Assembly (NCBI RefSeq): GCF_005403045.1
Contig: NZ_BJCL01000015.1
Span: 1-64,000, forward strand
Origin: Pseudaquabacterium pictum
GTDB taxonomy: Bacteria > Pseudomonadota > Gammaproteobacteria > Burkholderiales > Burkholderiaceae_C
Direction: 5' to 3'
Length of the DNA: 64,000 nt
The notes beneath the pieces were generated by a model that worked only from the letters and a program-made list of their open reading frames with translations, had not been told where the DNA came from and did not search any database. The position numbers and the translations under genes are program-made. Below are positions 1-64,000 of this stretch, in pieces. Numbering within the stretch: the stretch's first letter is position 1; each line of letters starts with the position of its first letter.

Positions 1-21
1 GTCGAAACCGAACGACGCCCC
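1..21 (-). ncRNA. ssrA: tmRNA, 5' end only (cut by window edge)
   Basis: Read on the minus strand, bases 21 to 1 begin GGGGCGUC and end GGUUUCGAC. This has the length and shape of the first 21 bases of a proteobacterial tmRNA: a G-rich acceptor strand followed by the conserved (U)GGUUUCGAC D-loop-like block, as I recall it from Neisseria-type tmRNAs. tmRNA rescues stalled ribosomes together with SmpB. Only the 5' tip is present, so the tag peptide frame and the 3' CCA end cannot be checked. No convincing sigma-70 promoter is visible just upstream. Confidence 0.62.
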
Positions 22-233
22 AGTCTTAACCCCGGGCTTGCTGGCCCAAAGAGGAAATCGGGGTCTGTCGGACGGGCTCCCTTCAGCGCGACGGGAGCGG
101 TGAAAACAATACTAGGAGGAGTCCTATTCGCCGCTTGCGGCGTGTAGGACGGGGGACATGGAGCAAAACAGGCCCACCCGAGCCGGCGCGATCGCTCAAA
201 TCAAACGACTGCCAAGAGCCCCAAGCCGCGAGT
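22..233. other. structured spacer with two mutually exclusive hairpins
   Basis: No open gene. A strong hairpin lies at 121-150: GTCCTA (121-126) pairs with TAGGAC (145-150) and CGCCGC (129-134) with GCGGCG (137-142). The same TCCTA (122-126) can pair instead with TAGGA (113-117) across a GGAG loop. A third stem joins GCTCCC (76-81) and GGGAGC (93-98), and a short one joins GGGC (34-37) and GCCC (44-47). The 121-150 hairpin could terminate the minus-strand amidotransferase transcript, since a T-rich tract follows it on that strand. It could also belong to the ssrA upstream region. I cannot match it to a named riboswitch. Confidence 0.4.
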
Positions 234-995
234 TCAGCTGTGCAGCGTCACGCCGTCCTCATCCACCCGCACCCAACTGCTGGCGGGCAGGCCTTGCCAG
301 GCGTCGGGGCTGCCGTCCAGCGGCTCCGATGCGACGATGTGGCCGTCGGCGCGGCGGCCGACATACAGAGACGGCGGCCGGTCGTCACTGGCGAAGCGGA
401 AGGCCAGCAGTTGCCGACCGTCGGACAGCGCCGCGGCAAAACGCAAGGGTTCGGCGATGCCCAGACCGGTCATCAGGGCCTGCGTGTCCTGCAGCACCCC
501 CTGCATCGCGTCGGCCGGCGGCACGCCGGTCTCGATGCGGGCCAGGGCCAGCAGGAACAGCAGCTCCGAATCGGTGGCGCCGCGGCGGGCCGCATACAGC
601 CGCTCGGGCAGCTGGGCCTCCAGCGCCCGGCGCACGCCAGCGTAGCCGCCGATCTGGCCGTTGTGCATGAACAACCACTTGCCGTGGCGGAACGGGTGGC
701 AATTGGTGCGGGCGATGCCGCCGCCGGTGGCCGCCCGCACATGGGCGAAGAACAGCCCCGAGCGCACCGTGGCACACAGCGCCAGCAGGTTCTCGTCCGA
801 CCAGGCCGGCATCACCTCGCGGTAGACACCCGGCTCGGTGCGGTCGCCATACCAGCCCACACCGAAGCCGTCGCCGTTGGTGACCGTGTGCGCCTCCTCG
901 GCCTTCAGCGCCTGCCGCACCAGTGAATGGCGCGGCGTGCACACCACCGTGTCCAGGTAGATCGGCTCTCCGAGGTAGGCAACGAATCGGCACAT
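234..995 (-). CDS. class II glutamine amidotransferase (YafJ-like)
   Basis: A 253-residue single-domain glutamine amidotransferase of the Ntn-hydrolase class. The start at 995 gives an N-terminal Met-Cys (MCRFVAYLGEP), which this family needs because Cys2 becomes the nucleophile after Met removal; the longer frame upstream is therefore unlikely. Family blocks are NGDGFGVGWY (40-49), HVRAAT (85-90), NCHPF (98-102), HNGQIGG (111-117) and ATDSELLF (140-147). YafJ-type proteins resemble the glutaminase half of GlmS or PurF but lack a synthase domain, and their substrate is not well established. The gene is divergent from the BenE transporter, with 136 bp between the two starts. Confidence 0.9.
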   Translation of the reverse strand: MCRFVAYLGEPIYLDTVVCTPRHSLVRQALKAEEAHTVTNGDGFGVGWYGDRTEPGVYREVMPAWSDENLLALCATVRSGLFFAHVRAATGGGIARTNCHPFRHGKWLFMHNGQIGGYAGVRRALEAQLPERLYAARRGATDSELLFLLALARIETGVPPADAMQGVLQDTQALMTGLGIAEPLRFAAALSDGRQLLAFRFASDDRPPSLYVGRRADGHIVASEPLDGSPDAWQGLPASSWVRVDEDGVTLHS

Positions 996-1131
996 GGCGG
1001 GGCAGTGACCTCGGCCCGTCCAAGGCGGGCCCACTGATCCTGTTGTCGGCCGGCGGCCGGGCAACTTGAGCCGCCCGGCTATGCTGCCGCCCGGCCCGGC
1101 CAGATGGGCGACAACAGGGCGAGGAGACCCG

Positions 1132-2313
1132 ATGGGGCAGAGCGTGCGCGTGGCGTGGTGGCGGGAGGTCTCGGTGTCGGCCGTGGTGGCCGGCTTCGTG
1201 GCGGTGCTGGTGGGCTACACCAGCTCGGTGGCCATCGTCTTCCAGGCAGCGCAGGCGCTGGGCGCCACCACGGCGCAGACCGTCTCCTGGATGTGGGCCC
1301 TGGGCCTGGCCATGGGCATCAGCAGCGTGGTGCTGAGCCTGCACTACCGCCTGCCGGTGCTCACCGCCTGGTGCACGCCCGCTGCCGCGCTGCTGGCGGC
1401 CACCCAGGGCGTCAGCCTGCCCGAGGCCACCGGCGCCTTCGTGGTCTGCGCGCTGCTGGTCATCGCCAGCGGCGTCACCGGGCTGTTCGAGCGGGTGATG
1501 GACAAGCTGCCGATGGCGGTGGCCGCGGCGCTGCTGGCCGGCGTGCTCACCCGCTTCGGGCTGGATGCGGTGCTGTCGGTGCGCACATCGCCGGTGCTGG
1601 TGCTGGCCATGCTGACCGCCTTCCTGGCCGGCCGGCGCTGGTGGCCGCGCTTCGCCGTGCCGGGTGTCCTGGCAGCCGGCGTCGTGGTGGCTGCCGCCCA
1701 GGGCCGGGTGGCGCTGGGCGGGGTGGACTGGGCCTGGGCCACGCCGGTGTGGGTGACGCCGCAGTTCTCGGGGGGCGCCATGGTGGGCGTGGCGCTGCCG
1801 CTGTTCATCGTCACCATGGCCTCGCAGAACCTGCCCGGCGTGGCGGCGCAGCGGGCCGCGGGCCATGCCGTGCCGGTGTCGCCGGTCACCACCGCCAGCG
1901 GCCTCACCACGCTGGTGCTGGCGCCGTTCGGCGCCTTCTCCATCAACCTGGCGGCCATCACCGCGGCCATCTGCATGGGCCCCGAGGCCCATGCCGACCC
2001 CGCCAGGCGCTACACCGCGCCGGTGGTGGCCGGCCTGTTCTACATCCTGCTGGGGTTGGCCGGTGGCGCGGTGGTGGGGCTGCTGACCGCGTTCCCGAAG
2101 GAACTGGTGGCTGCGGTGGCCGGCCTGGCCTTGCTGGGCACCATCGCCAGCGGGCTGGCCCAGGCCCTGGCCGAGCCGCGCCACCGCGATGCCGCGGCGC
2201 TGACCTTCCTGGTCACGCTGTCGGGCGTCAGCGTGGCCGGCATCGGCGCGGCCTTCTGGGGCGTGGTCGCCGGCGCGGTCACGCTCGCTGTGCAACACTG
2301 GCGCGCCCGTTGA
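1132..2313 (+). CDS. benE: BenE-family transporter (benzoate/H+ symporter type)
   Basis: A 393-residue inner-membrane protein with about 11-12 hydrophobic segments. Two stretches are very typical of BenE: MASQNLPG, and TTASGLTTLVLAPFGAFS leading into INLAAITAAICMGPEAH. BenE of Acinetobacter takes up benzoate with protons. No benzoate-degradation genes are nearby, so the substrate here is open. The start at 1132 is preferred because GAGGAG precedes it by about 8 bases; an in-frame ATG at 1066 would add 22 residues unlike the family. The stop lies 18 bases before the glutathione synthase start, so co-transcription is likely. Confidence 0.88.
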   Translation: MGQSVRVAWWREVSVSAVVAGFVAVLVGYTSSVAIVFQAAQALGATTAQTVSWMWALGLAMGISSVVLSLHYRLPVLTAWCTPAAALLAATQGVSLPEATGAFVVCALLVIASGVTGLFERVMDKLPMAVAAALLAGVLTRFGLDAVLSVRTSPVLVLAMLTAFLAGRRWWPRFAVPGVLAAGVVVAAAQGRVALGGVDWAWATPVWVTPQFSGGAMVGVALPLFIVTMASQNLPGVAAQRAAGHAVPVSPVTTASGLTTLVLAPFGAFSINLAAITAAICMGPEAHADPARRYTAPVVAGLFYILLGLAGGAVVGLLTAFPKELVAAVAGLALLGTIASGLAQALAEPRHRDAAALTFLVTLSGVSVAGIGAAFWGVVAGAVTLAVQHWRAR

Positions 2314-2331
2314 TTGCCCTGGACCACCGCC

Positions 2332-3288
2332 ATGCGCCTGCTCTTCATCGCCGACCCGCTGGAGACCTTCAAGACCCACAAGGACAGCACCTTCGCGATG
2401 ATGCGCGAGGCCGCTGCCCGCGGCCACACGCTGATGTGTTGCGGCCCGCAGGATGTGCGCTGGCAGCGCGGCGAGAAGGTCACCGCCTTCGTGCGCGACA
2501 TCACCCTCACTGGTGATGCCGACGACTGGTTCCGCGCTGCCCAGCAGCCGCCCGACGAGCGCCCGCAGGTGCTGGCCGAGGTGGACGCGGTGCTGATGCG
2601 CAAGGACCCGCCCTTCGACCCCGAGTATTTCTACGCCACCCACCTGCTGAGCCAGGCGGTGCGCGAGGGCGCGCGCGTCTTCAATGACCCCGCGGCGCTG
2701 CGCAACCACCCGGAGAAACTGGCGATCCTGGAATTTCCCCAGTTCATCGGCCCCACGCTGGTCACGCGCGACGCGGCCGACGTGCGCCGCTTCCATGCCG
2801 AGCACCGGGACATCATCCTCAAGCCGCTCGATGGCATGGGCGGCATGGGCATCTTCCGCGTCGGGCCCGACGGCCTGAACCTGGGCAGCATCACCGAGAC
2901 GCTGAACGCCGACGGCGCGCAGACGCTGATGGTGCAGCGCTACCTGCCCGAGATCGTGCAAGGCGACAAGCGCATCCTGGTGATCGGCGGCGTGCCGGTG
3001 CCCTACTGCCTGGCCCGCATTCCGCAGGGCAGCGAGATCCGCGGCAACCTGGCCGCCGGCGGCAAGGGCGTGGCCCAGCCGCTGAGCGACCGCGACCGCG
3101 AGATCGCGACCAGCCTGGGGCCCATCCTGGCCGCCCGCGGCCTGCTGCTGGTGGGCCTGGACGTCATTGGCGACAGCCTCACCGAGATCAACGTCACCAG
3201 CCCCACCTGCTTCCAGGAGATCACCCAGCAGACCGGCTTCGACGTGGCCAAGGTGTTCATCGACGCGCTGGAGGCAGCGCTGCGGTGA
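2332..3288 (+). CDS. gshB: glutathione synthase
   Basis: At 318 residues this is close to the usual GshB length (about 316). It joins glycine to gamma-glutamylcysteine using ATP, the last step of glutathione synthesis in the cytosol. The N-terminal domain starts MRLLFIADPL. The ATP-grasp part shows KPLDGMGGMGIFRV (glycine-rich loop) and the late metal-binding block EINVTSPTCFQEI. The ATG at 2332 fits the family N-terminus; an ATG 18 bases earlier is in frame but has no better ribosome site. It overlaps the next gene by 4 bases (GTGA) and lies just upstream of the glutathione-dependent formaldehyde genes, which gives a coherent glutathione theme. Confidence 0.95.
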   Translation: MRLLFIADPLETFKTHKDSTFAMMREAAARGHTLMCCGPQDVRWQRGEKVTAFVRDITLTGDADDWFRAAQQPPDERPQVLAEVDAVLMRKDPPFDPEYFYATHLLSQAVREGARVFNDPAALRNHPEKLAILEFPQFIGPTLVTRDAADVRRFHAEHRDIILKPLDGMGGMGIFRVGPDGLNLGSITETLNADGAQTLMVQRYLPEIVQGDKRILVIGGVPVPYCLARIPQGSEIRGNLAAGGKGVAQPLSDRDREIATSLGPILAARGLLLVGLDVIGDSLTEINVTSPTCFQEITQQTGFDVAKVFIDALEAALR

Positions 3289-4238
3289 GCCTGGCCCAGC
3301 TGCTCGATGCCGGCGCCGGCTTCGCACCTGAATTCGGCGACGGGCTGAGCAACCACCTGCCGATGGCCCTGGTGGCGCTCAAGCGCCTGGGCGCCGGCGA
3401 TGCCCGGCTGCAGGCCTTTGCCGATGGCTACGCCACCCGCCTGCAGCCCGCGCCGCCGTCCCGGCCCTGGCCCGCTGGCGACCCCTGGACCAGCCGCCTG
3501 GGCGACCCGGCGGCCTGGCCCGCCTACCGCAGCCTGTTCGCTGAATGGCTGGCCAACGAGGGCAGCGCCGCGGTGCTGGAACAGGTGCTGCCCATGCTGA
3601 TGCCCGGCTGTGGCGCGGCCGCCTTCCACGGCCTGATCCGCACCGCCTACGCGCTGCAGGCCGGCCATGCCGGCGAGCTGGCCGACGGCCTGGCCTGCTG
3701 GGCCGCCCGCCACCTGCCGCTGGGCCCGCTGCCGGCGCGCGCCGGCCGCCAGGCCGATCCGTTGCCGCTGCTGCGCCGGCTGCCGGCGTTGCCGTCGGAC
3801 CACCCGCTGATCTTCCAGCGCATGCAGGCGGCCGCCGCCAGCCCCGCGCTGCAGGCGGTGGTGGCCGGGCTGGCGGTGGATGCCGGCACGTTGCAGCGGC
3901 TGGCCCGGCTGGGTGCCCAGGCCCATGCCGGCAGCGGCAACTTCACCGCGCTGCACCTGGTCACCAGCGCCCATGCCATGCGGGTGCTGCTGCCGTTCGC
4001 CGACGATCCGCTGCCAGCCCTGCGCTGGTACTGGCAGGCCTGGGTGGCGGCGGTGGCCGCCGCCGGCCTGCAGGCCCTGCCGCCGGTGCCGCTGCAGCCC
4101 TGGCGCGCCATCGTGGCCGCTGCGCTGGCCAGCGACGATGACCACCTGATCAAGCTGGTCGACAGCTGTCGGGCCGAGGAAGCGGCCCACGGCGGCACCG
4201 ACTGGCAGCTGGCCGCGTCCCGCGCGCTGGCCGGCTGA
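3285..4238 (+). CDS. questin oxidase-like family protein
   Basis: A 317-residue soluble protein that resembles the questin-oxidase (AflY-like) family, known from fungal polyketide clusters and also found in bacteria, where its role is not established. Family-type features are the early GLSNHLPMALVALKRLGA, a central HPLIFQRMQAA, a late ALHLVTSAHAMRVLLP with paired His, and DDDHLIKLVDSCRAEE near the C-terminus. Translation starts at a GTG overlapping the gshB stop, so the two are translationally coupled. The downstream neighbour frmA starts 44 bases later. Its place between gshB and frmA suggests an oxidative or thiol-linked role, but this is inference. Confidence 0.75.
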   Translation: MSLAQLLDAGAGFAPEFGDGLSNHLPMALVALKRLGAGDARLQAFADGYATRLQPAPPSRPWPAGDPWTSRLGDPAAWPAYRSLFAEWLANEGSAAVLEQVLPMLMPGCGAAAFHGLIRTAYALQAGHAGELADGLACWAARHLPLGPLPARAGRQADPLPLLRRLPALPSDHPLIFQRMQAAAASPALQAVVAGLAVDAGTLQRLARLGAQAHAGSGNFTALHLVTSAHAMRVLLPFADDPLPALRWYWQAWVAAVAAAGLQALPPVPLQPWRAIVAAALASDDDHLIKLVDSCRAEEAAHGGTDWQLAASRALAG

Positions 4239-4282
4239 ACCGTTTCCCATCCACGCCCCGTCGCCCAACAAGGACCCATGCC

Positions 4283-5383
<1,101 letters not shown>

Positions 5384-5385
5384 CC

Positions 5386-6249
5386 ATGTCCACCTGGGAC
5401 CTGCTCAGCGCCCACGCCTGCTTCGGCGGTGAGCAGCGCTTCCACCGCCATGCCTCGGCGGTGATCGGCCTGCCGATGCGCTTCGGCCTGTACCTGCCGC
5501 CGCAGGCACTGGCCGGCGAGGCGGTGCCGCTGCTGGTCTACCTGGCCGGCCTGACCTGCACCGAGGAGACCTTCGCCATCAAGGCCGGCGCCCAGCGCCT
5601 GGCGGCCCAGCTGGGCCTGGCCCTGCTGACGCCCGACACCAGCCCGCGTGGCGCCAACGCCCCCGGCGAGGCCGATGCCTGGGACTTCGGCGTGGGTGCC
5701 GGCTTCTACCTGGATGCCACCCAGGCGCCCTGGGCCACCCACTGGCGCATGGAGAGTTACCTGGTGCGGGAGCTGCTGCCCCAGGTGTGGGCCGGCGCGC
5801 CGGTGCGTGAAGGCGCCACCGGGCTGTTCGGCCACTCGATGGGCGGCCATGGTGCGTTGACGCTGGCGCTGCGCCATCCCGGCGTGTTCACCAGCCTGTC
5901 GGCCTTCGCGCCGATCTGCGCGCCGATGTTGTGCCCCTGGGGTGTCAAGGCCTTCAGCGGCTACCTGGGTGATGACCGCAGCACCTGGGCCGCCCACGAT
6001 GCCAGCGCGCTGATGGCGTCCCAGACCAGGGCGCCGTATCCGCAGGGCATCCTGGTCGACCAGGGCCTGGCCGACAAATTCCTGGCCGAGCAGCTGCATC
6101 CCGAGGCCTTCGAGGCCGCCTGTGCCGCCGTCGGACAGCCGTTGTCGCTGCGCCGGCATGCCGGTTACGACCACGGCTATTACTTCATCGCCAGCCTGGT
6201 CGACGACCACCTGCGCCACCATGCCCGCCAGCTGGGCGTGGTGGGCTGA
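5386..6249 (+). CDS. frmB: S-formylglutathione hydrolase
   Basis: A 287-residue alpha/beta hydrolase of the esterase D family that splits S-formylglutathione to formate and glutathione, completing formaldehyde detoxification begun by frmA. The nucleophile is Ser151 in GHSMGGHG; the oxyanion region is YLAGLTCTEE (52-61). A C-terminal HAGYDHGYYFI carries the likely catalytic His, and DQGLADKFL the likely Asp. The start ATG is 2 bases after the frmA stop, so the pair forms one operon. Such genes are also named fghA or estD. Confidence 0.95.
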   Translation: MSTWDLLSAHACFGGEQRFHRHASAVIGLPMRFGLYLPPQALAGEAVPLLVYLAGLTCTEETFAIKAGAQRLAAQLGLALLTPDTSPRGANAPGEADAWDFGVGAGFYLDATQAPWATHWRMESYLVRELLPQVWAGAPVREGATGLFGHSMGGHGALTLALRHPGVFTSLSAFAPICAPMLCPWGVKAFSGYLGDDRSTWAAHDASALMASQTRAPYPQGILVDQGLADKFLAEQLHPEAFEAACAAVGQPLSLRRHAGYDHGYYFIASLVDDHLRHHARQLGVVG

Positions 6250-6252
6250 GCC

Positions 6253-6642
6253 TCACCAGCGGATCGTCCAACGCCCTTCGCAGGCCCGGCAGCGCACCGG
6301 CAGCTGCAGCTGGCCGGGCTGGTCGGTGGCCGGGCCATCGGCCTGCCAGCGGGCATAGGTGCGGCAGTGCGGGCATTCGGCCTGGTGGGCCAGCGCCTCG
6401 GCCAGGCCCAGGTGGAACAGGTAGCGGCGCACCGCCCAGCCGCCCAGCACCGCGGCCACCAGCAGGCAGCCCACCAGCAGCAGCCGGTGCGGGCCATCCT
6501 GCTGGCTGAAGGCCTCGACCGCGCCCAGGACCGCCACCGCGCACAGCAGCAGCAGCACCAGGTGGGCATGGCCGCGCACCAGCTCGCGCTCGTACCAGCG
6601 GCGGAAGCCGTGGCGGGCGATGAAATCGGTGGTGCGCAGCAT
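6253..6642 (-). CDS. small membrane protein with C-terminal zinc-ribbon-like cysteines
   Basis: A 129-residue protein I cannot assign to a named family. Two hydrophobic helices lie at about residues 26-44 and 54-68, followed by a soluble tail with CPHC (about 95-98) and CRAC (about 119-122), spaced like a zinc ribbon or rubredoxin knuckle. The N-terminus starts MLRTTDFIARHGFRRWY. It is convergent with frmB, with only 3 bases between stops. The C-terminal position suggests a cytoplasmic metal-binding module. A role as a small envelope or redox accessory is possible but unsupported. Confidence 0.7.
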   Translation of the reverse strand: MLRTTDFIARHGFRRWYERELVRGHAHLVLLLLCAVAVLGAVEAFSQQDGPHRLLLVGCLLVAAVLGGWAVRRYLFHLGLAEALAHQAECPHCRTYARWQADGPATDQPGQLQLPVRCRACEGRWTIRW

Positions 6643-6704
6643 GGCGGCGGTGCAGAGGGCTGGCGACCATCGTAGCGCGCCGCCGCAGCGGCCGCACGGC
6701 CATG

Positions 6705-6733
6705 AAAAAAGGGGCCGCGCGGTGCGCGGCCCC
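6705..6733 (-). terminator. rho-independent terminator of the symporter operon
   Basis: A perfect 10-bp stem, GGGGCCGCGC (6711-6720) with GCGCGGCCCC (6724-6733), has a 3-base loop and is followed on the minus strand by six Ts (6710-6705). It lies just downstream of the minus-strand symporter stop at 6770, which it probably serves. Confidence 0.88.
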
Positions 6734-6769
6734 TTCGTGTCGTTCAGCAGGCCGCAGCCTGCAGCGCGG

Positions 6770-8899
6770 TCAGCCGCGGGCGGGCTTCAGGTCGGGGTAG
6801 CGCACATGCTCCACCAGTTCCTGCACCTCGCGGTTGGGCGCCGGGGTCAGCAGGCTCACCACGATGGTCACCGCGAAGGCCAGCGGCACGCCGAAGATGC
6901 CGGCGGCGATCGGCGCGATGCCGAACCAGGTGTAGTCGGCGATCGGGCCTTCCACACCGAACAGCCCGCGCATCCACGGCTGGGTGGTGGCCATGTAGTA
7001 GAACGTGATCACCAGGCCCGAGACCATGCCCAGCGAGGCGCCCCACTTGTTGGCCCGCTTCCAGAACACCCCCAGCACCAGGGCCGGGAAGAAGGACGCG
7101 GCAGCCAGAGAGAACGCGGCGGACACCAGGAACAGGATGTCGGCGATCTTCAGCGACGCCACATAGGCCGCGGCCAGGGCCACGATCAGCAGCAGCGTCT
7201 TGGAGATCGTCACGCGCTTCGAGGTGGACGCGTTCGGGTCGATCATCTTGTAGTACAGGTCGTGGCTCAGCGCGTTGGCGATGGTCAGCAGCAGGCCGTC
7301 GGCGGTGGACAGCGCGGCGGCCAGGCCGCCGGCGGCCACCAGGCCCGAGATGACATACGGCAGACCGGCGATCTCCGGCGTGGCCAGCACGATGATGTCG
7401 CCGCCGATGCGCATCTCACCCAGCTGGAAGATGCCGTCCTTGTTGATGTCGGCGATCGACAGCAGCGCCGGGTCCACCTTCGCCCAGCTCGCCACCCAGC
7501 CGGGCAGCTTGTCGAACGGTGTGCCCACCAGCACGTTGAAGATCTCGTACTTCACCAGCACCGCCAGGGCCGGCGCCGTCAGGTAGAGCAGGCAGATGAA
7601 GAACAGCGACCAGGTCACCGAGTCCCGTGCCTCCTTCACCGACGGCGTGGTGTAGTAGCGCATCAGGATGTGCGGCAGTGCGGCCGTGCCCACCATCAGG
7701 CAGAACACCAGGGCGAGGAAGTTGTTGCGCGAATCGCGGTAGGCCTTCTGCGCCTTCTCGTCGCCGTTCGGGTCGCCGGCGAACGGCATGCCGTGCGATG
7801 GCATGCCGGCCAGCGGCTTGGCGCGGGCCTCGGCCGCGGTCTTGTCGGCCGCGTACTTCTTCTTCGCGTCCTCCTCGGTGGCGGGCAGGGCGGCCAGGGC
7901 CTTCTCGGCGGCCTGGATGTCGGCGGCCGGGCCGTTGGCGGTGCGCAGGTCGGCCAGCTTCTTCTCGGCGGCGGCCTTGTCGGCAGCCATCGCGGCGGGC
8001 ACGTCCTTCAGCTTGGCATCGGCGGCGGCGGCACGGTCCTTGAAGATCTGGATGACTTCCAGCTCCTTCGGGTCCTTGCGCAGCTCGCCTTCGCGGGCCG
8101 TCACCTTCTCCAGCTGCGTGCCGTACACCAGCTGGGGCACCGGCACGCCGGTCTGCTTCACCGCCAGCCACACCACCGGGATCATGTAGGCCACGATCAG
8201 GATGATGTACTGGGCCACCTGGGTCCAGGTGACGGCGCGCATGCCGCCCAGGAACGAGCACACCAGGATGCCGCCCAGGCCCACGAACACGCCCACGGCG
8301 AAGTCCAGGCCGGTCAGCCGGGCGGTGATCAGGCCCACGCCGTAGATCTGTGCCACCACGTAGACAAACGACACCAGGATCGCCGCCAGGATGCCGATCA
8401 GCCGGGGCAGGTTGCCGCCGTAGCGCGCGCCCAGGAAGTCGGGGATGGTGAACTGGCCGAACTTGCGCAGGTACGGCGCCAGCAGGAAGGCCACCAGGCA
8501 ATAGCCGCCGGTCCAGCCCAGGATGAAGGCCAGACCGCCGTAGCCGGTGAGGTACAGCGTGCCGGCCATGCCGATGAACGAGGCGGCGCTCATCCAGTCG
8601 GCACCGGTGGCCATGCCGTTGTACAGCGCGGGCACGCGCCGGCCGGCCACGTAGTACTCCGACGCATCGGAGGTGCGGCTCATGATGCCGATGCCGGCAT
8701 ACAGGCCCACCGTGGCCAGCAGGAAGATCAGGCCGATCCAGCTGCGGGTCAGGCCCATCTGCTCCAGGATGGTGAGCAGGATGACGAAGGCCGCGAAGCC
8801 GCCGGTGTACCAGATGTAGACCTTGTTCAGCTGCTGCTTGAACGCGGCCTGTGACTGGCCGCCCGAGGCACTGGCGGGTTCAGGTGAAAAGCCGGCCAT
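6770..8899 (-). CDS. sodium:solute symporter, VC_2705 type, with large hydrophilic insert
   Basis: A 709-residue secondary transporter of the SSS family, close to ActP and the VC_2705 group, which is associated with acetate or other short-chain acid uptake. Conserved blocks include DASEYYVAGRRVPALYNGMA (79-98) and ADWMSAASFIGMAG (100-113). About 13-14 membrane segments are visible. Family members are often near 550-600 residues. The extra length is an Ala/Lys-rich hydrophilic stretch at about residues 262-392 (positions 7724-8116) with coiled-coil character. It sits between two membrane segments. It follows a DUF4212 gene by 1 base, the usual partner of this group. Confidence 0.9.
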   Translation of the reverse strand: MAGFSPEPASASGGQSQAAFKQQLNKVYIWYTGGFAAFVILLTILEQMGLTRSWIGLIFLLATVGLYAGIGIMSRTSDASEYYVAGRRVPALYNGMATGADWMSAASFIGMAGTLYLTGYGGLAFILGWTGGYCLVAFLLAPYLRKFGQFTIPDFLGARYGGNLPRLIGILAAILVSFVYVVAQIYGVGLITARLTGLDFAVGVFVGLGGILVCSFLGGMRAVTWTQVAQYIILIVAYMIPVVWLAVKQTGVPVPQLVYGTQLEKVTAREGELRKDPKELEVIQIFKDRAAAADAKLKDVPAAMAADKAAAEKKLADLRTANGPAADIQAAEKALAALPATEEDAKKKYAADKTAAEARAKPLAGMPSHGMPFAGDPNGDEKAQKAYRDSRNNFLALVFCLMVGTAALPHILMRYYTTPSVKEARDSVTWSLFFICLLYLTAPALAVLVKYEIFNVLVGTPFDKLPGWVASWAKVDPALLSIADINKDGIFQLGEMRIGGDIIVLATPEIAGLPYVISGLVAAGGLAAALSTADGLLLTIANALSHDLYYKMIDPNASTSKRVTISKTLLLIVALAAAYVASLKIADILFLVSAAFSLAAASFFPALVLGVFWKRANKWGASLGMVSGLVITFYYMATTQPWMRGLFGVEGPIADYTWFGIAPIAAGIFGVPLAFAVTIVVSLLTPAPNREVQELVEHVRYPDLKPARG

Positions 8900-8900
8900 G

Positions 8901-9158
8901 TCAGACCTCCTCAGCCACGTTGTGTTCCTGGTCCAGGCGGTTCATCGTCCGCGCGTAGTACCAGATCAACACCATGTAGACGATCAGCGCGCCTTGCGCC
9001 CCCACCCAGAAGCTGAACGGCCAGCCGAAGAAGCTGAAGCTCAGTTCACGGGCGAAGAACGCCACGCCGAAGGTGACCAGGAACCAGATCACCAGCAGCG
9101 CGCCGGTGATGTTGAGGTTCCGCCGCCAATACCTGTGATGGCTTTCTGTCAGTTGCAT
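8901..9158 (-). CDS. DUF4212 small subunit of the sodium:solute symporter
   Basis: An 85-residue protein with two membrane helices, starting MQLTESHHRYWRRNL and containing the aromatic GWPFSFWVGAQG between helices. DUF4212 proteins are the usual upstream partners of VC_2705-type symporters and probably form part of the carrier. The start at 9158 has GGAG about 8 bases upstream; a longer frame to 9206 lacks this. It is the first gene of a two-gene operon. Its promoter should lie in 9159-9243. Confidence 0.9.
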   Translation of the reverse strand: MQLTESHHRYWRRNLNITGALLVIWFLVTFGVAFFARELSFSFFGWPFSFWVGAQGALIVYMVLIWYYARTMNRLDQEHNVAEEV

Positions 9159-9243
9159 GGATACAGCTCCAAGGAAACAAAGGGCCGGGTTGCCCCGGTG
9201 TGACAAGCCGCCTGTGCGCGGTCTGGGGCAGGCGCAGCCGCGA

Positions 9244-9825
9244 TCAGCCGGTCAGGCCGGTCTCGCGTTCCAGCTGCGCGGCCACCTTGGGCTCGAAGCC
9301 CCGCAGGTGGCGGATGATCTTCAGCGCCTCGGCGCCGTTCTCGCGGCTGGCATGCAGCCGCGCCAGCTGGTACCAGCCGTAGGGGCTCATCGGCTGCAGT
9401 TCGGTGTTGCGCTGCAGGGCGGCCACCGCCTCGTCGGGCTGGCCGGTGCGGATCAGCGCCAGGCCCAGGCCGTACCAGGCGCGGTCCAGCCTGGCATCCA
9501 GCGCCACCGCCTGGCGGAAGGCCGCCGCAGCCTCCGCCGGCCGGTCGTCGGCCTCCAGCAGGAAGCCCAGGTTGAACCAGTCGGCCGCGCTGCGCCGCGG
9601 ATGGGCGGCCACCAGGGCCTGCAGGTCGGCGATGGCGGCGGCACGCTGGCCGGCCTGGGCGCGGTGGTGGGCCCGGCTGGCCAGGGCATGCGCATCGTCG
9701 GGCTGCTGCGCCAGCATGGCGTCGAACACCTGCAGCGCCCGGGCCTCCTGGCCCAGCGCCAGCCAGGCCATGGCCTGCAGCTTGCGCCAGCGCTGGCTGC
9801 CGCCGGATGTCGTGTTCACCGGCAT
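9244..9825 (-). CDS. tetratricopeptide-repeat protein
   Basis: A 193-residue protein built of about four TPR units, for example WFNLGFLLEADDRPAEAAAAF and WYGLGLALIRTGQPDEAVAA. TPR arrays are scaffolds for protein contacts, and no enzymatic motif is visible. There is no signal peptide. The start MPVNTTSGG at 9825 overlaps the end of the upstream membrane-protein gene by 10 bases, so the two are probably coupled; a longer frame to 9882 would overlap far more. The partner is unknown. Confidence 0.8.
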   Translation of the reverse strand: MPVNTTSGGSQRWRKLQAMAWLALGQEARALQVFDAMLAQQPDDAHALASRAHHRAQAGQRAAAIADLQALVAAHPRRSAADWFNLGFLLEADDRPAEAAAAFRQAVALDARLDRAWYGLGLALIRTGQPDEAVAALQRNTELQPMSPYGWYQLARLHASRENGAEALKIIRHLRGFEPKVAAQLERETGLTG

Positions 9826-10112
9826 GTCTGCACCCCGGCTTCCAGGCACAGGCTGATCTTGACCACGGTGGTGGCCACCCACAGCATGCCCATCAGCAGG
9901 AAGGCCACCAGCGGCACATGCTGGTCCAGCACCTGCCGCGGCGTCACCCAGCGTGCGGCCTGCACGAACGGGTTGGTGATGACCGCCAGCACCCGGTAGA
10001 ACGGGTTGGTCTGGCGGCCGGCGCCAGCCAGCAGGGCCAGCAGGCCCCGGCCCAGCAGGGCCATCAGGGCAATCTCGGCAATGAGCTTCAAGGCCAGTGT
10101 GAACAACAGCAT
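9816..10112 (-). CDS. small membrane protein, unknown function
   Basis: A 98-residue protein with three hydrophobic segments. It begins MLLFTLALKLIAEIALMALLGRG and continues with a segment rich in aromatic and proline residues before a C-terminal helix (LVAFLLMGMLWVATTVV). I do not recognise the family, though its shape recalls small YggT-like membrane proteins. The frame is open upstream to 10271, but the hydrophobic start at 10112 is the natural N-terminus. It probably leads a two-gene operon with the TPR protein. Confidence 0.7.
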   Translation of the reverse strand: MLLFTLALKLIAEIALMALLGRGLLALLAGAGRQTNPFYRVLAVITNPFVQAARWVTPRQVLDQHVPLVAFLLMGMLWVATTVVKISLCLEAGVQTCR

Positions 10113-10318
10113 GCGGCGCTCCCGGTTGAACCTGAATCGAAGCTGAATGAACGGCGGGGCGAAGCGTGATTTTTTTGCCTTACTGATTTCTGACAAGTTG
10201 TCGTTGAGGCAGGTCAAACAAGGGTTTGACCGGGGCCGCCAAAACCCGCATTCCCCTGCGACTGGCGACATCGCCGGCGTCGCGCCTGTGCGGCCGGCGC
10301 GGCCGGCGACAATGCGGC
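10113..10318. promoter_or_regulatory. divergent spacer with perfect inverted repeat
   Basis: This 206-bp spacer separates the minus-strand membrane gene from the plus-strand ABC-F gene and should hold both promoters. GGTCAAAC (10212-10219) and GTTTGACC (10224-10231) form a perfect 8-bp inverted repeat with a 4-base AAGG loop. It could be an operator or an RNA hairpin. A run of seven Ts is centred near 10174. No clear -35/-10 pair is seen. Confidence 0.45.
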
Positions 10319-12235
<1,917 letters not shown>

Positions 12236-12242
12236 GCGGCGT

Positions 12243-12938
12243 TCAGTAGCCGGACCAGTTGTCGTTGGTGGCGGCCGGGTGGCTGCGGCTGACGATCAGC
12301 CCCGACTGCAGGTACAGCGCGTTCAGCAGCCGCATCGCCCGCTGCGGCCCCACGTCGGGCCAGCTGGCGATCTCGCGCAGGTTGCAGGTGTGGCGGCGCA
12401 GCCGGGTGATGCAGGCGGCCATCGCGCCCGGCACCGTCAATCCGCCCAGGCTGAGGCCGGGCGACACGCGGTAGGCCGCCTGGCCGGCCAGCTCGGGCAG
12501 CAGGGTGTCGCGGGCGCCGCGCAGGGCCACCGCCCACAGCAGCGGGCCCAGCGGGGCGTAGTGGTCGGCGCGGTCGATGCGGTGGGCCTCGGTGCTGCCG
12601 GGGGTGCGCCAGCGCGCCGGCTGCACTTCCAGCACCTGCAACGCGGCCAGGTTGCCGTCCAGCACCTCGGCCAGCGGCTGGGCGCAGTGCACCTGCCGGT
12701 CGGTGGGGAAGACGCTGATCACCAGCCGCGGCTGGCCGGGCACCGCCAGCGTCAGCGCCAGCGCCTGGGTGTGGCGCACGCAGGCGGCCAGCACTTCCAG
12801 CAGCTCCCGCTGCGGGCCGCTGGTCTCGAAGCGCAGCAGGTCCTGCAGCAGCGACGGGCTGAGCGAGCTGAGGGCCGTGTGGGTGGCCAGGGGCGGCAGG
12901 CTGTCGGCCTCGCCCATCGGCAGGGTGCTGGGAAACAT
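12243..12938 (-). CDS. conserved-type hypothetical protein
   Basis: A 231-residue soluble protein I do not recognise. The N-terminal half has hydrophobic strands (ALALTLAVPGQPRLVISVF) suggestive of an alpha/beta or PAS/GAF-like fold. The C-terminal part, LREIASWPDVGPQRAMRLLN followed by ALYLQSGLIVSRSH, looks like a small winged-helix-type segment. There are no signal peptide or membrane segments. It is convergent with uup, with 7 bases between stops, and has its own start context. Confidence 0.7.
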   Translation of the reverse strand: MFPSTLPMGEADSLPPLATHTALSSLSPSLLQDLLRFETSGPQRELLEVLAACVRHTQALALTLAVPGQPRLVISVFPTDRQVHCAQPLAEVLDGNLAALQVLEVQPARWRTPGSTEAHRIDRADHYAPLGPLLWAVALRGARDTLLPELAGQAAYRVSPGLSLGGLTVPGAMAACITRLRRHTCNLREIASWPDVGPQRAMRLLNALYLQSGLIVSRSHPAATNDNWSGY

Positions 12939-12965
12939 GCGGGAATCGGAGCGGATCAGAGCGCG

Positions 12966-14438
12966 TTATCGCACAGCCTGCCCACCCAGGGCATGACGCG
13001 CGGTTGTAAAGGCCTGCCAGAACCGTGCATCCTGGGCCGAGGCGAAGTTCACCCGCATCAGCGTGGTGGGCCGCGGCGCGGCCAGGAACAGTCGGCCCGG
13101 CGCGACCAGCCAGCCGTCGGCGGCCAGCCGGGCGGCCAGCGGCTCGGTGTCGACGCCGGTGTCCACCCAACCGAACAGGCCCTGCGGCGGCGTGACGAAG
13201 CGGCAGCCGCTGTCCTGCGCCAGCCGCACCACCCGGTGGCGGGCCGCATCGAGCTGGGCCACCACCCGTTCGGCATGGCGGCGCAGCAGGCCCTGGTCCA
13301 GGCACCAGGCCACCGCCCGCTCCAGCAGGGCCGGCGTGGTCAGCATGCCCAGCAGCTTGCTGTCGACCAGCCGCTCGGCCAGGGCCGGCGCGGCCGCCAC
13401 CATGCCCACCCGCCAGGCCGGCGCCAGGATCTTGGAGAAGCCGGTGATGTAGACGGTGCGCTGCAGCCCGTCCAGCGCGGCCAGCCGCGGCGCATGCGGC
13501 GGCGCCAGCCAGGCGTAGGTGTCGTCCTCGACGATGGTCAGGTCATGCTGCTCTGCCAGCTTCAGGATCTGGTGGGCCGCCGCCAGGCTCAGTGACTGGC
13601 CGGTGGGGTTGTGCAGCACCGACACGGTCACATACAGCCGCGGCCGGTGCTGCGCCAGCAGCTGCGCCATCACCGCCAGGTCGGGTCCGTCGGGCCCGCG
13701 CGGCACCGGCAGCAGGCGCATGCCCATGCGGGTGAGGCGGGCGAATTCCACCGCCCAGCCGGGTTCGTCGACCAGCACCGCATCGCCCGGCTGCAGCAGG
13801 GTGCGGGCCACCACGTCCAGCGCATGGGTGGCGCCGATGGTGGTGACGATCTGCCCGGCCTGGGCGGCGATGCCCAGTTCGCCGGCCAGGCGGCGCGCCA
13901 TGGCCTGGCGCAGCACCTCGTCGCCGGCCGGGTTGCCGTAGCGCAGCGCCTCGCCGGCGGCGCTGCCGCCGCGCTGGGTGGGCCGGCCCAGGGTGCGGCG
14001 CAAGGCGCGGTCGAGCAGCGGCTGGTCCAGCCAGGCCTCGGGCAGCGTGCCCATGCCCGGCCCGGTGGTGGCCGCGCCCTGCTGGAACATGCCGCGGATC
14101 AGCGCGGTGGCGTCCAGCGGTGGCGCCAGCGGGGCGGTCGGCGCCGCGGGCACCGCCGCAGCCGCCGCACCGCGCGCCGCGGCCAGGGGCTCCCGCACAT
14201 AGAAGCCGCGTTGCCGCCGCGCCTCCACCAGGCCCTGGGCCTGCAGCTGGTCATAGGCCGACACCACGGTGCTGGGGCTCACGCCGTGCAGGCGCGCGCC
14301 TTCGCGCACCGACGGCAGCCGGGCGCCGGGCGACAGCGCACCGCGGCGGATGCGCTCTGCCACCCGGGCAGCCAGCTGCTGGCCCAGGGTGCCGGCGGCG
14401 TTGGCGGGGAGGTCGGTGGTGGTGGCTGTATCGGGCAT
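12966..14438 (-). CDS. MocR-type GntR regulator with aminotransferase-like domain
   Basis: A 490-residue fusion of an N-terminal GntR winged helix (about residues 10-78, with ARLPSVREGARLHGVSPSTV) and a fold-type-I aminotransferase domain. The PLP-binding lysine is in TGFSKILAPAWRVG, and the cofactor/substrate blocks HNPTGQ and VEDDTY are present. MocR proteins sense PLP or an amino compound and control adjacent genes. It is divergent from an EamA carrier and two PLP enzymes, the probable targets. The start at 14438 gives a short acidic N-terminus; the frame extends upstream across the divergent promoter, which is unlikely. Confidence 0.9.
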   Translation of the reverse strand: MPDTATTTDLPANAAGTLGQQLAARVAERIRRGALSPGARLPSVREGARLHGVSPSTVVSAYDQLQAQGLVEARRQRGFYVREPLAAARGAAAAAVPAAPTAPLAPPLDATALIRGMFQQGAATTGPGMGTLPEAWLDQPLLDRALRRTLGRPTQRGGSAAGEALRYGNPAGDEVLRQAMARRLAGELGIAAQAGQIVTTIGATHALDVVARTLLQPGDAVLVDEPGWAVEFARLTRMGMRLLPVPRGPDGPDLAVMAQLLAQHRPRLYVTVSVLHNPTGQSLSLAAAHQILKLAEQHDLTIVEDDTYAWLAPPHAPRLAALDGLQRTVYITGFSKILAPAWRVGMVAAAPALAERLVDSKLLGMLTTPALLERAVAWCLDQGLLRRHAERVVAQLDAARHRVVRLAQDSGCRFVTPPQGLFGWVDTGVDTEPLAARLAADGWLVAPGRLFLAAPRPTTLMRVNFASAQDARFWQAFTTARHALGGQAVR

Positions 14439-14513
14439 GTGGGCAATACAGTTCTGCAATCTGTATTGCGCAGTGTACTGAAGCTGTGTTGCCGGCGCGC
14501 CTAGACTGGGCCG
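14439..14513. promoter_or_regulatory. divergent operator of the MocR/EamA pair
   Basis: In the 75-bp spacer a perfect inverted repeat CAATACAG (14444-14451) and CTGTATTG (14461-14468) is separated by 9 bases. It is followed by a second small palindrome, CAGTGTACTG (14471-14480). MocR/GntR proteins typically bind such repeats in the spacer they share with the target gene. A weak TGTACT could serve as a plus-strand -10. I propose this as the MocR binding site. Confidence 0.6.
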
Positions 14514-15476
14514 ATGCCCGCCCCCCTGCAACCCGCCCTGGTCCCCGCACCGCGCCTGTCACCCCAGGCGCTGGGCTGGTGGCTGGGCGCGCTGGGCGTG
14601 CTGGTCTTTGCCTTGACCATCCCGATGACCCGCCTGGCCTCGGGCAGCCTGGATGTGCCGCAGCTGCCGGCGGTGTTCGTGGCCATCGGCCGGGCGGCGC
14701 TGGCCGGGCTGCTGGCCGGCGCCTGGCTGTGGGCCACCGGCGCGCCGCGGCCGCGGCCGGCGCAGTGGCGGCAGCTGGCCCTCACCGCGCTGGGTGTGGT
14801 GTTCGGCTTTCCGCTGTTCCTGGGGCTGGCGGTGCAGCGGGTGGATGCGGCGCATGCGGCGGTGGTGTCGGGTCTGCTGCCGATCGCCACCGCGGCCATC
14901 GGCGCGGTGCTGCTGCGCCAGCGGCCGTCGGCCGGCTTCTGGGGTTGTGCCGGTGCCGGCACGGCCCTGGTTTTGGGTTTCGCTGCCTGGCAGGGTGGGG
15001 CGCACCTGCAGGCGGCCGACGGCCTGCTGCTGCTGGCCGTGGCCTGGGGCGGCTTCGGCTATGTGAAGGGCGCGCAGCTGTCGGCGCCGCAGGGCGACGG
15101 CAGCGCGCCGATGCCGCCGCAGCAGGTCATCAGCTGGCTGCTGGTGCTGTGCCTGCCCATCACCGTGCCGGTGGCGCTGGCCACCTGGCCCACCGGGCCG
15201 GTGCGGGCAGCGGCCTGGGGCGGCTTCCTGTATGTCAGCGTGTTCTCGGTGTGGCTGGGCTTCTTCGCCTGGTACCGCGGGCTGCAACTGGGTGGCATGC
15301 TGCGGGTCAGCCAGATCCAGCTGCTGCAGCCGTTCCTGTCGATGCTGCTGGCGGTGCCGCTGCTGGGCGAGCCGCTGCAGCCGGTGACCGTGGCGTTTGC
15401 GCTGGCGGTGATGGCCACGGTGTTCCTGTCGCGGCGCATGGCCGTGGCGCCGCCGCCGGCCCTGAAGGAGTCCTGA
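14514..15476 (+). CDS. EamA-domain (DMT superfamily) transporter
   Basis: A 320-residue inner-membrane protein with ten hydrophobic segments in two repeated EamA halves. DMT carriers of this type often export amino acids or related metabolites. The second half shows the usual SVWLGFFAWYRGLQLGGML and QLLQPFLSMLLAVPLLGE. It starts the plus-strand run opposite the MocR regulator and ends 4 bases before the next start, so its substrate is probably the amino compound handled by the neighbouring PLP enzymes. That link is inference from position. Confidence 0.9.
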   Translation: MPAPLQPALVPAPRLSPQALGWWLGALGVLVFALTIPMTRLASGSLDVPQLPAVFVAIGRAALAGLLAGAWLWATGAPRPRPAQWRQLALTALGVVFGFPLFLGLAVQRVDAAHAAVVSGLLPIATAAIGAVLLRQRPSAGFWGCAGAGTALVLGFAAWQGGAHLQAADGLLLLAVAWGGFGYVKGAQLSAPQGDGSAPMPPQQVISWLLVLCLPITVPVALATWPTGPVRAAAWGGFLYVSVFSVWLGFFAWYRGLQLGGMLRVSQIQLLQPFLSMLLAVPLLGEPLQPVTVAFALAVMATVFLSRRMAVAPPPALKES

Positions 15477-15480
15477 ACCG

Positions 15481-16644
15481 ATGTCGACACCGTTGCCGTC
15501 CCAGCGCCACCTGTTCGATGTGCCGCCGCACATCGCCTACTTCAACTGCGCCTACAACGGGCCGCAGCTCAACGCCACGCGCGATGCGCTGCTGGCCGGC
15601 GCACGGACCAAGAGCCAGCCCTGGCTGCGCCAGCCGGCGCAGTTCTTCGATGATGCCGAGACCATCCGCGGCCTGGCGGCGGCGCTGTTCGGCGGCGGCG
15701 CCGACAGCTGGGCCATCGTGCCGGCCGCCAGCTACGGCCTGGCCACCGCTGCCCGCGCCATCGAGCCCACGCTGCGGCCGGGCGACGGCATCCTGCTGAT
15801 CGATGAAGACTTCCCCAGCAATGTGCTGACCTGGCGCCGCACCGCGGCCGAGCGCGGCGCGCGGATCCACACCGTGCCCACGCCGGCCGATGGCGACTGG
15901 ACGGCGGCGCTGCTGGCCGCCATCCGCCCGGGCCACCATCCCAACATTCGAGCGGTGGCCGTGCCCACCTGCCACTGGACCAACGGCGCCGCCATCGACC
16001 TGGTGGCCGTGGGCGCCGCCTGCCGGGCGGTGGGTGCCGCGCTGGTGGTCGATGCCACCCAGAGCCTGGGCGCGGTGCCGCTGTCGGTGGACACGGTGCA
16101 GCCCGACTTCCTGGTGGCCGCCGGCTACAAGTGGCTGCTGGCGCCCTACGGCACCGGCCTGTTGTACGTCGCCCCGGCGTGGCAAGGCGCCCGGCCGCTG
16201 GAGGAGTCCTGGCTGTCGCGCGAAGGCGCCGAGGATTTCGCCGGCCTGGTGCGCTATGCCGATGCCTACCAGAGCGGCGCCCGCCGCTTCGACGTCGGCG
16301 AGAAGGGCACGCCCACGCTGCTGCCCGGCATGGTGGTCACGCTGCGCCAGGTCCAGGCCTGGGGCGTGCCGGCCATCGCTGCCCGCCTGGCCGCCATCAA
16401 CACGCAGATTGCGGACGCGCTGCAGCCGCTGGGCCTGGCCGTGGTGCCGCCGGCGCAGCGCTCGCCGCACCTGCTGGGCGCCCGCCTGCCGGATGGCGCC
16501 ACCACCACCCTGCTGACCGATCTGCGCGCCCAGGATGTGCACATCAGCCAGCGCGGCAGCTCGCTGCGCTTTGCGCCGCACCTGCATGTGAACGACCAGG
16601 ATGTGCAGCGCCTGCTGCAGGCCCTGCGCACGGCGCTGGCCTGA
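15481..16644 (+). CDS. class V aminotransferase-fold PLP enzyme
   Basis: A 387-residue enzyme of the aminotransferase class V / cysteine desulfurase-like group. The PLP lysine is Lys217 (AAGYKWLLAPYG), and Asp191 in VVDATQSLGA pairs with the pyridine nitrogen. The N-terminal FNCAYNGP resembles kynureninase- and isopenicillin-epimerase-like members. There is no conserved Cys loop typical of NifS/IscS, so a sulfur-transfer role is less likely. It lies between an EamA carrier and a class I aminotransferase in the MocR-linked run. The substrate is unknown. Confidence 0.85.
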   Translation: MSTPLPSQRHLFDVPPHIAYFNCAYNGPQLNATRDALLAGARTKSQPWLRQPAQFFDDAETIRGLAAALFGGGADSWAIVPAASYGLATAARAIEPTLRPGDGILLIDEDFPSNVLTWRRTAAERGARIHTVPTPADGDWTAALLAAIRPGHHPNIRAVAVPTCHWTNGAAIDLVAVGAACRAVGAALVVDATQSLGAVPLSVDTVQPDFLVAAGYKWLLAPYGTGLLYVAPAWQGARPLEESWLSREGAEDFAGLVRYADAYQSGARRFDVGEKGTPTLLPGMVVTLRQVQAWGVPAIAARLAAINTQIADALQPLGLAVVPPAQRSPHLLGARLPDGATTTLLTDLRAQDVHISQRGSSLRFAPHLHVNDQDVQRLLQALRTALA

Positions 16645-16674
16645 CCCGAACCGAATCCCCTTCAGGAGACCCCC

Positions 16675-17880
16675 ATGACCCTCTGGACCCTGGCCCGCCG
16701 CAGCGCGCGGCTGAACCCTTCGATCATCCGCGAGATCCTGAAGGTGACCGAGCAGCCCGGCATCCTGTCGATGGCCGGCGGCCTGCCGTCGGCCGACACC
16801 TTCCCGATCCAGGCCATCCGCGAGGCTTGCGACCGCGTGCTGACCCAGGCCCCGCGCGAGGCGCTGCAATACGCCGCCAGCGAGGGCTTCGGCCCGCTGC
16901 GCGAGTGGGTGGCCCAGCACCTGGGCGGCATGGGCATGCGGGTCGACCCCGGCCAGGTGCTGATCACCACCGGCTCGCAACAGGGGCTGGACCTGGTCGG
17001 CAAGGTGCTGGTGGACGCCGGCGCGCCGGTGGCGGTGGAAACGCCCACCTACCTGGGCGCGCTGCAGGCCTTCAACCCCTACGAGCCGATCTACACCAGC
17101 CTGGCCGGTGATGCCGACGGCCCGCTGCCCGATTCCATCCGCGCGCTGCCGCACGATGCGCCGGGCACCCGCTTCGCCTACCTGCTGCCCAACTTCCAGA
17201 ACCCCACCGGCCGGGTGCTGCCCGAGGCGCGGCGCCTGGCGCTGCTGGCCGCCGCCCAGGCCGTGGGCCTGCCGCTGGTGGAAGACAACCCGTATGGCGA
17301 CCTGTGGTTCGACGCCCCGCCGCCGGCGCCGCTGGCCGCGCGCTGGCCCGAGGGCGTGCTGTACCTCGGCAGCTTCAGCAAGGTGCTGACGCCGGGCTTC
17401 CGCCTGGGCTACCTGGTGGCGCCACCGGCGCTGTACCCCAAGCTGCTGCAGGCCAAGCAGGCGGCCGACCTGCACACGCCCGGCATCAACCAGCGGGTGG
17501 TGCACGAGGTCATCAAGAACGGCTTCCTCGACCAGCATGTGCCCACCATCCGCGCGCGCTATGCCGCCCAGTGCGCGGCCATGGCCGAGGCGCTGCAGCG
17601 CCACATGCCCGAGGGCACCGAATGGCAGCGGCCGCAGGGCGGCATGTTCTTCTGGCTGCGCCTGCCCGCCGGCTGCGATGCGATGGCGCTGCTGCCGCAG
17701 GCGGTGGCCCAGGGCATCGCCTACGTGCCCGGCGCGGCGTTCTATGCCCACGCCGCCGATCCGCGCACGCTGCGCCTGAGCTTCGTCACCCTGTCGCCCG
17801 ACGACATCGCCAGCGGCGTGGCCACGCTGGGCAAGGTGCTGCGCACCCACATCGACGGCACACGCGAGGAAGCGCCGTGA
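16675..17880 (+). CDS. class I/II PLP aminotransferase (2-aminoadipate transaminase-like)
   Basis: A 401-residue fold-type-I aminotransferase resembling LysN and aromatic/2-aminoadipate transaminases: SMAGGLPSADTFP (32-44), QYAASEGFGPLREWVA (65-80), PNFQNPTGR (172-180), EDNPYGD (203-209) and PLP lysine Lys236 in SFSKVLTPGFRLGY. AGGAG lies about 7 bases before the ATG. Its last bases overlap the GTG of the next gene. The real amino donor and acceptor cannot be read from the sequence. Confidence 0.9.
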   Translation: MTLWTLARRSARLNPSIIREILKVTEQPGILSMAGGLPSADTFPIQAIREACDRVLTQAPREALQYAASEGFGPLREWVAQHLGGMGMRVDPGQVLITTGSQQGLDLVGKVLVDAGAPVAVETPTYLGALQAFNPYEPIYTSLAGDADGPLPDSIRALPHDAPGTRFAYLLPNFQNPTGRVLPEARRLALLAAAQAVGLPLVEDNPYGDLWFDAPPPAPLAARWPEGVLYLGSFSKVLTPGFRLGYLVAPPALYPKLLQAKQAADLHTPGINQRVVHEVIKNGFLDQHVPTIRARYAAQCAAMAEALQRHMPEGTEWQRPQGGMFFWLRLPAGCDAMALLPQAVAQGIAYVPGAAFYAHAADPRTLRLSFVTLSPDDIASGVATLGKVLRTHIDGTREEAP

Positions 17881-18248
17881 CGCCAGCCGGCAGCCGCCCG
17901 CTGCAGCGCCTGCAGGGCAGCTGCCACTGCGGCGCGGTGCGCTTCGCCATCACCACCGACTTTCCCGAGCTGACCACCTGCGATTGCTCGCTCTGCAGGC
18001 GCAAGAACGCGCTGATGGTCAAGGTGCATGAAAGCGCCTTCGAGCTGCTGGCCGGCGCCGAGCAGCTGGCCAGCTACCAGTGGCACACCCACACCGCGGT
18101 GCACCACTTCTGCCAGCTGTGCGGCATCTACCCCTTCCACCGCAAGCGGGTGACGCCGGACCACTTCGGCATCAACGTGCACTGCCTCGAAGGCTTCGAC
18201 CCCACCGGCATCCCGGTGCGCGCCACCGTCGGCGCCGCCATGCCCTGA
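17877..18248 (+). CDS. GFA (glutathione-dependent formaldehyde-activating enzyme) family protein
   Basis: A 123-residue protein with the three cysteine groups of the GFA / CENP-V fold: CHC at 16-18, CDCSLC at 35-40 and CQLC at 79-82, which bind zinc. Gfa from Paracoccus was described as binding glutathione and formaldehyde, but most family members have no proven substrate. Translation starts at a GTG in a 4-base GTGA overlap with the aminotransferase stop, a sign of translational coupling. Its link to the frmA-frmB genes 12 kb away is only thematic. Confidence 0.88.
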   Translation: MTPAGSRPLQRLQGSCHCGAVRFAITTDFPELTTCDCSLCRRKNALMVKVHESAFELLAGAEQLASYQWHTHTAVHHFCQLCGIYPFHRKRVTPDHFGINVHCLEGFDPTGIPVRATVGAAMP

Positions 18249-18264
18249 CTTCCATCGATCCCCC

Positions 18265-19101
18265 ATGACCGAACGCCGCTTCTCCCAGCTCGATGTCTTC
18301 ACCACCGTGCCGCTGCGCGGCAACCCGCTGGCCGTGGTGCACGACGCCCAGGGCCTGACCGACGCCCAGATGGCCGACATGGCGCGCTGGACCAACCTGT
18401 CGGAAACCACCTTCCTGCTGCCGCCCGACGACCCGGAAGCCGACTACCGGGTGCGCATCTTCACCCCCGGCGGCGAATTGCCGTTTGCCGGCCACCCCAC
18501 GCTGGGCAGCTGCCATGCCTGGCTGGCCGCCGGCGGCGTGCCGCGCGACCCCGGCGTGGTGGTGCAGCAGTGCGGCGTCGGCCGGGTGCGGGTGCGGCGG
18601 GATGGGGATCGCCTGGCCTTCGCCGCCCCGGCGTTGCGCCGCACCGGCCCGGTCGAGCCCACGCTGCGCGCCCAGGCCGTGGCCGCGCTGGGCCTGGCCG
18701 ATGACCAGGTGCTGCGGCTGGAGTGGGTCGACAACGGCCCCGGCTGGATGGGCGCGCTGCTGGCCGATGCCGCCACCGTGCTGGCACTGCGGCCCGATTT
18801 CGCCGCGATGCGCGGCCTCAAGCTGGGCGTGGTGGGCCCGCACCCGGCCGGCGCCGAATGCCAGTTCGAGGTGCGTGCCTTCGTGCCCGGCCTGGGCGTG
18901 CCGGAAGACCCGGTCACCGGCAGCCTGAATGCCGGCCTGGCGCAGTGGCTGATCGGCGCCGGCCTGGCGCCCGAGGCCTATGTGGCCGCCCAGGGCGCCG
19001 CGCTGGGCCGCGCCGGCCGGGTGCATGTGCAGCGCGAAGGCGCCGACGTCTGGATTGGCGGTGCGGTCTGCGACGTGGTCTCGGGTATCGTGAGGCTGTG
19101 A
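18265..19101 (+). CDS. PhzF-family isomerase/epimerase
   Basis: A 278-residue protein of the PhzF / diaminopimelate-epimerase-like fold. It has the opening FSQLDVFTTVPLRGNPLAVV, the catalytic-type Glu47 in NLSETTFLL, the FAGHPTLGS block, and the second-half EDPVTGSLNAGLAQWL. PhzF makes a phenazine precursor, but most relatives act on other small metabolites and there are no phenazine genes here. The stop overlaps the next start (GTGA). Confidence 0.9.
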   Translation: MTERRFSQLDVFTTVPLRGNPLAVVHDAQGLTDAQMADMARWTNLSETTFLLPPDDPEADYRVRIFTPGGELPFAGHPTLGSCHAWLAAGGVPRDPGVVVQQCGVGRVRVRRDGDRLAFAAPALRRTGPVEPTLRAQAVAALGLADDQVLRLEWVDNGPGWMGALLADAATVLALRPDFAAMRGLKLGVVGPHPAGAECQFEVRAFVPGLGVPEDPVTGSLNAGLAQWLIGAGLAPEAYVAAQGAALGRAGRVHVQREGADVWIGGAVCDVVSGIVRL

Positions 19102-19754
19102 ACTGCGACATCGACCACCTCGTCATCGGCGCGGCCAGCCTGGCGCAGGGCGCGGCCTGGTGTGAAGCCACCTTCGGCGTGGCACCCGGCCCGGGTGGCG
19201 TGCATCCCTTCATGGGCACGCACAACCGGCTGCTGCGCATCGACGGCCCGGGTTTCGCCAACACCTACCTCGAGATCATCGCCATCGACCCGTCCGCGCC
19301 GCCGCCCGGCCGGGTGCGCTGGTTCGGCCTGGACGACCCGGCGGTGCAGGCCCGCCTGGCCCAGGGCCCGCAGCTGCTGACCGCGGTGGCCCGCACGCCC
19401 AACGTCGAGATGTTGCGCTGGGGCCTGATCAACTTCGCGGCCGACCCCGGCCCGGCGCTGGCTGCCGAGCGCATGACACCCGAGGGCCTGCTGTCCTGGC
19501 GCATCCTGGTGCGTGACGACGGCGCGCTGCCCGGGCAGGGCCGGCTGCCGGTGCTGATCCAGTGGCAGGGCCGCCATCCCACCGAGGCCATGCCGCCGTC
19601 ACCGGTGGCGCTGCAGGCCGTGCGCTTCGGCGCAGTGCAGCCGCGCGAGGCCACGCTGCTGCGCTTCCGCGGCGCGCAGGTGGTGGCCGGCGGGCCGGCC
19701 ATCGCCGTCACGCTGGACACGCTGCGCGGCCCCATCACCCTGAGCACCGCATGA
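19098..19754 (+). CDS. VOC-family (glyoxalase-like) protein
   Basis: A 218-residue protein with the glyoxalase-like opening CDIDHLVIGAASLAQGA and a central GTHNRLLRI followed by YLEIIAID, which supply the metal-site His and Glu expected in VOC enzymes. Members include dioxygenases, epimerases and resistance proteins, so activity is open. The GTG start lies in a 4-base overlap with the PhzF gene, and its end overlaps the AlaX start (ATGA). It is thus the middle of a translationally linked trio. Confidence 0.82.
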   Translation: MNCDIDHLVIGAASLAQGAAWCEATFGVAPGPGGVHPFMGTHNRLLRIDGPGFANTYLEIIAIDPSAPPPGRVRWFGLDDPAVQARLAQGPQLLTAVARTPNVEMLRWGLINFAADPGPALAAERMTPEGLLSWRILVRDDGALPGQGRLPVLIQWQGRHPTEAMPPSPVALQAVRFGAVQPREATLLRFRGAQVVAGGPAIAVTLDTLRGPITLSTA

Positions 19755-20470
19755 CCGACGAACTCTTCCGCGACGACGCCACGCTGCTGCAATGCAGCGC
19801 CTCGCTGACCAGCGTCAGCGAGGCTGGACTCACCCTCGACCGCACGGTGTTCTACCCGCAGGGCGGCGGCCAGGCCGGTGACACCGGCCACCTGCAGCGG
19901 GCCGACGGTGCCAGCCTGGCCATCGTCGACACCCGCAAGGGCGCCGAGCCGGGCCAGATCCTGCACCTGGTGGCGCCCGGCACCGACCTGTCGGGTTGGG
20001 CTGCCGGCCAGGCGGTGACGGCCACCATCGATGCCGACCGGCGCATGGCCCACCGCCGTTTCCACACCGCCACCCACCTGCTGTGCGCCCTGGTGCCGCA
20101 CCCGGTGGACGGCTGCAGCATCACCGCCGGCTACGCGCGGCTGGACTTCCACATGACCGAGCCGCTGGACAAGGACACGCTGACCGCCGGCATCGCCCGC
20201 CTGGTGGCCGCCGCCCACCCGGTGACCACCCGCTGGATCACCGATGCCGAGCTCGACGCCAACTCCGGTCTGGTGCGCAGCATGAGCGTGCAGCCGCCGC
20301 GCGGATCGGGTCGGGTGCGCCTGGTGGAAGTGCAGGGCGTCGACCTGCAGCCCTGCGGCGGCACCCATGTGGACAACACCGCCGAGATCGGTGCCGTCGT
20401 CGTCACCAAGATCGAGAAGAAGAGCGCCAAGACCCGGCGCGTGGTGCTCGGTTTCGCCGAGCCGGCCTGA
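19751..20470 (+). CDS. alanyl-tRNA editing protein, AlaX type
   Basis: A 239-residue stand-alone editing domain related to the C-terminal half of alanyl-tRNA synthetase. It hydrolyses Ser-tRNA(Ala) and related mischarged products. The zinc site is visible as HTATH (105-109) and PCGGTH (Cys202, His206). The N-terminal TVFYPQGGGQAGDTG is the conserved editing-domain opening. It overlaps the VOC gene by 4 bases. It closes the plus-strand run that began at 14514. Confidence 0.9.
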   Translation: MTDELFRDDATLLQCSASLTSVSEAGLTLDRTVFYPQGGGQAGDTGHLQRADGASLAIVDTRKGAEPGQILHLVAPGTDLSGWAAGQAVTATIDADRRMAHRRFHTATHLLCALVPHPVDGCSITAGYARLDFHMTEPLDKDTLTAGIARLVAAAHPVTTRWITDAELDANSGLVRSMSVQPPRGSGRVRLVEVQGVDLQPCGGTHVDNTAEIGAVVVTKIEKKSAKTRRVVLGFAEPA

Positions 20471-20483
20471 GCGCCAGACAGCA

Positions 20484-20503
20484 GAAAGCCCGCCGAAGCG
20501 GGC
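20484..20503 (-). terminator. terminator of the cytochrome c' gene
   Basis: On the minus strand a GCCCGC-TTCG-GCGGGC hairpin (20503-20488) carries a stable UUCG tetraloop and is followed by TTTC. It lies 22 bases past the minus-strand cytochrome stop and also sits after the convergent AlaX gene. Confidence 0.72.
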
Positions 20504-20525
20504 CCCCGAACAAGCTGCAGCAGGA

Positions 20526-20993
20526 TCAGTTGCTGTATTTCTCGGCGCGGAAGTCGTCGTGGCAGGCCTTGCAGCTGCCGCCCACGGCGCCCATCGCGGC
20601 CTTGATCGCGTCCAGGCTGCCGCTCTTGGCGGCGGCGTCGAGCTTGGCGACCTCGGCGATCATCTTGTCGTTGGCGGCCTTGAACTTGGCGGCGTCGCTC
20701 CAGATCTCGGGCTTGGCGCGGTTGGGCATGCCCTTGTCGGTGCCCGGTCCGAAGGCAGTGCCGGGCAGCGAGGCCAGCGTCGCCACGATGTTCGCGCTTT
20801 CGGCGGCGGCCTTGGCGTCGAACGGTGCGCGACCGGAGGCCATGGCACCGATGCGACCGACATGGTTGCCCATCACGGTGAAGGCGGACTGGCGGTACTT
20901 GATCGCGTCTTCCGGCTTCTGGAACTGGGCTGCGGCAGGCAGGGCAGCCATCGCGCCAACGGCGGCCAAGGTGGCCAGGAGCAGTCGTTTCAT
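20526..20993 (-). CDS. cytochrome c' (class II c-type cytochrome), periplasmic
   Basis: A 155-residue protein with a Sec signal peptide (about 1-22, MKRLLLATLAAVGAMAALPA then AAQ). The mature four-helix-bundle pattern has a single C-terminal haem site CKACH (Cys141, Cys144, His145), the placement that defines cytochromes c'. They bind NO or act as electron carriers. GGAGG precedes the start at 20993; the longer frame upstream is not supported. It is divergent from a cytochrome b gene, a common pairing. Confidence 0.93.
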   Translation of the reverse strand: MKRLLLATLAAVGAMAALPAAAQFQKPEDAIKYRQSAFTVMGNHVGRIGAMASGRAPFDAKAAAESANIVATLASLPGTAFGPGTDKGMPNRAKPEIWSDAAKFKAANDKMIAEVAKLDAAAKSGSLDAIKAAMGAVGGSCKACHDDFRAEKYSN

Positions 20994-21155
20994 GCAAAAC
21001 CTCCAACAGGGATGGACACGGTGCGCCCGGGGTGGATGCCGGGCAGCCGTGAGTCTACGGGTGGGAAGGCTGGAAATTCCCGACCGCACCTGCGGAAAGA
21101 CCCTGCACGGTTTCGGCTATCGTTGCCAACCTGTGCAACTGACAAGGCCTGGCCG
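20994..21155. promoter_or_regulatory. divergent spacer between cytochrome c' and cytochrome b
   Basis: This 162-bp spacer must hold promoters for both cytochromes. The cytochrome c' ribosome site (GGAGG) is on its left side. I see no convincing -35/-10 pair or long inverted repeat here. Confidence 0.4.
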
Positions 21156-21839
21156 ATGACAAGCGATGTCGAACATCCTCCGGTGCGGGTCTGGGATCTG
21201 CCGACACGTGCCTTCCACTGGGTGCTGGCCATCTGCGTGATCGCCCTGGTCGTCACTGCCAAGGTGGGCGGCAATGCCATGGTCTGGCACATGCGCCTGG
21301 GGCTGGTGGTGTTGGCGCTGCTGGTCTTCCGCGTCGTCTGGGGGCTGGTCGGCGGGCGCTGGTCGCGCTTTGCCAGCTTCATTTATGCCCCGGGCACGGT
21401 GCTGCGCTACCTGCGCGGCGACCACCGCCCCGGTGACCACTTCGAGGTGGGCCACAGCCCCCTGGGCGCGTTCTCGGTGTTCGCGCTGATCGCGCTGCTG
21501 CTGGTGCAGGTGGGCACCGGCCTGATCTCCGACGACGAGATCGCCACCACCGGCCCGCTCAACCGCTTTGTGGCCAGCGCCACGGGCATCGCCGCCACTG
21601 GCTGGCACAAGGGCTATGGCCAGTGGATCCTGCTGGGACTGGTGGCGCTGCACATCGTGGCGATCGTGGTCTACAAGCTGCGCGGCAAGAACCTGGTCAC
21701 GCCGATGATCACCGGCGACAAGCCGCTGCCCGCCGATGTGCCCGCCACCCAGGACGGCCTCGCCAACCGCGGCCTGGCCGCCGTGGTGCTGGCCGCCTGC
21801 GCCGCGCTGGTGGTGTGGATCGCCCGCCAGGGGGCCTGA
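21156..21839 (+). CDS. cytochrome b (b561-like, membrane di-haem type)
   Basis: A 227-residue inner-membrane protein with about five hydrophobic segments. Likely haem-ligand histidines are in TRAFHWVL, VWHMRLGL, GHSPLGAF and VALHIVAIVVYKLRG. Such proteins pass electrons between quinone and periplasmic c-type cytochromes, and the divergent cytochrome c' is the obvious partner. It begins MTSDVEHPPVRVWDLPTRA, typical of the group. The next gene starts 10 bases after its stop. Confidence 0.9.
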   Translation: MTSDVEHPPVRVWDLPTRAFHWVLAICVIALVVTAKVGGNAMVWHMRLGLVVLALLVFRVVWGLVGGRWSRFASFIYAPGTVLRYLRGDHRPGDHFEVGHSPLGAFSVFALIALLLVQVGTGLISDDEIATTGPLNRFVASATGIAATGWHKGYGQWILLGLVALHIVAIVVYKLRGKNLVTPMITGDKPLPADVPATQDGLANRGLAAVVLAACAALVVWIARQGA

Positions 21840-21849
21840 CCAGCTGCCC

Positions 21850-22341
21850 ATGGCCGCGCCCGACATCCGGCTGCAGACACCCGACACGCCCGAGGCGCTG
21901 GACGCCACGCGGGCGCTGTTCCGCGAGTACGCGGCCGGCCTGGGCGTCGACCTGTGCTTCCAGAACTTCGAGGCCGAACTGGCCGCGCTGCCCGGTGACT
22001 ATGCGGCGCCGCAGGGCGCGCTGCTGCTGGCCTGGGTGGACGGTGAGCTCGCCGGTTGTGGCGCCTTCCGCCCGCTGGCCGATGTCGACTATGCCAACGC
22101 CTGCGAGATGAAACGCCTCTACGTGCGCCGGGCCTTCCGCCGCTTCGGCCTGGGCCGGCTGCTGGCCCAGGCGCTGATCGACGGCGCAGTGCAGGCCGGC
22201 TACTCGGCCATGCTGCTGGACACGCTGGACGACATGGAGGCCGCACGCGGCCTCTACGCCACGCTGGGCTTCGAGGAAGTGCCGCCGTACTACTTCAACC
22301 CCATCCCCGGCGCGCACTACCTGAAGGTCGACCTCGGCTGA
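21850..22341 (+). CDS. GNAT-family N-acetyltransferase
   Basis: A 163-residue single GNAT domain. The acetyl-CoA site is in KRLYVRRAFRRFGLGRLLAQ, with the R/Q-x-x-G-x-G/A-type loop, and the C-terminal ARGLYATLGFEEVPPYYF motif is typical. The substrate is unknown. The ATG at 21850 follows the cytochrome b stop by 10 bases, and the longer frame would overlap that gene. Confidence 0.87.
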   Translation: MAAPDIRLQTPDTPEALDATRALFREYAAGLGVDLCFQNFEAELAALPGDYAAPQGALLLAWVDGELAGCGAFRPLADVDYANACEMKRLYVRRAFRRFGLGRLLAQALIDGAVQAGYSAMLLDTLDDMEAARGLYATLGFEEVPPYYFNPIPGAHYLKVDLG

Positions 22342-22351
22342 GAATCCAGGC

Positions 22352-23245
22352 ATGACCGAGATCACTGCCCTGCCCGTGGCGCCGTCGCTGCTGGGCGAAT
22401 CGCCGCTGTGGCATCCCGACGAGCAACTGCTGTACTGGGTCGACATCCCCGGTCTGCAGCTCAACCGCTACAACCCCGTCACCGGGCGCCATGATGAATG
22501 GCATGTCCCCAGCGAGCCTGGATGCATCGCGCCGCTGCTGGGGGGCGGCCTGCTGCTGGCCGCGCGCGACGGTCTGTGGCGGTTCGATCCGCACAGCGGC
22601 GAGCGCACCCGGGTGGCGCCGCCGCCCTACGACCCCGCCGCCCAGCGCTTCAACGACGGCAAGGCCGATGCGCAGGGCCGCTTCTGGGTTGGCACCATCG
22701 ACGACAAGCGGGCCCCCGACGCCGCCTTGTACTGCCTGGATGGCGGCGGGCTGCAGCGGATGGCCGGCGGCATCGCCGCCAGCAACGGCCTGGCCTTCAG
22801 CCCAGACGGCCGCACCCTGCTGTGGGCCGACACCAAGGGCCATCGGGTGCAGGCCTTCGACCTGGATGCCAGCGACGGCAGCCTGTCGCGCCAGCGGCTG
22901 TTTGCGCAGTTCCCGCTGCGCGATCCGGCCGCGCCGCTCAGCGGTTATGGCGGCCGCCCCGACGGCGCTGCCATGGACAGCGCCGGTGCCTACTGGGTGG
23001 CGATGTTCGAGGGCCAGCGCCTGCTGCGCCTGGCGCCCGACGGCAGCCTGCTGGCCGAGCTGCCGTTGCCGGTGCGATGCCCCACCATGCCCTGCTTCGG
23101 CGGACCCGACCTGAAGACGCTCTACATCACCACCGCCCGCGACAAGCGCCCGCCCGACGAGCTGGCGGCGCAGCCGCTGGCCGGCTGCGTGCTGCAGTGC
23201 CGGGTGGACGTGCCGGGGATGCCGGCGCACCTGGCGCGGCTGTAA
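22352..23245 (+). CDS. SMP-30/gluconolactonase/LRE family protein
   Basis: A 297-residue six-bladed beta-propeller of the SMP-30 / regucalcin group. Metal-site blocks are LGESPLWHPDEQLLYWVD, RFNDGKADAQGRFWVGTI, ASNGLAFSPDGRTLLWADT and GRPDGAAMDSAGAYWVAM. These enzymes hydrolyse sugar lactones. No sugar-acid pathway is adjacent. It ends 101 bp before the ATP synthase operon. Confidence 0.9.
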   Translation: MTEITALPVAPSLLGESPLWHPDEQLLYWVDIPGLQLNRYNPVTGRHDEWHVPSEPGCIAPLLGGGLLLAARDGLWRFDPHSGERTRVAPPPYDPAAQRFNDGKADAQGRFWVGTIDDKRAPDAALYCLDGGGLQRMAGGIAASNGLAFSPDGRTLLWADTKGHRVQAFDLDASDGSLSRQRLFAQFPLRDPAAPLSGYGGRPDGAAMDSAGAYWVAMFEGQRLLRLAPDGSLLAELPLPVRCPTMPCFGGPDLKTLYITTARDKRPPDELAAQPLAGCVLQCRVDVPGMPAHLARL

Positions 23246-23304
23246 CCCCGCTGTTCCAACCCCACGCCCAAGTTGGGGGAGGCGGCCGCCAACGGGTTTC
23301 CACG

Positions 23305-23310
23305 TATACT
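23305..23310 (+). promoter_or_regulatory. possible -10 element of the ATP synthase operon
   Basis: TATACT lies 36 bases before the atpI start in the 101-bp spacer after the lactonase gene. No good -35 sits at the right distance, so this is a weak call based on position and the hexamer. Confidence 0.35.
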
Positions 23311-23346
23311 CCCGCGGTTTGCCGCAACCAGCGCGTCGTAACACAC

Positions 23347-23841
23347 ATGACCAGTCGGCCATTGCATGAAAAGGGCCGTCCGGCGGGGTGGGATGCCGCA
23401 GAAGATGGGGAAGCAAATCCAAGCTTCAAGCCGCTGACTCGAGAAGAGGCGGCGGCCTTGAGGGCCCAGGAGCCGCCGGTGTCACCCTGGCGGGTCGTCG
23501 CCGTGCAAGCGGTGGTGGGTGTGGTGGTCGCCCTGATCGGGTGGCTGGTCACCGGGAGGACGGAAGTCGGCTGGTCGTTGCTCTATGGCGCGGCCACCGT
23601 GGTGTTGCCGGGCGCCCTCATGGCGCGCGGCATGACCAGCAAGCTCTCCAGCATGGCGCCGGGCGCTTCGGCAGTCAGCTTCATGTTGTGGGAGATGGTG
23701 AAAATTGGGGTATCGCTCGCGATGTTGGTGGTCGCGGGCCGTGTCGTGCAACCGCTGGTCTGGCCTGCCTTGCTGGTGGGCCTGGTGGTGTGCATGAAGG
23801 TGTACTGGGTGGCGCTGCTCTGGCGGCGGCGCCCGATCTGA
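23347..23841 (+). CDS. atpI: ATP synthase subunit I
   Basis: A 164-residue protein with four membrane helices after a charged 55-residue N-terminal tail. AtpI helps assemble the c-ring and leads the atp operon in many proteobacteria. The helices run from WRVVAVQAVVGVVVALIGW to WPALLVGLVVCMKVYWVALL. The ATG at 23347 is the only sensible start, as the frame extends far upstream only as a shadow. The atpB start is 25 bases later. Confidence 0.88.
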   Translation: MTSRPLHEKGRPAGWDAAEDGEANPSFKPLTREEAAALRAQEPPVSPWRVVAVQAVVGVVVALIGWLVTGRTEVGWSLLYGAATVVLPGALMARGMTSKLSSMAPGASAVSFMLWEMVKIGVSLAMLVVAGRVVQPLVWPALLVGLVVCMKVYWVALLWRRRPI

Positions 23842-23866
23842 GACAAGACGGAACTGGACAACACGC

Positions 23867-25095
<1,229 letters not shown>

Positions 25096-25185
25096 GTCGC
25101 GCGCAAGGGGTTCGCCCCTGGCTGCGGGTGCGTGCGGCAGACGCCGTGCACCCGCTGTGTTCCACACCGTGATTGAGGCATCAAA

Positions 25186-25656
25186 GTGAGCATCAACGGT
25201 ACCCTCATCGCCCAGATGATCGTGTTTGCGATCCTCGTCTGGTTCACGATGTCATTCGTCTGGCCGCCGATCGCCACCGCGCTCGACGAGCGCGCGAAGA
25301 AGATCGCCGAAGGCCTGTCGGCTGCCGACAAGGCCAAGAGCGATCTGGCTGCGGCCAACCAGCGTGTCGAGCAGCAACTGGCTGCCGCCCGCACCGACGC
25401 CGCCAAGCGCCTGGCCGATGCCGAGCGCCTGGGCCAGCAGATGGTCGAGGAAGCCAAGGCGCGCGCCTCGGAAGAAGGCGCCAAGATCATTGCAGCGGCC
25501 AAGGCCGAAGCCGAGCAGGAGGCCGTCAAGGCCCGCGAGGCGCTGCGTGAGCAGGTCGCCGGCCTGGCGGTCAAGGGCGCGGAAGCGATCCTGCGCCGTG
25601 AGGTCAATGCTGGTGTGCATGCCGAACTGCTGGGCCGCCTGAAGGCGGAACTCTGA
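25186..25656 (+). CDS. atpF: ATP synthase F0 subunit b
   Basis: A 156-residue protein with one N-terminal membrane helix ([19 protein letters not shown]) and a long charged helix rich in Ala, Glu and Lys that forms the peripheral stalk. It starts at GTG (25186) and begins [11 protein letters not shown], the usual betaproteobacterial N-terminus. The next gene starts 2 bases after its stop. Confidence 0.96.
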
Positions 25657-25658
25657 CC

Positions 25659-26189
25659 ATGGCCGAGCTTGCAACCATCGCACGTCCCTACGCCGAGGCG
25701 CTGTTCAAGGCCGCCGGCGGCGCTGCGGCCGGCCTGACCGGCCAGATGGGCGTGCTGGCCGCCGTGGCGGCCGATGCCCAGCTGCGCCAGTTCGCCGACA
25801 ACCCGAAGGTGGGCGCTGCCCAGGTTTTCGAGGTGGTGACCGGCGCTGCGCAGACCGCGCTCGACCCCAAGGTCAGCAACCTGCTGTCCGCGGTGATCGA
25901 GAACGGCCGCCTGAATGCGCTGCCCGAGATCGCTGCGCAGTTCACCGCCCTGGTCAACGCCCAGTCGGGTTCGTCGGACGCCACCGTCTACAGCGCCTTC
26001 CCCATCGACGACGCGGCCCTGGCCGACGTGGTGGCATCGCTGGAGAAGCGCTTCGGTCGCAAGCTCAAGGCCCGGGTCGAGATCGACGCCGAACTCATCG
26101 GCGGCATCCGCGTGGTGGTGGGCGACGAAGTGCTCGACACCTCGGTGAAGGCACGCCTGGAACAAATGAAAGTCGCCCTGACGGCGTGA
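25659..26189 (+). CDS. atpH: ATP synthase F1 subunit delta
   Basis: A 176-residue subunit that joins the peripheral stalk to the top of F1. It has the family opening [18 protein letters not shown], the helical N-terminal domain, and the C-terminal block [20 protein letters not shown]. It sits 2 bases after atpF and 61 before atpA. Confidence 0.96.
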
Positions 26190-26250
26190 TGGCCCGGGGC
26201 CGCACCCACCGTCCGGCCCGCCGCCTCAACGCTGTCGCAAGGAGAACGCA

Positions 26251-27804
<1,554 letters not shown>

Positions 27805-27831
27805 CCACCGACAGCCACAAGGAGCACTGCC

Positions 27832-28716
27832 ATGGCAGTCGGTAAAGAGATCCGCGGCAAGATCAAGAGCTTCGAGAACACGAAGAAGATCACCAAGGCC
27901 ATGGAAATGGTCTCGGCGTCGAAGATGCGCAAGGCGCAGGACCGCATGCGTGCGGCCCGGCCTTACGCCGACAAGATCCGCAACATCACGGCCAACCTGT
28001 CGCAGGCCAACCCCGAGTACAAGAGCGCCTACATGCGCTCGGGTGGCTCGTCCAAGGTGACCGGCTTCATCGTCGTCACCGCCGACAAGGGCCTGTGCGG
28101 CGGCCTCAACACCAACGTGCTGCGCGCCGTCACCAACGAACTGCGCGATGTGCAGACCGCAGGTGGCACGGCGCAGGCGGTGGCCATCGGCAACAAGGGC
28201 TTCGGCTTCCTCAACCGCATCGGTGCCAACGTGGTCAGCCACGCCACCCAGCTGGGGGATGCACCGGTGCTCGAGAAGCTGATCGGCCCGGTGAAGGTGA
28301 TGCTGGACGCGTTCGTCGAAGGCAAGGTCGACAAGGTGCTGCTCTGCTACACCCGTTTCATCAACACGATGAAGCAGGAGGCGGTGATCGAGCAGCTGCT
28401 GCCGCTGTCGGCCAACCGTCTCGAGCAGACGGCCGCCGAGAAGGCGCAGCACGGCTGGGACTACATCTACGAGCCCGACGCCGCCACCGTGATCGACGAG
28501 CTGCTGACCCGCTACATCGAGGCACTGGTGTTCCAGGCGGTGGCCGAGAACATGGCCTCGGAGCAGTCGGCCCGCATGGTGGCCATGAAGGCCGCGACCG
28601 AGAACGCCGGCAACCTGATCGGTGAGCTCAAGCTGGTCTACAACAAGACCCGCCAGGCCGCGATCACCACCGAGCTGTCCGAGATCGTCAGCGGCGCCGC
28701 CGCCATCAGCGGCTGA
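27832..28716 (+). CDS. atpG: ATP synthase F1 subunit gamma
   Basis: A 294-residue central rotor shaft. It shows the N-terminal helix [19 protein letters not shown], the [10 protein letters not shown] block and the C-terminal helix [21 protein letters not shown]. The length is slightly above the usual 287-290. It has its own AAGGAG ribosome site after a 27-bp spacer. Confidence 0.98.
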
Positions 28717-28745
28717 TCAGGCCGCACGCACAGAACACTGTTTGA

Positions 28746-30170
<1,425 letters not shown>

Positions 30171-30179
30171 GGAGCCGGC

Positions 30180-30599
30180 ATGGCCACCCTCCACGTCGAC
30201 GTGGTTTCCGCCGAATCGAGCATCTTCTCGGGCGAGGCGAAGTTTGTCGCCCTGCCCGGCGAGAACGGCGAACTCGGCATCCTGCCGCGGCACACGCCGC
30301 TGATCACCCGCATCAAGCCGGGTGCGGTGCGCATCCAGCCGGCCAATGGCGGTGAAGAAGTGTTCGTCTTCGTTGCCGGCGGCATCCTGGAAGTGCAGCC
30401 GGGCACGGTCACCGTGCTGGCCGACACCGCCATCCGCGGCCACGACCTGGACGAGGCCAAGGCGCTCGAAGCCAAGAAGCTGGCGGAAGAGGCGATGAAG
30501 AACGCCAAGACCGACATCGACTTCGCCAAGGCCCAGGGCGAATTCGCCACCATGGCCGCCCAGATCGCCGCCATCTCCAAGTTGCGCAAGAAGCGGTAA
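30180..30599 (+). CDS. atpC: ATP synthase F1 subunit epsilon
   Basis: A 139-residue subunit with the N-terminal beta sandwich ([22 protein letters not shown]) and the C-terminal two-helix inhibitory domain ([20 protein letters not shown]). It ends the operon, and a strong terminator follows 34 bases after its stop. Confidence 0.97.
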
Positions 30600-30633
30600 G
30601 TCTGTCCGACGGGCGCCTGCGCTCGCCACAGAA

Positions 30634-30665
30634 AGCCTGCCTGGCCATGCCTGGCAGGCTTTTTT
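30634..30665 (+). terminator. rho-independent terminator of the atp operon
   Basis: AGCCTGCC (30634-30641) pairs with GGCAGGCT (30653-30660) and is followed by a run of six Ts (30660-30665). It lies between atpC and the PPK2 gene. Confidence 0.92.
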
Positions 30666-30710
30666 CTGGGCCTTGCGGCTAAGCTGGTGGTCACCACACC
30701 AGGAGCCCCG

Positions 30711-31547
30711 ATGGCCAAGGACAAGAAGCCCGCAAAGAAGCAGCATGCTGACGGGGTGGCGGTGCCGGCGGCCGACAAGCCCAAGTCCCATCTCAGCAAG
30801 GCCGACTACCTGGCCGAACTGGAGCCGCTGGAACTGGCGCTGAACAACCTGGCGCGCTGGCTGCAGCACACCGGCCGGCGGCTGGTGGTGGTGTTCGAGG
30901 GCCGCGACACGGCGGGCAAGGGCGGCGCCATCGCCGCCATCGCCGACACGCTGAACCCGCGCCAGTGCCATGTGGTGGCGCTGGCCAAGCCCAGCGAGCG
31001 CGAGCAGTCGCAGTGGTACTTCCAGCGCTATGTGCCGCACCTGCCGGCCGCCGGCGAGATCACGCTGTTCGACCGCAGCTGGTACAACCGCGCCGGCGTC
31101 GAGCGGGTGCTGGGCTACTGCACCGAGGCGCAGGCCCTGGCCTTCCTGGACCAGGCGCCCAGCTTCGAGAAGATGCTGGTCGATGACGGCATCCTGCTGG
31201 TCAAGTACTGGCTCACCGTCGACCAGGCCGAGCAGGAGCGGCGGTTCGCCGAGCGACTGGAGGATCCGCTGAAGCGCTGGAAACTGTCGCCGATCGACCT
31301 GAAATCCCGCAGCCAATACGCCGCGTACTCGGCGGCGCGGGATGCGATGCTCGCCGCCACCCACACCCGGCATGCACCGTGGACGCTGGTCGACTTCAAC
31401 GACCAGCGGCGTGGCCGGCTGGCGCTGATCCGCCACCTGCTGGCCCATGTGCCCGACACCCATGTGCCGCCCGAGCCGCTGCGGATCCCGCCCCTGGCGG
31501 GCCCACCGCAGCAGGAAAACCTGCCCAAACGCTTCAGGCCGATCTGA
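30711..31547 (+). CDS. ppk2: polyphosphate kinase 2 family protein
   Basis: A 278-residue PPK2-type kinase that transfers phosphate between polyphosphate and nucleotides. Walker A is GRDTAGKGG (64-72), the lid region has QWYFQRYVPHLPAAGEI, and the second acidic loop is DRSWYNR (121-127). A basic, Lys-rich N-terminal tail (residues 2-30) precedes the domain. The ATG at 30711 follows AGGAG by 7 bases. Whether it favours ADP, GDP or AMP is not clear from sequence alone. It stands alone after the atp terminator and is convergent with the TPM gene. Confidence 0.92.
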   Translation: MAKDKKPAKKQHADGVAVPAADKPKSHLSKADYLAELEPLELALNNLARWLQHTGRRLVVVFEGRDTAGKGGAIAAIADTLNPRQCHVVALAKPSEREQSQWYFQRYVPHLPAAGEITLFDRSWYNRAGVERVLGYCTEAQALAFLDQAPSFEKMLVDDGILLVKYWLTVDQAEQERRFAERLEDPLKRWKLSPIDLKSRSQYAAYSAARDAMLAATHTRHAPWTLVDFNDQRRGRLALIRHLLAHVPDTHVPPEPLRIPPLAGPPQQENLPKRFRPI

Positions 31548-31557
31548 CGCCGCCCGG

Positions 31558-32106
31558 TCAGCGCATCAGCGGTCGGTTCGGCAACTCGTTCGGGTTGGCC
31601 TGCTGCGCGTCCACCGCATGGTGGCGGCGCAGCAGGCCGTCGATGGCCTCCAGCGCCTGCAGCAGCCCGGCCTCGAAGCGGCCCTGTCGGAAGGCCTCGC
31701 GCATCGGCGCGATCAGCGCCTGCCACTGGGCGGCATCCACATGCCGGTTCAGCCCGCGGTCGGCGACGATCTCGATCGCATGCTCCGCCAGCAGCAGGTA
31801 GACCAGCACGCCGTTGTTGGCCTCGGTGTCCCACACCCGCAGCTTGCCGAACAGGGTGATGGCACGGTCGCGCGGCGCCAGGTCCTGCCACAGGTAGGAG
31901 ATCGGCAGGCCGGCCTCCACCACCACGCGGATCTCGCCGCTGTGGCCGGATTCGCTGGCCGCCACCCGGGCCTCGATGCGCTGCAGCGCGGCCTCGGGCA
32001 GGGCACGGGCCGCATCACGCTCGTCCCACCAGCGGTGGCGCAGGATGCGGGCCAGCCGTTGCCACAGGTTGCGGCGCGGGCGTGGGGGCATGGGGTTGTG
32101 CACCAT
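31558..32106 (-). CDS. TPM-domain protein, cytoplasmic or membrane-anchored form
   Basis: A 182-residue protein with a TPM (DUF477) domain: AALQRIEARVAASESGHSGE, RVWDTEANNGVLVYLLLAEHAIEIVADRG, and QGRFEAGLLQALEAI. There is no signal peptide, and the N-terminus is basic (PRPRRNLWQRLARILRHRW). The ATG overlaps the last base of the upstream YgcG-like gene's stop; a GTG one codon earlier is possible. It is the last gene of a LemA-TPM-TPM operon, whose proteins are thought to act at the envelope. Its exact task is unknown. Confidence 0.82.
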   Translation of the reverse strand: MVHNPMPPRPRRNLWQRLARILRHRWWDERDAARALPEAALQRIEARVAASESGHSGEIRVVVEAGLPISYLWQDLAPRDRAITLFGKLRVWDTEANNGVLVYLLLAEHAIEIVADRGLNRHVDAAQWQALIAPMREAFRQGRFEAGLLQALEAIDGLLRRHHAVDAQQANPNELPNRPLMR

Positions 32107-33044
32107 CACCAGTCTCCCGAGGCGCCGCCGCCGCCGAAATCACCGCCGCCGCCAGAGCTGAAGCCGCCGCCGCCACCAAAGCCGCCGCCGCCACCGCCAC
32201 CGCCACCCCAGATGATGGGCGGCCCGCCACCGCCGCGGCCACTGCGACCACCGCGCACCGCGCCCACGCCCATCACGCCCACCAGCACCAGCGCCACGAT
32301 GCCGGCCAGGCCGCCGATCAGCAGGCTGGCGCTCAGCCACCAGGCCAGCGTGCCGGCGCCGCCGGCTGTCAGCACCGCGCCCAGCTTGCGGCCCAGCACA
32401 CTGGTGAGCACGCCGCCGGCCACCGGCACGGCGATGAAGAAGAACACCGCCAGCTCCTCCCAGTCGAAGCCGGCATCAGGCCGGCTGCCGGCGGTGCTGG
32501 TGGGGGCGGGCAGGTGTTCGCCGCGGATGCGGGCGATCAGCGCATCCACGCCGGCGTCCAGCCCGCCGGCGTAGTCGCCGCGCTTGAAGGCGGGCGCGAT
32601 CTGGTTGCTGATGATCTGGCGTGCCGCCAGGTCGGGCACCGCGCCCTCCAGCGCCTTGGCCACCTGGATGCGCAGCTTGCGGTCGTCGCGCGCCACCACC
32701 AGCAGCAGGCCGTCGCCGATGTCCTTGCGGCCGATCTTCCAGGCATCGCCGACCCGCTGGGCATAGTCGGCGATGTCCTCGATGCCGGTGCTGGCCACCG
32801 TCAGCACCACGATCTGCGGCCCGGCCTGGGCCTCGAAGGCGGCCAGCTTGGCCTCCAGCGCGGCGCGCCGGTCGGGCTGCAGCACGCCGGCCTGGTCCAT
32901 CACCCGCGCGGTGAGGGTGGGGATGTCCGGCACGTCCTGCGCAGCGGCACCGCCACACAGCAGGGCGGCGAGCAGCAGGGCCAGCAACCAGGCCATGGCC
33001 GGCGGCAGCCCGGCGCGCGGCGCCCGCAGGCGCGCGGTGTGCAC
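32106..33044 (-). CDS. TPM-domain protein, exported, glycine-rich tail (YgcG-like)
   Basis: A 312-residue protein with an N-terminal signal-like helix (MAWLLALLLAALLCGGAAAQ), a periplasmic TPM domain (about 40-180, with DIADYAQRVGDAWKIGRKD and DGLLLVVARDDRKLRI), two membrane helices (about 195-265) and a C-terminal Gly/Ser-rich tail. The Gly-run tail is usual in this family. It follows lemA by 7 bases. Confidence 0.88.
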   Translation of the reverse strand: MHTARLRAPRAGLPPAMAWLLALLLAALLCGGAAAQDVPDIPTLTARVMDQAGVLQPDRRAALEAKLAAFEAQAGPQIVVLTVASTGIEDIADYAQRVGDAWKIGRKDIGDGLLLVVARDDRKLRIQVAKALEGAVPDLAARQIISNQIAPAFKRGDYAGGLDAGVDALIARIRGEHLPAPTSTAGSRPDAGFDWEELAVFFFIAVPVAGGVLTSVLGRKLGAVLTAGGAGTLAWWLSASLLIGGLAGIVALVLVGVMGVGAVRGGRSGRGGGGPPIIWGGGGGGGGGFGGGGGFSSGGGGDFGGGGASGDW

Positions 33045-33051
33045 GTTCAGC

Positions 33052-33672
33052 TCACTTGCTGGCGGGCTTGTCGAAGCTGACGGCCGGCGGCACGCTGATC
33101 GCCGCCTCGTTGGCCACGGTGAAGCTGGGCTTGACGCCGTAGCTGAACACCATCGCCGTCAGGTTGGTGGGGAAGCTGCGCGCCAGCACGTTGTAGTCCT
33201 GCACCGTCTTGATGTAGCGGTTGCGGGCCACGGTGATGCGGTTCTCGGTGCCTTCCAGCTGCACCCGCAGGTCCTGGAAGGCCTGGTTGGCCTTCAGGTT
33301 GGGGTACTGCTCGCTCACCACCATCAGCCGGCTTAGCGCGCCGGTCAGCTGGCCCTGGGCCTCCTGGAATTTCTGGAAGGCGGCCGGGTCGTTCACCAGC
33401 TCGGGCGTGGCCTGGATCGACGTGGCGCGGCTGCGCGCCTCGATGACCTTGGTCAGCGTCTCCTGCTCGAAGTTGGCCTCGCCCTTGACGGTGGCGACGA
33501 TGTTGGGGATCAGGTCGCTGCGGCGCTGGTACTGGTTCAGCACCTCGGCCCAGCCGCTCTTGACCTGCTCATCGAGGCGCTGGAAGTCGTTGTAGCCGCA
33601 ACCGGTCAGGGATGCGGACAGGGCCAGGGCCAGGCCCAGGGCAGGCAGACGGCGGCGCAAGGTGGACAGCAT
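33052..33672 (-). CDS. lemA: LemA family lipoprotein
   Basis: A 206-residue protein with a basic start, a hydrophobic segment and a lipobox LTGC, so it should be lipidated. The LemA helical core follows: NDFQRLDEQVKSGWAEVLN, RRSDLIPNIVATVKG and NRYIKTVQDYNVLARSFPTN. GGAGG lies 5 bases before the ATG at 33672, which decides the start over an ATG 18 bases earlier. LemA and TPM genes are commonly found together. It leads this operon. Confidence 0.92.
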   Translation of the reverse strand: MLSTLRRRLPALGLALALSASLTGCGYNDFQRLDEQVKSGWAEVLNQYQRRSDLIPNIVATVKGEANFEQETLTKVIEARSRATSIQATPELVNDPAAFQKFQEAQGQLTGALSRLMVVSEQYPNLKANQAFQDLRVQLEGTENRITVARNRYIKTVQDYNVLARSFPTNLTAMVFSYGVKPSFTVANEAAISVPPAVSFDKPASK

Positions 33673-33781
33673 GGGTTCCTCCGGGAGCATGTTCTCGCCT
33701 GCAGATGGGGCCGCGGGCCGGATTTCAATCGGTCCAGCTTAGCATCGGGGCAACATGGCCCCCACGCTCACGCTGTTCGCT

Positions 33782-33831
33782 GCCCCCCGTGGGGGCGCGC
33801 CAGGCCCTTCGGGCGGCCGGGCGGGCCTGGC
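33782..33831. repeat. REP-like palindromic element
   Basis: GCCCCCC and GGGGGC face each other at 33782-33796, followed by a 9-bp inverted repeat GCCAGGCCC (33799-33807) and GGGCCTGGC (33823-33831). Elements with this look (a C-run/G-run followed by GGCGCGCC and TTCGGGCGGCC) recur between genes in several Burkholderiales genomes, as I recall. Its right arm abuts the next ATG. Confidence 0.5.
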
Positions 33832-34617
33832 ATGAACGATCCCGCGCTGGCCCTGGCCGCCGCCGCCAGGCCCCTGCCGCGGGCTGGCGGCGTGATGCCG
33901 CGGGTGCTGGTGCTGGGCGGCGGCGGTGCGCTGGGTGCACGGGTGGTCGAGCGTTTGCTGGCCGGCCGCCGCTGCCAGGCGGTGGGCGTGTGGACGGTGC
34001 AGCCGCTGCGCACCGCCCTGCGCGGCTTGGAGCCGCTGGCCGAGACCGACTTCGCCCGCTTCCACCCCGACACCGCGGTGGTGGTGTTCGACCGCGCCCG
34101 CCATGCCAACGGCCGCGAGGCCGCCTTCGGCCACCCGCAGCCGGCCGACCTGCCGGCGCTGGCCATGCAGCTGCGCCAGGTGGGCGTGACATCGCTGGTG
34201 GTGGTGGTGCCGCATGCCCCCGGCCTGCTGCCGCAGGCGCTGAAGGCCGGCCTGGCGACGCTGGACGAAGGCGCGGTGGCCGCACTGGGCTTTGCGCACC
34301 TGGTCTTCATGCGCTCGGCCCAGGCAGGCGCTGCGGCGTCTGCCGCGGCAGGCCCCGCCCCCGCGCGCCTGGCCAGCTGGCTGATCGGGCAGCTGCACTG
34401 GATGGTGCCGCAGGGCGACCAGCCGGTGCGCAGCGACACCGTGGCCCGCGTGGCCGCGCGCCTGGCGGTGGCGCTGCCGCAGGCGGCGCCCGGCACCCGG
34501 GTGCTGCCGCCCGAGGTGCTGTGGGCCGCGGCCCAGCAGCCGCAGGCCGATGCCCTGGTCGACGACTGGCTGGCTGGCCGGCCGTTGAGCGCCGTCAACG
34601 CCCGCCGGCGCTGGTGA
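33832..34617 (+). CDS. Rossmann-fold NAD(P)-binding-type protein, unknown
   Basis: A 261-residue protein whose [20 protein letters not shown] (about 24-43) is a dinucleotide-binding beta-alpha-beta motif of the extended SDR/NmrA type. The later parts do not match a family I know. The ATG at 33832 directly abuts the palindromic element and has no ribosome site. An internal ATG at 33895 ([11 protein letters not shown]) would place the Rossmann motif at the usual N-terminus and may be the true start. It ends 55 bp before hemE. Confidence 0.68.
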
Positions 34618-34672
34618 ATGCCCGCATGCGGCAGGCACCGGGCCGGCCCGGTGCGCCGCCCATAATCCGGGG

Positions 34673-35776
34673 ATGAACGCACCGCTGCAAAACGACACCT
34701 TCCTGCGGGCCTGCCTGCGCCAGCCAACCACCCACACGCCGATCTGGCTGATGCGCCAGGCCGGCCGCTACCTGCCCGAGTACAAGGCCACGCGCGTGGC
34801 CGCCGGCAACAGCTTCATGGGCCTGGCCACCAACCCGCAGTACGCCACCGACGTGACGCTGCAGCCGCTGGACCGCTACCGCCTGGATGCGGCGATCCTG
34901 TTCTCCGACATCCTGACCGTGCCCGACGCCATGGGCCTGGGCCTGAGCTTCGGCGCCGGCGAGGGCCCGAAGTTCGCCCATCCGCTGCGCGACGAGGCCG
35001 ATGTGGCCAAGCTGGCCGTGCCCGACCTGGACAAGCTGCGCTATGTGTTCGACGCGGTGACCTCGATCCGCAAGGCGCTGAACGGCCGGGTGCCGCTGAT
35101 CGGCTTCTCGGGCAGCCCCTGGACGCTGGCCTGCTACATGGTCGAAGGCGGCGGGTCCGACGACTACCGCCTGGTCAAGACCATGCTGTATTCGCGGCCC
35201 GACCTGATGCACCGCATCCTGGCCATCAACGCCGACGCGGTGGCCGCCTACCTGAATGCCCAGATCGACGCCGGCGCCCAGGCGGTGATGGTGTTCGATT
35301 CCTGGGGCGGCGTGCTGGAGCACCGCGCCTTCCACCAGTTCAGCCTGGCCTACACCCAGCGGGTGCTGAACCAGCTCAAGCGCGAGCACAACGGCCAGCG
35401 CATCCCGGCCATCGTGTTCACCAAGGGCGGTGGACTGTGGCTGGAGCAGATCGCCGCCACCGGCGCCGATGTGGTCGGCCTGGACTGGACCACCGACCTG
35501 GGCCTGGCCCGCCGCCGCATCGACGACCTGGTGGCGCTGCAGGGCAACTTCGACCCGATGGCGCTGTTCGCCACGCCTGAGGCGGTGGCCGCCGAGGCGC
35601 GCGCCATCCTCGACAGCTTCGGCCCGCCGCAGCGTGCCGACGGCCGCTGGGGTGGCCACATCTTCAACCTGGGCCACGGCATCAACCAGCACACGCCGCT
35701 GGAGCATGTGCAGGCCCTGGTGGAGGCGGTGCACGCCCATTCGCCGACGCTGCGCCCGGCTGTGGGGAAAGTCTGA
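34673..35776 (+). CDS. hemE: uroporphyrinogen decarboxylase
   Basis: A 367-residue cytosolic enzyme of haem synthesis that removes four carboxyl groups from uroporphyrinogen III. It opens with [20 protein letters not shown], the substrate-binding Arg-rich motif. It also shows [19 protein letters not shown] and [16 protein letters not shown] and ends with [15 protein letters not shown]. Its length is normal. It is followed by a 349-bp non-coding gap. Confidence 0.97.
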
Positions 35777-36125
35777 CACCGGAACAAGTTGGGGGATGCA
35801 CGGATAGGGTGAGTGCACGCTCAGGGCTTGACTTATCCCCAAAACCGGGCGTGCGACAAGTTGCCGGTCAAAAATGTGCGGCGCAGCATCGAATCTGCTG
35901 GAGATTCGTGCTAAGTGATTGATCTGGAACGTATTTTCCAGCGTGCCGAAAACTTGGGCAATCCAGCGGGAGGCCCGGCATATCAAGCACTTAGCGCGGC
36001 CATCGGCAGCTTTCCCACAAAGTTATCCACAGAAGTGGGGGACAGCTGAAAAAGCCGTTTTCAATCATCAACTTAACGCTGGTTCTTGATGTGAAGACGA
36101 AAAAACCGCTGCCAATCAGCGGTTC
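35777..36125. promoter_or_regulatory. hemE-priA spacer with DnaA-box-like sites and a long inverted repeat
   Basis: This gap is visibly richer in A/T than its surroundings. It has a consensus DnaA box TTATCCACA (36023-36031), a near match TTATCCCCA (35833-35841) and TTTCCCACA (36011-36019) 3 bp before the consensus box. A 19-bp inverted repeat with three mismatches joins 35908-35926 and 35979-35997 (core GCTAAGTG / CACTTAGC). Smaller repeats are GAATC/GATTC (35891-35907) and TGAAAA/TTTTCA (36047-36063). It probably carries the priA promoter, and DnaA may bind here. Confidence 0.55.
36100..36124 (-). terminator. minus-strand terminator-like hairpin before priA
   Basis: AACCGCTG (36104-36111) pairs with CAGCGGTT (36117-36124). 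On the minus strand it is followed by six Ts (36105-36100). No minus-strand gene ends here; the only transcript it could stop would run antisense through priA. On the plus strand it touches the priA start codon and replaces a normal ribosome site. Confidence 0.55.
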
Positions 36126-38219
36126 ATGGCGTTGAGCGACCTGACGCTGTCGGTGGCGGTGGAGGCACCGCAGCACAGCGGCCTGGCCGGCGCCCTGCAC
36201 TACAGCAGCCCGCAGGACCTGCCGCCCGGCACGCTGCTGCGGGTGCCGCTGGGCAAGCGTGATCTGCTGGGCATCGTCTGGCATGGCAGCGCGTCGGATG
36301 GCACGCCGCCGGACGGCACGCAGCTGCGCCCGGTGGGCGCACTGCTGGACTGCCTGCCGCCGATGGCGCCGGCCTGGCTGGCCCTGGTGGACTTTGCCGC
36401 CAGCTACTACCAGCGCGGCGTCGGCGAGCTGGCGCTGGCGGTGCTGCCGCCCGAGCTGCGCAAGCTCGATCCGCCGGGCCTGGCCAAGCGGGTGGCGCGG
36501 CTGCTGAAGAAGCTGGATGCCACGCCCCTCCCGCCAACCGCGCCGGTGCAGCGGCCCCAGCTGGGGCCGGAACAGCAGGCGGCGCTGGCCGCGTTCCGCA
36601 CCGCGTTCGCCCAGGCCGGTGCCACGCCGCGGCCGGCACCGCTGCTGCTGCACGGCGTCACCGGCAGCGGCAAGACCGAGGTCTACCTGCATGCGGCCGA
36701 GGACGCGCTGGCCGCCGGCCGCCAGGCCCTGGTGCTGGTGCCCGAGATCAACCTCACGCCGCAGCTGGAGGCGCGCTTCGCCGCCCGCTTTCCGCAGCAC
36801 CGGCTGGTCAGCCTGCACAGCGGGCTGACGCCGGTGCAGCGCCTGCGCCACTGGCTGCTGGCCCACCTGGGCCGCGCCGACATCGTGCTGGGCACGCGCA
36901 TGGGCGTGTTCGCGCCGCTGCCGCGGCTGGGGCTGATCGTCGTCGACGAGGAGCATGACCCGTCCTACAAGCAGCAGGAGGGCGCACGCTACTCGGCGCG
37001 CGATCTGGCCGTCTACCGCGGCCACCTGGAGCGGGTGCCGGTGATTCTTGGATCGGCCACGCCGTCGCTGGAGACCTGGCAGCACGCGCTGCCCGGCCCG
37101 CGCCAGCGCTACCAGCGCCTGCCGCTGGCCGAGCGGGTGGGCGGCGGCGCACTGCCGCGGGTGCGGCTGTTCGACATGGGCGTGCTGCCGCGGACCAACG
37201 GCCAGAGCCCGGTGCTGGCGCCGATGGTGGTCGACAGCCTGCGCCAGCGCATCGCCGCCGGCGAGCAGAGCCTGGTGTTCCTGAACCGCCGCGGCTATGC
37301 GCCGGTGCTGCACTGCGCCGATTGCGGCTGGAAGAGCGGCTGCCCGCACTGCAGCGCCTGGCGGGTGTTCCACAAGGGCGAGCGCACGTTGCGCTGCCAC
37401 CACTGCGGCTTCACCGAGCGGGTGCCGCGGGCCTGCCCCGACTGCGGCAACCTCGACATCGCGCCCCTGGGCCGCGGCACCGAGAAGCTGGAGGAGCAGC
37501 TGGCCGAGCTGCTGCCCGGCGCCCGCATCGCCCGGCTGGATGCCGACACCGCCCGCGGCAAGGGCCAGCTGGAAGCCCGCCTGGCGGCGGTGCATGCCGG
37601 CGATGTGGACGTGCTGGTGGGCACGCAGATGGTGACCAAGGGCCATGACTTCCGCCGCATCACCCTGGTGGTGGCGGTGAACCCCGACAGCGCGCTGTTC
37701 GCCAGCGACTTCCGCGCGCCCGAGCGGCTGTTCGCCTTGCTGATGCAGGCCGCCGGCCGCGCCGGGCGGGATGCCGCCCAGGCCGGCGCCAGCGAGATGT
37801 GGGTGCAGACCTGGCACCCCCAGCACCCGCTGTACGCCGCGCTGAAGACGCATGACTTCGCCGCCTTCGCGGCCAGCCAGCTGGCCGAGCGCGAGGCCGC
37901 CGGCCTGCCGCCCTTCAGCCACCTGGCGCTGCTGCGTGCCGAATCACGGGATGTGGCGGTGGCCCAGGCCTGGCTGGAGGCGGCGGCCGCGTTGGCTGCC
38001 GGCCTGCCGGGCGGCGACGGCGTGACCGTCTACCCCCCGGTGCCGCCTGCGGTCAGCAAGGTGGCCGGCATCGAGCGGCTGCAGATGCTGGTGGAGGCGC
38101 CGTCACGCGCGCGGCTGCAGCAGCTGCTCGTCCACTGGATGCCGGCACTGCATGGCCTGCGCAGCCGCCACAAGGGGCTGGCGCGCTGGGCCATCGACGT
38201 GGACCCGCTGGCGATCTGA
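36126..38219 (+). CDS. priA: primosomal protein N', replication restart helicase
   Basis: A 697-residue 3'-5' helicase that reloads the replisome at stalled forks. It has an N-terminal DNA-binding domain (about 1-110), Walker A GVTGSGKT (177-184), the DEEH box in VVDEEHDPSYKQ, and the zinc-binding insert with four CxxC pairs (CADCGWKSGC, CPHC, CHHCGF, CPDCGN). The helicase C-terminal blocks are GTQMVTKGHDF and QAAGRAGR. The length is a little below the E. coli protein (732). No good ribosome site precedes the ATG. Confidence 0.96.
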   Translation: MALSDLTLSVAVEAPQHSGLAGALHYSSPQDLPPGTLLRVPLGKRDLLGIVWHGSASDGTPPDGTQLRPVGALLDCLPPMAPAWLALVDFAASYYQRGVGELALAVLPPELRKLDPPGLAKRVARLLKKLDATPLPPTAPVQRPQLGPEQQAALAAFRTAFAQAGATPRPAPLLLHGVTGSGKTEVYLHAAEDALAAGRQALVLVPEINLTPQLEARFAARFPQHRLVSLHSGLTPVQRLRHWLLAHLGRADIVLGTRMGVFAPLPRLGLIVVDEEHDPSYKQQEGARYSARDLAVYRGHLERVPVILGSATPSLETWQHALPGPRQRYQRLPLAERVGGGALPRVRLFDMGVLPRTNGQSPVLAPMVVDSLRQRIAAGEQSLVFLNRRGYAPVLHCADCGWKSGCPHCSAWRVFHKGERTLRCHHCGFTERVPRACPDCGNLDIAPLGRGTEKLEEQLAELLPGARIARLDADTARGKGQLEARLAAVHAGDVDVLVGTQMVTKGHDFRRITLVVAVNPDSALFASDFRAPERLFALLMQAAGRAGRDAAQAGASEMWVQTWHPQHPLYAALKTHDFAAFAASQLAEREAAGLPPFSHLALLRAESRDVAVAQAWLEAAAALAAGLPGGDGVTVYPPVPPAVSKVAGIERLQMLVEAPSRARLQQLLVHWMPALHGLRSRHKGLARWAIDVDPLAI

Positions 38220-38241
38220 ACGCCGGCGCGGTGGTGCGCGC

Positions 38242-38802
38242 TCAGCCGCGGCGGCGTGCCAACCAGCCCACCGTGGCCAGGCCGGCCAGCAGCAGGGCGG
38301 TGGTGGTGGGCTCGGGGATGGGCGCGGCATTGGTCAACGCCACCTGCACCGTCCAGCGGCTGCCGATCGGCAGGCCCTGGCTGGTGCGCAGCTTGTAACC
38401 CTCGGCCCAGGTGCTGCCGACCGGCAGGTTGGGCGACAGACTCACCGCCACCTGGTAGCGGCCCGGCGCCAGGTCGGTGATGACGATGCCCGCGTCCAGC
38501 GATCCCTGGGTCGGGTCGACCTGCCCGTAGGGGTTGTCGACGTCGTCGCCCAGGCTGAGCAGCCCGCCGGAGGCGATGTCGAAGACCGCGAGCAGCGGGT
38601 CGCCCTGGCCGCCGGCGAAGGAGGTGGTCCACAGCCGCAGGTCCGATGCGGTGTCGACATCCAGGTTGAAGCTGTGGACGTCGCTGCTGAAGGCGAACTG
38701 GCCGGTCTGGCTGAAGCGGGCCACATCGGCCTGGGCGGCCAGGCTGGCCAGGGCCAGGGTGGCCGCGGCGGCGGTGCGTGCGAAGGTGTGCAGGGCGTTC
38801 AT
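38242..38802 (-). CDS. PEP-CTERM sorting-domain protein
   Basis: A 186-residue secreted protein with an N-terminal signal peptide (MNALHTFARTAAAATLALAS then LAAQA) and a C-terminal exosortase signal: PEPTTTALLLAGLATVGWLA followed by RRRG. The middle (FSFNLDV-like strands and DDDVD-rich turns) resembles DVUA0089-type pre-peptidase folds. PEP-CTERM proteins are processed by exosortase, which is not in this window. The start at 38802 is set by the signal peptide. It is convergent with priA, and 25 bp downstream of the PhoD-type gene in the same direction. Confidence 0.88.
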   Translation of the reverse strand: MNALHTFARTAAAATLALASLAAQADVARFSQTGQFAFSSDVHSFNLDVDTASDLRLWTTSFAGGQGDPLLAVFDIASGGLLSLGDDVDNPYGQVDPTQGSLDAGIVITDLAPGRYQVAVSLSPNLPVGSTWAEGYKLRTSQGLPIGSRWTVQVALTNAAPIPEPTTTALLLAGLATVGWLARRRG

Positions 38803-38827
38803 GGTGGGTTCCGTTGGGCTGCCGTGC

Positions 38828-40486
38828 TCAGGGCGCCAGCAGCGGCGCGTTGGCGCGCGGGGTGGTCTGGGCCGACGGCACCAGCCGGTTGGTGCCGGCC
38901 TGCACCTCGAAGGCGGCGGCAAAGGTCTGCAGGTTGCTGAGGCTGGCCACGGTGTCGATGTGCCAGAACTCACCCACCACCCGCTGCGGCGTCACGTCCA
39001 GCAGCAGGTAGCCGCGCCTGTGCAGGTTGATGTACTTGAAGTGCGGGTTCTGGCTGCGCAGGAAGCCGGCCGTGCTGCCGCTGGTGTCGCTGTCGACTCC
39101 GGGCGAGGACACCGAGGTGCCGACGAACTCCACCGCCCGCGAGCCCTGGCCGGTGGCCGGGTTGTAGCCGCCGGTGGCGGTGTCGGGGTTGTTCGGGTCC
39201 TGGGTGAGGTCGGCCGCCCAGCTGCTGTGGATGTCGCCGGTCAGCACCACCATGTTGTCCACCGGCCGGCCGGTGCTGCTGCCCTTGAGCACGTCGTACA
39301 CCCGGTCGCGGGCGGGCTGGTAGCCGTCCCACTGGTCGCTGTTGAAGAACACGCCGCCGCCGGCGGCATTGGCCGCGCCGCGCAGCTTGACCTGCGCGAA
39401 CATCACGCCCTGGCCCAGGAACTTCCAGCGGGCCGGGGTCGTCTGCAGCCGGTTGAACAGCCAGGCCTCCTGCTCGGCACCCAGCAGCGTGCGGCTGGCA
39501 TCGGTGAAGGCACCGGTCTGCGCAAAGCCGCCGCCGGCCGGCAGCTGCTGCGAGCGGGCGCTCAGCCGCTGTTCCAGCATCAGCAGGTCGACCAGGTCGC
39601 CCAGCTGGAAGCGGCGGAAGTTCTTGCGCGGGTCGGCCTCCACCTGGCGGATCGGCATCCACTCGTAGTAGGCCTGCAGGCCGGCGGCCACGCGTTGCGG
39701 GTAGTCGCCCTCGGTGGCGCTCTGGTGGTTCTGGGCGCCGTCCTTCCAGGTGTCGTTGGTGATCTCGTGGTCGTCCCAGATGCAGACGAACGGGTGTTGC
39801 CGGTGCACCGCCTGCGAGTCGGCATCGCGCTTGTACTGGGCGTGGCGGGCGCGGTAGTCGGCCAGCGTCACCATCTCGGTGGGCGGCTCGGGGGTGCGCA
39901 GGCTGCCGTACTGGCCGGCGCCGTATTCGTAGAGGTAGTCGCCCAGGTGCAGCACCAGGTCCAGGTCGGCCCGCTCGGCCACGCGGGCATAGGCGTTGAA
40001 GTAGCCGTAGGCATGGTTGGAGCAGCTCAGCACCGCGATGCGCAGGCGGTCGACCGCGCCCACCGGCAGGGTGCGGGTGCGGCCCACCGGGCTGCTGGCG
40101 CCGCCGGCGGTGAAGCGGTAGTAGTAGGTGGTGGCCGGGCGCAGGCCGGCGGCATCGATCTTGACGGTGAAGTCGCGCGCCGCGCTGGTGGTGGTGGCGC
40201 CGCGCAGCACCACGTTGCGCAGGCCGGGGTCGGTGGCCACCACCCAGGTCACCGGCACCAGCGGCTTGACGCTGGCCACGGTGACGCGCGTCCACAGGAT
40301 CACCCGGTCGGCCAGCGGATCACCGCTGGCCACGCCGTGCTGGAAGACGGCCGATGCGGCGTCGGCTGACGTGGCCAGCAGCGGCGAGGCGGCGGCGATG
40401 CCCACGGTGGTGGCGCCGGAGCGCTTGAAGAACTCGCGCCGGTTGGTGCCGGTGCGGATGGGTGAAAGCTGGCTGGGGCGTCCCAT
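38828..40486 (-). CDS. phoD: PhoD-type alkaline phosphatase, Tat-exported
   Basis: A 552-residue phosphodiesterase/phosphatase. It has a twin-arginine signal (TNRREFFKRSG, Arg16-Arg17, then a hydrophobic stretch to about 45), an N-terminal fibronectin-like domain (FQHGVASGDPLADRVILWTR) and the metallophosphatase core. Core blocks are LRIAVLSCSNHAYGYFN, LHLGDYLYEYG, FVCIWDDHEITND and VLTGDIHSSWAADL. PhoD enzymes use Ca and Fe and release phosphate from esters in the periplasm. The frame continues upstream as a shadow, but the Tat motif fixes the start at 40486. Confidence 0.93.
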   Translation of the reverse strand: MGRPSQLSPIRTGTNRREFFKRSGATTVGIAAASPLLATSADAASAVFQHGVASGDPLADRVILWTRVTVASVKPLVPVTWVVATDPGLRNVVLRGATTTSAARDFTVKIDAAGLRPATTYYYRFTAGGASSPVGRTRTLPVGAVDRLRIAVLSCSNHAYGYFNAYARVAERADLDLVLHLGDYLYEYGAGQYGSLRTPEPPTEMVTLADYRARHAQYKRDADSQAVHRQHPFVCIWDDHEITNDTWKDGAQNHQSATEGDYPQRVAAGLQAYYEWMPIRQVEADPRKNFRRFQLGDLVDLLMLEQRLSARSQQLPAGGGFAQTGAFTDASRTLLGAEQEAWLFNRLQTTPARWKFLGQGVMFAQVKLRGAANAAGGGVFFNSDQWDGYQPARDRVYDVLKGSSTGRPVDNMVVLTGDIHSSWAADLTQDPNNPDTATGGYNPATGQGSRAVEFVGTSVSSPGVDSDTSGSTAGFLRSQNPHFKYINLHRRGYLLLDVTPQRVVGEFWHIDTVASLSNLQTFAAAFEVQAGTNRLVPSAQTTPRANAPLLAP

Positions 40487-40655
40487 GGCGTCGTCCTGTG
40501 TGGTGGTGCCGCGGCGGCTGCCGCGGCGGTGCCGGTGGATTCTGTGGACGTGCTGTGACACGCCGCCCGGCGCCCGCCCCGGGCCGAACGGCGCATGCCG
40601 CCGCAGGAGGGCGCTTGGTATCCTTCCGCCGCCACAACACCAGGAGGATCCGCCC

Positions 40656-41390
40656 ATGACCCACGCCCTGCACGGCCACGGCCTGCAACGCCGCCACCTG
40701 GCTGGCGCCGCCCTGCTGCTGTTGGCCGGTTGCGGCGGCGGCAACACCGAGAAGGACGAGGACGCCGTCGCGCCGTCGCTGGTGATCACCAGCGATGTGC
40801 CGGGCGATGCCACCGGCCCGTTCACCGTGCGCTTCACCTTCAGTGCTGCGGTCAGCAACTTCGCCGCCAACCGCATCCTGCTCACCAACGGTGCGCTGGG
40901 CGGCGCGGCGCTGGTCAAGCTGAGCGACACCGTCTACACCTTGCAGGTCACACCCACGGCCAACCGGCAGGACGTGCTGACGGTGGAGGTGCCGGCCGGC
41001 GCCTTCCGGGATGCCGGTGGCACCGCCTCCAGCCTGGTGGCCTACCGCTTCAGCCAGCGCATCGACACCGTGGTGGCCACCAACGAGCCGGTGCTCACCA
41101 TCACCAACAGCACCGCCGCCAACATCGCCACCGGGCCGGTGACCTTCACCTTCGACTTCAGCGTGGATGTGGGCGACAGCTTCGCGGCTGGCGACATCGA
41201 GCCGGACGCGGGCACGCTGGGCAGCTTCACCAAGGTGTCGGCCACGCGCTACACCGTGGTGCTCACGCTGCCGGCCGCCACCTCGGGCCTGATGACGCTG
41301 ACGGTGCGGGCCGGCGCCTTCCAGAGCGCCACCGGCGTGCCGAGCCAGCAGACCTACACCACGGCCATCCTGTTCGCCATCCCGGTCTGA
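40656..41390 (+). CDS. Ig-like-domain lipoprotein
   Basis: A 244-residue protein with a lipoprotein signal (LLLLAGC, Cys near residue 24) and two repeats of about 95 residues of the bacterial Ig-like type: SLVITSDVPGDATGPFTVRF and VLTITNSTAANIATGPVTFT start the two units, each ending with a Val/Ala-rich strand and GAF. Such domains mediate adhesion or act as spacers; no enzymatic motif is visible. AGGAGG lies 8 bases before the ATG. It is divergent from phoD across 169 bp and convergent with the porin gene. Confidence 0.85.
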   Translation: MTHALHGHGLQRRHLAGAALLLLAGCGGGNTEKDEDAVAPSLVITSDVPGDATGPFTVRFTFSAAVSNFAANRILLTNGALGGAALVKLSDTVYTLQVTPTANRQDVLTVEVPAGAFRDAGGTASSLVAYRFSQRIDTVVATNEPVLTITNSTAANIATGPVTFTFDFSVDVGDSFAAGDIEPDAGTLGSFTKVSATRYTVVLTLPAATSGLMTLTVRAGAFQSATGVPSQQTYTTAILFAIPV

Positions 41391-41407
41391 TCACACGCCG
41401 CGTCCGC

Positions 41408-41438
41408 GCCCCCCGGGGGGCTGGCCACCTGCGGTGGC
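41408..41438. terminator. paired palindromes between convergent genes
   Basis: The 14-bp palindrome GCCCCCCGGGGGGC (41408-41421) is followed by the stem GCCACC (41424-41429) and GGTGGC (41433-41438). They lie between the Ig-like lipoprotein and the convergent porin gene and could end both transcripts, but there is no T-run. Confidence 0.35.
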
Positions 41439-41453
41439 GGCGCGGAAACCTGG

Positions 41454-42680
41454 TCAGTGCGTCCACTGCAGGCGCATGGCCCAGCCCGACAAGGCGCCGG
41501 TTCCGCTGACCTGACCTTGGCTGACCACCGCCGAGAGCCGCCACTGGGCGTCGATGAACCAGTTCAGGCCCAGGCTCAGCAGATTGGCGTGCGCCAGCGG
41601 GCTGCCGGCATCCGATGCGGTGGCCCGCAGGTGATCGGCGCGCAGCACCAGTTCCACGGTGCTGACGGCCGCACCGGACGGCCCGCGGTAGCGGCCCTGG
41701 TTCGCGTCCCAGCCGCGCGGGCTGCCGTGCAGCGTGCGTGCGGCGGTGGCGGTCCAGCCACTGGCCTGCCGGGTCCATGACAGGCTGGCCGCAGCAGCGT
41801 CCTGTCGGCGGTACAAGCCTTCCATCGCCAGCCACCAGCGGCCGGCGGACAGGCTGGCCTCCAGGCCCGCCGCCTGGTCATCGCCGGGCTTGGCGTCCCT
41901 GGGCCATGCGGGGAGCAGGGTGATCCGTTGGCCGCTGTCGAGCGCCGAGGCAGCGCGTTGCCCCAGCCGGCTTCGCAGGCGTCCTGTGTCGGCATCGCTG
42001 CGCTGCCATGCCCAGGACGCCCCCAGGTGCAGGCCCGCGGGCAGCCAACCCGGCACCGCGTGCGGCTGCAGGGCATCGCCGTTGTGCCGCCACACGATCC
42101 GCGCCACCAGGGCCTGTCGGTCCGGACGGCGGTAGGCCCCCGCGCTGGCATGCCAATCCGGGGCGGCGGCGTCCATGCGCAACGCCACAGTCCTGCGTGT
42201 GTCATCCAGGTCAGGCGCCAGATCCCACAAGGGCGAGCGTTCGGGCAGGTGGCCCCAACTGCTGCTGATGGTGCTGTCCAGGCCGAAGTCCGGCGCCACG
42301 CGGCCCAGCCGCACACCCACCGGCCCGCCGCTGGGCTGCCACTGAAGCCAGGCGGCCTCCACGCTGGAGGTGCCGCCACTGCCGGCCTGCCACGACCAGG
42401 CGGCGCGCCAGCCGGGCGCCGGCCGCCAGCGGATGTCCCAGGTCGCGCGGCGCAGCCAGTGGCCGGCATGGCGCCGACCGTCGCGGCTGAGCGCGCCGCC
42501 GATGCCGCCGCTGTCGAGCTGCAGGCGCCATCCCATCTGGACAGACCGGGTGGCCGCGGCGTCGGTGTCGCCATGCGCGGGCTCGGCGGCCGCCAGTCCG
42601 GCGGCGGCAGCCAGCAGCAGGGCCGGCAGCGTGCGGCGCCACCGGCGGACCGGAGGCAGGGGGCGGCGGCTGTGGTGCAT
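41454..42680 (-). CDS. outer-membrane porin-like protein (OprO/OprP-like)
   Basis: A 408-residue protein with a signal peptide (TLPALLLAAAAGLAAAEPAHG, cleaved near 37). It has alternating amphipathic strands throughout and ends in an aromatic beta-strand (WAMRLQWTH), as outer-membrane barrels do. The blocks AWLQWQPSGGPVGVRLGRVA and PDFGLDSTISSSWGHLPER resemble the LGQFKPPFSLE-type region of the phosphate-selective porins O and P. The match is distant, so a phosphate role is inference from this and the neighbours. It is divergent from the DUF4956/VTC operon. Confidence 0.68.
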   Translation of the reverse strand: MHHSRRPLPPVRRWRRTLPALLLAAAAGLAAAEPAHGDTDAAATRSVQMGWRLQLDSGGIGGALSRDGRRHAGHWLRRATWDIRWRPAPGWRAAWSWQAGSGGTSSVEAAWLQWQPSGGPVGVRLGRVAPDFGLDSTISSSWGHLPERSPLWDLAPDLDDTRRTVALRMDAAAPDWHASAGAYRRPDRQALVARIVWRHNGDALQPHAVPGWLPAGLHLGASWAWQRSDADTGRLRSRLGQRAASALDSGQRITLLPAWPRDAKPGDDQAAGLEASLSAGRWWLAMEGLYRRQDAAAASLSWTRQASGWTATAARTLHGSPRGWDANQGRYRGPSGAAVSTVELVLRADHLRATASDAGSPLAHANLLSLGLNWFIDAQWRLSAVVSQGQVSGTGALSGWAMRLQWTH

Positions 42681-42872
42681 ACACCGGACAGAGCGCGCCA
42701 GACCGGTGTGCGTACATCGGCATCCAGGCCACTTCCGGCCTGTCATGACGATTTGTGACAGTTCCGTGTATTTGCCGGGCCCTGCCGCCGTCCGTGTGAC
42801 AAGTGCGTGACCGTTGCGCGGCCCTTCCGGCCGGCAGGTTCAGCCCCCCACCAGAACGCCAGGACGACACCC
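42681..42872. promoter_or_regulatory. divergent spacer with PhoB-box-like repeats
   Basis: On the minus strand 42813-42796 reads CGGTCACGCACTTGTCAC. Aligned to the Pho box (CTGTCAY-AWAW-CTGTCAY), its two 7-mers match 6/7 each at the right 11-bp spacing, though the spacer GCAC does not fit AWAW. A second site has CTGTCAC (minus strand, 42761-42755) followed by a shifted 5/7 copy TCGTCAT. The same stretch shows an inverted repeat CTGTCA/TGACAG (42740-42745, 42756-42761). Both lie between the porin-like gene and the DUF4956/VTC operon. Confidence 0.45.
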
Positions 42873-43454
42873 ATGCCCGCTCTCCATCCGACCATTCCCG
42901 CCGAACTGCTGCCACGGCTGCTGATCGACCTCGTGACCATGCTGCTGCTGGTCTTCGGCCTGTACTACCGGCGCTACCGCGACAAGGAGCTGGTCACCGC
43001 GGCGGCGCTGTTCAACGTGTTCATCTTCGCCGTGCTGAGCGTGCTGTCGAGTGTCGAGTTCGGCATCGCGGCCGGCTTCGGGCTGTTCGCGATCCTGGCG
43101 ATGTTCACCCTGCGCTCGGAGCCGATCGGCAAGACCGAGATCACCTACTTCTTCGGCAGCGTGGCCATCGCCGTGATCTGCGCCGTGCGTGGCACACCGC
43201 TGCCGTTCGTGGCGGCGGTGGCCCTGCTGGTGCTGCTGGGGGCCTGGGTGATCGACCACCCGAAGGTGCTGCAGTCGGTGGACGGCATCCGCATCACGCT
43301 GGACAAGATCGACCACCACGCCCTGTCGAACCCGGTCGAGATGCGGCGCGACCTGTCGCAGCGCCTGGGGGTGGAGGTGATGTCCTACCAGATCACGGCG
43401 CTGGACTACATCAACGACATGGCCCGCATCACGGTCTTCTACAGAAAGGCATGA
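42873..43454 (+). CDS. DUF4956 membrane protein
   Basis: A 193-residue protein with four membrane helices in the first 120 residues (LIDLVTMLLLVFGLYYRRY, AALFNVFIFAVLSVLSSVEF) and a C-terminal soluble alpha/beta domain with DKIDHHALSNPVEMRRDLSQ. DUF4956 proteins are often encoded next to VTC-domain proteins, as here, but their biochemical role is not known. The ATG at 42873 precedes the first helix. The VTC gene follows 3 bases after the stop. Confidence 0.85.
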   Translation: MPALHPTIPAELLPRLLIDLVTMLLLVFGLYYRRYRDKELVTAAALFNVFIFAVLSVLSSVEFGIAAGFGLFAILAMFTLRSEPIGKTEITYFFGSVAIAVICAVRGTPLPFVAAVALLVLLGAWVIDHPKVLQSVDGIRITLDKIDHHALSNPVEMRRDLSQRLGVEVMSYQITALDYINDMARITVFYRKA

Positions 43455-43457
43455 ACC

Positions 43458-44264
43458 ATGGAACGCTCGGACGACGACACCGGCGCAGCCCGGCTCTTCA
43501 GCGGGTTTCACCCCATCAGCCTGGCGGCGCTCAACAGCAAGGCCGCCATGCTGGAGCGGCTCGACAACAAGTACGTGGTGCGCGCACCGGTGCTGGAGGC
43601 CCTGGCACCGCAGCTGGCCCAGGCGTTCGACGTGCTGGAGATCGATGACCGCCGCATCTTCACCTACGAGACCTGCTACTTCGACGATCCCGAACTGCGC
43701 AGCTACCACGACCACCACCAGGGCCGCCGCCAGCGCATGAAGGTGCGGGTGCGGCGCTATGTGGAGGCCGGGCTCTGCTTCGTGGAAGTCAAGCTCAAGG
43801 ACAAGCGCGGCATCACGGTGAAGAAGCGCCTGCCCTGCAGCCCCGACGCCATCGACCGGCTGGATGCGGCGGCGCTGGCGCATGTGCGCGACAGCCACCA
43901 GCAGCTCTACGGGCGTCCGTTCGACCGTGCGCTGGAGCCGGTGCTGCAGATGCGGTACCGGCGTGCCACCCTGGTGGCCCGGGTCGGGGGCGAGCGCATG
44001 ACCATCGACACCGACATCCGCTTCTTCGGCCAAGGCGCTCCGCGCGCCACGGATGCGGACACCTTCATCGTCGAGACCAAGTCCGCCTGCGGCAACGGCC
44101 TGGCAGACGCGATCCTGCGCACCCAGCACCTGCATCCCACCAATGCCTGCTCGAAATACTGCGTGGGCATGAGCCTGACGGGTGCGGTGCAGAAGTTCAA
44201 CCGGTTCCGGCCGGCCTTGCGCAAGCTGGGTGCCCTGCCGCTGGAGCAGGCCCATGCAGCCTGA
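43458..44264 (+). CDS. VTC-domain protein (polyphosphate polymerase-like)
   Basis: A 268-residue member of the triphosphate-tunnel family, like the catalytic part of yeast Vtc4, which makes polyphosphate from ATP. Tunnel residues are visible as LDNKYVV (35-41), ETCYFDDPEL (71-80), RRQRMKVRVRRY (90-101), VEVKLKDKRG (109-118) and, near the end, FIVETKSACGNGLAD. All key basic and acidic strands are present, so it could be active. The close DUF4956 partner may supply a membrane path. Polyphosphate synthesis in bacteria by this family is not firmly shown. Confidence 0.85.
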   Translation: MERSDDDTGAARLFSGFHPISLAALNSKAAMLERLDNKYVVRAPVLEALAPQLAQAFDVLEIDDRRIFTYETCYFDDPELRSYHDHHQGRRQRMKVRVRRYVEAGLCFVEVKLKDKRGITVKKRLPCSPDAIDRLDAAALAHVRDSHQQLYGRPFDRALEPVLQMRYRRATLVARVGGERMTIDTDIRFFGQGAPRATDADTFIVETKSACGNGLADAILRTQHLHPTNACSKYCVGMSLTGAVQKFNRFRPALRKLGALPLEQAHAA

Positions 44265-44547
44265 GCCGGTCCGCGCAGGCCCGGCCGTGGCACCGCCTGC
44301 CATGGCGCTGGAACTGGGCCCGGTGGTGACCAAGCTCAGCACCTCGCTGGGCGGTGCGGTGCCGGTCGAGCGCATCGAGCAGGTGCTGCGTGACCTGCTG
44401 GAGCAGGAGTTCAGCGAAGCCAGGGTGACAAGCTTCCTGCCGATCTTCCTGCACCGCTATGCGATCGAGACCCTGCGGCATGGCCCCACTGGCGATGCCC
44501 AGGGCGGCCTGCCGGCGGCGATTGGTACGGGCCGCGCCCATGGCTGA
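44254..44547 (+). CDS. stand-alone three-helix-bundle domain protein
   Basis: A 97-residue protein whose core (ALELGPVVTKLSTSLGG, VPVERIEQVLRDLLEQEF, ARVTSFLPIFLHRYAIETL) resembles the small three-helix dimerisation module found at the N-terminus of some arsenate-reductase-like phosphatases. The module stands alone here. It starts inside the VTC gene (11-base overlap) and overlaps the next gene by 8 bases, so it is translated with both. It may tie these proteins together, which is inference. Confidence 0.65.
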   Translation: MQPEPVRAGPAVAPPAMALELGPVVTKLSTSLGGAVPVERIEQVLRDLLEQEFSEARVTSFLPIFLHRYAIETLRHGPTGDAQGGLPAAIGTGRAHG

Positions 44548-45430
44548 CGGCGTGCTTCGTCGCTGCCTGGGCCGGTGCATGCTGGCCGCGGCCCTGGCCC
44601 TGCCGGCGGCGCCGCCGGTGGTCGCGGCACCGCCGGCGCCGCTGCAGGTGCTGCTGCTCGACAGCCTGGCAGTCGATCTGCCCGGGCACGGCCGGCGCAA
44701 CCGGCTGGAGCTGTCCGACCTGGCCTGGGACCCGGCCAGCGGCGATGTCTGGGCAGTCTCCGACCGCGGCTGGCTGCACCGCTTGCAAGTGGAGATCGAG
44801 CATGGCCGGCTGGTGGCGGTGCAGGAGCTGTCCCGCGTGCTGCTGGACGGTCGACCCAACCTGGAGGCCCTGGCCCTGCGGCCGGGTGCCGTGCCGCTGC
44901 TGGCGATCGATGAGGAGCGCCGCCTTTGGCTGGAGATCGATCGGGTTGGCAAGGTGGTGGCATGGCATGCGCTGCCGCAGGCATTGCCGACCCATGCCGG
45001 GCACAGCGTGGAGGCGATGGCCTGGCATCAGCGCCATGGCGTGCTGCTGGTGGCCCAGAAGTCCGGCAGCACGGGCGAACACCGCATCCTCACCACCACC
45101 GGGGCGGACTGGCGCTTGCCCGCCTTGCCAGGTGCCCAGGTCCGGGCCATGGGCTGGATGGCCGACGGTCGCCTGCTGCTGCTGGAACAGCGGCGGGCGG
45201 ACGGCCAGGTCAGTTTCCATCTGCGCGCCACCAGCCTGGAGGGCTGTGGCATCGGTGGCCGATGCGACTCCAGCGACGTGGCGCTGCCCGTCTCCGGCAC
45301 CGCGGCTGTCGATCACCTGGAAGGGCTGGCCTGCCGGGGCACGCAGTGCCTGCTGGTCACCGACGATGGGGGTGCCGCCCCGGCCCGCACCCGGCTGGTG
45401 CTGCTGGAACTGGTGACGGGCGCGCGCTGA
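44540..45430 (+). CDS. phytase/esterase-like propeller protein, exported
   Basis: A 296-residue protein with a signal peptide ([20 protein letters not shown]). Repeated strands follow, such as [60 protein letters not shown] and [19 protein letters not shown], with the Asp/Glu-rich pattern of the esterase-like-phytase/SdiA-regulated propeller family. It has no classic histidine-phytase motif. The start at 44540 overlaps the preceding gene by 8 bases. It closes the four-gene operon. Confidence 0.75.
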
Positions 45431-45444
45431 GGCACGGCCGCCGG

Positions 45445-46407
45445 TCAGGCCGGCTGCACGCCGAACAGCCAGGCCAGCGCGCTGAAACTGGCGAAGGCGC
45501 CCACGGTGCTGGCCAGGATGATGCGCGCCACGCGGCCGGAATCGGCGCCGTAGCGCTCGGTCAGCAGCGACACGTTGCTGGCGCTGGGCAGGGCGGCGGC
45601 CAGGGTCAGCACCAGCAGCTGGAAGCCGGTGAGCGGCGCGCCCAGCTGCTGCGCGCCGGCGCCCACCAGCAGCACCAGCAGCGGGTGCACGAACAGCTTG
45701 ATCGCCGCCACCGGCAGGTAGTCGGCCAGCGGCGTGCGGGTGTGGGCATGCTGGCCGGCGCGCCACAGCACCGCGCCGATGGTGAACAGCGCCACCGGCG
45801 TGGCGCTGTCGGCCAGCATGCGCAGGGCGGTGTCCAGCGGGCCGCTGGTCTTGAGCCCGGTGGCCGACAGCACAGCGCCCAGCGCGATGGACCAGGGCAG
45901 CGGATTCGACAGCGCGCCGCGCACCGCCCGCCAGGCCGCCGCGCGCGCCCCGCCGGCGCCGCCCTGCAGCTGCGACAGCGCGATGCACAGCGAGCTGGTG
46001 ACGAACAGGTCGGCCAGGATGGTGCAGATCACCGGCCCGGCCGCCGCCGGCCCCAGCAGCGCCACCAGCAGCGGCACGCCCATGAAGCCGGTGTTGGGAA
46101 AGGCGGCCACCAGCGCGCCGAAGCTGGCGTCCTTCAGGCCGACGCGGGTGTTCAGCGACACCGCGATGGTGAAGCCCACCACCACCAGGGCGCACAGCAC
46201 GTACACCGCCAGCAGGAAGGGGTTCAGCAGGTCGAGCACCGGCGTGTTCATGCCGAAGCGCATCAGCATGCAGGGCAGGGCGAAGTACAGCACGTAGGCG
46301 TTCAGCCCCGGGATGGCCGACTCGGGCAGCACGCCGCGGCGCGCGGCCAGCCAGCCGGCCAGCACCAGCGCGAAGAACGGAACGGTGACGGCGAGGATGG
46401 CCTGCAT
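45445..46407 (-). CDS. AEC-family (auxin efflux carrier-like) transporter
   Basis: A 320-residue inner-membrane protein with ten hydrophobic segments. It begins [20 protein letters not shown] and has the usual [13 protein letters not shown] and [16 protein letters not shown] near the second half. AEC carriers move organic acids such as malonate or malate. It is convergent with the phytase-like gene and divergent from rep across 110 bp. Confidence 0.9.
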
Positions 46408-46517
46408 GCTGGGGGCGGAGTATCCCTGCCGGCCCCCGGCAGCCGCGCCGGCCCGCGCTGCAGCGGTGCAGCGCTGCAGGGCCCCGCTATCATCCGCGGC
46501 CCTTCCAGCCCCCCGCC

Positions 46518-48626
46518 ATGGCCGACGCCCCTGCCTCTCTGAACCCCGCTCAGCTGGAGGCGGTGCACCACCTGTCCGGCCCCTGCCTGGTGCTGGCTGG
46601 CGCCGGCTCGGGCAAGACGCGGGTGATCACCCACAAGATCGCCCGCCTGCTGCAGGCCGGCCTGGCGCCGAAGGAGATCGCCGCCATCACCTTCACCAAC
46701 AAGGCGGCGCAGGAGATGCGCGAGCGCAGCAAGGCGCTGGTGGGCGGCAAGGCGGCCAGGGACCTGGTGGTGGCCACCTTCCACAGCCTGGGCGTGCGCA
46801 TCCTGCGCAGCGACGGCACCAAGGTGGGCCTGAAGGAGCAGTTCAGCATCCTGGATGCCGACGATGTGATGGGCGTGCTGCGCGAGGCCGGCGGCGCCAC
46901 CGACAACAAGCTGGCGCGCAGCTGGCAGTGGACCATCAGCCTGTGGAAGAACATGGGCCACGACAGCGCCAGCGCCGCCACCATCGCCAAGGACGCCGAT
47001 GAACAGGTGGCCGCCCGGGTGATGAAGCTCTATGAAGAGCGCCTGGCCGCCTACCAGGCGGTGGATTTCGATGACCTGATCGGCCTGCCGCTGAAGCTGC
47101 TGCAACGGGACGAAGAAGCACGCACCAGGTGGCAGGCGATGTTCGGCCATGTGCTGGTCGACGAGTACCAGGACACCAACGCGGTGCAGTATGAACTGCT
47201 GAAGATGCTGGTCTCGGGTGACGACCCGCGCCGCCGCGGCCTGTTCACCGCGGTGGGCGACGACGACCAGAGCATCTACGGCTGGCGCGGCGCCACCATC
47301 GAGAACCTGCGCCGCCTGCCGCAGGACTGGCCCGACCTCAAGGTCATCCCGCTGGAGCAGAACTACCGCTCCACCGGCCACATCCTGCGCGCGGCCAACA
47401 ACGTGATCGCTGCCAACCCCAAGCTGTTCGAGAAGAAGCTGTGGAGCGCGCTGGGCGACGGCGACCCGGTGCGCCTGGTCGAATGCGATGGCGAGGAGCA
47501 CGAGGCCGAGCGCGCCGTGGCCTTCATCCAGAGCCTGCGTGCCCAGGGCGGGGCGATTGCGGATGAACGCGGCAGCGGCCAGATCAAGTTTGGCGACTTC
47601 GCGGTGCTCTACCGCGCCAACCACCAGGCGCGGGTGTTCGAGCAGAAGCTGCGCGCGGCGCAGATCCCCTACAAGGTGAGCGGTGGCCAGAGCTTCTTCG
47701 ACCGCGCCGAGATCAAGGACCTGTGCGCCTGGCTGCGCCTGCTGGTCAACCAGGACGACGACCCGGCCTTCCTGCGGGCGGTGACCACGCCCAAGCGCGG
47801 CATCGGCCATGCCACGCTGGGCAAGTTGGGCGAGTTCTCGGGCAAGTGGAAGAGCAGTCTGTTCGAGGCCCTGTTCTCGCAGAGCCTGGCCGCGCAGCTG
47901 GGGCCCAAGGCCATTGGCGGGCTGCATGAGTTCGGCCGTTGCGTCAACGAGCTGCAGCACCGCGCCGGCCACACCCGCGGCGCCGAGGAGGCCAAGGCGC
48001 TGCTGCTGGAATGGCTGAAGGACATCGGCTACGAGCAGCACCTGTACGACAGCGAGGACAGCGAGAAACTGGCCGCCAGCCGCTGGACCAATGTGCTGGA
48101 CTTCGTCGACTGGATCGCCAAGCGCTGCGGCGGCGAGCTGTCCGAGGACGGCAGCAGCCAGCTCCGCGAACAGCAGACGGTGCTGGACGTGGCCCAGACC
48201 ATCAGCGTGATCATCAGCCTGGCCGAGCGGGGCGATGACGCCGATGTGGTGACGCTGTCGACCCTGCATGCCAGCAAGGGCCTGGAATGGCCGCATGTCT
48301 GGCTAGCCGGCATCAACGAAGGGCTGCTGCCCTTCAAGGTCGATGCCGAGGACATGTCGGTGGAGGTGCTGGGCCAGCGCATCGAGGAGGAGCGCCGCCT
48401 GATGTACGTGGGCATCACCCGCGCCCGCACCACGCTGGCGGTGAGCACGCTGCGCCGCCGCAAGAAGGGCCGCGACACCATCCAGGGTGTGCCCAGCCGC
48501 TTCATCGCCGAGATGAAGCTGGGCGAGGGCGGCGGCGCCAAGGAAGACCCGCGTGAGCGGCTCAAGCGCCTGCGGGCGCAGCTGTCGGCCAAGGTGGACG
48601 CGGCCGCCCCGGCCGACAAGGCCTGA
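46518..48626 (+). CDS. rep: ATP-dependent DNA helicase Rep
   Basis: A 702-residue UvrD/Rep-family SF1A helicase. Walker A is AGAGSGKT (27-34), and motif II and flanking blocks are VLVDEYQDTNAVQYELL, VGDDDQSIYGWRGA, LEQNYRST and TLHASKGLEW. Length and N-terminus (SLNPAQLEAVHHLSGP) fit Rep, which clears proteins ahead of replication forks. It ends in a charged tail. Confidence 0.93.
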   Translation: MADAPASLNPAQLEAVHHLSGPCLVLAGAGSGKTRVITHKIARLLQAGLAPKEIAAITFTNKAAQEMRERSKALVGGKAARDLVVATFHSLGVRILRSDGTKVGLKEQFSILDADDVMGVLREAGGATDNKLARSWQWTISLWKNMGHDSASAATIAKDADEQVAARVMKLYEERLAAYQAVDFDDLIGLPLKLLQRDEEARTRWQAMFGHVLVDEYQDTNAVQYELLKMLVSGDDPRRRGLFTAVGDDDQSIYGWRGATIENLRRLPQDWPDLKVIPLEQNYRSTGHILRAANNVIAANPKLFEKKLWSALGDGDPVRLVECDGEEHEAERAVAFIQSLRAQGGAIADERGSGQIKFGDFAVLYRANHQARVFEQKLRAAQIPYKVSGGQSFFDRAEIKDLCAWLRLLVNQDDDPAFLRAVTTPKRGIGHATLGKLGEFSGKWKSSLFEALFSQSLAAQLGPKAIGGLHEFGRCVNELQHRAGHTRGAEEAKALLLEWLKDIGYEQHLYDSEDSEKLAASRWTNVLDFVDWIAKRCGGELSEDGSSQLREQQTVLDVAQTISVIISLAERGDDADVVTLSTLHASKGLEWPHVWLAGINEGLLPFKVDAEDMSVEVLGQRIEEERRLMYVGITRARTTLAVSTLRRRKKGRDTIQGVPSRFIAEMKLGEGGGAKEDPRERLKRLRAQLSAKVDAAAPADKA

Positions 48627-48739
48627 TCCGCGCCCGACCCAGGAAAGCGCTGGTGCCGCGCCGGCAGGCGCATGGCTACGATGCAGGCGCAACGCGCTGC
48701 CCCCCGGCGCGCTCCTGTCCAGACGCCTTCGGAGCCCTG

Positions 48740-50305
48740 ATGATCCCCGACCACGCCAACTTCAGCGACATGCTGGCCCGCTGGGCCACCCAACAGCCCG
48801 ACGCCCCTGCCATCGTCTTCGGCGACACCCGCCGCACCTGGGCCCAGCTGCGTGAACGGGTGCAGCGGGTGGCCGCCGGCCTGCGCGCCGCCGGCCTGCA
48901 GCCCGGCGACCGCATCGCCGTGCTGGACCTGAACCACCCCTCGTGCCTGGAGCTCACCCTGGCCTGCGCGCTGACCGGCTGCGCCAATGCGGTGGTCAAC
49001 TTCCGCCTGGCGCCGCCCGAAATCGTCTATGTGATCAACGATGCCAAGGCCCGCGTCCTGTTCGTCGGGCCCGAGTTCGCGGGCGCCGCTGCCCAGCTGC
49101 GCGGCCAGCTGCCGTTGCTGGAGCGGGTGATCCACATCGGTGGGGCCACCGACGAATACGAGCCCTGGCTGGCCGCGCACCAGCCCGATGCCCGGATGCA
49201 CCCGGCCGCCGGCACGGATTGCTTCGTGCAGCTGTACACCTCGGGCACCACCGGTTTCCCCAAGGGCGCCATGCTCACCCACCACGGCATGCTGGCCCAT
49301 GCCCGCAACGTGGCCGCCACGCAAGCGCTGGGTGCCGGTTCGCGGGTGCAGGTGGCCATGCCGCTGTTCCATGTGGGTGGCACCAGCTACTCCTTCGTGG
49401 CCTGGGCCGGCGGCGCGCCGATCTTCATGATGCGCATGCCCGATCCGCTGGGCGCGCTGCAGATGCTGGAGCGCGAGCGCATCACCCACACGTTCTACGT
49501 GCCGGCGCTGATGGCCGCCATGATCCAGGTGCCCGGCGGCGACAAGTTCGACTTCTCGGCCTTGCAGGCCGTGTCGTACGGCGCCTCGCCCATGCCGCTG
49601 CCGGTGATGCGGGGCTGCCTGCAGCTGTTTCCCAAGGGCACCATGCAGCAGGTCTACGGCATGACCGAGCAATGCGGCGTGGTGACCATCCTGCCGCCCG
49701 CCGACCATGAGAACCCCGCCGTGGCGCACCGCCTGGTGTCGGCCGGCAAGGCGATCCACGGGGTCGAGATCGAGGTGCGTGACCCGGCCAGCGGCGCGCC
49801 GGTGCCGGTGGGCCAGCCCGGCGAGATCTGGGTGCGCAGCGCGCAGATCATGGCCGGCTACTGGGGCAAGCCGGAAGCCACCGCCCAGGCCGTGACGGCC
49901 GATGGCTGGTACCGTTCGGGCGATGGCGGCCACATCGACGCTGACGGCTATGTCTACGTGACCGACCGCATCAAGGACATGATCATCAGCGGCGGCGAGA
50001 ACATCTACCCGGCCGAGATCGAGCGGGTGCTGGCCGAGCACCCCGCGCTGCTGGACGTGGCGGTGATCGGTGTGCCCGACGAGCGCTGGGGCGAGGTGCC
50101 CAAGGCGGTGGTGGTGCTCAAGCCCGGCGCCACGCTGGCCGATCCGAACGAGCTGGTGGCCTGGTGCCGCGAGCGCATGGCCGCCTACAAGTGCCCCAAG
50201 ACGGTGGACGTGCTGGCCGAGCTGCCGCGCAACCCCACCGGCAAGGTGCTCAAGCGCGATCTGCGCAAGCCCTACTGGGCGGGCCGCGACCGGCAGGTCG
50301 TCTGA
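48740..50305 (+). CDS. acyl-CoA synthetase, AMP-binding family
   Basis: A 521-residue adenylate-forming enzyme resembling medium/long-chain fatty acid-CoA ligases. It has YTSGTTGFPKG (166-176) for ATP binding, YGMTEQCG, the WYRSGDGGHID hinge block and C-terminal NPTGKVLKRDLR with the catalytic Lys. The ATG at 48740 follows GGAG by 6 bases; the upstream frame is a shadow. It is convergent with the LytTR regulator gene. Confidence 0.9.
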   Translation: MIPDHANFSDMLARWATQQPDAPAIVFGDTRRTWAQLRERVQRVAAGLRAAGLQPGDRIAVLDLNHPSCLELTLACALTGCANAVVNFRLAPPEIVYVINDAKARVLFVGPEFAGAAAQLRGQLPLLERVIHIGGATDEYEPWLAAHQPDARMHPAAGTDCFVQLYTSGTTGFPKGAMLTHHGMLAHARNVAATQALGAGSRVQVAMPLFHVGGTSYSFVAWAGGAPIFMMRMPDPLGALQMLERERITHTFYVPALMAAMIQVPGGDKFDFSALQAVSYGASPMPLPVMRGCLQLFPKGTMQQVYGMTEQCGVVTILPPADHENPAVAHRLVSAGKAIHGVEIEVRDPASGAPVPVGQPGEIWVRSAQIMAGYWGKPEATAQAVTADGWYRSGDGGHIDADGYVYVTDRIKDMIISGGENIYPAEIERVLAEHPALLDVAVIGVPDERWGEVPKAVVVLKPGATLADPNELVAWCRERMAAYKCPKTVDVLAELPRNPTGKVLKRDLRKPYWAGRDRQVV

Positions 50306-50317
50306 CCCGGCGCCGCG

Positions 50318-51163
50318 CTACATGCCCTTGAACAGGTGGGTGTAGCTGCGGCTGACTTCCAGCTTCTCGCCGTGGCCGCGCACGCTGACGATCTGGCGGC
50401 CGCGGAAATCCCGGGTGATGCCGGCGATCGCCTTCACGTTGACCAGCGTGCTGCGGTGGATCTGCCAGAACACGGCCGGGTCCAGCTCGTCGATCAGCTC
50501 CTTGATCGGCTTGCGGATCAGCGCCTCGGTGGTGGGCGTCTGCACCCGGGTGTATTTCTCGTCGCTGATGAAGAACAGCACCTCGGGCACCGGGATCATC
50601 TGGATGCCGGGGCCGACGCTGGCCTGGATCCAGTCCAGGTAGCGCGGCGCGCCGCCGGGGTTCAGCTGCGCGGCCAGCTTGTGCAGCACCTGCTGCAGCG
50701 GTGGCACGGGGCTGCCGGCGGATTCGGCGGCGGGCTCGGCCGCGTCGCGCTGCGCCAGCCGCGCCTGGATGCGCTGCGCCGTGACCAGCAGCCGCTCGCG
50801 CTCGGCGGGCTTCAGCACGTAGTCGCACACGCCCTGTTCGAAGGCCTCGACCGCGTACTGGTCGTAGGCGGTGATGAACACGATCTCGGGCAGGTGCTCG
50901 TCGTCGGCCACGGCCATCTGGGCGATCTGGCGGGCCGCGTCCACGCCGGTCAGGCCGGGCATGCGGATGTCCAGGAACACCAGATCGGGCCGGTGCTGGG
51001 CCACCAGCTCCACCGCCTCCAGGCCGTTGCGGGCCTCGGCCACGATGTCCAGCTCGGGCCACACCTCGGTCAGGCGGGCGCGCAGCTGCTCGCGCATCAG
51101 GCGTTCGTCGTCGGCGATGACGGCGCGCACCGGGGCGCTGGCAGGGGCGGCAGGGGTCGGCAT
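50318..51163 (-). CDS. LytTR-family response regulator
   Basis: A 281-residue regulator with an N-terminal receiver (about 12-130; acidic pair Asp18-Asp19, phospho-acceptor Asp65 in LVFLDIRMPG, conserved Lys in DYVLKPAE) and a C-terminal LytTR DNA-binding domain (about 175-281; ISDEKYTRVQT, QIHRSTLVNVKAIAGITRD). The start at 51163 has GGAG upstream; an ATG at 51196 would overlap the previous gene. Its kinase is encoded four genes upstream in the same operon. Confidence 0.92.
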   Translation of the reverse strand: MPTPAAPASAPVRAVIADDERLMREQLRARLTEVWPELDIVAEARNGLEAVELVAQHRPDLVFLDIRMPGLTGVDAARQIAQMAVADDEHLPEIVFITAYDQYAVEAFEQGVCDYVLKPAERERLLVTAQRIQARLAQRDAAEPAAESAGSPVPPLQQVLHKLAAQLNPGGAPRYLDWIQASVGPGIQMIPVPEVLFFISDEKYTRVQTPTTEALIRKPIKELIDELDPAVFWQIHRSTLVNVKAIAGITRDFRGRQIVSVRGHGEKLEVSRSYTHLFKGM

Positions 51164-51185
51164 GGCAGGGGCTCCGGGTGGCGGG

Positions 51186-51734
51186 TCAGCGGGCATTGGC
51201 CGGCGTGAGCGGCCGTGTCAGCAGGCGATTCTCGTGGCGCTCGCCCTCGAATTCGAACCAGGTGGTGCCGATGTCGGCATAGCCTTCGCGGGCGTAGAAG
51301 TGCCGTGCGCGGGCGTTGTGCACCCAGGGCGTCAGCCACAGCAGGCTGGCGCCGCGGCGGGCCGACTCGCGCTCGGCGGCATGCAGCAGCGCGCGGCCCA
51401 GGCCGTGGCCGGTGAAGGGCTCCTGCACATACAGCCTGTCCAGCTCCGCCGGGGCCGTGCTGTCCACCAGCGGGTGGCGGGCGCCCAGCGTCAGCTGGGC
51501 AAAGCCCAGCAGGTGGCCCTGCCGCTCGGCCACCAGGATGGCCACCTCCGGCGCCTGCAGCAGGCGCTGGTAGGTGGCGGGCGCGTAGCTGCCCAGCGCC
51601 TCGCGGGCGATCTCCGGGCGGATGCCGTCGGTGGCGTAGGTGTCGAGGAACACCTGCATCGCCAGCACGCCCAGGCACAGCGCATCGTCGGCGGTGGCGG
51701 GGCGCAGGCTGTGCTGCAGCGGGGCATCGGTCAT
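51186..51734 (-). CDS. GNAT-family N-acetyltransferase
   Basis: A 182-residue GNAT protein. The acetyl-CoA loop is in LDRLYVQEPFTGHGLGRALL, followed by ARRGASLLWLTPWVHNARA and RHFYAREGYADIGTTWFE, the usual C-terminal signature. The start overlaps the preceding GNAT stop by 4 bases (ATGA). The substrate is unknown. It is the fourth gene of the kinase-to-regulator operon. Confidence 0.87.
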   Translation of the reverse strand: MTDAPLQHSLRPATADDALCLGVLAMQVFLDTYATDGIRPEIAREALGSYAPATYQRLLQAPEVAILVAERQGHLLGFAQLTLGARHPLVDSTAPAELDRLYVQEPFTGHGLGRALLHAAERESARRGASLLWLTPWVHNARARHFYAREGYADIGTTWFEFEGERHENRLLTRPLTPANAR

Positions 51735-52327
51735 GGCAGGTCGGCGTCGGGATGGTCCCGCGGCACCAGGGTCAGGTAAGTGGCGAGTGTGCCGCCAGCC
51801 AGCGGCTTCACCATCACCTGCAGGTCGTTCAGCCGTCCGCCGGTGTCCACGCCGCGGCGCAGCCGGGCGGGCTGGAAGCCCTGGCGCAGCCAGAAGCGCT
51901 CGGCCCGGGCATTGCCCACCACCACGCCCAGGCGCAGCCACTGCGCACCCCGGGCCGCCGCCCAGCGCTGCAGCCCGGCGACGACGGCGGCGGCCAGGCC
52001 GCTGCCATGCCGGGCCTGGTCGATCAGCAGCAGGGCGATGTGCCAGACGCCGGGCGTGCCCAGGTCGGCCACCACCACCAGCGTGCCGACCAGGGCGCCG
52101 GCCTCCTCGTGCACGCCGGCCACCCAGCGCTGGCGGAAGGGCAGGTGCGGCGGCGGCAGCTCGTCGAACTCGGTCTGCGCCTCGTCAGGCGCGGCATCGC
52201 GGCCGTTGATCGCCTGGAAGTAGCCAGGGTTGGCGTCGAAGAGCGCCTGCAGCCGCGGCAACTGGTCCACGGTGAGCGCATCCACGCGCCAGCCTCGGCC
52301 CTGGAACAGCGGCGTGTCGCCGGCCAT
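51731..52327 (-). CDS. GNAT-family N-acetyltransferase
   Basis: A 198-residue GNAT protein, clearly different from its downstream neighbour. It has the opening FQGRGWRVDALTVDQLPRLQ, the central LLLIDQARHGSGLAAAVVAG (acetyl-CoA loop), and AERFWLRQGFQPAR near the end. Upstream frame extension is a shadow within the membrane-protein gene. Two consecutive GNATs inside a two-component operon is unusual. Confidence 0.85.
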   Translation of the reverse strand: MAGDTPLFQGRGWRVDALTVDQLPRLQALFDANPGYFQAINGRDAAPDEAQTEFDELPPPHLPFRQRWVAGVHEEAGALVGTLVVVADLGTPGVWHIALLLIDQARHGSGLAAAVVAGLQRWAAARGAQWLRLGVVVGNARAERFWLRQGFQPARLRRGVDTGGRLNDLQVMVKPLAGGTLATYLTLVPRDHPDADLP

Positions 52328-52347
52328 CGATCGCAGGTGCGGATCGC

Positions 52348-52758
52348 TCAGCGCACCAGCCAGCGCAGCAGCAGCGCCAGGCCCACCAGCGGCGCCAGCA
52401 GCAGCCCCAGCACCAGGCCCAGCGCCAGCAGCGGACCGCCCAGCACCGCCAGCAGCACGGCGCCCAGGCCCAGCAGCATCAGGCCCAGCAAGCCCAGCAG
52501 CACCAGTGGCACCGCGACCAGCAGGCCCACCAGCAGCAGCGCCGCCAGGCACAGCACAGCGGCGCCGCCCAGGCTGGACAGCGCCATCTGCTGCTGCAGG
52601 CCGGCGCCCACCTCGTCACCGTCGACCAGCAGGTCGAACGGCAGGTCGGCGCTGCTCCAGCTGTGCAGGCCGTGGGCGGTGGCCAGCACCGCGGCGATCA
52701 GCAGCACCGCCGTCAACAGCAGCAGGCCGAACGGCAGACGGACGATCCAGGGGCGCAT
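52348..52758 (-). CDS. small membrane protein, Leu-rich, unknown
   Basis: A 136-residue protein with one N-terminal helix (LPFGLLLLTAVLLIAAVLA), a short periplasmic loop (HSWSSADLPFDLLVDGDEVG) and two further very Leu/Val-rich helices. It starts 2 bases after the kinase stop. I do not recognise the family. Its place in the operon suggests an accessory to the sensor, which is inference. Confidence 0.72.
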   Translation of the reverse strand: MRPWIVRLPFGLLLLTAVLLIAAVLATAHGLHSWSSADLPFDLLVDGDEVGAGLQQQMALSSLGGAAVLCLAALLLVGLLVAVPLVLLGLLGLMLLGLGAVLLAVLGGPLLALGLVLGLLLAPLVGLALLLRWLVR

Positions 52759-52760
52759 GC

Positions 52761-54077
52761 TCAGGCTCCTTCCAGGGGTTTGTAGGGCACGGCCAACGTC
52801 ACGCGGGTGCCGCCGCCGGGGTTCTCGGTGATGGTCAGGCTGGCCTTGGGGCCGTGCAGCAGTTGCAGCCGCTCGCGGATGTTGGCCAGGCCCACGCCGG
52901 TGCCGGCGGTGGCGGCGCGGCCGAAGCCCAGGCCGGTGTCGGCCACGGTGACGGTGAGCTTGCCGTGCACCACCTCGGCCTTCAGGCTGAGCTTGCCGCC
53001 CTCGGGCTTGGGCTCCAGGCCGTGCTTGATGGCGTTCTCGACCAGGGTCTGCACCATCATGGCCGGGAACTCGGCCGACAGCAGACCGTCGGGCACGTCG
53101 ATCTCGGTGGTCAGCCGCTCTTCCATGCGCACCTTCAGGATCTCCAGGTACGGCCGGATCACCGCCAGCTCGCGGCCCAGGTCGCGGGGGCGGCTGCCCT
53201 CGGCGCCGGTCTCGCGCATCGTCGGCATGCTGGCGCGCAGCAGGGCGATCAGGTTCTTCTGCATCTGGCTGGCGCGCTGCGGGTCCACCTCGATCAGGTG
53301 GTCGATGCTGGCCAGGGTGTTGAACAGGAAGTGCGGCTCCACCTGGGCCTGCATCGCGGCCATGCGTGCCTCCACCACCTGGCGCTTCAGCGATTCGGCC
53401 TCGGCCGTCTCCACCGCCTGGGCGGCCTGCGCCTCGGCCTGGATCTGCTTGCGGTAGGTGATCTTGATCACCAGCGAGGCCACGATCCAGAAGAAGGCCA
53501 GCTGAGGCAGGCTCTCGCCCAGCTGCACCTCCTCGCGCAGCACCTGGCGGCGGGCTTCCTGCGCCGCGCGCTTGGCCTCGCGCCGGGCCTCCTTGGCCTG
53601 CTGCTGGGCCTCGCGGCGGGCGGCCTCGGCCTCCTGGCGGGCCTCCTGCACGGCCGCCTCGATGGTCCGGCGCGCTTCGTCCACCGCTTCGCGCACGGCC
53701 TCCGACGCGCCGGGCGGCAGCTTGATGTCGATGACCGGCTGGCCGTCACTGCCCGGTGCCGACGCGCCCGTGGCCGGCCGCGGGCCGATCGGGTCGCTGG
53801 CGGTCGGGCCGGGCGGCGGCAGCGGCGGTAGCGGCGGCACCGGCACCTCGATGGTCTCTGCCGGCAGGTGCACCACGCGGGTGTAGCTCCAGCTGAACGG
53901 CGGCAGGTTCTGCAGCACGCCCGACAGGATCAGCAGCAGCAGCGACAGCACCGCAAAGCGCAGCCAGCTGATGCCCACCAGCCAGTTGGCGTAGGCATGG
54001 AAGCCGCGCACGCTGGTGGTCTTGATGCGCTGCCAGCGGCTGGTCGGCATCGCGGCGGTCGGGAGGGGCGGGGTCAT
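52761..54077 (-). CDS. sensor histidine kinase, LytS/AlgZ-like, with periplasmic coiled coil
   Basis: A 438-residue kinase. Membrane helix 1 is at about 38-56. A Pro-rich linker and a long charged helix of Ala/Glu/Arg heptads (about 126-184; positions 53526-53702) follow, then helix 2 (about 190-206). The phospho-acceptor is His249 in QVEPHFLFNTLASIDHL (HisKA_7TM/His_kinase type), with N-box ENAIKHG and a G-box DTGLGFG. The start is uncertain (54077 chosen; 54107 and 54050 also open). It lies 140 bp after dctM on the same strand. Confidence 0.88.
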   Translation of the reverse strand: MTPPLPTAAMPTSRWQRIKTTSVRGFHAYANWLVGISWLRFAVLSLLLLILSGVLQNLPPFSWSYTRVVHLPAETIEVPVPPLPPLPPPGPTASDPIGPRPATGASAPGSDGQPVIDIKLPPGASEAVREAVDEARRTIEAAVQEARQEAEAARREAQQQAKEARREAKRAAQEARRQVLREEVQLGESLPQLAFFWIVASLVIKITYRKQIQAEAQAAQAVETAEAESLKRQVVEARMAAMQAQVEPHFLFNTLASIDHLIEVDPQRASQMQKNLIALLRASMPTMRETGAEGSRPRDLGRELAVIRPYLEILKVRMEERLTTEIDVPDGLLSAEFPAMMVQTLVENAIKHGLEPKPEGGKLSLKAEVVHGKLTVTVADTGLGFGRAATAGTGVGLANIRERLQLLHGPKASLTITENPGGGTRVTLAVPYKPLEGA

Positions 54078-54216
54078 CGGGCGGTGCGCGGGGCGGGAGC
54101 GTTGCACCGCAATGTAGCGATGCGGCCGCCGCGCCGCCCCGCCGCTGCGACCGCCGGCGCCCCTGCGCCGACAGGCTGCCGCGGCGGCCGACAGGCCGCC
54201 ACGGCGCAGCCGGCCA

Positions 54217-56292
54217 TCAGCGGCTGTACAGCACCTGCGGCAGCCACAGGCCGATGGCCGGGAACTGGTAGAGCAGGATGATCGCGATCACCTGGATGCC
54301 CATGAAGGGCAGCATGCCGGCGAAGATCTGGTTCAGCGTCACATGCGGCGGGCTCACGCCCTTCAGGTAGAACGCGGCCATCGCCACTGGCGGGCTCAGG
54401 AACGCGGTCTGCAGGTTCAGCGCCACCAGCAGGCCGAAGAACAGCGGGTCGACACCGAAGTTGTCCAGCAGCGGGATGAAGATGGGCATGAAGATCACGA
54501 TGATCTCGGTCCACTCCAGCGGCCAGCCCAGGATGAAGATGATCACCTGGCTGAGGATCAGGAACTCGGTCTTGGTGAGGTTCATCGACATCACCCAGTT
54601 CTCGACCAGCTCCTGCCCGCCCAGCAGCGCGAAGGCGGCCGAGAAGATGGCGCTGCCCACGAACAGCCAGCAGACCATGGCGCTGGTCTTGGCGGTGAGG
54701 AACACGCTCTCCTTGAGCACCGTCATGTTGAACTGCCGGTAGGCCACCGCCAGCAGGAAGCCGCCGAAAGCGCCCACCGCGGCTGCCTCGGTGGGTGTGG
54801 CCAGGCCCATCACGATGCTGCCCAGCACCGACAGGATCAGCACCAGCAGCGGGAAGAAGCTGGCCAGCAGCATCTTGAAGATCTCCAGCCGCTGGAAGCT
54901 GAGGATGGCGTAGAAGGCCAGCAGTGCCACCGTGCCGATGCCGGTGCCGATCCACCAGCCGCGGGTGGCGGGCGTGCGCTCGGCCGATGGCGCGGCTGCG
55001 GTGCTGGCACCCGGGGGCTCCTGCACGCCGGCGGTGGCAGCCGGTGCCTCGGGTGCGGCGCCGGGCGGCTCCTTCACGCCGGCATCCGCGCCTGGTGGCT
55101 CCTTCACGCCGCTGTCTGCCCCGGGCGGCTCCTTGACGCCGGCGTCGGCGCTCGGCGGCTCCTGCAGCCCGCCGCTGTCGGCAGCGGGCTCCTTCAGGTC
55201 GCTGCTGCTGGGCGGCTCCTGCAGGCCACCCGATTCGGCCGGTGCGGCCTCCTGCGTGCTGCCCGGGGGCGCCTGCAGGCCGCCGCCGCTGGCGTCGGAC
55301 TGCACCGTGGCCGACGCGCGGGCCATGTCGGCGCGGGCCTCGGCATCGGGCGGTGCGGTGTTGATCCGCCAGCTGAAGGCGGTGGCCAGCGCGAACAGCA
55401 GCGCCGGAATCAGCGCCACGCCCAGCTGGCGCAGGATGTGGCCGGTGGGCACGCCCAGGTTGCGGCCGCCCTTCAGCGCCCGCAGCAGGGCCGGCAGCGC
55501 GGTGTTGGAGATCGACTCGGCGATCGGCGTGGTCAGCGCCGGCAGCGGCACGAAGCGGTCGGCGGCCGACAGCGGCGGCATCAGGTGCGGCTTGAGCTTG
55601 GCCAGCACGATCACGTAGACCACGTACAGCCCGGCCAGCATGATGCCGGGGAAGAACGCACCGGCGTACAGCTGCACCACCGACACGCCGGCGGTGGCAC
55701 CGTAGACGATCAGCATCACGCTGGGCGGGATCAGGATGCCCAGGCAGCCGCCGGCGGTGATGGCACCGGCCGACACCCGCACGTCGTAGCCGCCGCGCAG
55801 CATCTGCGGCAGTGCCAGCAGGCCCATCAGCGTGACCACCGCGCCGACGATGCCGGTGGCGGTGGCGAACACCGCGCAGGTGAACAGCGTGGCCACCGCC
55901 AGGCTGCCCGGCACCCGCGCCATCGCCAGGTGCAGGCTCTTGAACAGCTTCTCGATCAGGTTGGCGCGTTCGACCAGGTAGCCCATGAAGACGAACAGCG
56001 GGATGCTGATCAGCACGTCGTTGCCCATCACCTTGAAGGCGCTCTGCACCATCAGCGTGAGGGTCTTGGACGTGTCCTCCTCGTAGGCGATCCAGGTGAA
56101 GATCATGCCCATGCCCATCAGCGTGAACGCCGTGGGAAAGCCCAGCATGATGGCCACCACCACCAGGGCCAGCATCATCAGGCCGAGGTGGCCGTTGGTG
56201 ATCTTGGGCGCCATCACCAGCATCAGCGCGGTGCCGGCGATGATCAGCGCCATCAGGATGAAGCCGAACCACAGCTCCTTGCGGATCTTCAT
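54217..56292 (-). CDS. dctM: TRAP transporter large permease with repeat insert
   Basis: A 691-residue inner-membrane protein of the DctM family. It is much longer than the usual 430 or so residues. Both halves of DctM are recognisable: NDVLISIPLFVFMGYLVERA (91-110) and GGCLGILIPPSVMLIVYG in the first, PTEAAAVGAFGGFLLAVAY and FLSPPVAMAAFYLKGVSP in the second. Between them, about residues 312-445 are hydrophilic and include decapeptide repeats. It overlaps dctQ by 4 bases (ATGA). Confidence 0.93.
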   Translation of the reverse strand: MKIRKELWFGFILMALIIAGTALMLVMAPKITNGHLGLMMLALVVVAIMLGFPTAFTLMGMGMIFTWIAYEEDTSKTLTLMVQSAFKVMGNDVLISIPLFVFMGYLVERANLIEKLFKSLHLAMARVPGSLAVATLFTCAVFATATGIVGAVVTLMGLLALPQMLRGGYDVRVSAGAITAGGCLGILIPPSVMLIVYGATAGVSVVQLYAGAFFPGIMLAGLYVVYVIVLAKLKPHLMPPLSAADRFVPLPALTTPIAESISNTALPALLRALKGGRNLGVPTGHILRQLGVALIPALLFALATAFSWRINTAPPDAEARADMARASATVQSDASGGGLQAPPGSTQEAAPAESGGLQEPPSSSDLKEPAADSGGLQEPPSADAGVKEPPGADSGVKEPPGADAGVKEPPGAAPEAPAATAGVQEPPGASTAAAPSAERTPATRGWWIGTGIGTVALLAFYAILSFQRLEIFKMLLASFFPLLVLILSVLGSIVMGLATPTEAAAVGAFGGFLLAVAYRQFNMTVLKESVFLTAKTSAMVCWLFVGSAIFSAAFALLGGQELVENWVMSMNLTKTEFLILSQVIIFILGWPLEWTEIIVIFMPIFIPLLDNFGVDPLFFGLLVALNLQTAFLSPPVAMAAFYLKGVSPPHVTLNQIFAGMLPFMGIQVIAIILLYQFPAIGLWLPQVLYSR
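55003..55284 (-). repeat. decapeptide/30-bp repeat region inside dctM
   Basis: Residues 337-430 of DctM contain repeats of period ten residues (30 bp) with the form (A/S)D(A/S)G(V/L)(K/Q)EPP(G/S). Three near-identical GVKEPPGAD copies lie at about 385-414, with GGLQEPP and GVQEPPG variants on both sides. The DNA repeats in step with the protein, consistent with expansion by slippage or unequal recombination. Confidence 0.85.
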
Positions 56293-56912
56293 TGGGCACC
56301 GCCTTTCGGGGGCGCCACGTACTTGTCGAGGCCGTAGATGTCCTCGTCCTTCACGTGCACCATGGCCTTGAGCTTGTCGACGTCGACTTCCTCCACGTCC
56401 TGCTCGCGCGAGGGCCAGGCGCCGTCGCGGATGCACTGCACGCAGCGCACGATCTCCACGATGCCCTGCAGCAGCAGCATGCCGCCGGCCAGCGGGATCA
56501 TGAACTTGAACGGGTACACCGGCAGCGGCGTGGCGCTGAAGGTGCTTTCGCGGATGGCGGCCGATTCACTGGCGAAGTTCCAGCCCGCCCAGGTCATCGC
56601 CACCACGCCGGGCAGGAAGAACAGGAAGTACAGGATCAGGTCCAGCGTGGCCTGGGTGCGCGGCATGAAGAAGCCGTAGAGCACGTCGCCGCGCACATGG
56701 CCGTTCTTGGCCAGGGTGTAGGCGCCGGCCATCATGAACAGCGTGCCGTACATCATGATCTGCGCATCCAGCGCCCAGTCGTGCGGGCTGTTCAGCGCAT
56801 AGCGGGAGAACACCTCCCAGGTGATCATCAGGGTCAGCGCGACGATGAGCCAGGCAAACAGCTGCCCCAGCCTTGTCGACAGCCGATCCACCAGCAGCAG
56901 CACGCGTTGCAT
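56289..56912 (-). CDS. dctQ: TRAP transporter small permease
   Basis: A 207-residue protein with four membrane helices: GQLFAWLIVALTLMITWEVF, IMMYGTLFMMAGAYTL, ILYFLFFLPGVVAMTWAG and FMIPLAGGMLLLQGIVEIV. WEVFSRYALNSPHDWALD is the typical DctQ block. It has a charged C-terminal tail. The start at 56912 has AAGGA upstream. It pairs with dctM and dctP to take up a carboxylate with sodium. Confidence 0.92.
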   Translation of the reverse strand: MQRVLLLVDRLSTRLGQLFAWLIVALTLMITWEVFSRYALNSPHDWALDAQIMMYGTLFMMAGAYTLAKNGHVRGDVLYGFFMPRTQATLDLILYFLFFLPGVVAMTWAGWNFASESAAIRESTFSATPLPVYPFKFMIPLAGGMLLLQGIVEIVRCVQCIRDGAWPSREQDVEEVDVDKLKAMVHVKDEDIYGLDKYVAPPKGGAQ

Positions 56913-56944
56913 CGCGGTGTCCTTGTTGTGTGTGGAAGCAAGAC

Positions 56945-56982
56945 AAAAAAATCGGGCCACCAGCCTGTGCAGGCGGTGGCCC
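56945..56982 (-). terminator. terminator between dctP and dctQ
   Basis: On the minus strand GGGCCACC (56982-56975) pairs with GGTGGCCC (56961-56954) and is followed by seven Ts (56951-56945). It lies 21 bases after the dctP stop and before dctQ, so it likely lets most transcripts end after the abundant binding protein. Confidence 0.87.
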
Positions 56983-57002
56983 CCGGGCCAGGCGCGGTGG
57001 CG

Positions 57003-58136
57003 TCAGCCCTTCTTGGCGGGCGCGCGGAAGTAGTGGTTCCAGGCCATCTTGAAGTCGACCATGTAGTCGTTCTGCCACTGGCCGGCACGCTGGGCGAAGG
57101 CCTTCTGGCTGTCCATCACCTTCTTGAACAGCGGGTTCTCGGCCGATTTGGCGGCGGTCACCTTGTCCCAGGCGGCCAGCTGCGCGCGCAGGATGGCATC
57201 GGGGGTCTTGTAGAAGTTGACCTTGTCCTTGGTCTTGAGCTCGATGTAGTCCTGGCTGTTGCGCTGGATGGCCTTCCAGCTCATGTCGGCGCTGGCGGCC
57301 TGCACGGCGTGGTCGATGATGGCCTTCAGTTCACCCGGCAGGGCGTCGAGCTTGCCCTTGTTGAACAGGATCTCGAACTGCTCGCCGCTCTGGTGGAAGC
57401 TCTGCAGCATGCAGTTCTTCACCACGTCGGGGAAGCCGAGGATGCGGTCGGAGCTGGCGTTGTTGAACTCGGCCGCGTCGATCAGGCCGCGGTCCAGCGC
57501 CGGCACGATCTCGCCGCCGGGCAGCGGGTTCACCGCCATGCCCAGCTCCTTGAACACGTCGATCGACAGGCCCACGGTGCGGTACTTCAGGCCCTTCATG
57601 TCGTCGACCTTGGCGATCGGCTTCTTGAACCAGCCCAGCGGCTGGGTGGGCATGGGACCGTAGACGTAGGACACGACGTCGATGTTCAGGCTCTTGTAGA
57701 TCTCCTCCAGCAGGGCCTTGCCGCCGCCGTAGTAGTGCCAGCTGAGCACCATGTTCGGGTCCATGCCGAAGGCCGGGCCCGAGCCCCACAGCGCCAGCGC
57801 GGTGCTCTTGCCGTAGTGGTAGGCCAGCACGCCGTGGCCGCCGTCGAGCGTGCCCTTGTTCACCGCGTCCAGCAGCTGGAACGCCGGCACCACCGATCCC
57901 GAGGGCAGCACCTCGATCTTCAGCCGGCCGCCGGCCATGTCGTTGACCTTCTTGGCGAAATCGTTGGCGTACTCGTGGAAGATGTCCTTGGCCGGCCAGG
58001 TGCTCTGGAAGCGCAGGCTCACCGTCTGTGCCTTCGAGATCATCGGCGCGGCCAGGCCGCCGGTGGCCACCGCGCCAACCGCGGCCTTCTGCAGGAACGA
58101 GCGGCGCGGTGCGCCGGGGGTCTTGGGTGCTGCCAT
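57003..58136 (-). CDS. dctP: TRAP transporter substrate-binding protein
   Basis: A 377-residue periplasmic binding protein with a twin-arginine-like signal (APRRSFLQKAAVGAVATG) and mature start near SKAQTVSLRFQSTWPAKD. The core shows VLPSGSVVPAFQLLDAVNKG, GLKYRTVGLSIDVFKELGM and the ligand-Arg region LKYRT. The family resembles DctP proteins for alpha-keto or aromatic-type carboxylates. GGAGA precedes the start at 58136. The upstream frame to 58283 is not supported. Confidence 0.93.
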   Translation of the reverse strand: MAAPKTPGAPRRSFLQKAAVGAVATGGLAAPMISKAQTVSLRFQSTWPAKDIFHEYANDFAKKVNDMAGGRLKIEVLPSGSVVPAFQLLDAVNKGTLDGGHGVLAYHYGKSTALALWGSGPAFGMDPNMVLSWHYYGGGKALLEEIYKSLNIDVVSYVYGPMPTQPLGWFKKPIAKVDDMKGLKYRTVGLSIDVFKELGMAVNPLPGGEIVPALDRGLIDAAEFNNASSDRILGFPDVVKNCMLQSFHQSGEQFEILFNKGKLDALPGELKAIIDHAVQAASADMSWKAIQRNSQDYIELKTKDKVNFYKTPDAILRAQLAAWDKVTAAKSAENPLFKKVMDSQKAFAQRAGQWQNDYMVDFKMAWNHYFRAPAKKG

Positions 58137-58313
58137 GGATGTCTCCGGAGGTGGTGTGGATCTGGCGCCGCCCAGCACAGCACGGGGTCGGCGCAACCGG
58201 GCGCGAGTGTTGGTTTGCGGCCGGCGCAGCGCAAGCGGGAGTTCCCTGCCCCGCGGCCGCCCTGGCGCGACAGCTTGACGCAACCCCCGTGGCCGCGTGG
58301 TGGGGCGCAGCCT

Positions 58314-58910
58314 TCAGGGCGTCTGCCGGATCGCCTCCACCTGCACCAGCAGGCGCACGGTGTCGGCCACGAAGGGCAGGCTGTGGGTGATGCCGAAGGC
58401 GCTGCGTGGCAGCGTGGCCTCGAAGTCGCCGCCGCACACCTCGCGCCGCAGCAGCGGGTGGGTGTAGCAACGGAAGCGCTGGGCCTGCAGCCGCAGGCCG
58501 CGGCTGCTGCCGCGCAGCGTGAACTCGCCAGCCACGGCCTGCACCGCACCATCGGCACCGCTGCTGAACTGCTCGGCCACGAAGAACGCCTGCGGATGCG
58601 GGCCGCTGGCCAGCAGGTCGTCGCGGCGCAGCAGCGCATCGAGCACCGGCACACCGGTGCTGACGCTGGCGGTGTCGATCACCACCTGCACCCGGCCGCG
58701 GCCGGCGCTGCGGTCCCACTGCACCGTGCCGTTGAGCAGGCTGAAGCGGCCGCGGATGGTGGCGGTGTCGAAGTGCAGCACCTCGAACGTGACGCTGCTG
58801 TGGGTGGGGTCGAGCGCGTAGTCGACCGGCTGCGCCGCGGCGGGGGCGGCGGCCGTGGCCAGCAGCAGTGCTGCGGCCAGGCACCACACGGTTTGACTTC
58901 CTGCAACCAT
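58314..58910 (-). CDS. YceI-family periplasmic protein
   Basis: A 198-residue lipocalin-like YceI protein. It has a signal peptide (VWCLAAALLLATAAAPAAAQ) and the motifs YALDPTHSSVTFEVLHFDTA, GRFSLLNGTVQWD and DFEATLPRSAFGI. YceI proteins bind isoprenoid chains in the periplasm. The start at 58910 avoids the hairpin at 58934-58969, into which the alternative ATG would reach. It is the last of three YceI genes in a row. Confidence 0.88.
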   Translation of the reverse strand: MVAGSQTVWCLAAALLLATAAAPAAAQPVDYALDPTHSSVTFEVLHFDTATIRGRFSLLNGTVQWDRSAGRGRVQVVIDTASVSTGVPVLDALLRRDDLLASGPHPQAFFVAEQFSSGADGAVQAVAGEFTLRGSSRGLRLQAQRFRCYTHPLLRREVCGGDFEATLPRSAFGITHSLPFVADTVRLLVQVEAIRQTP

Positions 58911-58933
58911 GCAACCGATGCTGGCACAAGGCA

Positions 58934-58969
58934 CAACGCCCCGCGGGCTGGAGGGCCGGCGGGGCGTTG
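58934..58969 (-). terminator. hairpin after the middle YceI gene
   Basis: CAACGCCCCGC (58934-58944) and GCGGGGCGTTG (58959-58969) form a perfect 11-bp inverted repeat with a 14-base loop. It lies between two minus-strand YceI genes. A T-run is lacking, so it may act as an attenuator or mRNA barrier. Confidence 0.55.
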
Positions 58970-59006
58970 CGGGGCCGCGACGCGCGCGGCCATCCGGATG
59001 GTCGGC

Positions 59007-59585
59007 TTACGGCTGCTTGATGCCTTCGACCTGCACCACCAGGCGCACCGCGTCGCTGATGCCGAAGTTCAGGCCCCAGGTCATGCCCCACTGGCTGCGG
59101 GTGATGGTGGTCTCGAAGTCGCCGCCGCAGACCTCCACCTTCAGCATCGGGTTCTGGTAGCAGCCGAAGTTGGTCGCCTTCAGCACCACCGGGTTGGTCT
59201 TGCCCAGCAGCGTCAGCGTGCCGGTCACTTCGCTGACCTTCTCGCCATTGAAGCTGAACTTGTCGGCCACGAACTTGGCGGTGGGGAATTCGGCGCTGTT
59301 GAAGAAGTCCTTGCTCTGCAGGTGCTTGTCGAAGGCGGTGGTGCCGGTGTTGATCGAGCCGGTCTCGATGGTGATCTCCACCTTGCCGGCCTTGCCGGCC
59401 TTGTCGAACTGCACCGCGCCGGTCTTCTTGTCGAAGCGGCCGCGGTTGGTCGTCACGCCGAAGTGCGGCACCTCGAAGGTGACGAAGGTGTGTGTCGGAT
59501 CGATCGCGTAGGTGGCGGTCTGGGCCTGGGCGGCGACCGTGGCGGCAGCCAGGGCGGTGGCGAGCAGGGCGGTGCGGATGATCAT
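59007..59585 (-). CDS. YceI-family periplasmic protein
   Basis: A 192-residue YceI protein with a signal peptide (TALLATALAAATVAAQAQ) and the motifs YAIDPTHTFVTFEVPHFGVT, GRFDKKTGAVQFDKAG and DFETTITRSQWGMTWGLNFG. A Cys pair near the C-terminus (GCYQNPMLKVEVCGGDFE) matches that in the downstream paralogue. AGGAG lies 6 bases before the ATG. Confidence 0.92.
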   Translation of the reverse strand: MIIRTALLATALAAATVAAQAQTATYAIDPTHTFVTFEVPHFGVTTNRGRFDKKTGAVQFDKAGKAGKVEITIETGSINTGTTAFDKHLQSKDFFNSAEFPTAKFVADKFSFNGEKVSEVTGTLTLLGKTNPVVLKATNFGCYQNPMLKVEVCGGDFETTITRSQWGMTWGLNFGISDAVRLVVQVEGIKQP

Positions 59586-59629
59586 GGGAACTCCTGGGGG
59601 TCGGTTGGATGGGGTGGGATGGAGACGGC

Positions 59630-60184
59630 TCACAACGGCGCCATGCCGCTGAGCGCCAGCTTGAACTTCACGGTGACGTCGTTGGCCACCATCGAGGTGT
59701 CGGTCCACTCGCCTTCGCCGATCTTGAAGTCGAGCCGCTTGATGGTGAAGCTGCCGGTGGCGGTGCTGGTGGCGCCGGCCTGGGTGACGGTGACGGGCAC
59801 CACCACCGGCTGGCTGCTGCCCTTGATCGACAGCGTGCCGGCCACCTCGAACCGGCCGCCGCCCAGCGGCTTGATGGCGCTGCTGGCGAAGCTGGCGGTG
59901 GGGAACTTGGCCACGTTGAACCACGGCGCCTTGGGCACCTCGGCATCGGTCTCGGGCGAGCCGAAGCTGGCGCTGCCGGTCTGGATGGTGAAGCCCACCT
60001 TGCCGGCGGCGGCGTTCTTCGGGTCGAAGGCGATCTGCGCCGTCCACTGCTTGAACTTGCCCTCCACCGGCACGCCCATCTGGCGGCTGACGAAGGCGAT
60101 CTCGCTTTGCGCCGGCAGCACCTGCTGGGCCAGGGCGGGACCGGCCAGCGCCGCGGCGGCCAGGGCGAGGAACAGGGGTTTCAT
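59630..60184 (-). CDS. YceI-family periplasmic protein
   Basis: A 184-residue YceI protein, more distant from the other two. The signal peptide is LFLALAAAALAGPALAQQ; the motifs are QSEIAFVSRQMGVPVEGKFK, KVGFTIQTGSASFGSPETD and FEVAGTLSIKGSSQPVVV. It lacks the Cys pair of its paralogues. It is 35 bases after the cytochrome b561 gene, in the same direction. Confidence 0.9.
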   Translation of the reverse strand: MKPLFLALAAAALAGPALAQQVLPAQSEIAFVSRQMGVPVEGKFKQWTAQIAFDPKNAAAGKVGFTIQTGSASFGSPETDAEVPKAPWFNVAKFPTASFASSAIKPLGGGRFEVAGTLSIKGSSQPVVVPVTVTQAGATSTATGSFTIKRLDFKIGEGEWTDTSMVANDVTVKFKLALSGMAPL

Positions 60185-60219
60185 GGGTTGGGGCATGGCG
60201 GATGGGTTGAGGAGGTGGA

Positions 60220-60774
60220 TCAGCTGCGCGCCGGGCGCATGCGGTCGAGCAGGCCGTCGCGGTCGATGAAGTGGTGCTTCAGCGCGCCGGCGATGTGCAG
60301 CAGCACCAGGGCGGCCATCAGCATCGCGGTGCGCTCGTGCCAGGGCTTGATGGCCTCGGCCAGCGCCTTGTCCACCGGCACGAAGTCGGGCAGCGGCAGC
60401 ACGCCGAACCACACGATGGGGAAGCCCGAGGCCGAGCTGTAGGCCCAGCCCACCAGCGGCACGATGAAGAACAGCGCGTACAGCAGGTGGTGGGTGGCAT
60501 GCGCGGCGCGGGCCTGCCAGCCAGGCATGGCCACATCGGCCGGCGGCCGGTGGGTGATGCGCCAGGCCAGCCGCACGAAGGACAGCAGCAGGATGGTGAC
60601 GCCGGCCCACTTGTGCCAGCTGTAGTACTTCAGCCGCGCCGGCGAGAACGGCAGCTCGTGCATGTACACGCCGAGGCTGAAGGTGCCGACGATCAGCAGC
60701 GCCAGCAGCCAGTGCAGGGCCATGGCCGTGCCGGTGTAGCGGGCGGTGGTGGTGGGGGGTGGCAGGGACGGCAT
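60220..60774 (-). CDS. cytochrome b561 (CybB/YodB type)
   Basis: A 184-residue membrane protein with four helices and haem-ligand histidines in MALHWLLALL, YSWHKWAGVT, AHATHHLLYALFF and LHIAGALKHHFIDRDG. Bacterial b561 proteins pass electrons from quinol and are very often next to yceI. The start at 60774 is chosen over 60798 on family length; both are open. Confidence 0.92.
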   Translation of the reverse strand: MPSLPPPTTTARYTGTAMALHWLLALLIVGTFSLGVYMHELPFSPARLKYYSWHKWAGVTILLLSFVRLAWRITHRPPADVAMPGWQARAAHATHHLLYALFFIVPLVGWAYSSASGFPIVWFGVLPLPDFVPVDKALAEAIKPWHERTAMLMAALVLLHIAGALKHHFIDRDGLLDRMRPARS

Positions 60775-60819
60775 GGCCGGCAGTCTGCCGGCCGGCACCG
60801 CCCGCGCTGTTCAGTCGCT

Positions 60820-60840
60820 TTGACTCAGCGTTTCAGTCAA
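60820..60840. promoter_or_regulatory. operator-like inverted repeat upstream of cytochrome b561/yceI
   Basis: TTGACT (60820-60825) and AGTCAA (60835-60840) form a perfect inverted repeat with 9 bases between, 46 bp upstream of the b561 start. TTCAGTC also occurs twice here. A second inverted repeat, TGAACGG (60843-60849) and CCGTTCA (60857-60863), follows. This fits a regulator site; the protein is unknown. Confidence 0.5.
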
Positions 60841-60864
60841 GTTGAACGGCCGAGTTCCGTTCAT

Positions 60865-61761
60865 TCATGGGAAATCACCGGCCAGCCGCGATGGGCCCAT
60901 CCACAGGTGGGCTGCGCGAGCCACCAGCACCGCCGCCTCGGCGGTCGGCAGCAGCTGGTGGCGCAGCGCGAAATCCAGCGTCACCAGGCTGGCGTCCACC
61001 GTCATCGCTCCGGCGGCGGCCAGGGCCAGGGCCTCGGCCACCGGCATGCAGGTGATGCTCTGCACCTCGCCGTCCTGGTTCTGCGGCACCAGGCCGGGCG
61101 GCAGCGCCAGGTCGTAGGCGCTCACGTCTTCCAGCTGGAAGCCCTCGGGGATGTCGCGCGCCACCCGCAGCCGCCGGCCGGGTTGCAGGCCGGCCATCTG
61201 CGCCGGTGTCAGGCCGGCCTCTTCCCAGCCTTCGCGCTGCACGCAGGCGGCGGGGCTCTGGCCATGCGGCACGCCGCCGCCCACCAGGTTGTCGAGCATG
61301 CCGGGGTCGGTGGGCTTGCTGTCCGACCGGCGGGCGATCCACAGGTGGCTGGGCCGGCCGTCTGGCCCGGCCACATAGCCGTTGCAGTGCGCGCCGAAGG
61401 TGGTGCTGCCCCAGAAGCGCGAGGCCGCCCGCTCGAAGGTCGCCAGCAGGGTGCCGTCGTCCAGCGCGGGCACCGCATAGGTCTCGTCGCGCCAGGCCAC
61501 GATCAGGCCATCGGTGCGCAGGCGCTGGTTCACCTCGGCGAAGAAATCCACCCGCTCGGGTGCCGGGCAGTGCAGCGTGACGCCCAGGTCATCGCAGCGC
61601 AGCGCCGGTCGCCAGCGCGCCAGTGCGCCCAGGTGCCGCCGCGCCACCGAGCCCACCGGCCGCGGCCGGCCGCCATCCTGGATGCGGAAAGGCACCCGGG
61701 CGCCGGCATCGGCGTGACGGGCAGCCTCGATGGCGGGCCAGCCGGCGGCCAACGTCGTCAC
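60865..61761 (-). CDS. DUF4743/Nudix-type hydrolase
   Basis: A 298-residue protein with an N-terminal DUF4743-like part (WPALRCDDLGVTLHCPAPER, DGLIVAWRDETYAVPALDDG) and a C-terminal Nudix domain. The Nudix box is GGVPHGQSPAACVQREGWEE: REGWEE is intact, but the usual first Glu position is not conserved. The plant-like thiamine-pyrophosphate Nudix family has this build. It starts with GTG (61761), overlapping the alcohol-dehydrogenase stop (GTGA). Confidence 0.85.
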   Translation of the reverse strand: MTTLAAGWPAIEAARHADAGARVPFRIQDGGRPRPVGSVARRHLGALARWRPALRCDDLGVTLHCPAPERVDFFAEVNQRLRTDGLIVAWRDETYAVPALDDGTLLATFERAASRFWGSTTFGAHCNGYVAGPDGRPSHLWIARRSDSKPTDPGMLDNLVGGGVPHGQSPAACVQREGWEEAGLTPAQMAGLQPGRRLRVARDIPEGFQLEDVSAYDLALPPGLVPQNQDGEVQSITCMPVAEALALAAAGAMTVDASLVTLDFALRHQLLPTAEAAVLVARAAHLWMGPSRLAGDFP

Positions 61762-62939
61762 GCCCAGGCCTGGTTCAGCAGGGCCTCCAGCTCGGCCGGC
61801 CCGTTGATCTTGCGCGGGTTGGTGTGCACCCAGGGATTGGCCATGCCCTTCTGCGCGATGACTGCCAGCCGCTCGCGGCCGATGCCCAGCTGCGACAGCC
61901 GCGTCGGCAGGCCCAGGTTGGCGATCAGCTCCTCCACCTGGTCGGCCGCCGGCCGCCGCGGGTCGCCCAGCGCGGCGGCGATCTCGGCCATCTGCCTGGC
62001 GCAGACGTCGGCGTTGAAGCGCATCACCGTGGGCAGCAGCACGCAGCTGGTGATGCCGTGCGGCACGCCGGCGTCCGCCCCCAGTGCATGACCCAGGCCG
62101 TGGCTGGCGCCGTACTCGGTGCGGCGGATGCTGGTGGCGGCCAGCCAGGCGCCCTGCTGGCCCTCCAGCCGGGCGGCCAGGTCGCCCGGATCGGTGGCGT
62201 AGCGTTTCAGCGAGCGGCCCAGCAGCGCCAGCGCCCGCACGCTGGTGGCGTCGATCAGCGGCTGGGCGTTGATGCTGCACAGCGCCTCCACCGCATGGTC
62301 GACCGCCCGCACGCCGGTGGACAGCCACAGCCGGTCGGGCGTGTGCACGGTGATGCGCGGGTCCAGGATCACCGCCGCCGGGCCGATGAAGGCACCGGTG
62401 TAGCCCTGCTTGGTGCCGTGGCGGGCATCGGTGCTGCCGCCCAGGTCACTGAATTCGGCGCCCGACAGCGTGGTCGGCACGGCGATCTGCCGGCACGGCG
62501 GCGTGCGCGGCTGCGGCGTGATGCGGCTGCCGTCGGGCGCCATGCGCATGTGCCAGTCGTCCAGTTGCTCGGTGCGGGTCAGGCCCTCGGCCAGGGCCAC
62601 CAGCGCCACCTTCACCGTGTCGATCACCGTGCCGCCGCCGATGCTCACCACCAGGTCGGCCTGCACGCTGCGCAGCAGGTCGGCCACGGCGATCACCGTC
62701 TCGCGCGGCGTGTGCTCCACGCAGTCGTCGAACAGGCCCGCCACCTGCGGCTGGATGCGCGATAGCGCCGCCGTCACGGCATCGGTCTTGCGGTTCAGCG
62801 ATTTGCTGGTGACCACGGCGATGCGCCGGGCGCCGCGCAGCTGGACTTCAGTCTGCAGCGCCTCGGCGGCCGGCGTGCCGAAGTGCACGCGGTCGAGCGC
62901 CAGGTAGTGGAAGACGCCAGTGGGCAGCGGTGTGGTCAT
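61758..62939 (-). CDS. iron-containing alcohol dehydrogenase (maleylacetate-reductase-like)
   Basis: A 393-residue enzyme of the Fe-ADH family. The NAD(P) block is SIGGGTVIDTVKVALVALAE; metal-region motifs are PTTLSGAEFSDLGG, VRAVDHAVEALCS and YGASHGLGHALGADAGVPHG, with His residues in the usual places. The sequence is closer to maleylacetate reductases than to butanol dehydrogenases, but no aromatic ring-cleavage genes are nearby. The start at 62939 is the family N-terminus. Confidence 0.88.
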   Translation of the reverse strand: MTTPLPTGVFHYLALDRVHFGTPAAEALQTEVQLRGARRIAVVTSKSLNRKTDAVTAALSRIQPQVAGLFDDCVEHTPRETVIAVADLLRSVQADLVVSIGGGTVIDTVKVALVALAEGLTRTEQLDDWHMRMAPDGSRITPQPRTPPCRQIAVPTTLSGAEFSDLGGSTDARHGTKQGYTGAFIGPAAVILDPRITVHTPDRLWLSTGVRAVDHAVEALCSINAQPLIDATSVRALALLGRSLKRYATDPGDLAARLEGQQGAWLAATSIRRTEYGASHGLGHALGADAGVPHGITSCVLLPTVMRFNADVCARQMAEIAAALGDPRRPAADQVEELIANLGLPTRLSQLGIGRERLAVIAQKGMANPWVHTNPRKINGPAELEALLNQAWA

Positions 62940-63027
62940 GCGCGGAACATCCTGGAAGCTGGCATCCAGGCATTGGCGCACACGCGGCCCGCCGGCCGCA
63001 ACCGGGTTGCTGCGGAGCCGGGCGGCT

Positions 63028-63780
63028 TCAGTCCTTGGCGGCGCGGCCCAGCCGGCTGCTGACGCCCTGGCGCACCTCGCCAATCATGTCGAGCACGCCG
63101 TCGACCAGCCGCGACTGCTGCTTGAGCTGGTAGTCCAGTGCCGCGGCGCCTTCGCCCACCCACTGCTCCACCCGCGAGGCCAGGGTCTCCTGCGGCAGCT
63201 TCAGGAAGGCCTCGCTCTCGCTGCCATCACGCTGCACCACCGCGCCGGCGCGCCGGGCGATGTGCAGCATGGTGGTGTTCTCGCTCAGCGCATGGATGAA
63301 CATCGTGTCCAGCCCGCGGTTGCGCGCATGCAGCATCGCGTGCTCGAACAGCCGCGCGCCGTAGCCGCGCCCGCGCACCGTGGGCAGCACCGAGCCGCCG
63401 AACTCGGCCGCCTTCGGGCCGGCCGCCTGGTCGGGCCGCGGGTAGGCCAGGTGGGCCAGCGCGATCAGCACCAGCCGGCGGTTGAACACGCCGAACACCT
63501 CGTCGCGGTCGAAGTCCAGCCCGTCCACGTAGCGCTGGATCTGGGCATCGCCCGCGGCATAGCCAAAGCGCAGGTAGCGGTCGCGCTCGGGCAGGGCCAG
63601 CAAGTGCGTGGCGATGCGGTCGCGGTGGCGGGGCGACAGGGAGCGGATCGGAATCCACGGCGCGTACTGCGGCGTGTTGTGGGGGGCATCACCACCGGCG
63701 GGCACTGGGCCCGAGGCCGGCGGCGCCGGCAGACCGGCCGCCAGGCGGTCGGCACCGGTCGTCACAGAGGCAATGGGCAT
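63028..63780 (-). CDS. GNAT-type acetyltransferase domain protein
   Basis: A 250-residue protein with an unstructured N-terminal stretch (about 1-50) and a GNAT-like core: IATHLLALPERDRYLRFGYA, VLIALAHLAYPRP, and the acetyl-CoA loop TVRGRGYGARLFEHAMLHAR. The C-terminal tail of about 60 residues (LASRVEQWVGEGAAALDYQL) is helical and unlike plain GNATs. The start at 63780 is set by AGGA upstream. The substrate is unknown. Confidence 0.8.
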   Translation of the reverse strand: MPIASVTTGADRLAAGLPAPPASGPVPAGGDAPHNTPQYAPWIPIRSLSPRHRDRIATHLLALPERDRYLRFGYAAGDAQIQRYVDGLDFDRDEVFGVFNRRLVLIALAHLAYPRPDQAAGPKAAEFGGSVLPTVRGRGYGARLFEHAMLHARNRGLDTMFIHALSENTTMLHIARRAGAVVQRDGSESEAFLKLPQETLASRVEQWVGEGAAALDYQLKQQSRLVDGVLDMIGEVRQGVSSRLGRAAKD

Positions 63781-64000
63781 GATCAGGTCCTGGATTGGTA
63801 TAAACCCTGATCCTACGGCAAGCGGCCGATCGGCGTCTGGAGCGGCCAGTCTGCCCGCCCGGTTGTTTTGAGCGGACCGGATCGCCACCAGCGACGCGCC
63901 TTCTGGCTATAATACCCGGCTGCCCCCAAGATGGCGGGGTGGTGGCTGACCGCCACAAAAGCCGAATGCCGGCGAAGCTCGTTGGCAAAGGTGTTGGCAA
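63781..64000. promoter_or_regulatory. right-edge spacer with TATAAT promoter element
   Basis: No confirmed gene. TATAAT at 63908-63913, followed by a GC-rich discriminator, looks like a strong plus-strand -10; no clear -35 lies 16-18 bp upstream. A frame from ATG 63931 stays open to the edge, but it is too short to judge. The left part should also contain the promoter of the minus-strand GNAT gene. Confidence 0.5.

Follow-up and report, generated by a model that had tools for sequence, protein, structure and literature searches.

The window analysed here, a stretch of 64 kb, carries an insert of 7.2 kb, which was delimited by DNA comparison with relatives and holds all genes from that of the PEP-CTERM protein to that of the phytase-like protein. 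The following features were identified.

38220 to 45448, no strand: the insert, between priA (named by reading) and the gene of an AEC-type transporter, in a slot that varies in relatives.
38242 to 38802, minus strand: PEP-CTERM protein of the DVUA0089 family (NF038127, 2.5e-23), outside the conserved cassette.
38828 to 40486, minus strand: PhoD-type phosphatase (Pfam, 3.7e-106) with an N-terminus that looks twin-arginine-like by eye; a passenger.
40656 to 41390, plus strand: Big_12 Ig-like lipoprotein (Pfam, 3.4e-17) with the lipobox LLLAGC in its translation; a passenger.
41454 to 42680, minus strand: Porin_O_P outer-membrane barrel (Pfam, 1.4e-17), divergent from the operon, likely start at 42680.
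42755 to 42772, minus strand: second, weaker Pho-like site (10.5 of 15).
42796 to 42813, minus strand: best Pho-box-like site of the window (12.25 of 15), in the gap between the porin and DUF4956 genes.
42873 to 43454, plus strand: DUF4956 protein (Pfam, 4e-49) with five predicted membrane helices and a C-terminal alpha/beta domain.
43458 to 44264, plus strand: VTC-domain (triphosphate-tunnel) protein (Pfam, 7.1e-33), a candidate polyphosphate polymerase.
44254 to 44547, plus strand: small three-helix dimerisation-domain protein (NF046112, 1.2e-6; 28.7 bits, cut-off 25).
44540 to 45430, plus strand: phytase-like (PF13449) beta-propeller (7.1e-8; 33.1 bits, cut-off 27.6) with an N-terminus resembling a signal peptide by eye.

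The genes named in the first-pass annotation proved to be real and correctly placed, with Pfam or NCBIfam matches and coordinates agreeing within a few codons. DNA similarity to the relatives ends at the stop codon of priA (38219) and returns at about 45449, and priA and the AEC-type transporter gene are directly adjacent in 6 of the 14 relatives showing both genes. Base composition was uninformative as a sign of foreign origin, the GC content being 71.4% in the insert vs. 69.4 and 70.6% in the flanks. Strands alternate within the insert (the PEP-CTERM and PhoD genes on the minus strand, the lipoprotein gene on the plus, the porin gene on the minus and the operon on the plus strand), which therefore comprises at least four transcription units. 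In the operon, the DUF4956 stop codon and the VTC start codon are 3 nt apart, while the VTC and three-helix genes overlap by 11 nt and the three-helix and phytase-like genes by 8 nt. Another genus (genome G025) has these four genes in an identical order. This recurrence, together with the finding that a single insert covers the entire stretch, shows that the genes are not just open reading frames lined up by chance.

Among 82 DUF4956 loci, a VTC gene was present in 77, four of the five misses being contig ends, and of 14 control genomes 3 had both families and the others neither. Further partners in these loci were the phytase-like protein (38 loci), the Pit-type phosphate transporter PHO4 (12) and Porin_O_P (12), the porin gene lying within 4.5 kb of DUF4956 in 11 of its 12 loci. 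Sample checks gave Pfam values of 5.8e-46 to 1.9e-104 for PHO4 in four loci and 4.1e-41 to 4.2e-94 for the porin in five. On a Nitratireductor plasmid, the RefSeq annotation lists in a row DUF4956, a polyphosphate polymerase, an inorganic phosphate transporter and a phytase-like protein; named carriers also include Rubrivivax, Thauera and Hydrogenophaga records. A CotH-type gene was present in 3 of the 82 loci and was checked against Pfam in one of them. Other neighbours seen in the islands are CotH, EF-hand, S8 subtilase, ECF-sigma and two-component genes, with CotH also in Deinococcus.

The conserved core is thus smaller than had been claimed on first pass, consisting of DUF4956, VTC, three-helix and phytase-like genes together with the divergent OprO/P-type porin. 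A comparison with relatives had been proposed as a check of the original assignment; there, the core families and the porin do co-occur, but PhoD does not. No PhoD match was obtained in the other 81 of the 82 DUF4956 loci, and in one relative (G012) a 74% ortholog of PhoD occupies the same slot without VTC, so that membership of the phosphatase in the system is not supported. Likewise, the PEP-CTERM gene had a match only in the window among the 82 loci, and the Ig-like lipoprotein had none in the corresponding stretches of the relatives. PhoD, the PEP-CTERM protein and the lipoprotein likely lead separate lives in a hot spot for insertion.

The VTC protein belongs to family PF09359 (114.6 bits, cut-off 23; model positions 2-233 of 235). 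Its 268 residues hold a VTC domain only, the SPX and membrane domains of the eukaryotic type being absent according to Pfam. Twelve residues are invariant in all 46 chosen sequences (R97, R99, E110, K112, K122, R124, R169, R180, D184, E206, K208 and K233), and three distant VTC sequences keep the same candidate tunnel residues from R97 through K233. The basic tunnel residues, the metal glutamate and the catalytic-type lysine K233 are accordingly conserved, their correspondence to Vtc4 being drawn by motif and not by structural alignment. In an excerpt of PMC4641920, an acidic patch is the mark of hydrolytic tunnel enzymes, and its absence serves as a criterion for a polymerase. Two of the hydrolase-type glutamate positions are basic in our protein (R34, K208), and D36 is acidic in 46 of 46 sequences where AtTTM3 has Glu-4; a profile alignment to E. 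coli YgiF was too weak to confirm the acidic-patch positions. In sequence, solved VTC structures were weakly similar. The best of them, Vtc2, was tried with three profiles, of which one had no match, one reached E 0.3 and one E 0.011; annexins came next (0.12). The residue pattern makes the VTC protein a candidate polyphosphate polymerase. By eye, it lacks a signal peptide.

The five helices of the DUF4956 protein were derived from hydropathy, and the AlphaFold2 model reached a pLDDT of 78.9 and a pTM of 0.63. Its fold had no clear match among 997 aligned chains, although a missing match does not amount to a new fold. A likeness to the MgtC family was weak: MgtC (PF02308) was absent from the matches of the window protein up to E 1, and 22 of 59 DUF4956 members matched it at E ≤1, the best value (0.0017) lying below the Pfam cut-off. 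An assignment to MgtC was rejected, as YhiD alone gave nothing and a profile of 20 MgtC sequences reached E 0.048 when compared with the close set of DUF4956 proteins. With distant DUF4956 members added, hhalign returned E 7e-4 at a probability of 26%. DUF4956 is a Pfam family of its own.

The porin exceeds the cut-off of the OprO/OprP family PF07396 (64.5 vs. 20.9 bits) and may be selective for phosphate or pyrophosphate. The phytase-like protein passes the PF13449 cut-off and has a beta-propeller fold, and it presumably shares a motif likeness with human CANT1. A function as calcium nucleotidase was considered and dropped, since the nucleotidase was a fold neighbour only, ranking below 11 other rows, and PDB sequence searches gave no support. 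One related locus (L034) carries a natural fusion of VTC and phytase-like open reading frames, and a purely periplasmic propeller therefore fits badly.

Pho-box-like sites were scored on a scale with a maximum of 15, and islands were counted at scores of at least 12 in a non-redundant set of 76 that includes the window. Such a site was found upstream of 30 of the 76 islands, vs. 4 of 471 other ORF starts, which were picked mechanically and surely include some that are no real genes, and 6 of 760 shuffles; the remaining 46 islands scored below 12. In a search made without a Pho-box model, the seven direct 5-mer repeats with the highest enrichment upstream of the islands were all spaced at 11 bp, which is the Pho-box period. 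Within the 64 kb, the site at 42796 to 42813 is the sole position on either strand scoring at least 12.25. This is lower than the site before pstS in the same genome (13.25), which has pstSCAB-phoU-phoBR, and also lower than the scores of pstS (15) and phoB (13) of E. coli. An inverted CTGTCA..TGACAG pair at 42739-42760 is wrongly spaced, and the scored sites were preferred to it. By eye, a GTGACA..TGTAT stretch resembling the weaker site at 42755 to 42772 is also present upstream of several beta-proteobacterial islands. The enrichment suggests that many DUF4956-VTC islands would be switched on by PhoB at phosphate shortage, and the module of this window is probably PhoB-controlled. Of the joint phosphate locus originally put forward, DUF4956, VTC, the porin and the phytase-like protein are retained, given the Pit and porin neighbours and the Pho-box-like enrichment, whereas PhoD and PPK2 are not.

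Accessory sets of CotH, polyphosphate polymerase and DUF4956, in part with DUF4832, lie beside pel operons in streptococci, clostridia and bifidobacteria, as given in the available part of PMC7112168. These sets share with our island the VTC-type protein and its DUF4956 neighbour. While they have CotH and Pel, this island has the phytase-like protein and the porin, and related islands also have a Pit transporter and Pho-box-like promoters; CotH was absent from the Pfam matches of the insert's eight proteins. With the eukaryotic VTC complex (Vtc1/2/3/4) the island has in common the polymerase domain family and a membrane partner, but the VTC polypeptide of the window is without SPX and a membrane part of its own, and the partner DUF4956 has no demonstrated relation to Vtc1. 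The likeness to the PhoB (Pho) regulon lies in the Pho-box-like promoters of many islands and in the porin and Pit families. DUF4956-VTC beside CotH near pel genes has already been reported, and the phosphate-linked form was not found in the open-access literature: none of the matches listed there described a VTC-type polymerase within a Pho regulon or a phosphate-linked DUF4956-VTC pair, subscription papers and preprints being outside the scope of the search. In the sections at hand, PMC13318637 and PMC7332688 give VTC4 as the eukaryotic and PPK as the bacterial route to polyphosphate. In alpha- and beta-proteobacteria, a VTC pair whose promoters are Pho-box-like, with PPK1 alongside, would amount to a concrete second bacterial polyphosphate system; the role of DUF4956 becomes directly testable, and the system could be relevant to phosphorus removal from wastewater.

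Our preferred explanation, which taken as a whole has in our view an even chance of being correct, is that the insert represents a phosphate island which is accessory, has spread horizontally and is built on DUF4956-VTC. On this reading, the island would be a module that stores or buffers incoming phosphate as polyphosphate. PhoB would switch on the island at phosphate shortage. Phosphate would reach the periplasm by way of the porin and the exported propeller and enter the cell through Pst or Pit; DUF4956 would anchor the VTC protein at the membrane, and the anchored protein would convert the incoming phosphate (via ATP) into polyphosphate. Made during hunger, the module would act on phosphate return, storing phosphate and preventing a toxic surge beside PPK1. 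In Caulobacter, according to an extract of PMC13250506, cells have to synthesise polyphosphate when phosphate becomes available again, and deletion of phoB abolishes this need. PPK1 was found in 4 of 4 genomes tested, and VTC as its replacement was rejected on this ground; in the present genome it lies elsewhere than in the island. The genome has PPK1 and a Pit gene of its own, which makes the need for the island questionable. Storage leaves the CotH, EF-hand, subtilase, ECF-sigma and two-component neighbours unexplained. The yeast VTC complex passes polyphosphate into the vacuole. A more specific version, which we consider unlikely, is that DUF4956 and VTC form a bacterial, SPX-free counterpart of the eukaryotic VTC complex under PhoB control, a synthase that would produce polyphosphate on the inner side of the membrane and deliver it into the periplasm, with the propeller, the OprO/P porin and Pit closing a storage cycle apart from PPK1.

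Possible, though somewhat doubtful, is that the product of DUF4956-VTC, polyphosphate or some other phosphoanhydride chain, is moved by the pair through the inner membrane and serves at the surface as an osmolyte, a calcium-binding matrix or a donor of phosphate, and not as a cytoplasmic store. A five-helix membrane partner encoded 3 nt upstream of VTC, exported or surface-type neighbours (CotH kinase, also in Deinococcus, EF-hand, S8 subtilases and porins) and the Gram-positive CotH-VTC-DUF4956 sets beside pel genes, as far as described in PMC7112168, are consistent with such a role. It appears improbable that the porin admits short external polyphosphate or pyrophosphate for the propeller and VTC to break down or use as phosphate donor, as the apparent lack of a VTC signal peptide, the two basic residues at hydrolase-type glutamate positions and the low rank of the nucleotidase argue against it. 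Still more improbable is an ordinary hot-spot insert in which PhoD, the porin, the VTC pair and the propeller share a slot and no joint task. The variable priA-AEC slot and the lack of conservation of PhoD and PEP-CTERM with the rest agree with this; however, other genera again have the core genes and the porin together, between different flanks, and in this window the reading frames overlap, which would not be expected of a random slot, so that for the core this explanation is already contradicted.

A PPK2 gene at 30711 (5.3e-94, Pfam/NCBIfam) had also been assigned to the system. It lies outside the insert, 6.7 kb to its left, and the best Pho-like score around it is only 9.5, which speaks against membership. 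On the basis of locus comparison, position and Pho-like score, PhoD, the PEP-CTERM protein and PPK2 were rejected as parts of the system or kept as passengers. By eye, the neighbours of PPK2 look like ATP-synthase genes.

All of the genes that the first-pass annotation had joined in one phosphate/polyphosphate locus, namely PhoD, porin, DUF4956, VTC and phytase-like genes with PPK2 added, were recovered in place by profile search:

42873-43454, plus strand, DUF4956 protein, first of four end-to-end genes
43458-44264, plus strand, VTC domain, second of the four
44254-44547, plus strand, small three-helix protein, third of the four
44540-45430, plus strand, phytase-like propeller, fourth of the four
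41454-42680, divergent from the DUF4956 gene group, Porin_O_P barrel
30687-31547, PPK2, 6.7 kb to the left of the insert (38220-45448), adjoining ATP-synthase genes (read from translations)

The intergenic gap between the porin and DUF4956 genes is 192 nt; the plus strand also encodes an Ig-like lipoprotein, and the minus strand PhoD and a PEP-CTERM protein. Four of the names used here (priA, hemE, helicase and ATP synthase) come from reading translations; that of the AEC transporter rests on Pfam and TIGRFAM.

The neighbouring helicase gene served as an anchor in 40 genomes including the own genome, 23 of which matched at the strict limit. Stretches were fetched from 16 anchored genomes, one of which (L128) was too short, leaving 15 relatives for comparison. 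The backbone hemE-priA-AEC transporter-helicase was found in these 15 as far as the contigs reach. Among the 14 relatives having both priA and AEC, the two genes were directly adjacent (27-42 nt apart) in six and separated by 0.9-5.6 kb of other DNA in eight. DUF4956, VTC, the porin and the phytase-like protein had no match in any of the 15 stretches, and DNA similarity to the window is lost from the stop codon of priA (38219) until about 45449. Since the slot varies among relatives and similarity breaks at these points, the stretch described in the first-pass annotation is an insert in a variable slot. A related genome, G012, carries a 74% PhoD ortholog in the priA-AEC slot without VTC, and a different PhoD-like gene lies between AEC and the helicase in 8 of the 15 relatives (L150-L152, L155-L158, L164). 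The latter genes are 34-41% identical to the window PhoD, one being matched over 97 residues only. PhoD-type genes are therefore common in this region whether or not VTC is there.

The composition of such islands was determined in 82 DUF4956 loci (80 named loci, the window and the related genome G025), with home-made profiles whose seeds came from these loci. VTC was found in 77 of the 82, in 64 of them on the same strand within 200 nt after the end of the DUF4956 profile; four of the five loci missing VTC are cut by a contig end right behind DUF4956, and only L096 is uncut. Phytase-like genes occurred in 38 loci, PHO4 in 12, Porin_O_P in 12 (11 within 4.5 kb), ECF sigma and anti-sigma genes in 16 each, histidine kinases in 26 (12 within 4.5 kb), response regulators in 31 (21 within 4.5 kb), EF-hand proteins in seven, CotH in three and the three-helix protein in eight, two of these being upstream of DUF4956 and doubtful. 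PhoD matched in the window alone among the 82 loci. Two loci, L025 and L032, contain DUF4956, VTC, PHO4, porin and phytase-like genes together. Pfam confirmed samples of these assignments (PHO4 in four loci, porins in five, and one CotH, one subtilase and one EF-hand protein), and an independent source, RefSeq's annotation of a Nitratireductor plasmid, lists these names in the same row.

The core pair is rare among close relatives and scattered beyond them. VTC was found in the own genome and G025 only among 120 relatives (own included). DUF4956 exceeded the cut-off in the own genome only among 399 of the order (own included), with one more under the cut-off, and occurred in 8 of 398 genomes of the phylum (own included). 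A species-collection scan, which is a lower bound rather than a census and is biased to close relatives of the query, gave at least 126 confirmed DUF4956 relatives; the best 80 of 126 were retained, and their titles name alpha-, beta- and gamma-proteobacteria, unplaced bins and one Desulfobulbus bin. There are also 15 plasmid records with VTC, nine of them from Aminobacter. In a tree of 76 DUF4956/VTC pairs (6 of the 82 loci were left out as VTC was not full) the classes look intermingled by eye, and the identities of DUF4956 and VTC within these pairs correlate at 0.76, which fits the expectation if the two genes travel together.

To assess phosphate control, the upstream region of each DUF4956 gene (350 nt at most) was scored for a pair of CTGTCAT-like half sites with 11-bp spacing (maximum 15; E. 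coli pstS 15, E. coli phoB 13, own-genome pstS upstream 13.25). Initially, 38% of the 81 upstreams scored 12 or more, compared with 1.7% of 1,620 random same-locus stretches. Once near-identical upstreams had been removed, 30 of 76, including the window, scored 12 or more, versus 6 of 760 shuffles and 4 of 471 control starts taken from other ORFs in these loci; the control ORFs were picked mechanically, so that some of them do not mark true genes. At 13 or above the counts were 14 upstreams, 1 control start and 0 shuffles. The p-value of the enrichment (2e-24) was computed without regard to shared ancestry, but lineages of both the alpha and the beta class, with differing flanks, reach high scores. 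A search blind to the Pho box (repeated 5-mers at distances of 7-15) returned seven top repeats all at exactly 11 bp, each a piece or near variant of the half site. In the window, the porin/DUF4956 gap holds the maximum of the 64 kb, 12.25, at the sole position reaching this score, and a similar sequence lies at a similar place in locus L026. Scores were low before PhoD (10.5) and PPK2 (9.5). The own genome has pstSCAB-phoU-phoBR.

The pairing itself is known: Gram-positive pel loci are reported to contain a VTC-type protein and DUF4956 adjoining CotH (PMC7112168), and Clostridium perfringens to have VTC-domain genes near CotH (PMC2879425). No paper on a phosphate-linked proteobacterial DUF4956-VTC form was found in the open-access literature among the matches listed. 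A CotH-type gene directly follows VTC in L061, L069 and L072 (Pfam-checked in L061 only), whose titles are gamma-proteobacterial and SAR86 bins; these islands link the proteobacterial to the Gram-positive arrangements.

As the own genome has PPK1, the DUF4956/VTC pair would be a second, putative system. In Caulobacter, polyphosphate synthesis is reported to be unneeded on entering starvation and essential at phosphate return, owing to raised importers and strong influx, and deletion of phoB abolishes this need (PMC13250506). That model would predict a polymerase sharing control with importers. Yeast VTC is described as coupling synthesis to membrane passage (PMC9911596), and DUF4956 is a candidate for a similar coupler. 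Export stays alive as a reading because partners of the exported kind (CotH, EF-hand, subtilase) recur.

An S8 subtilase gene, in one orientation or the other, neighbours 22 of the 82 islands (L017, L023, L025-L028, L032, L033, L035, L045, L046, L049, L056, L059, L066, L067, L070, L075, L077, L080, L082 and L085) and lies within 4.5 kb in 16 of them; it is frequently accompanied by genes for ECF sigma and anti-sigma factors or for a long protein that looks TPR-like by eye. This neighbourhood is left unexplained by phosphate storage. A single 600-residue open frame with VTC and phytase-like domains (L034:10610-12412) is possibly a natural fusion, which would not fit a cytoplasmic enzyme with a periplasmic partner. 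Weak MgtC matches among DUF4956 members (22 of 59 at E up to 1) point to a possible distant superfamily. Finally, several beta-proteobacterial islands seem, by eye, to share a conserved upstream stretch resembling GTGACA...TGTAT(T/C), which may belong to the promoter (window 42755-42790; also before L017, L024, L026, L027 and L035).
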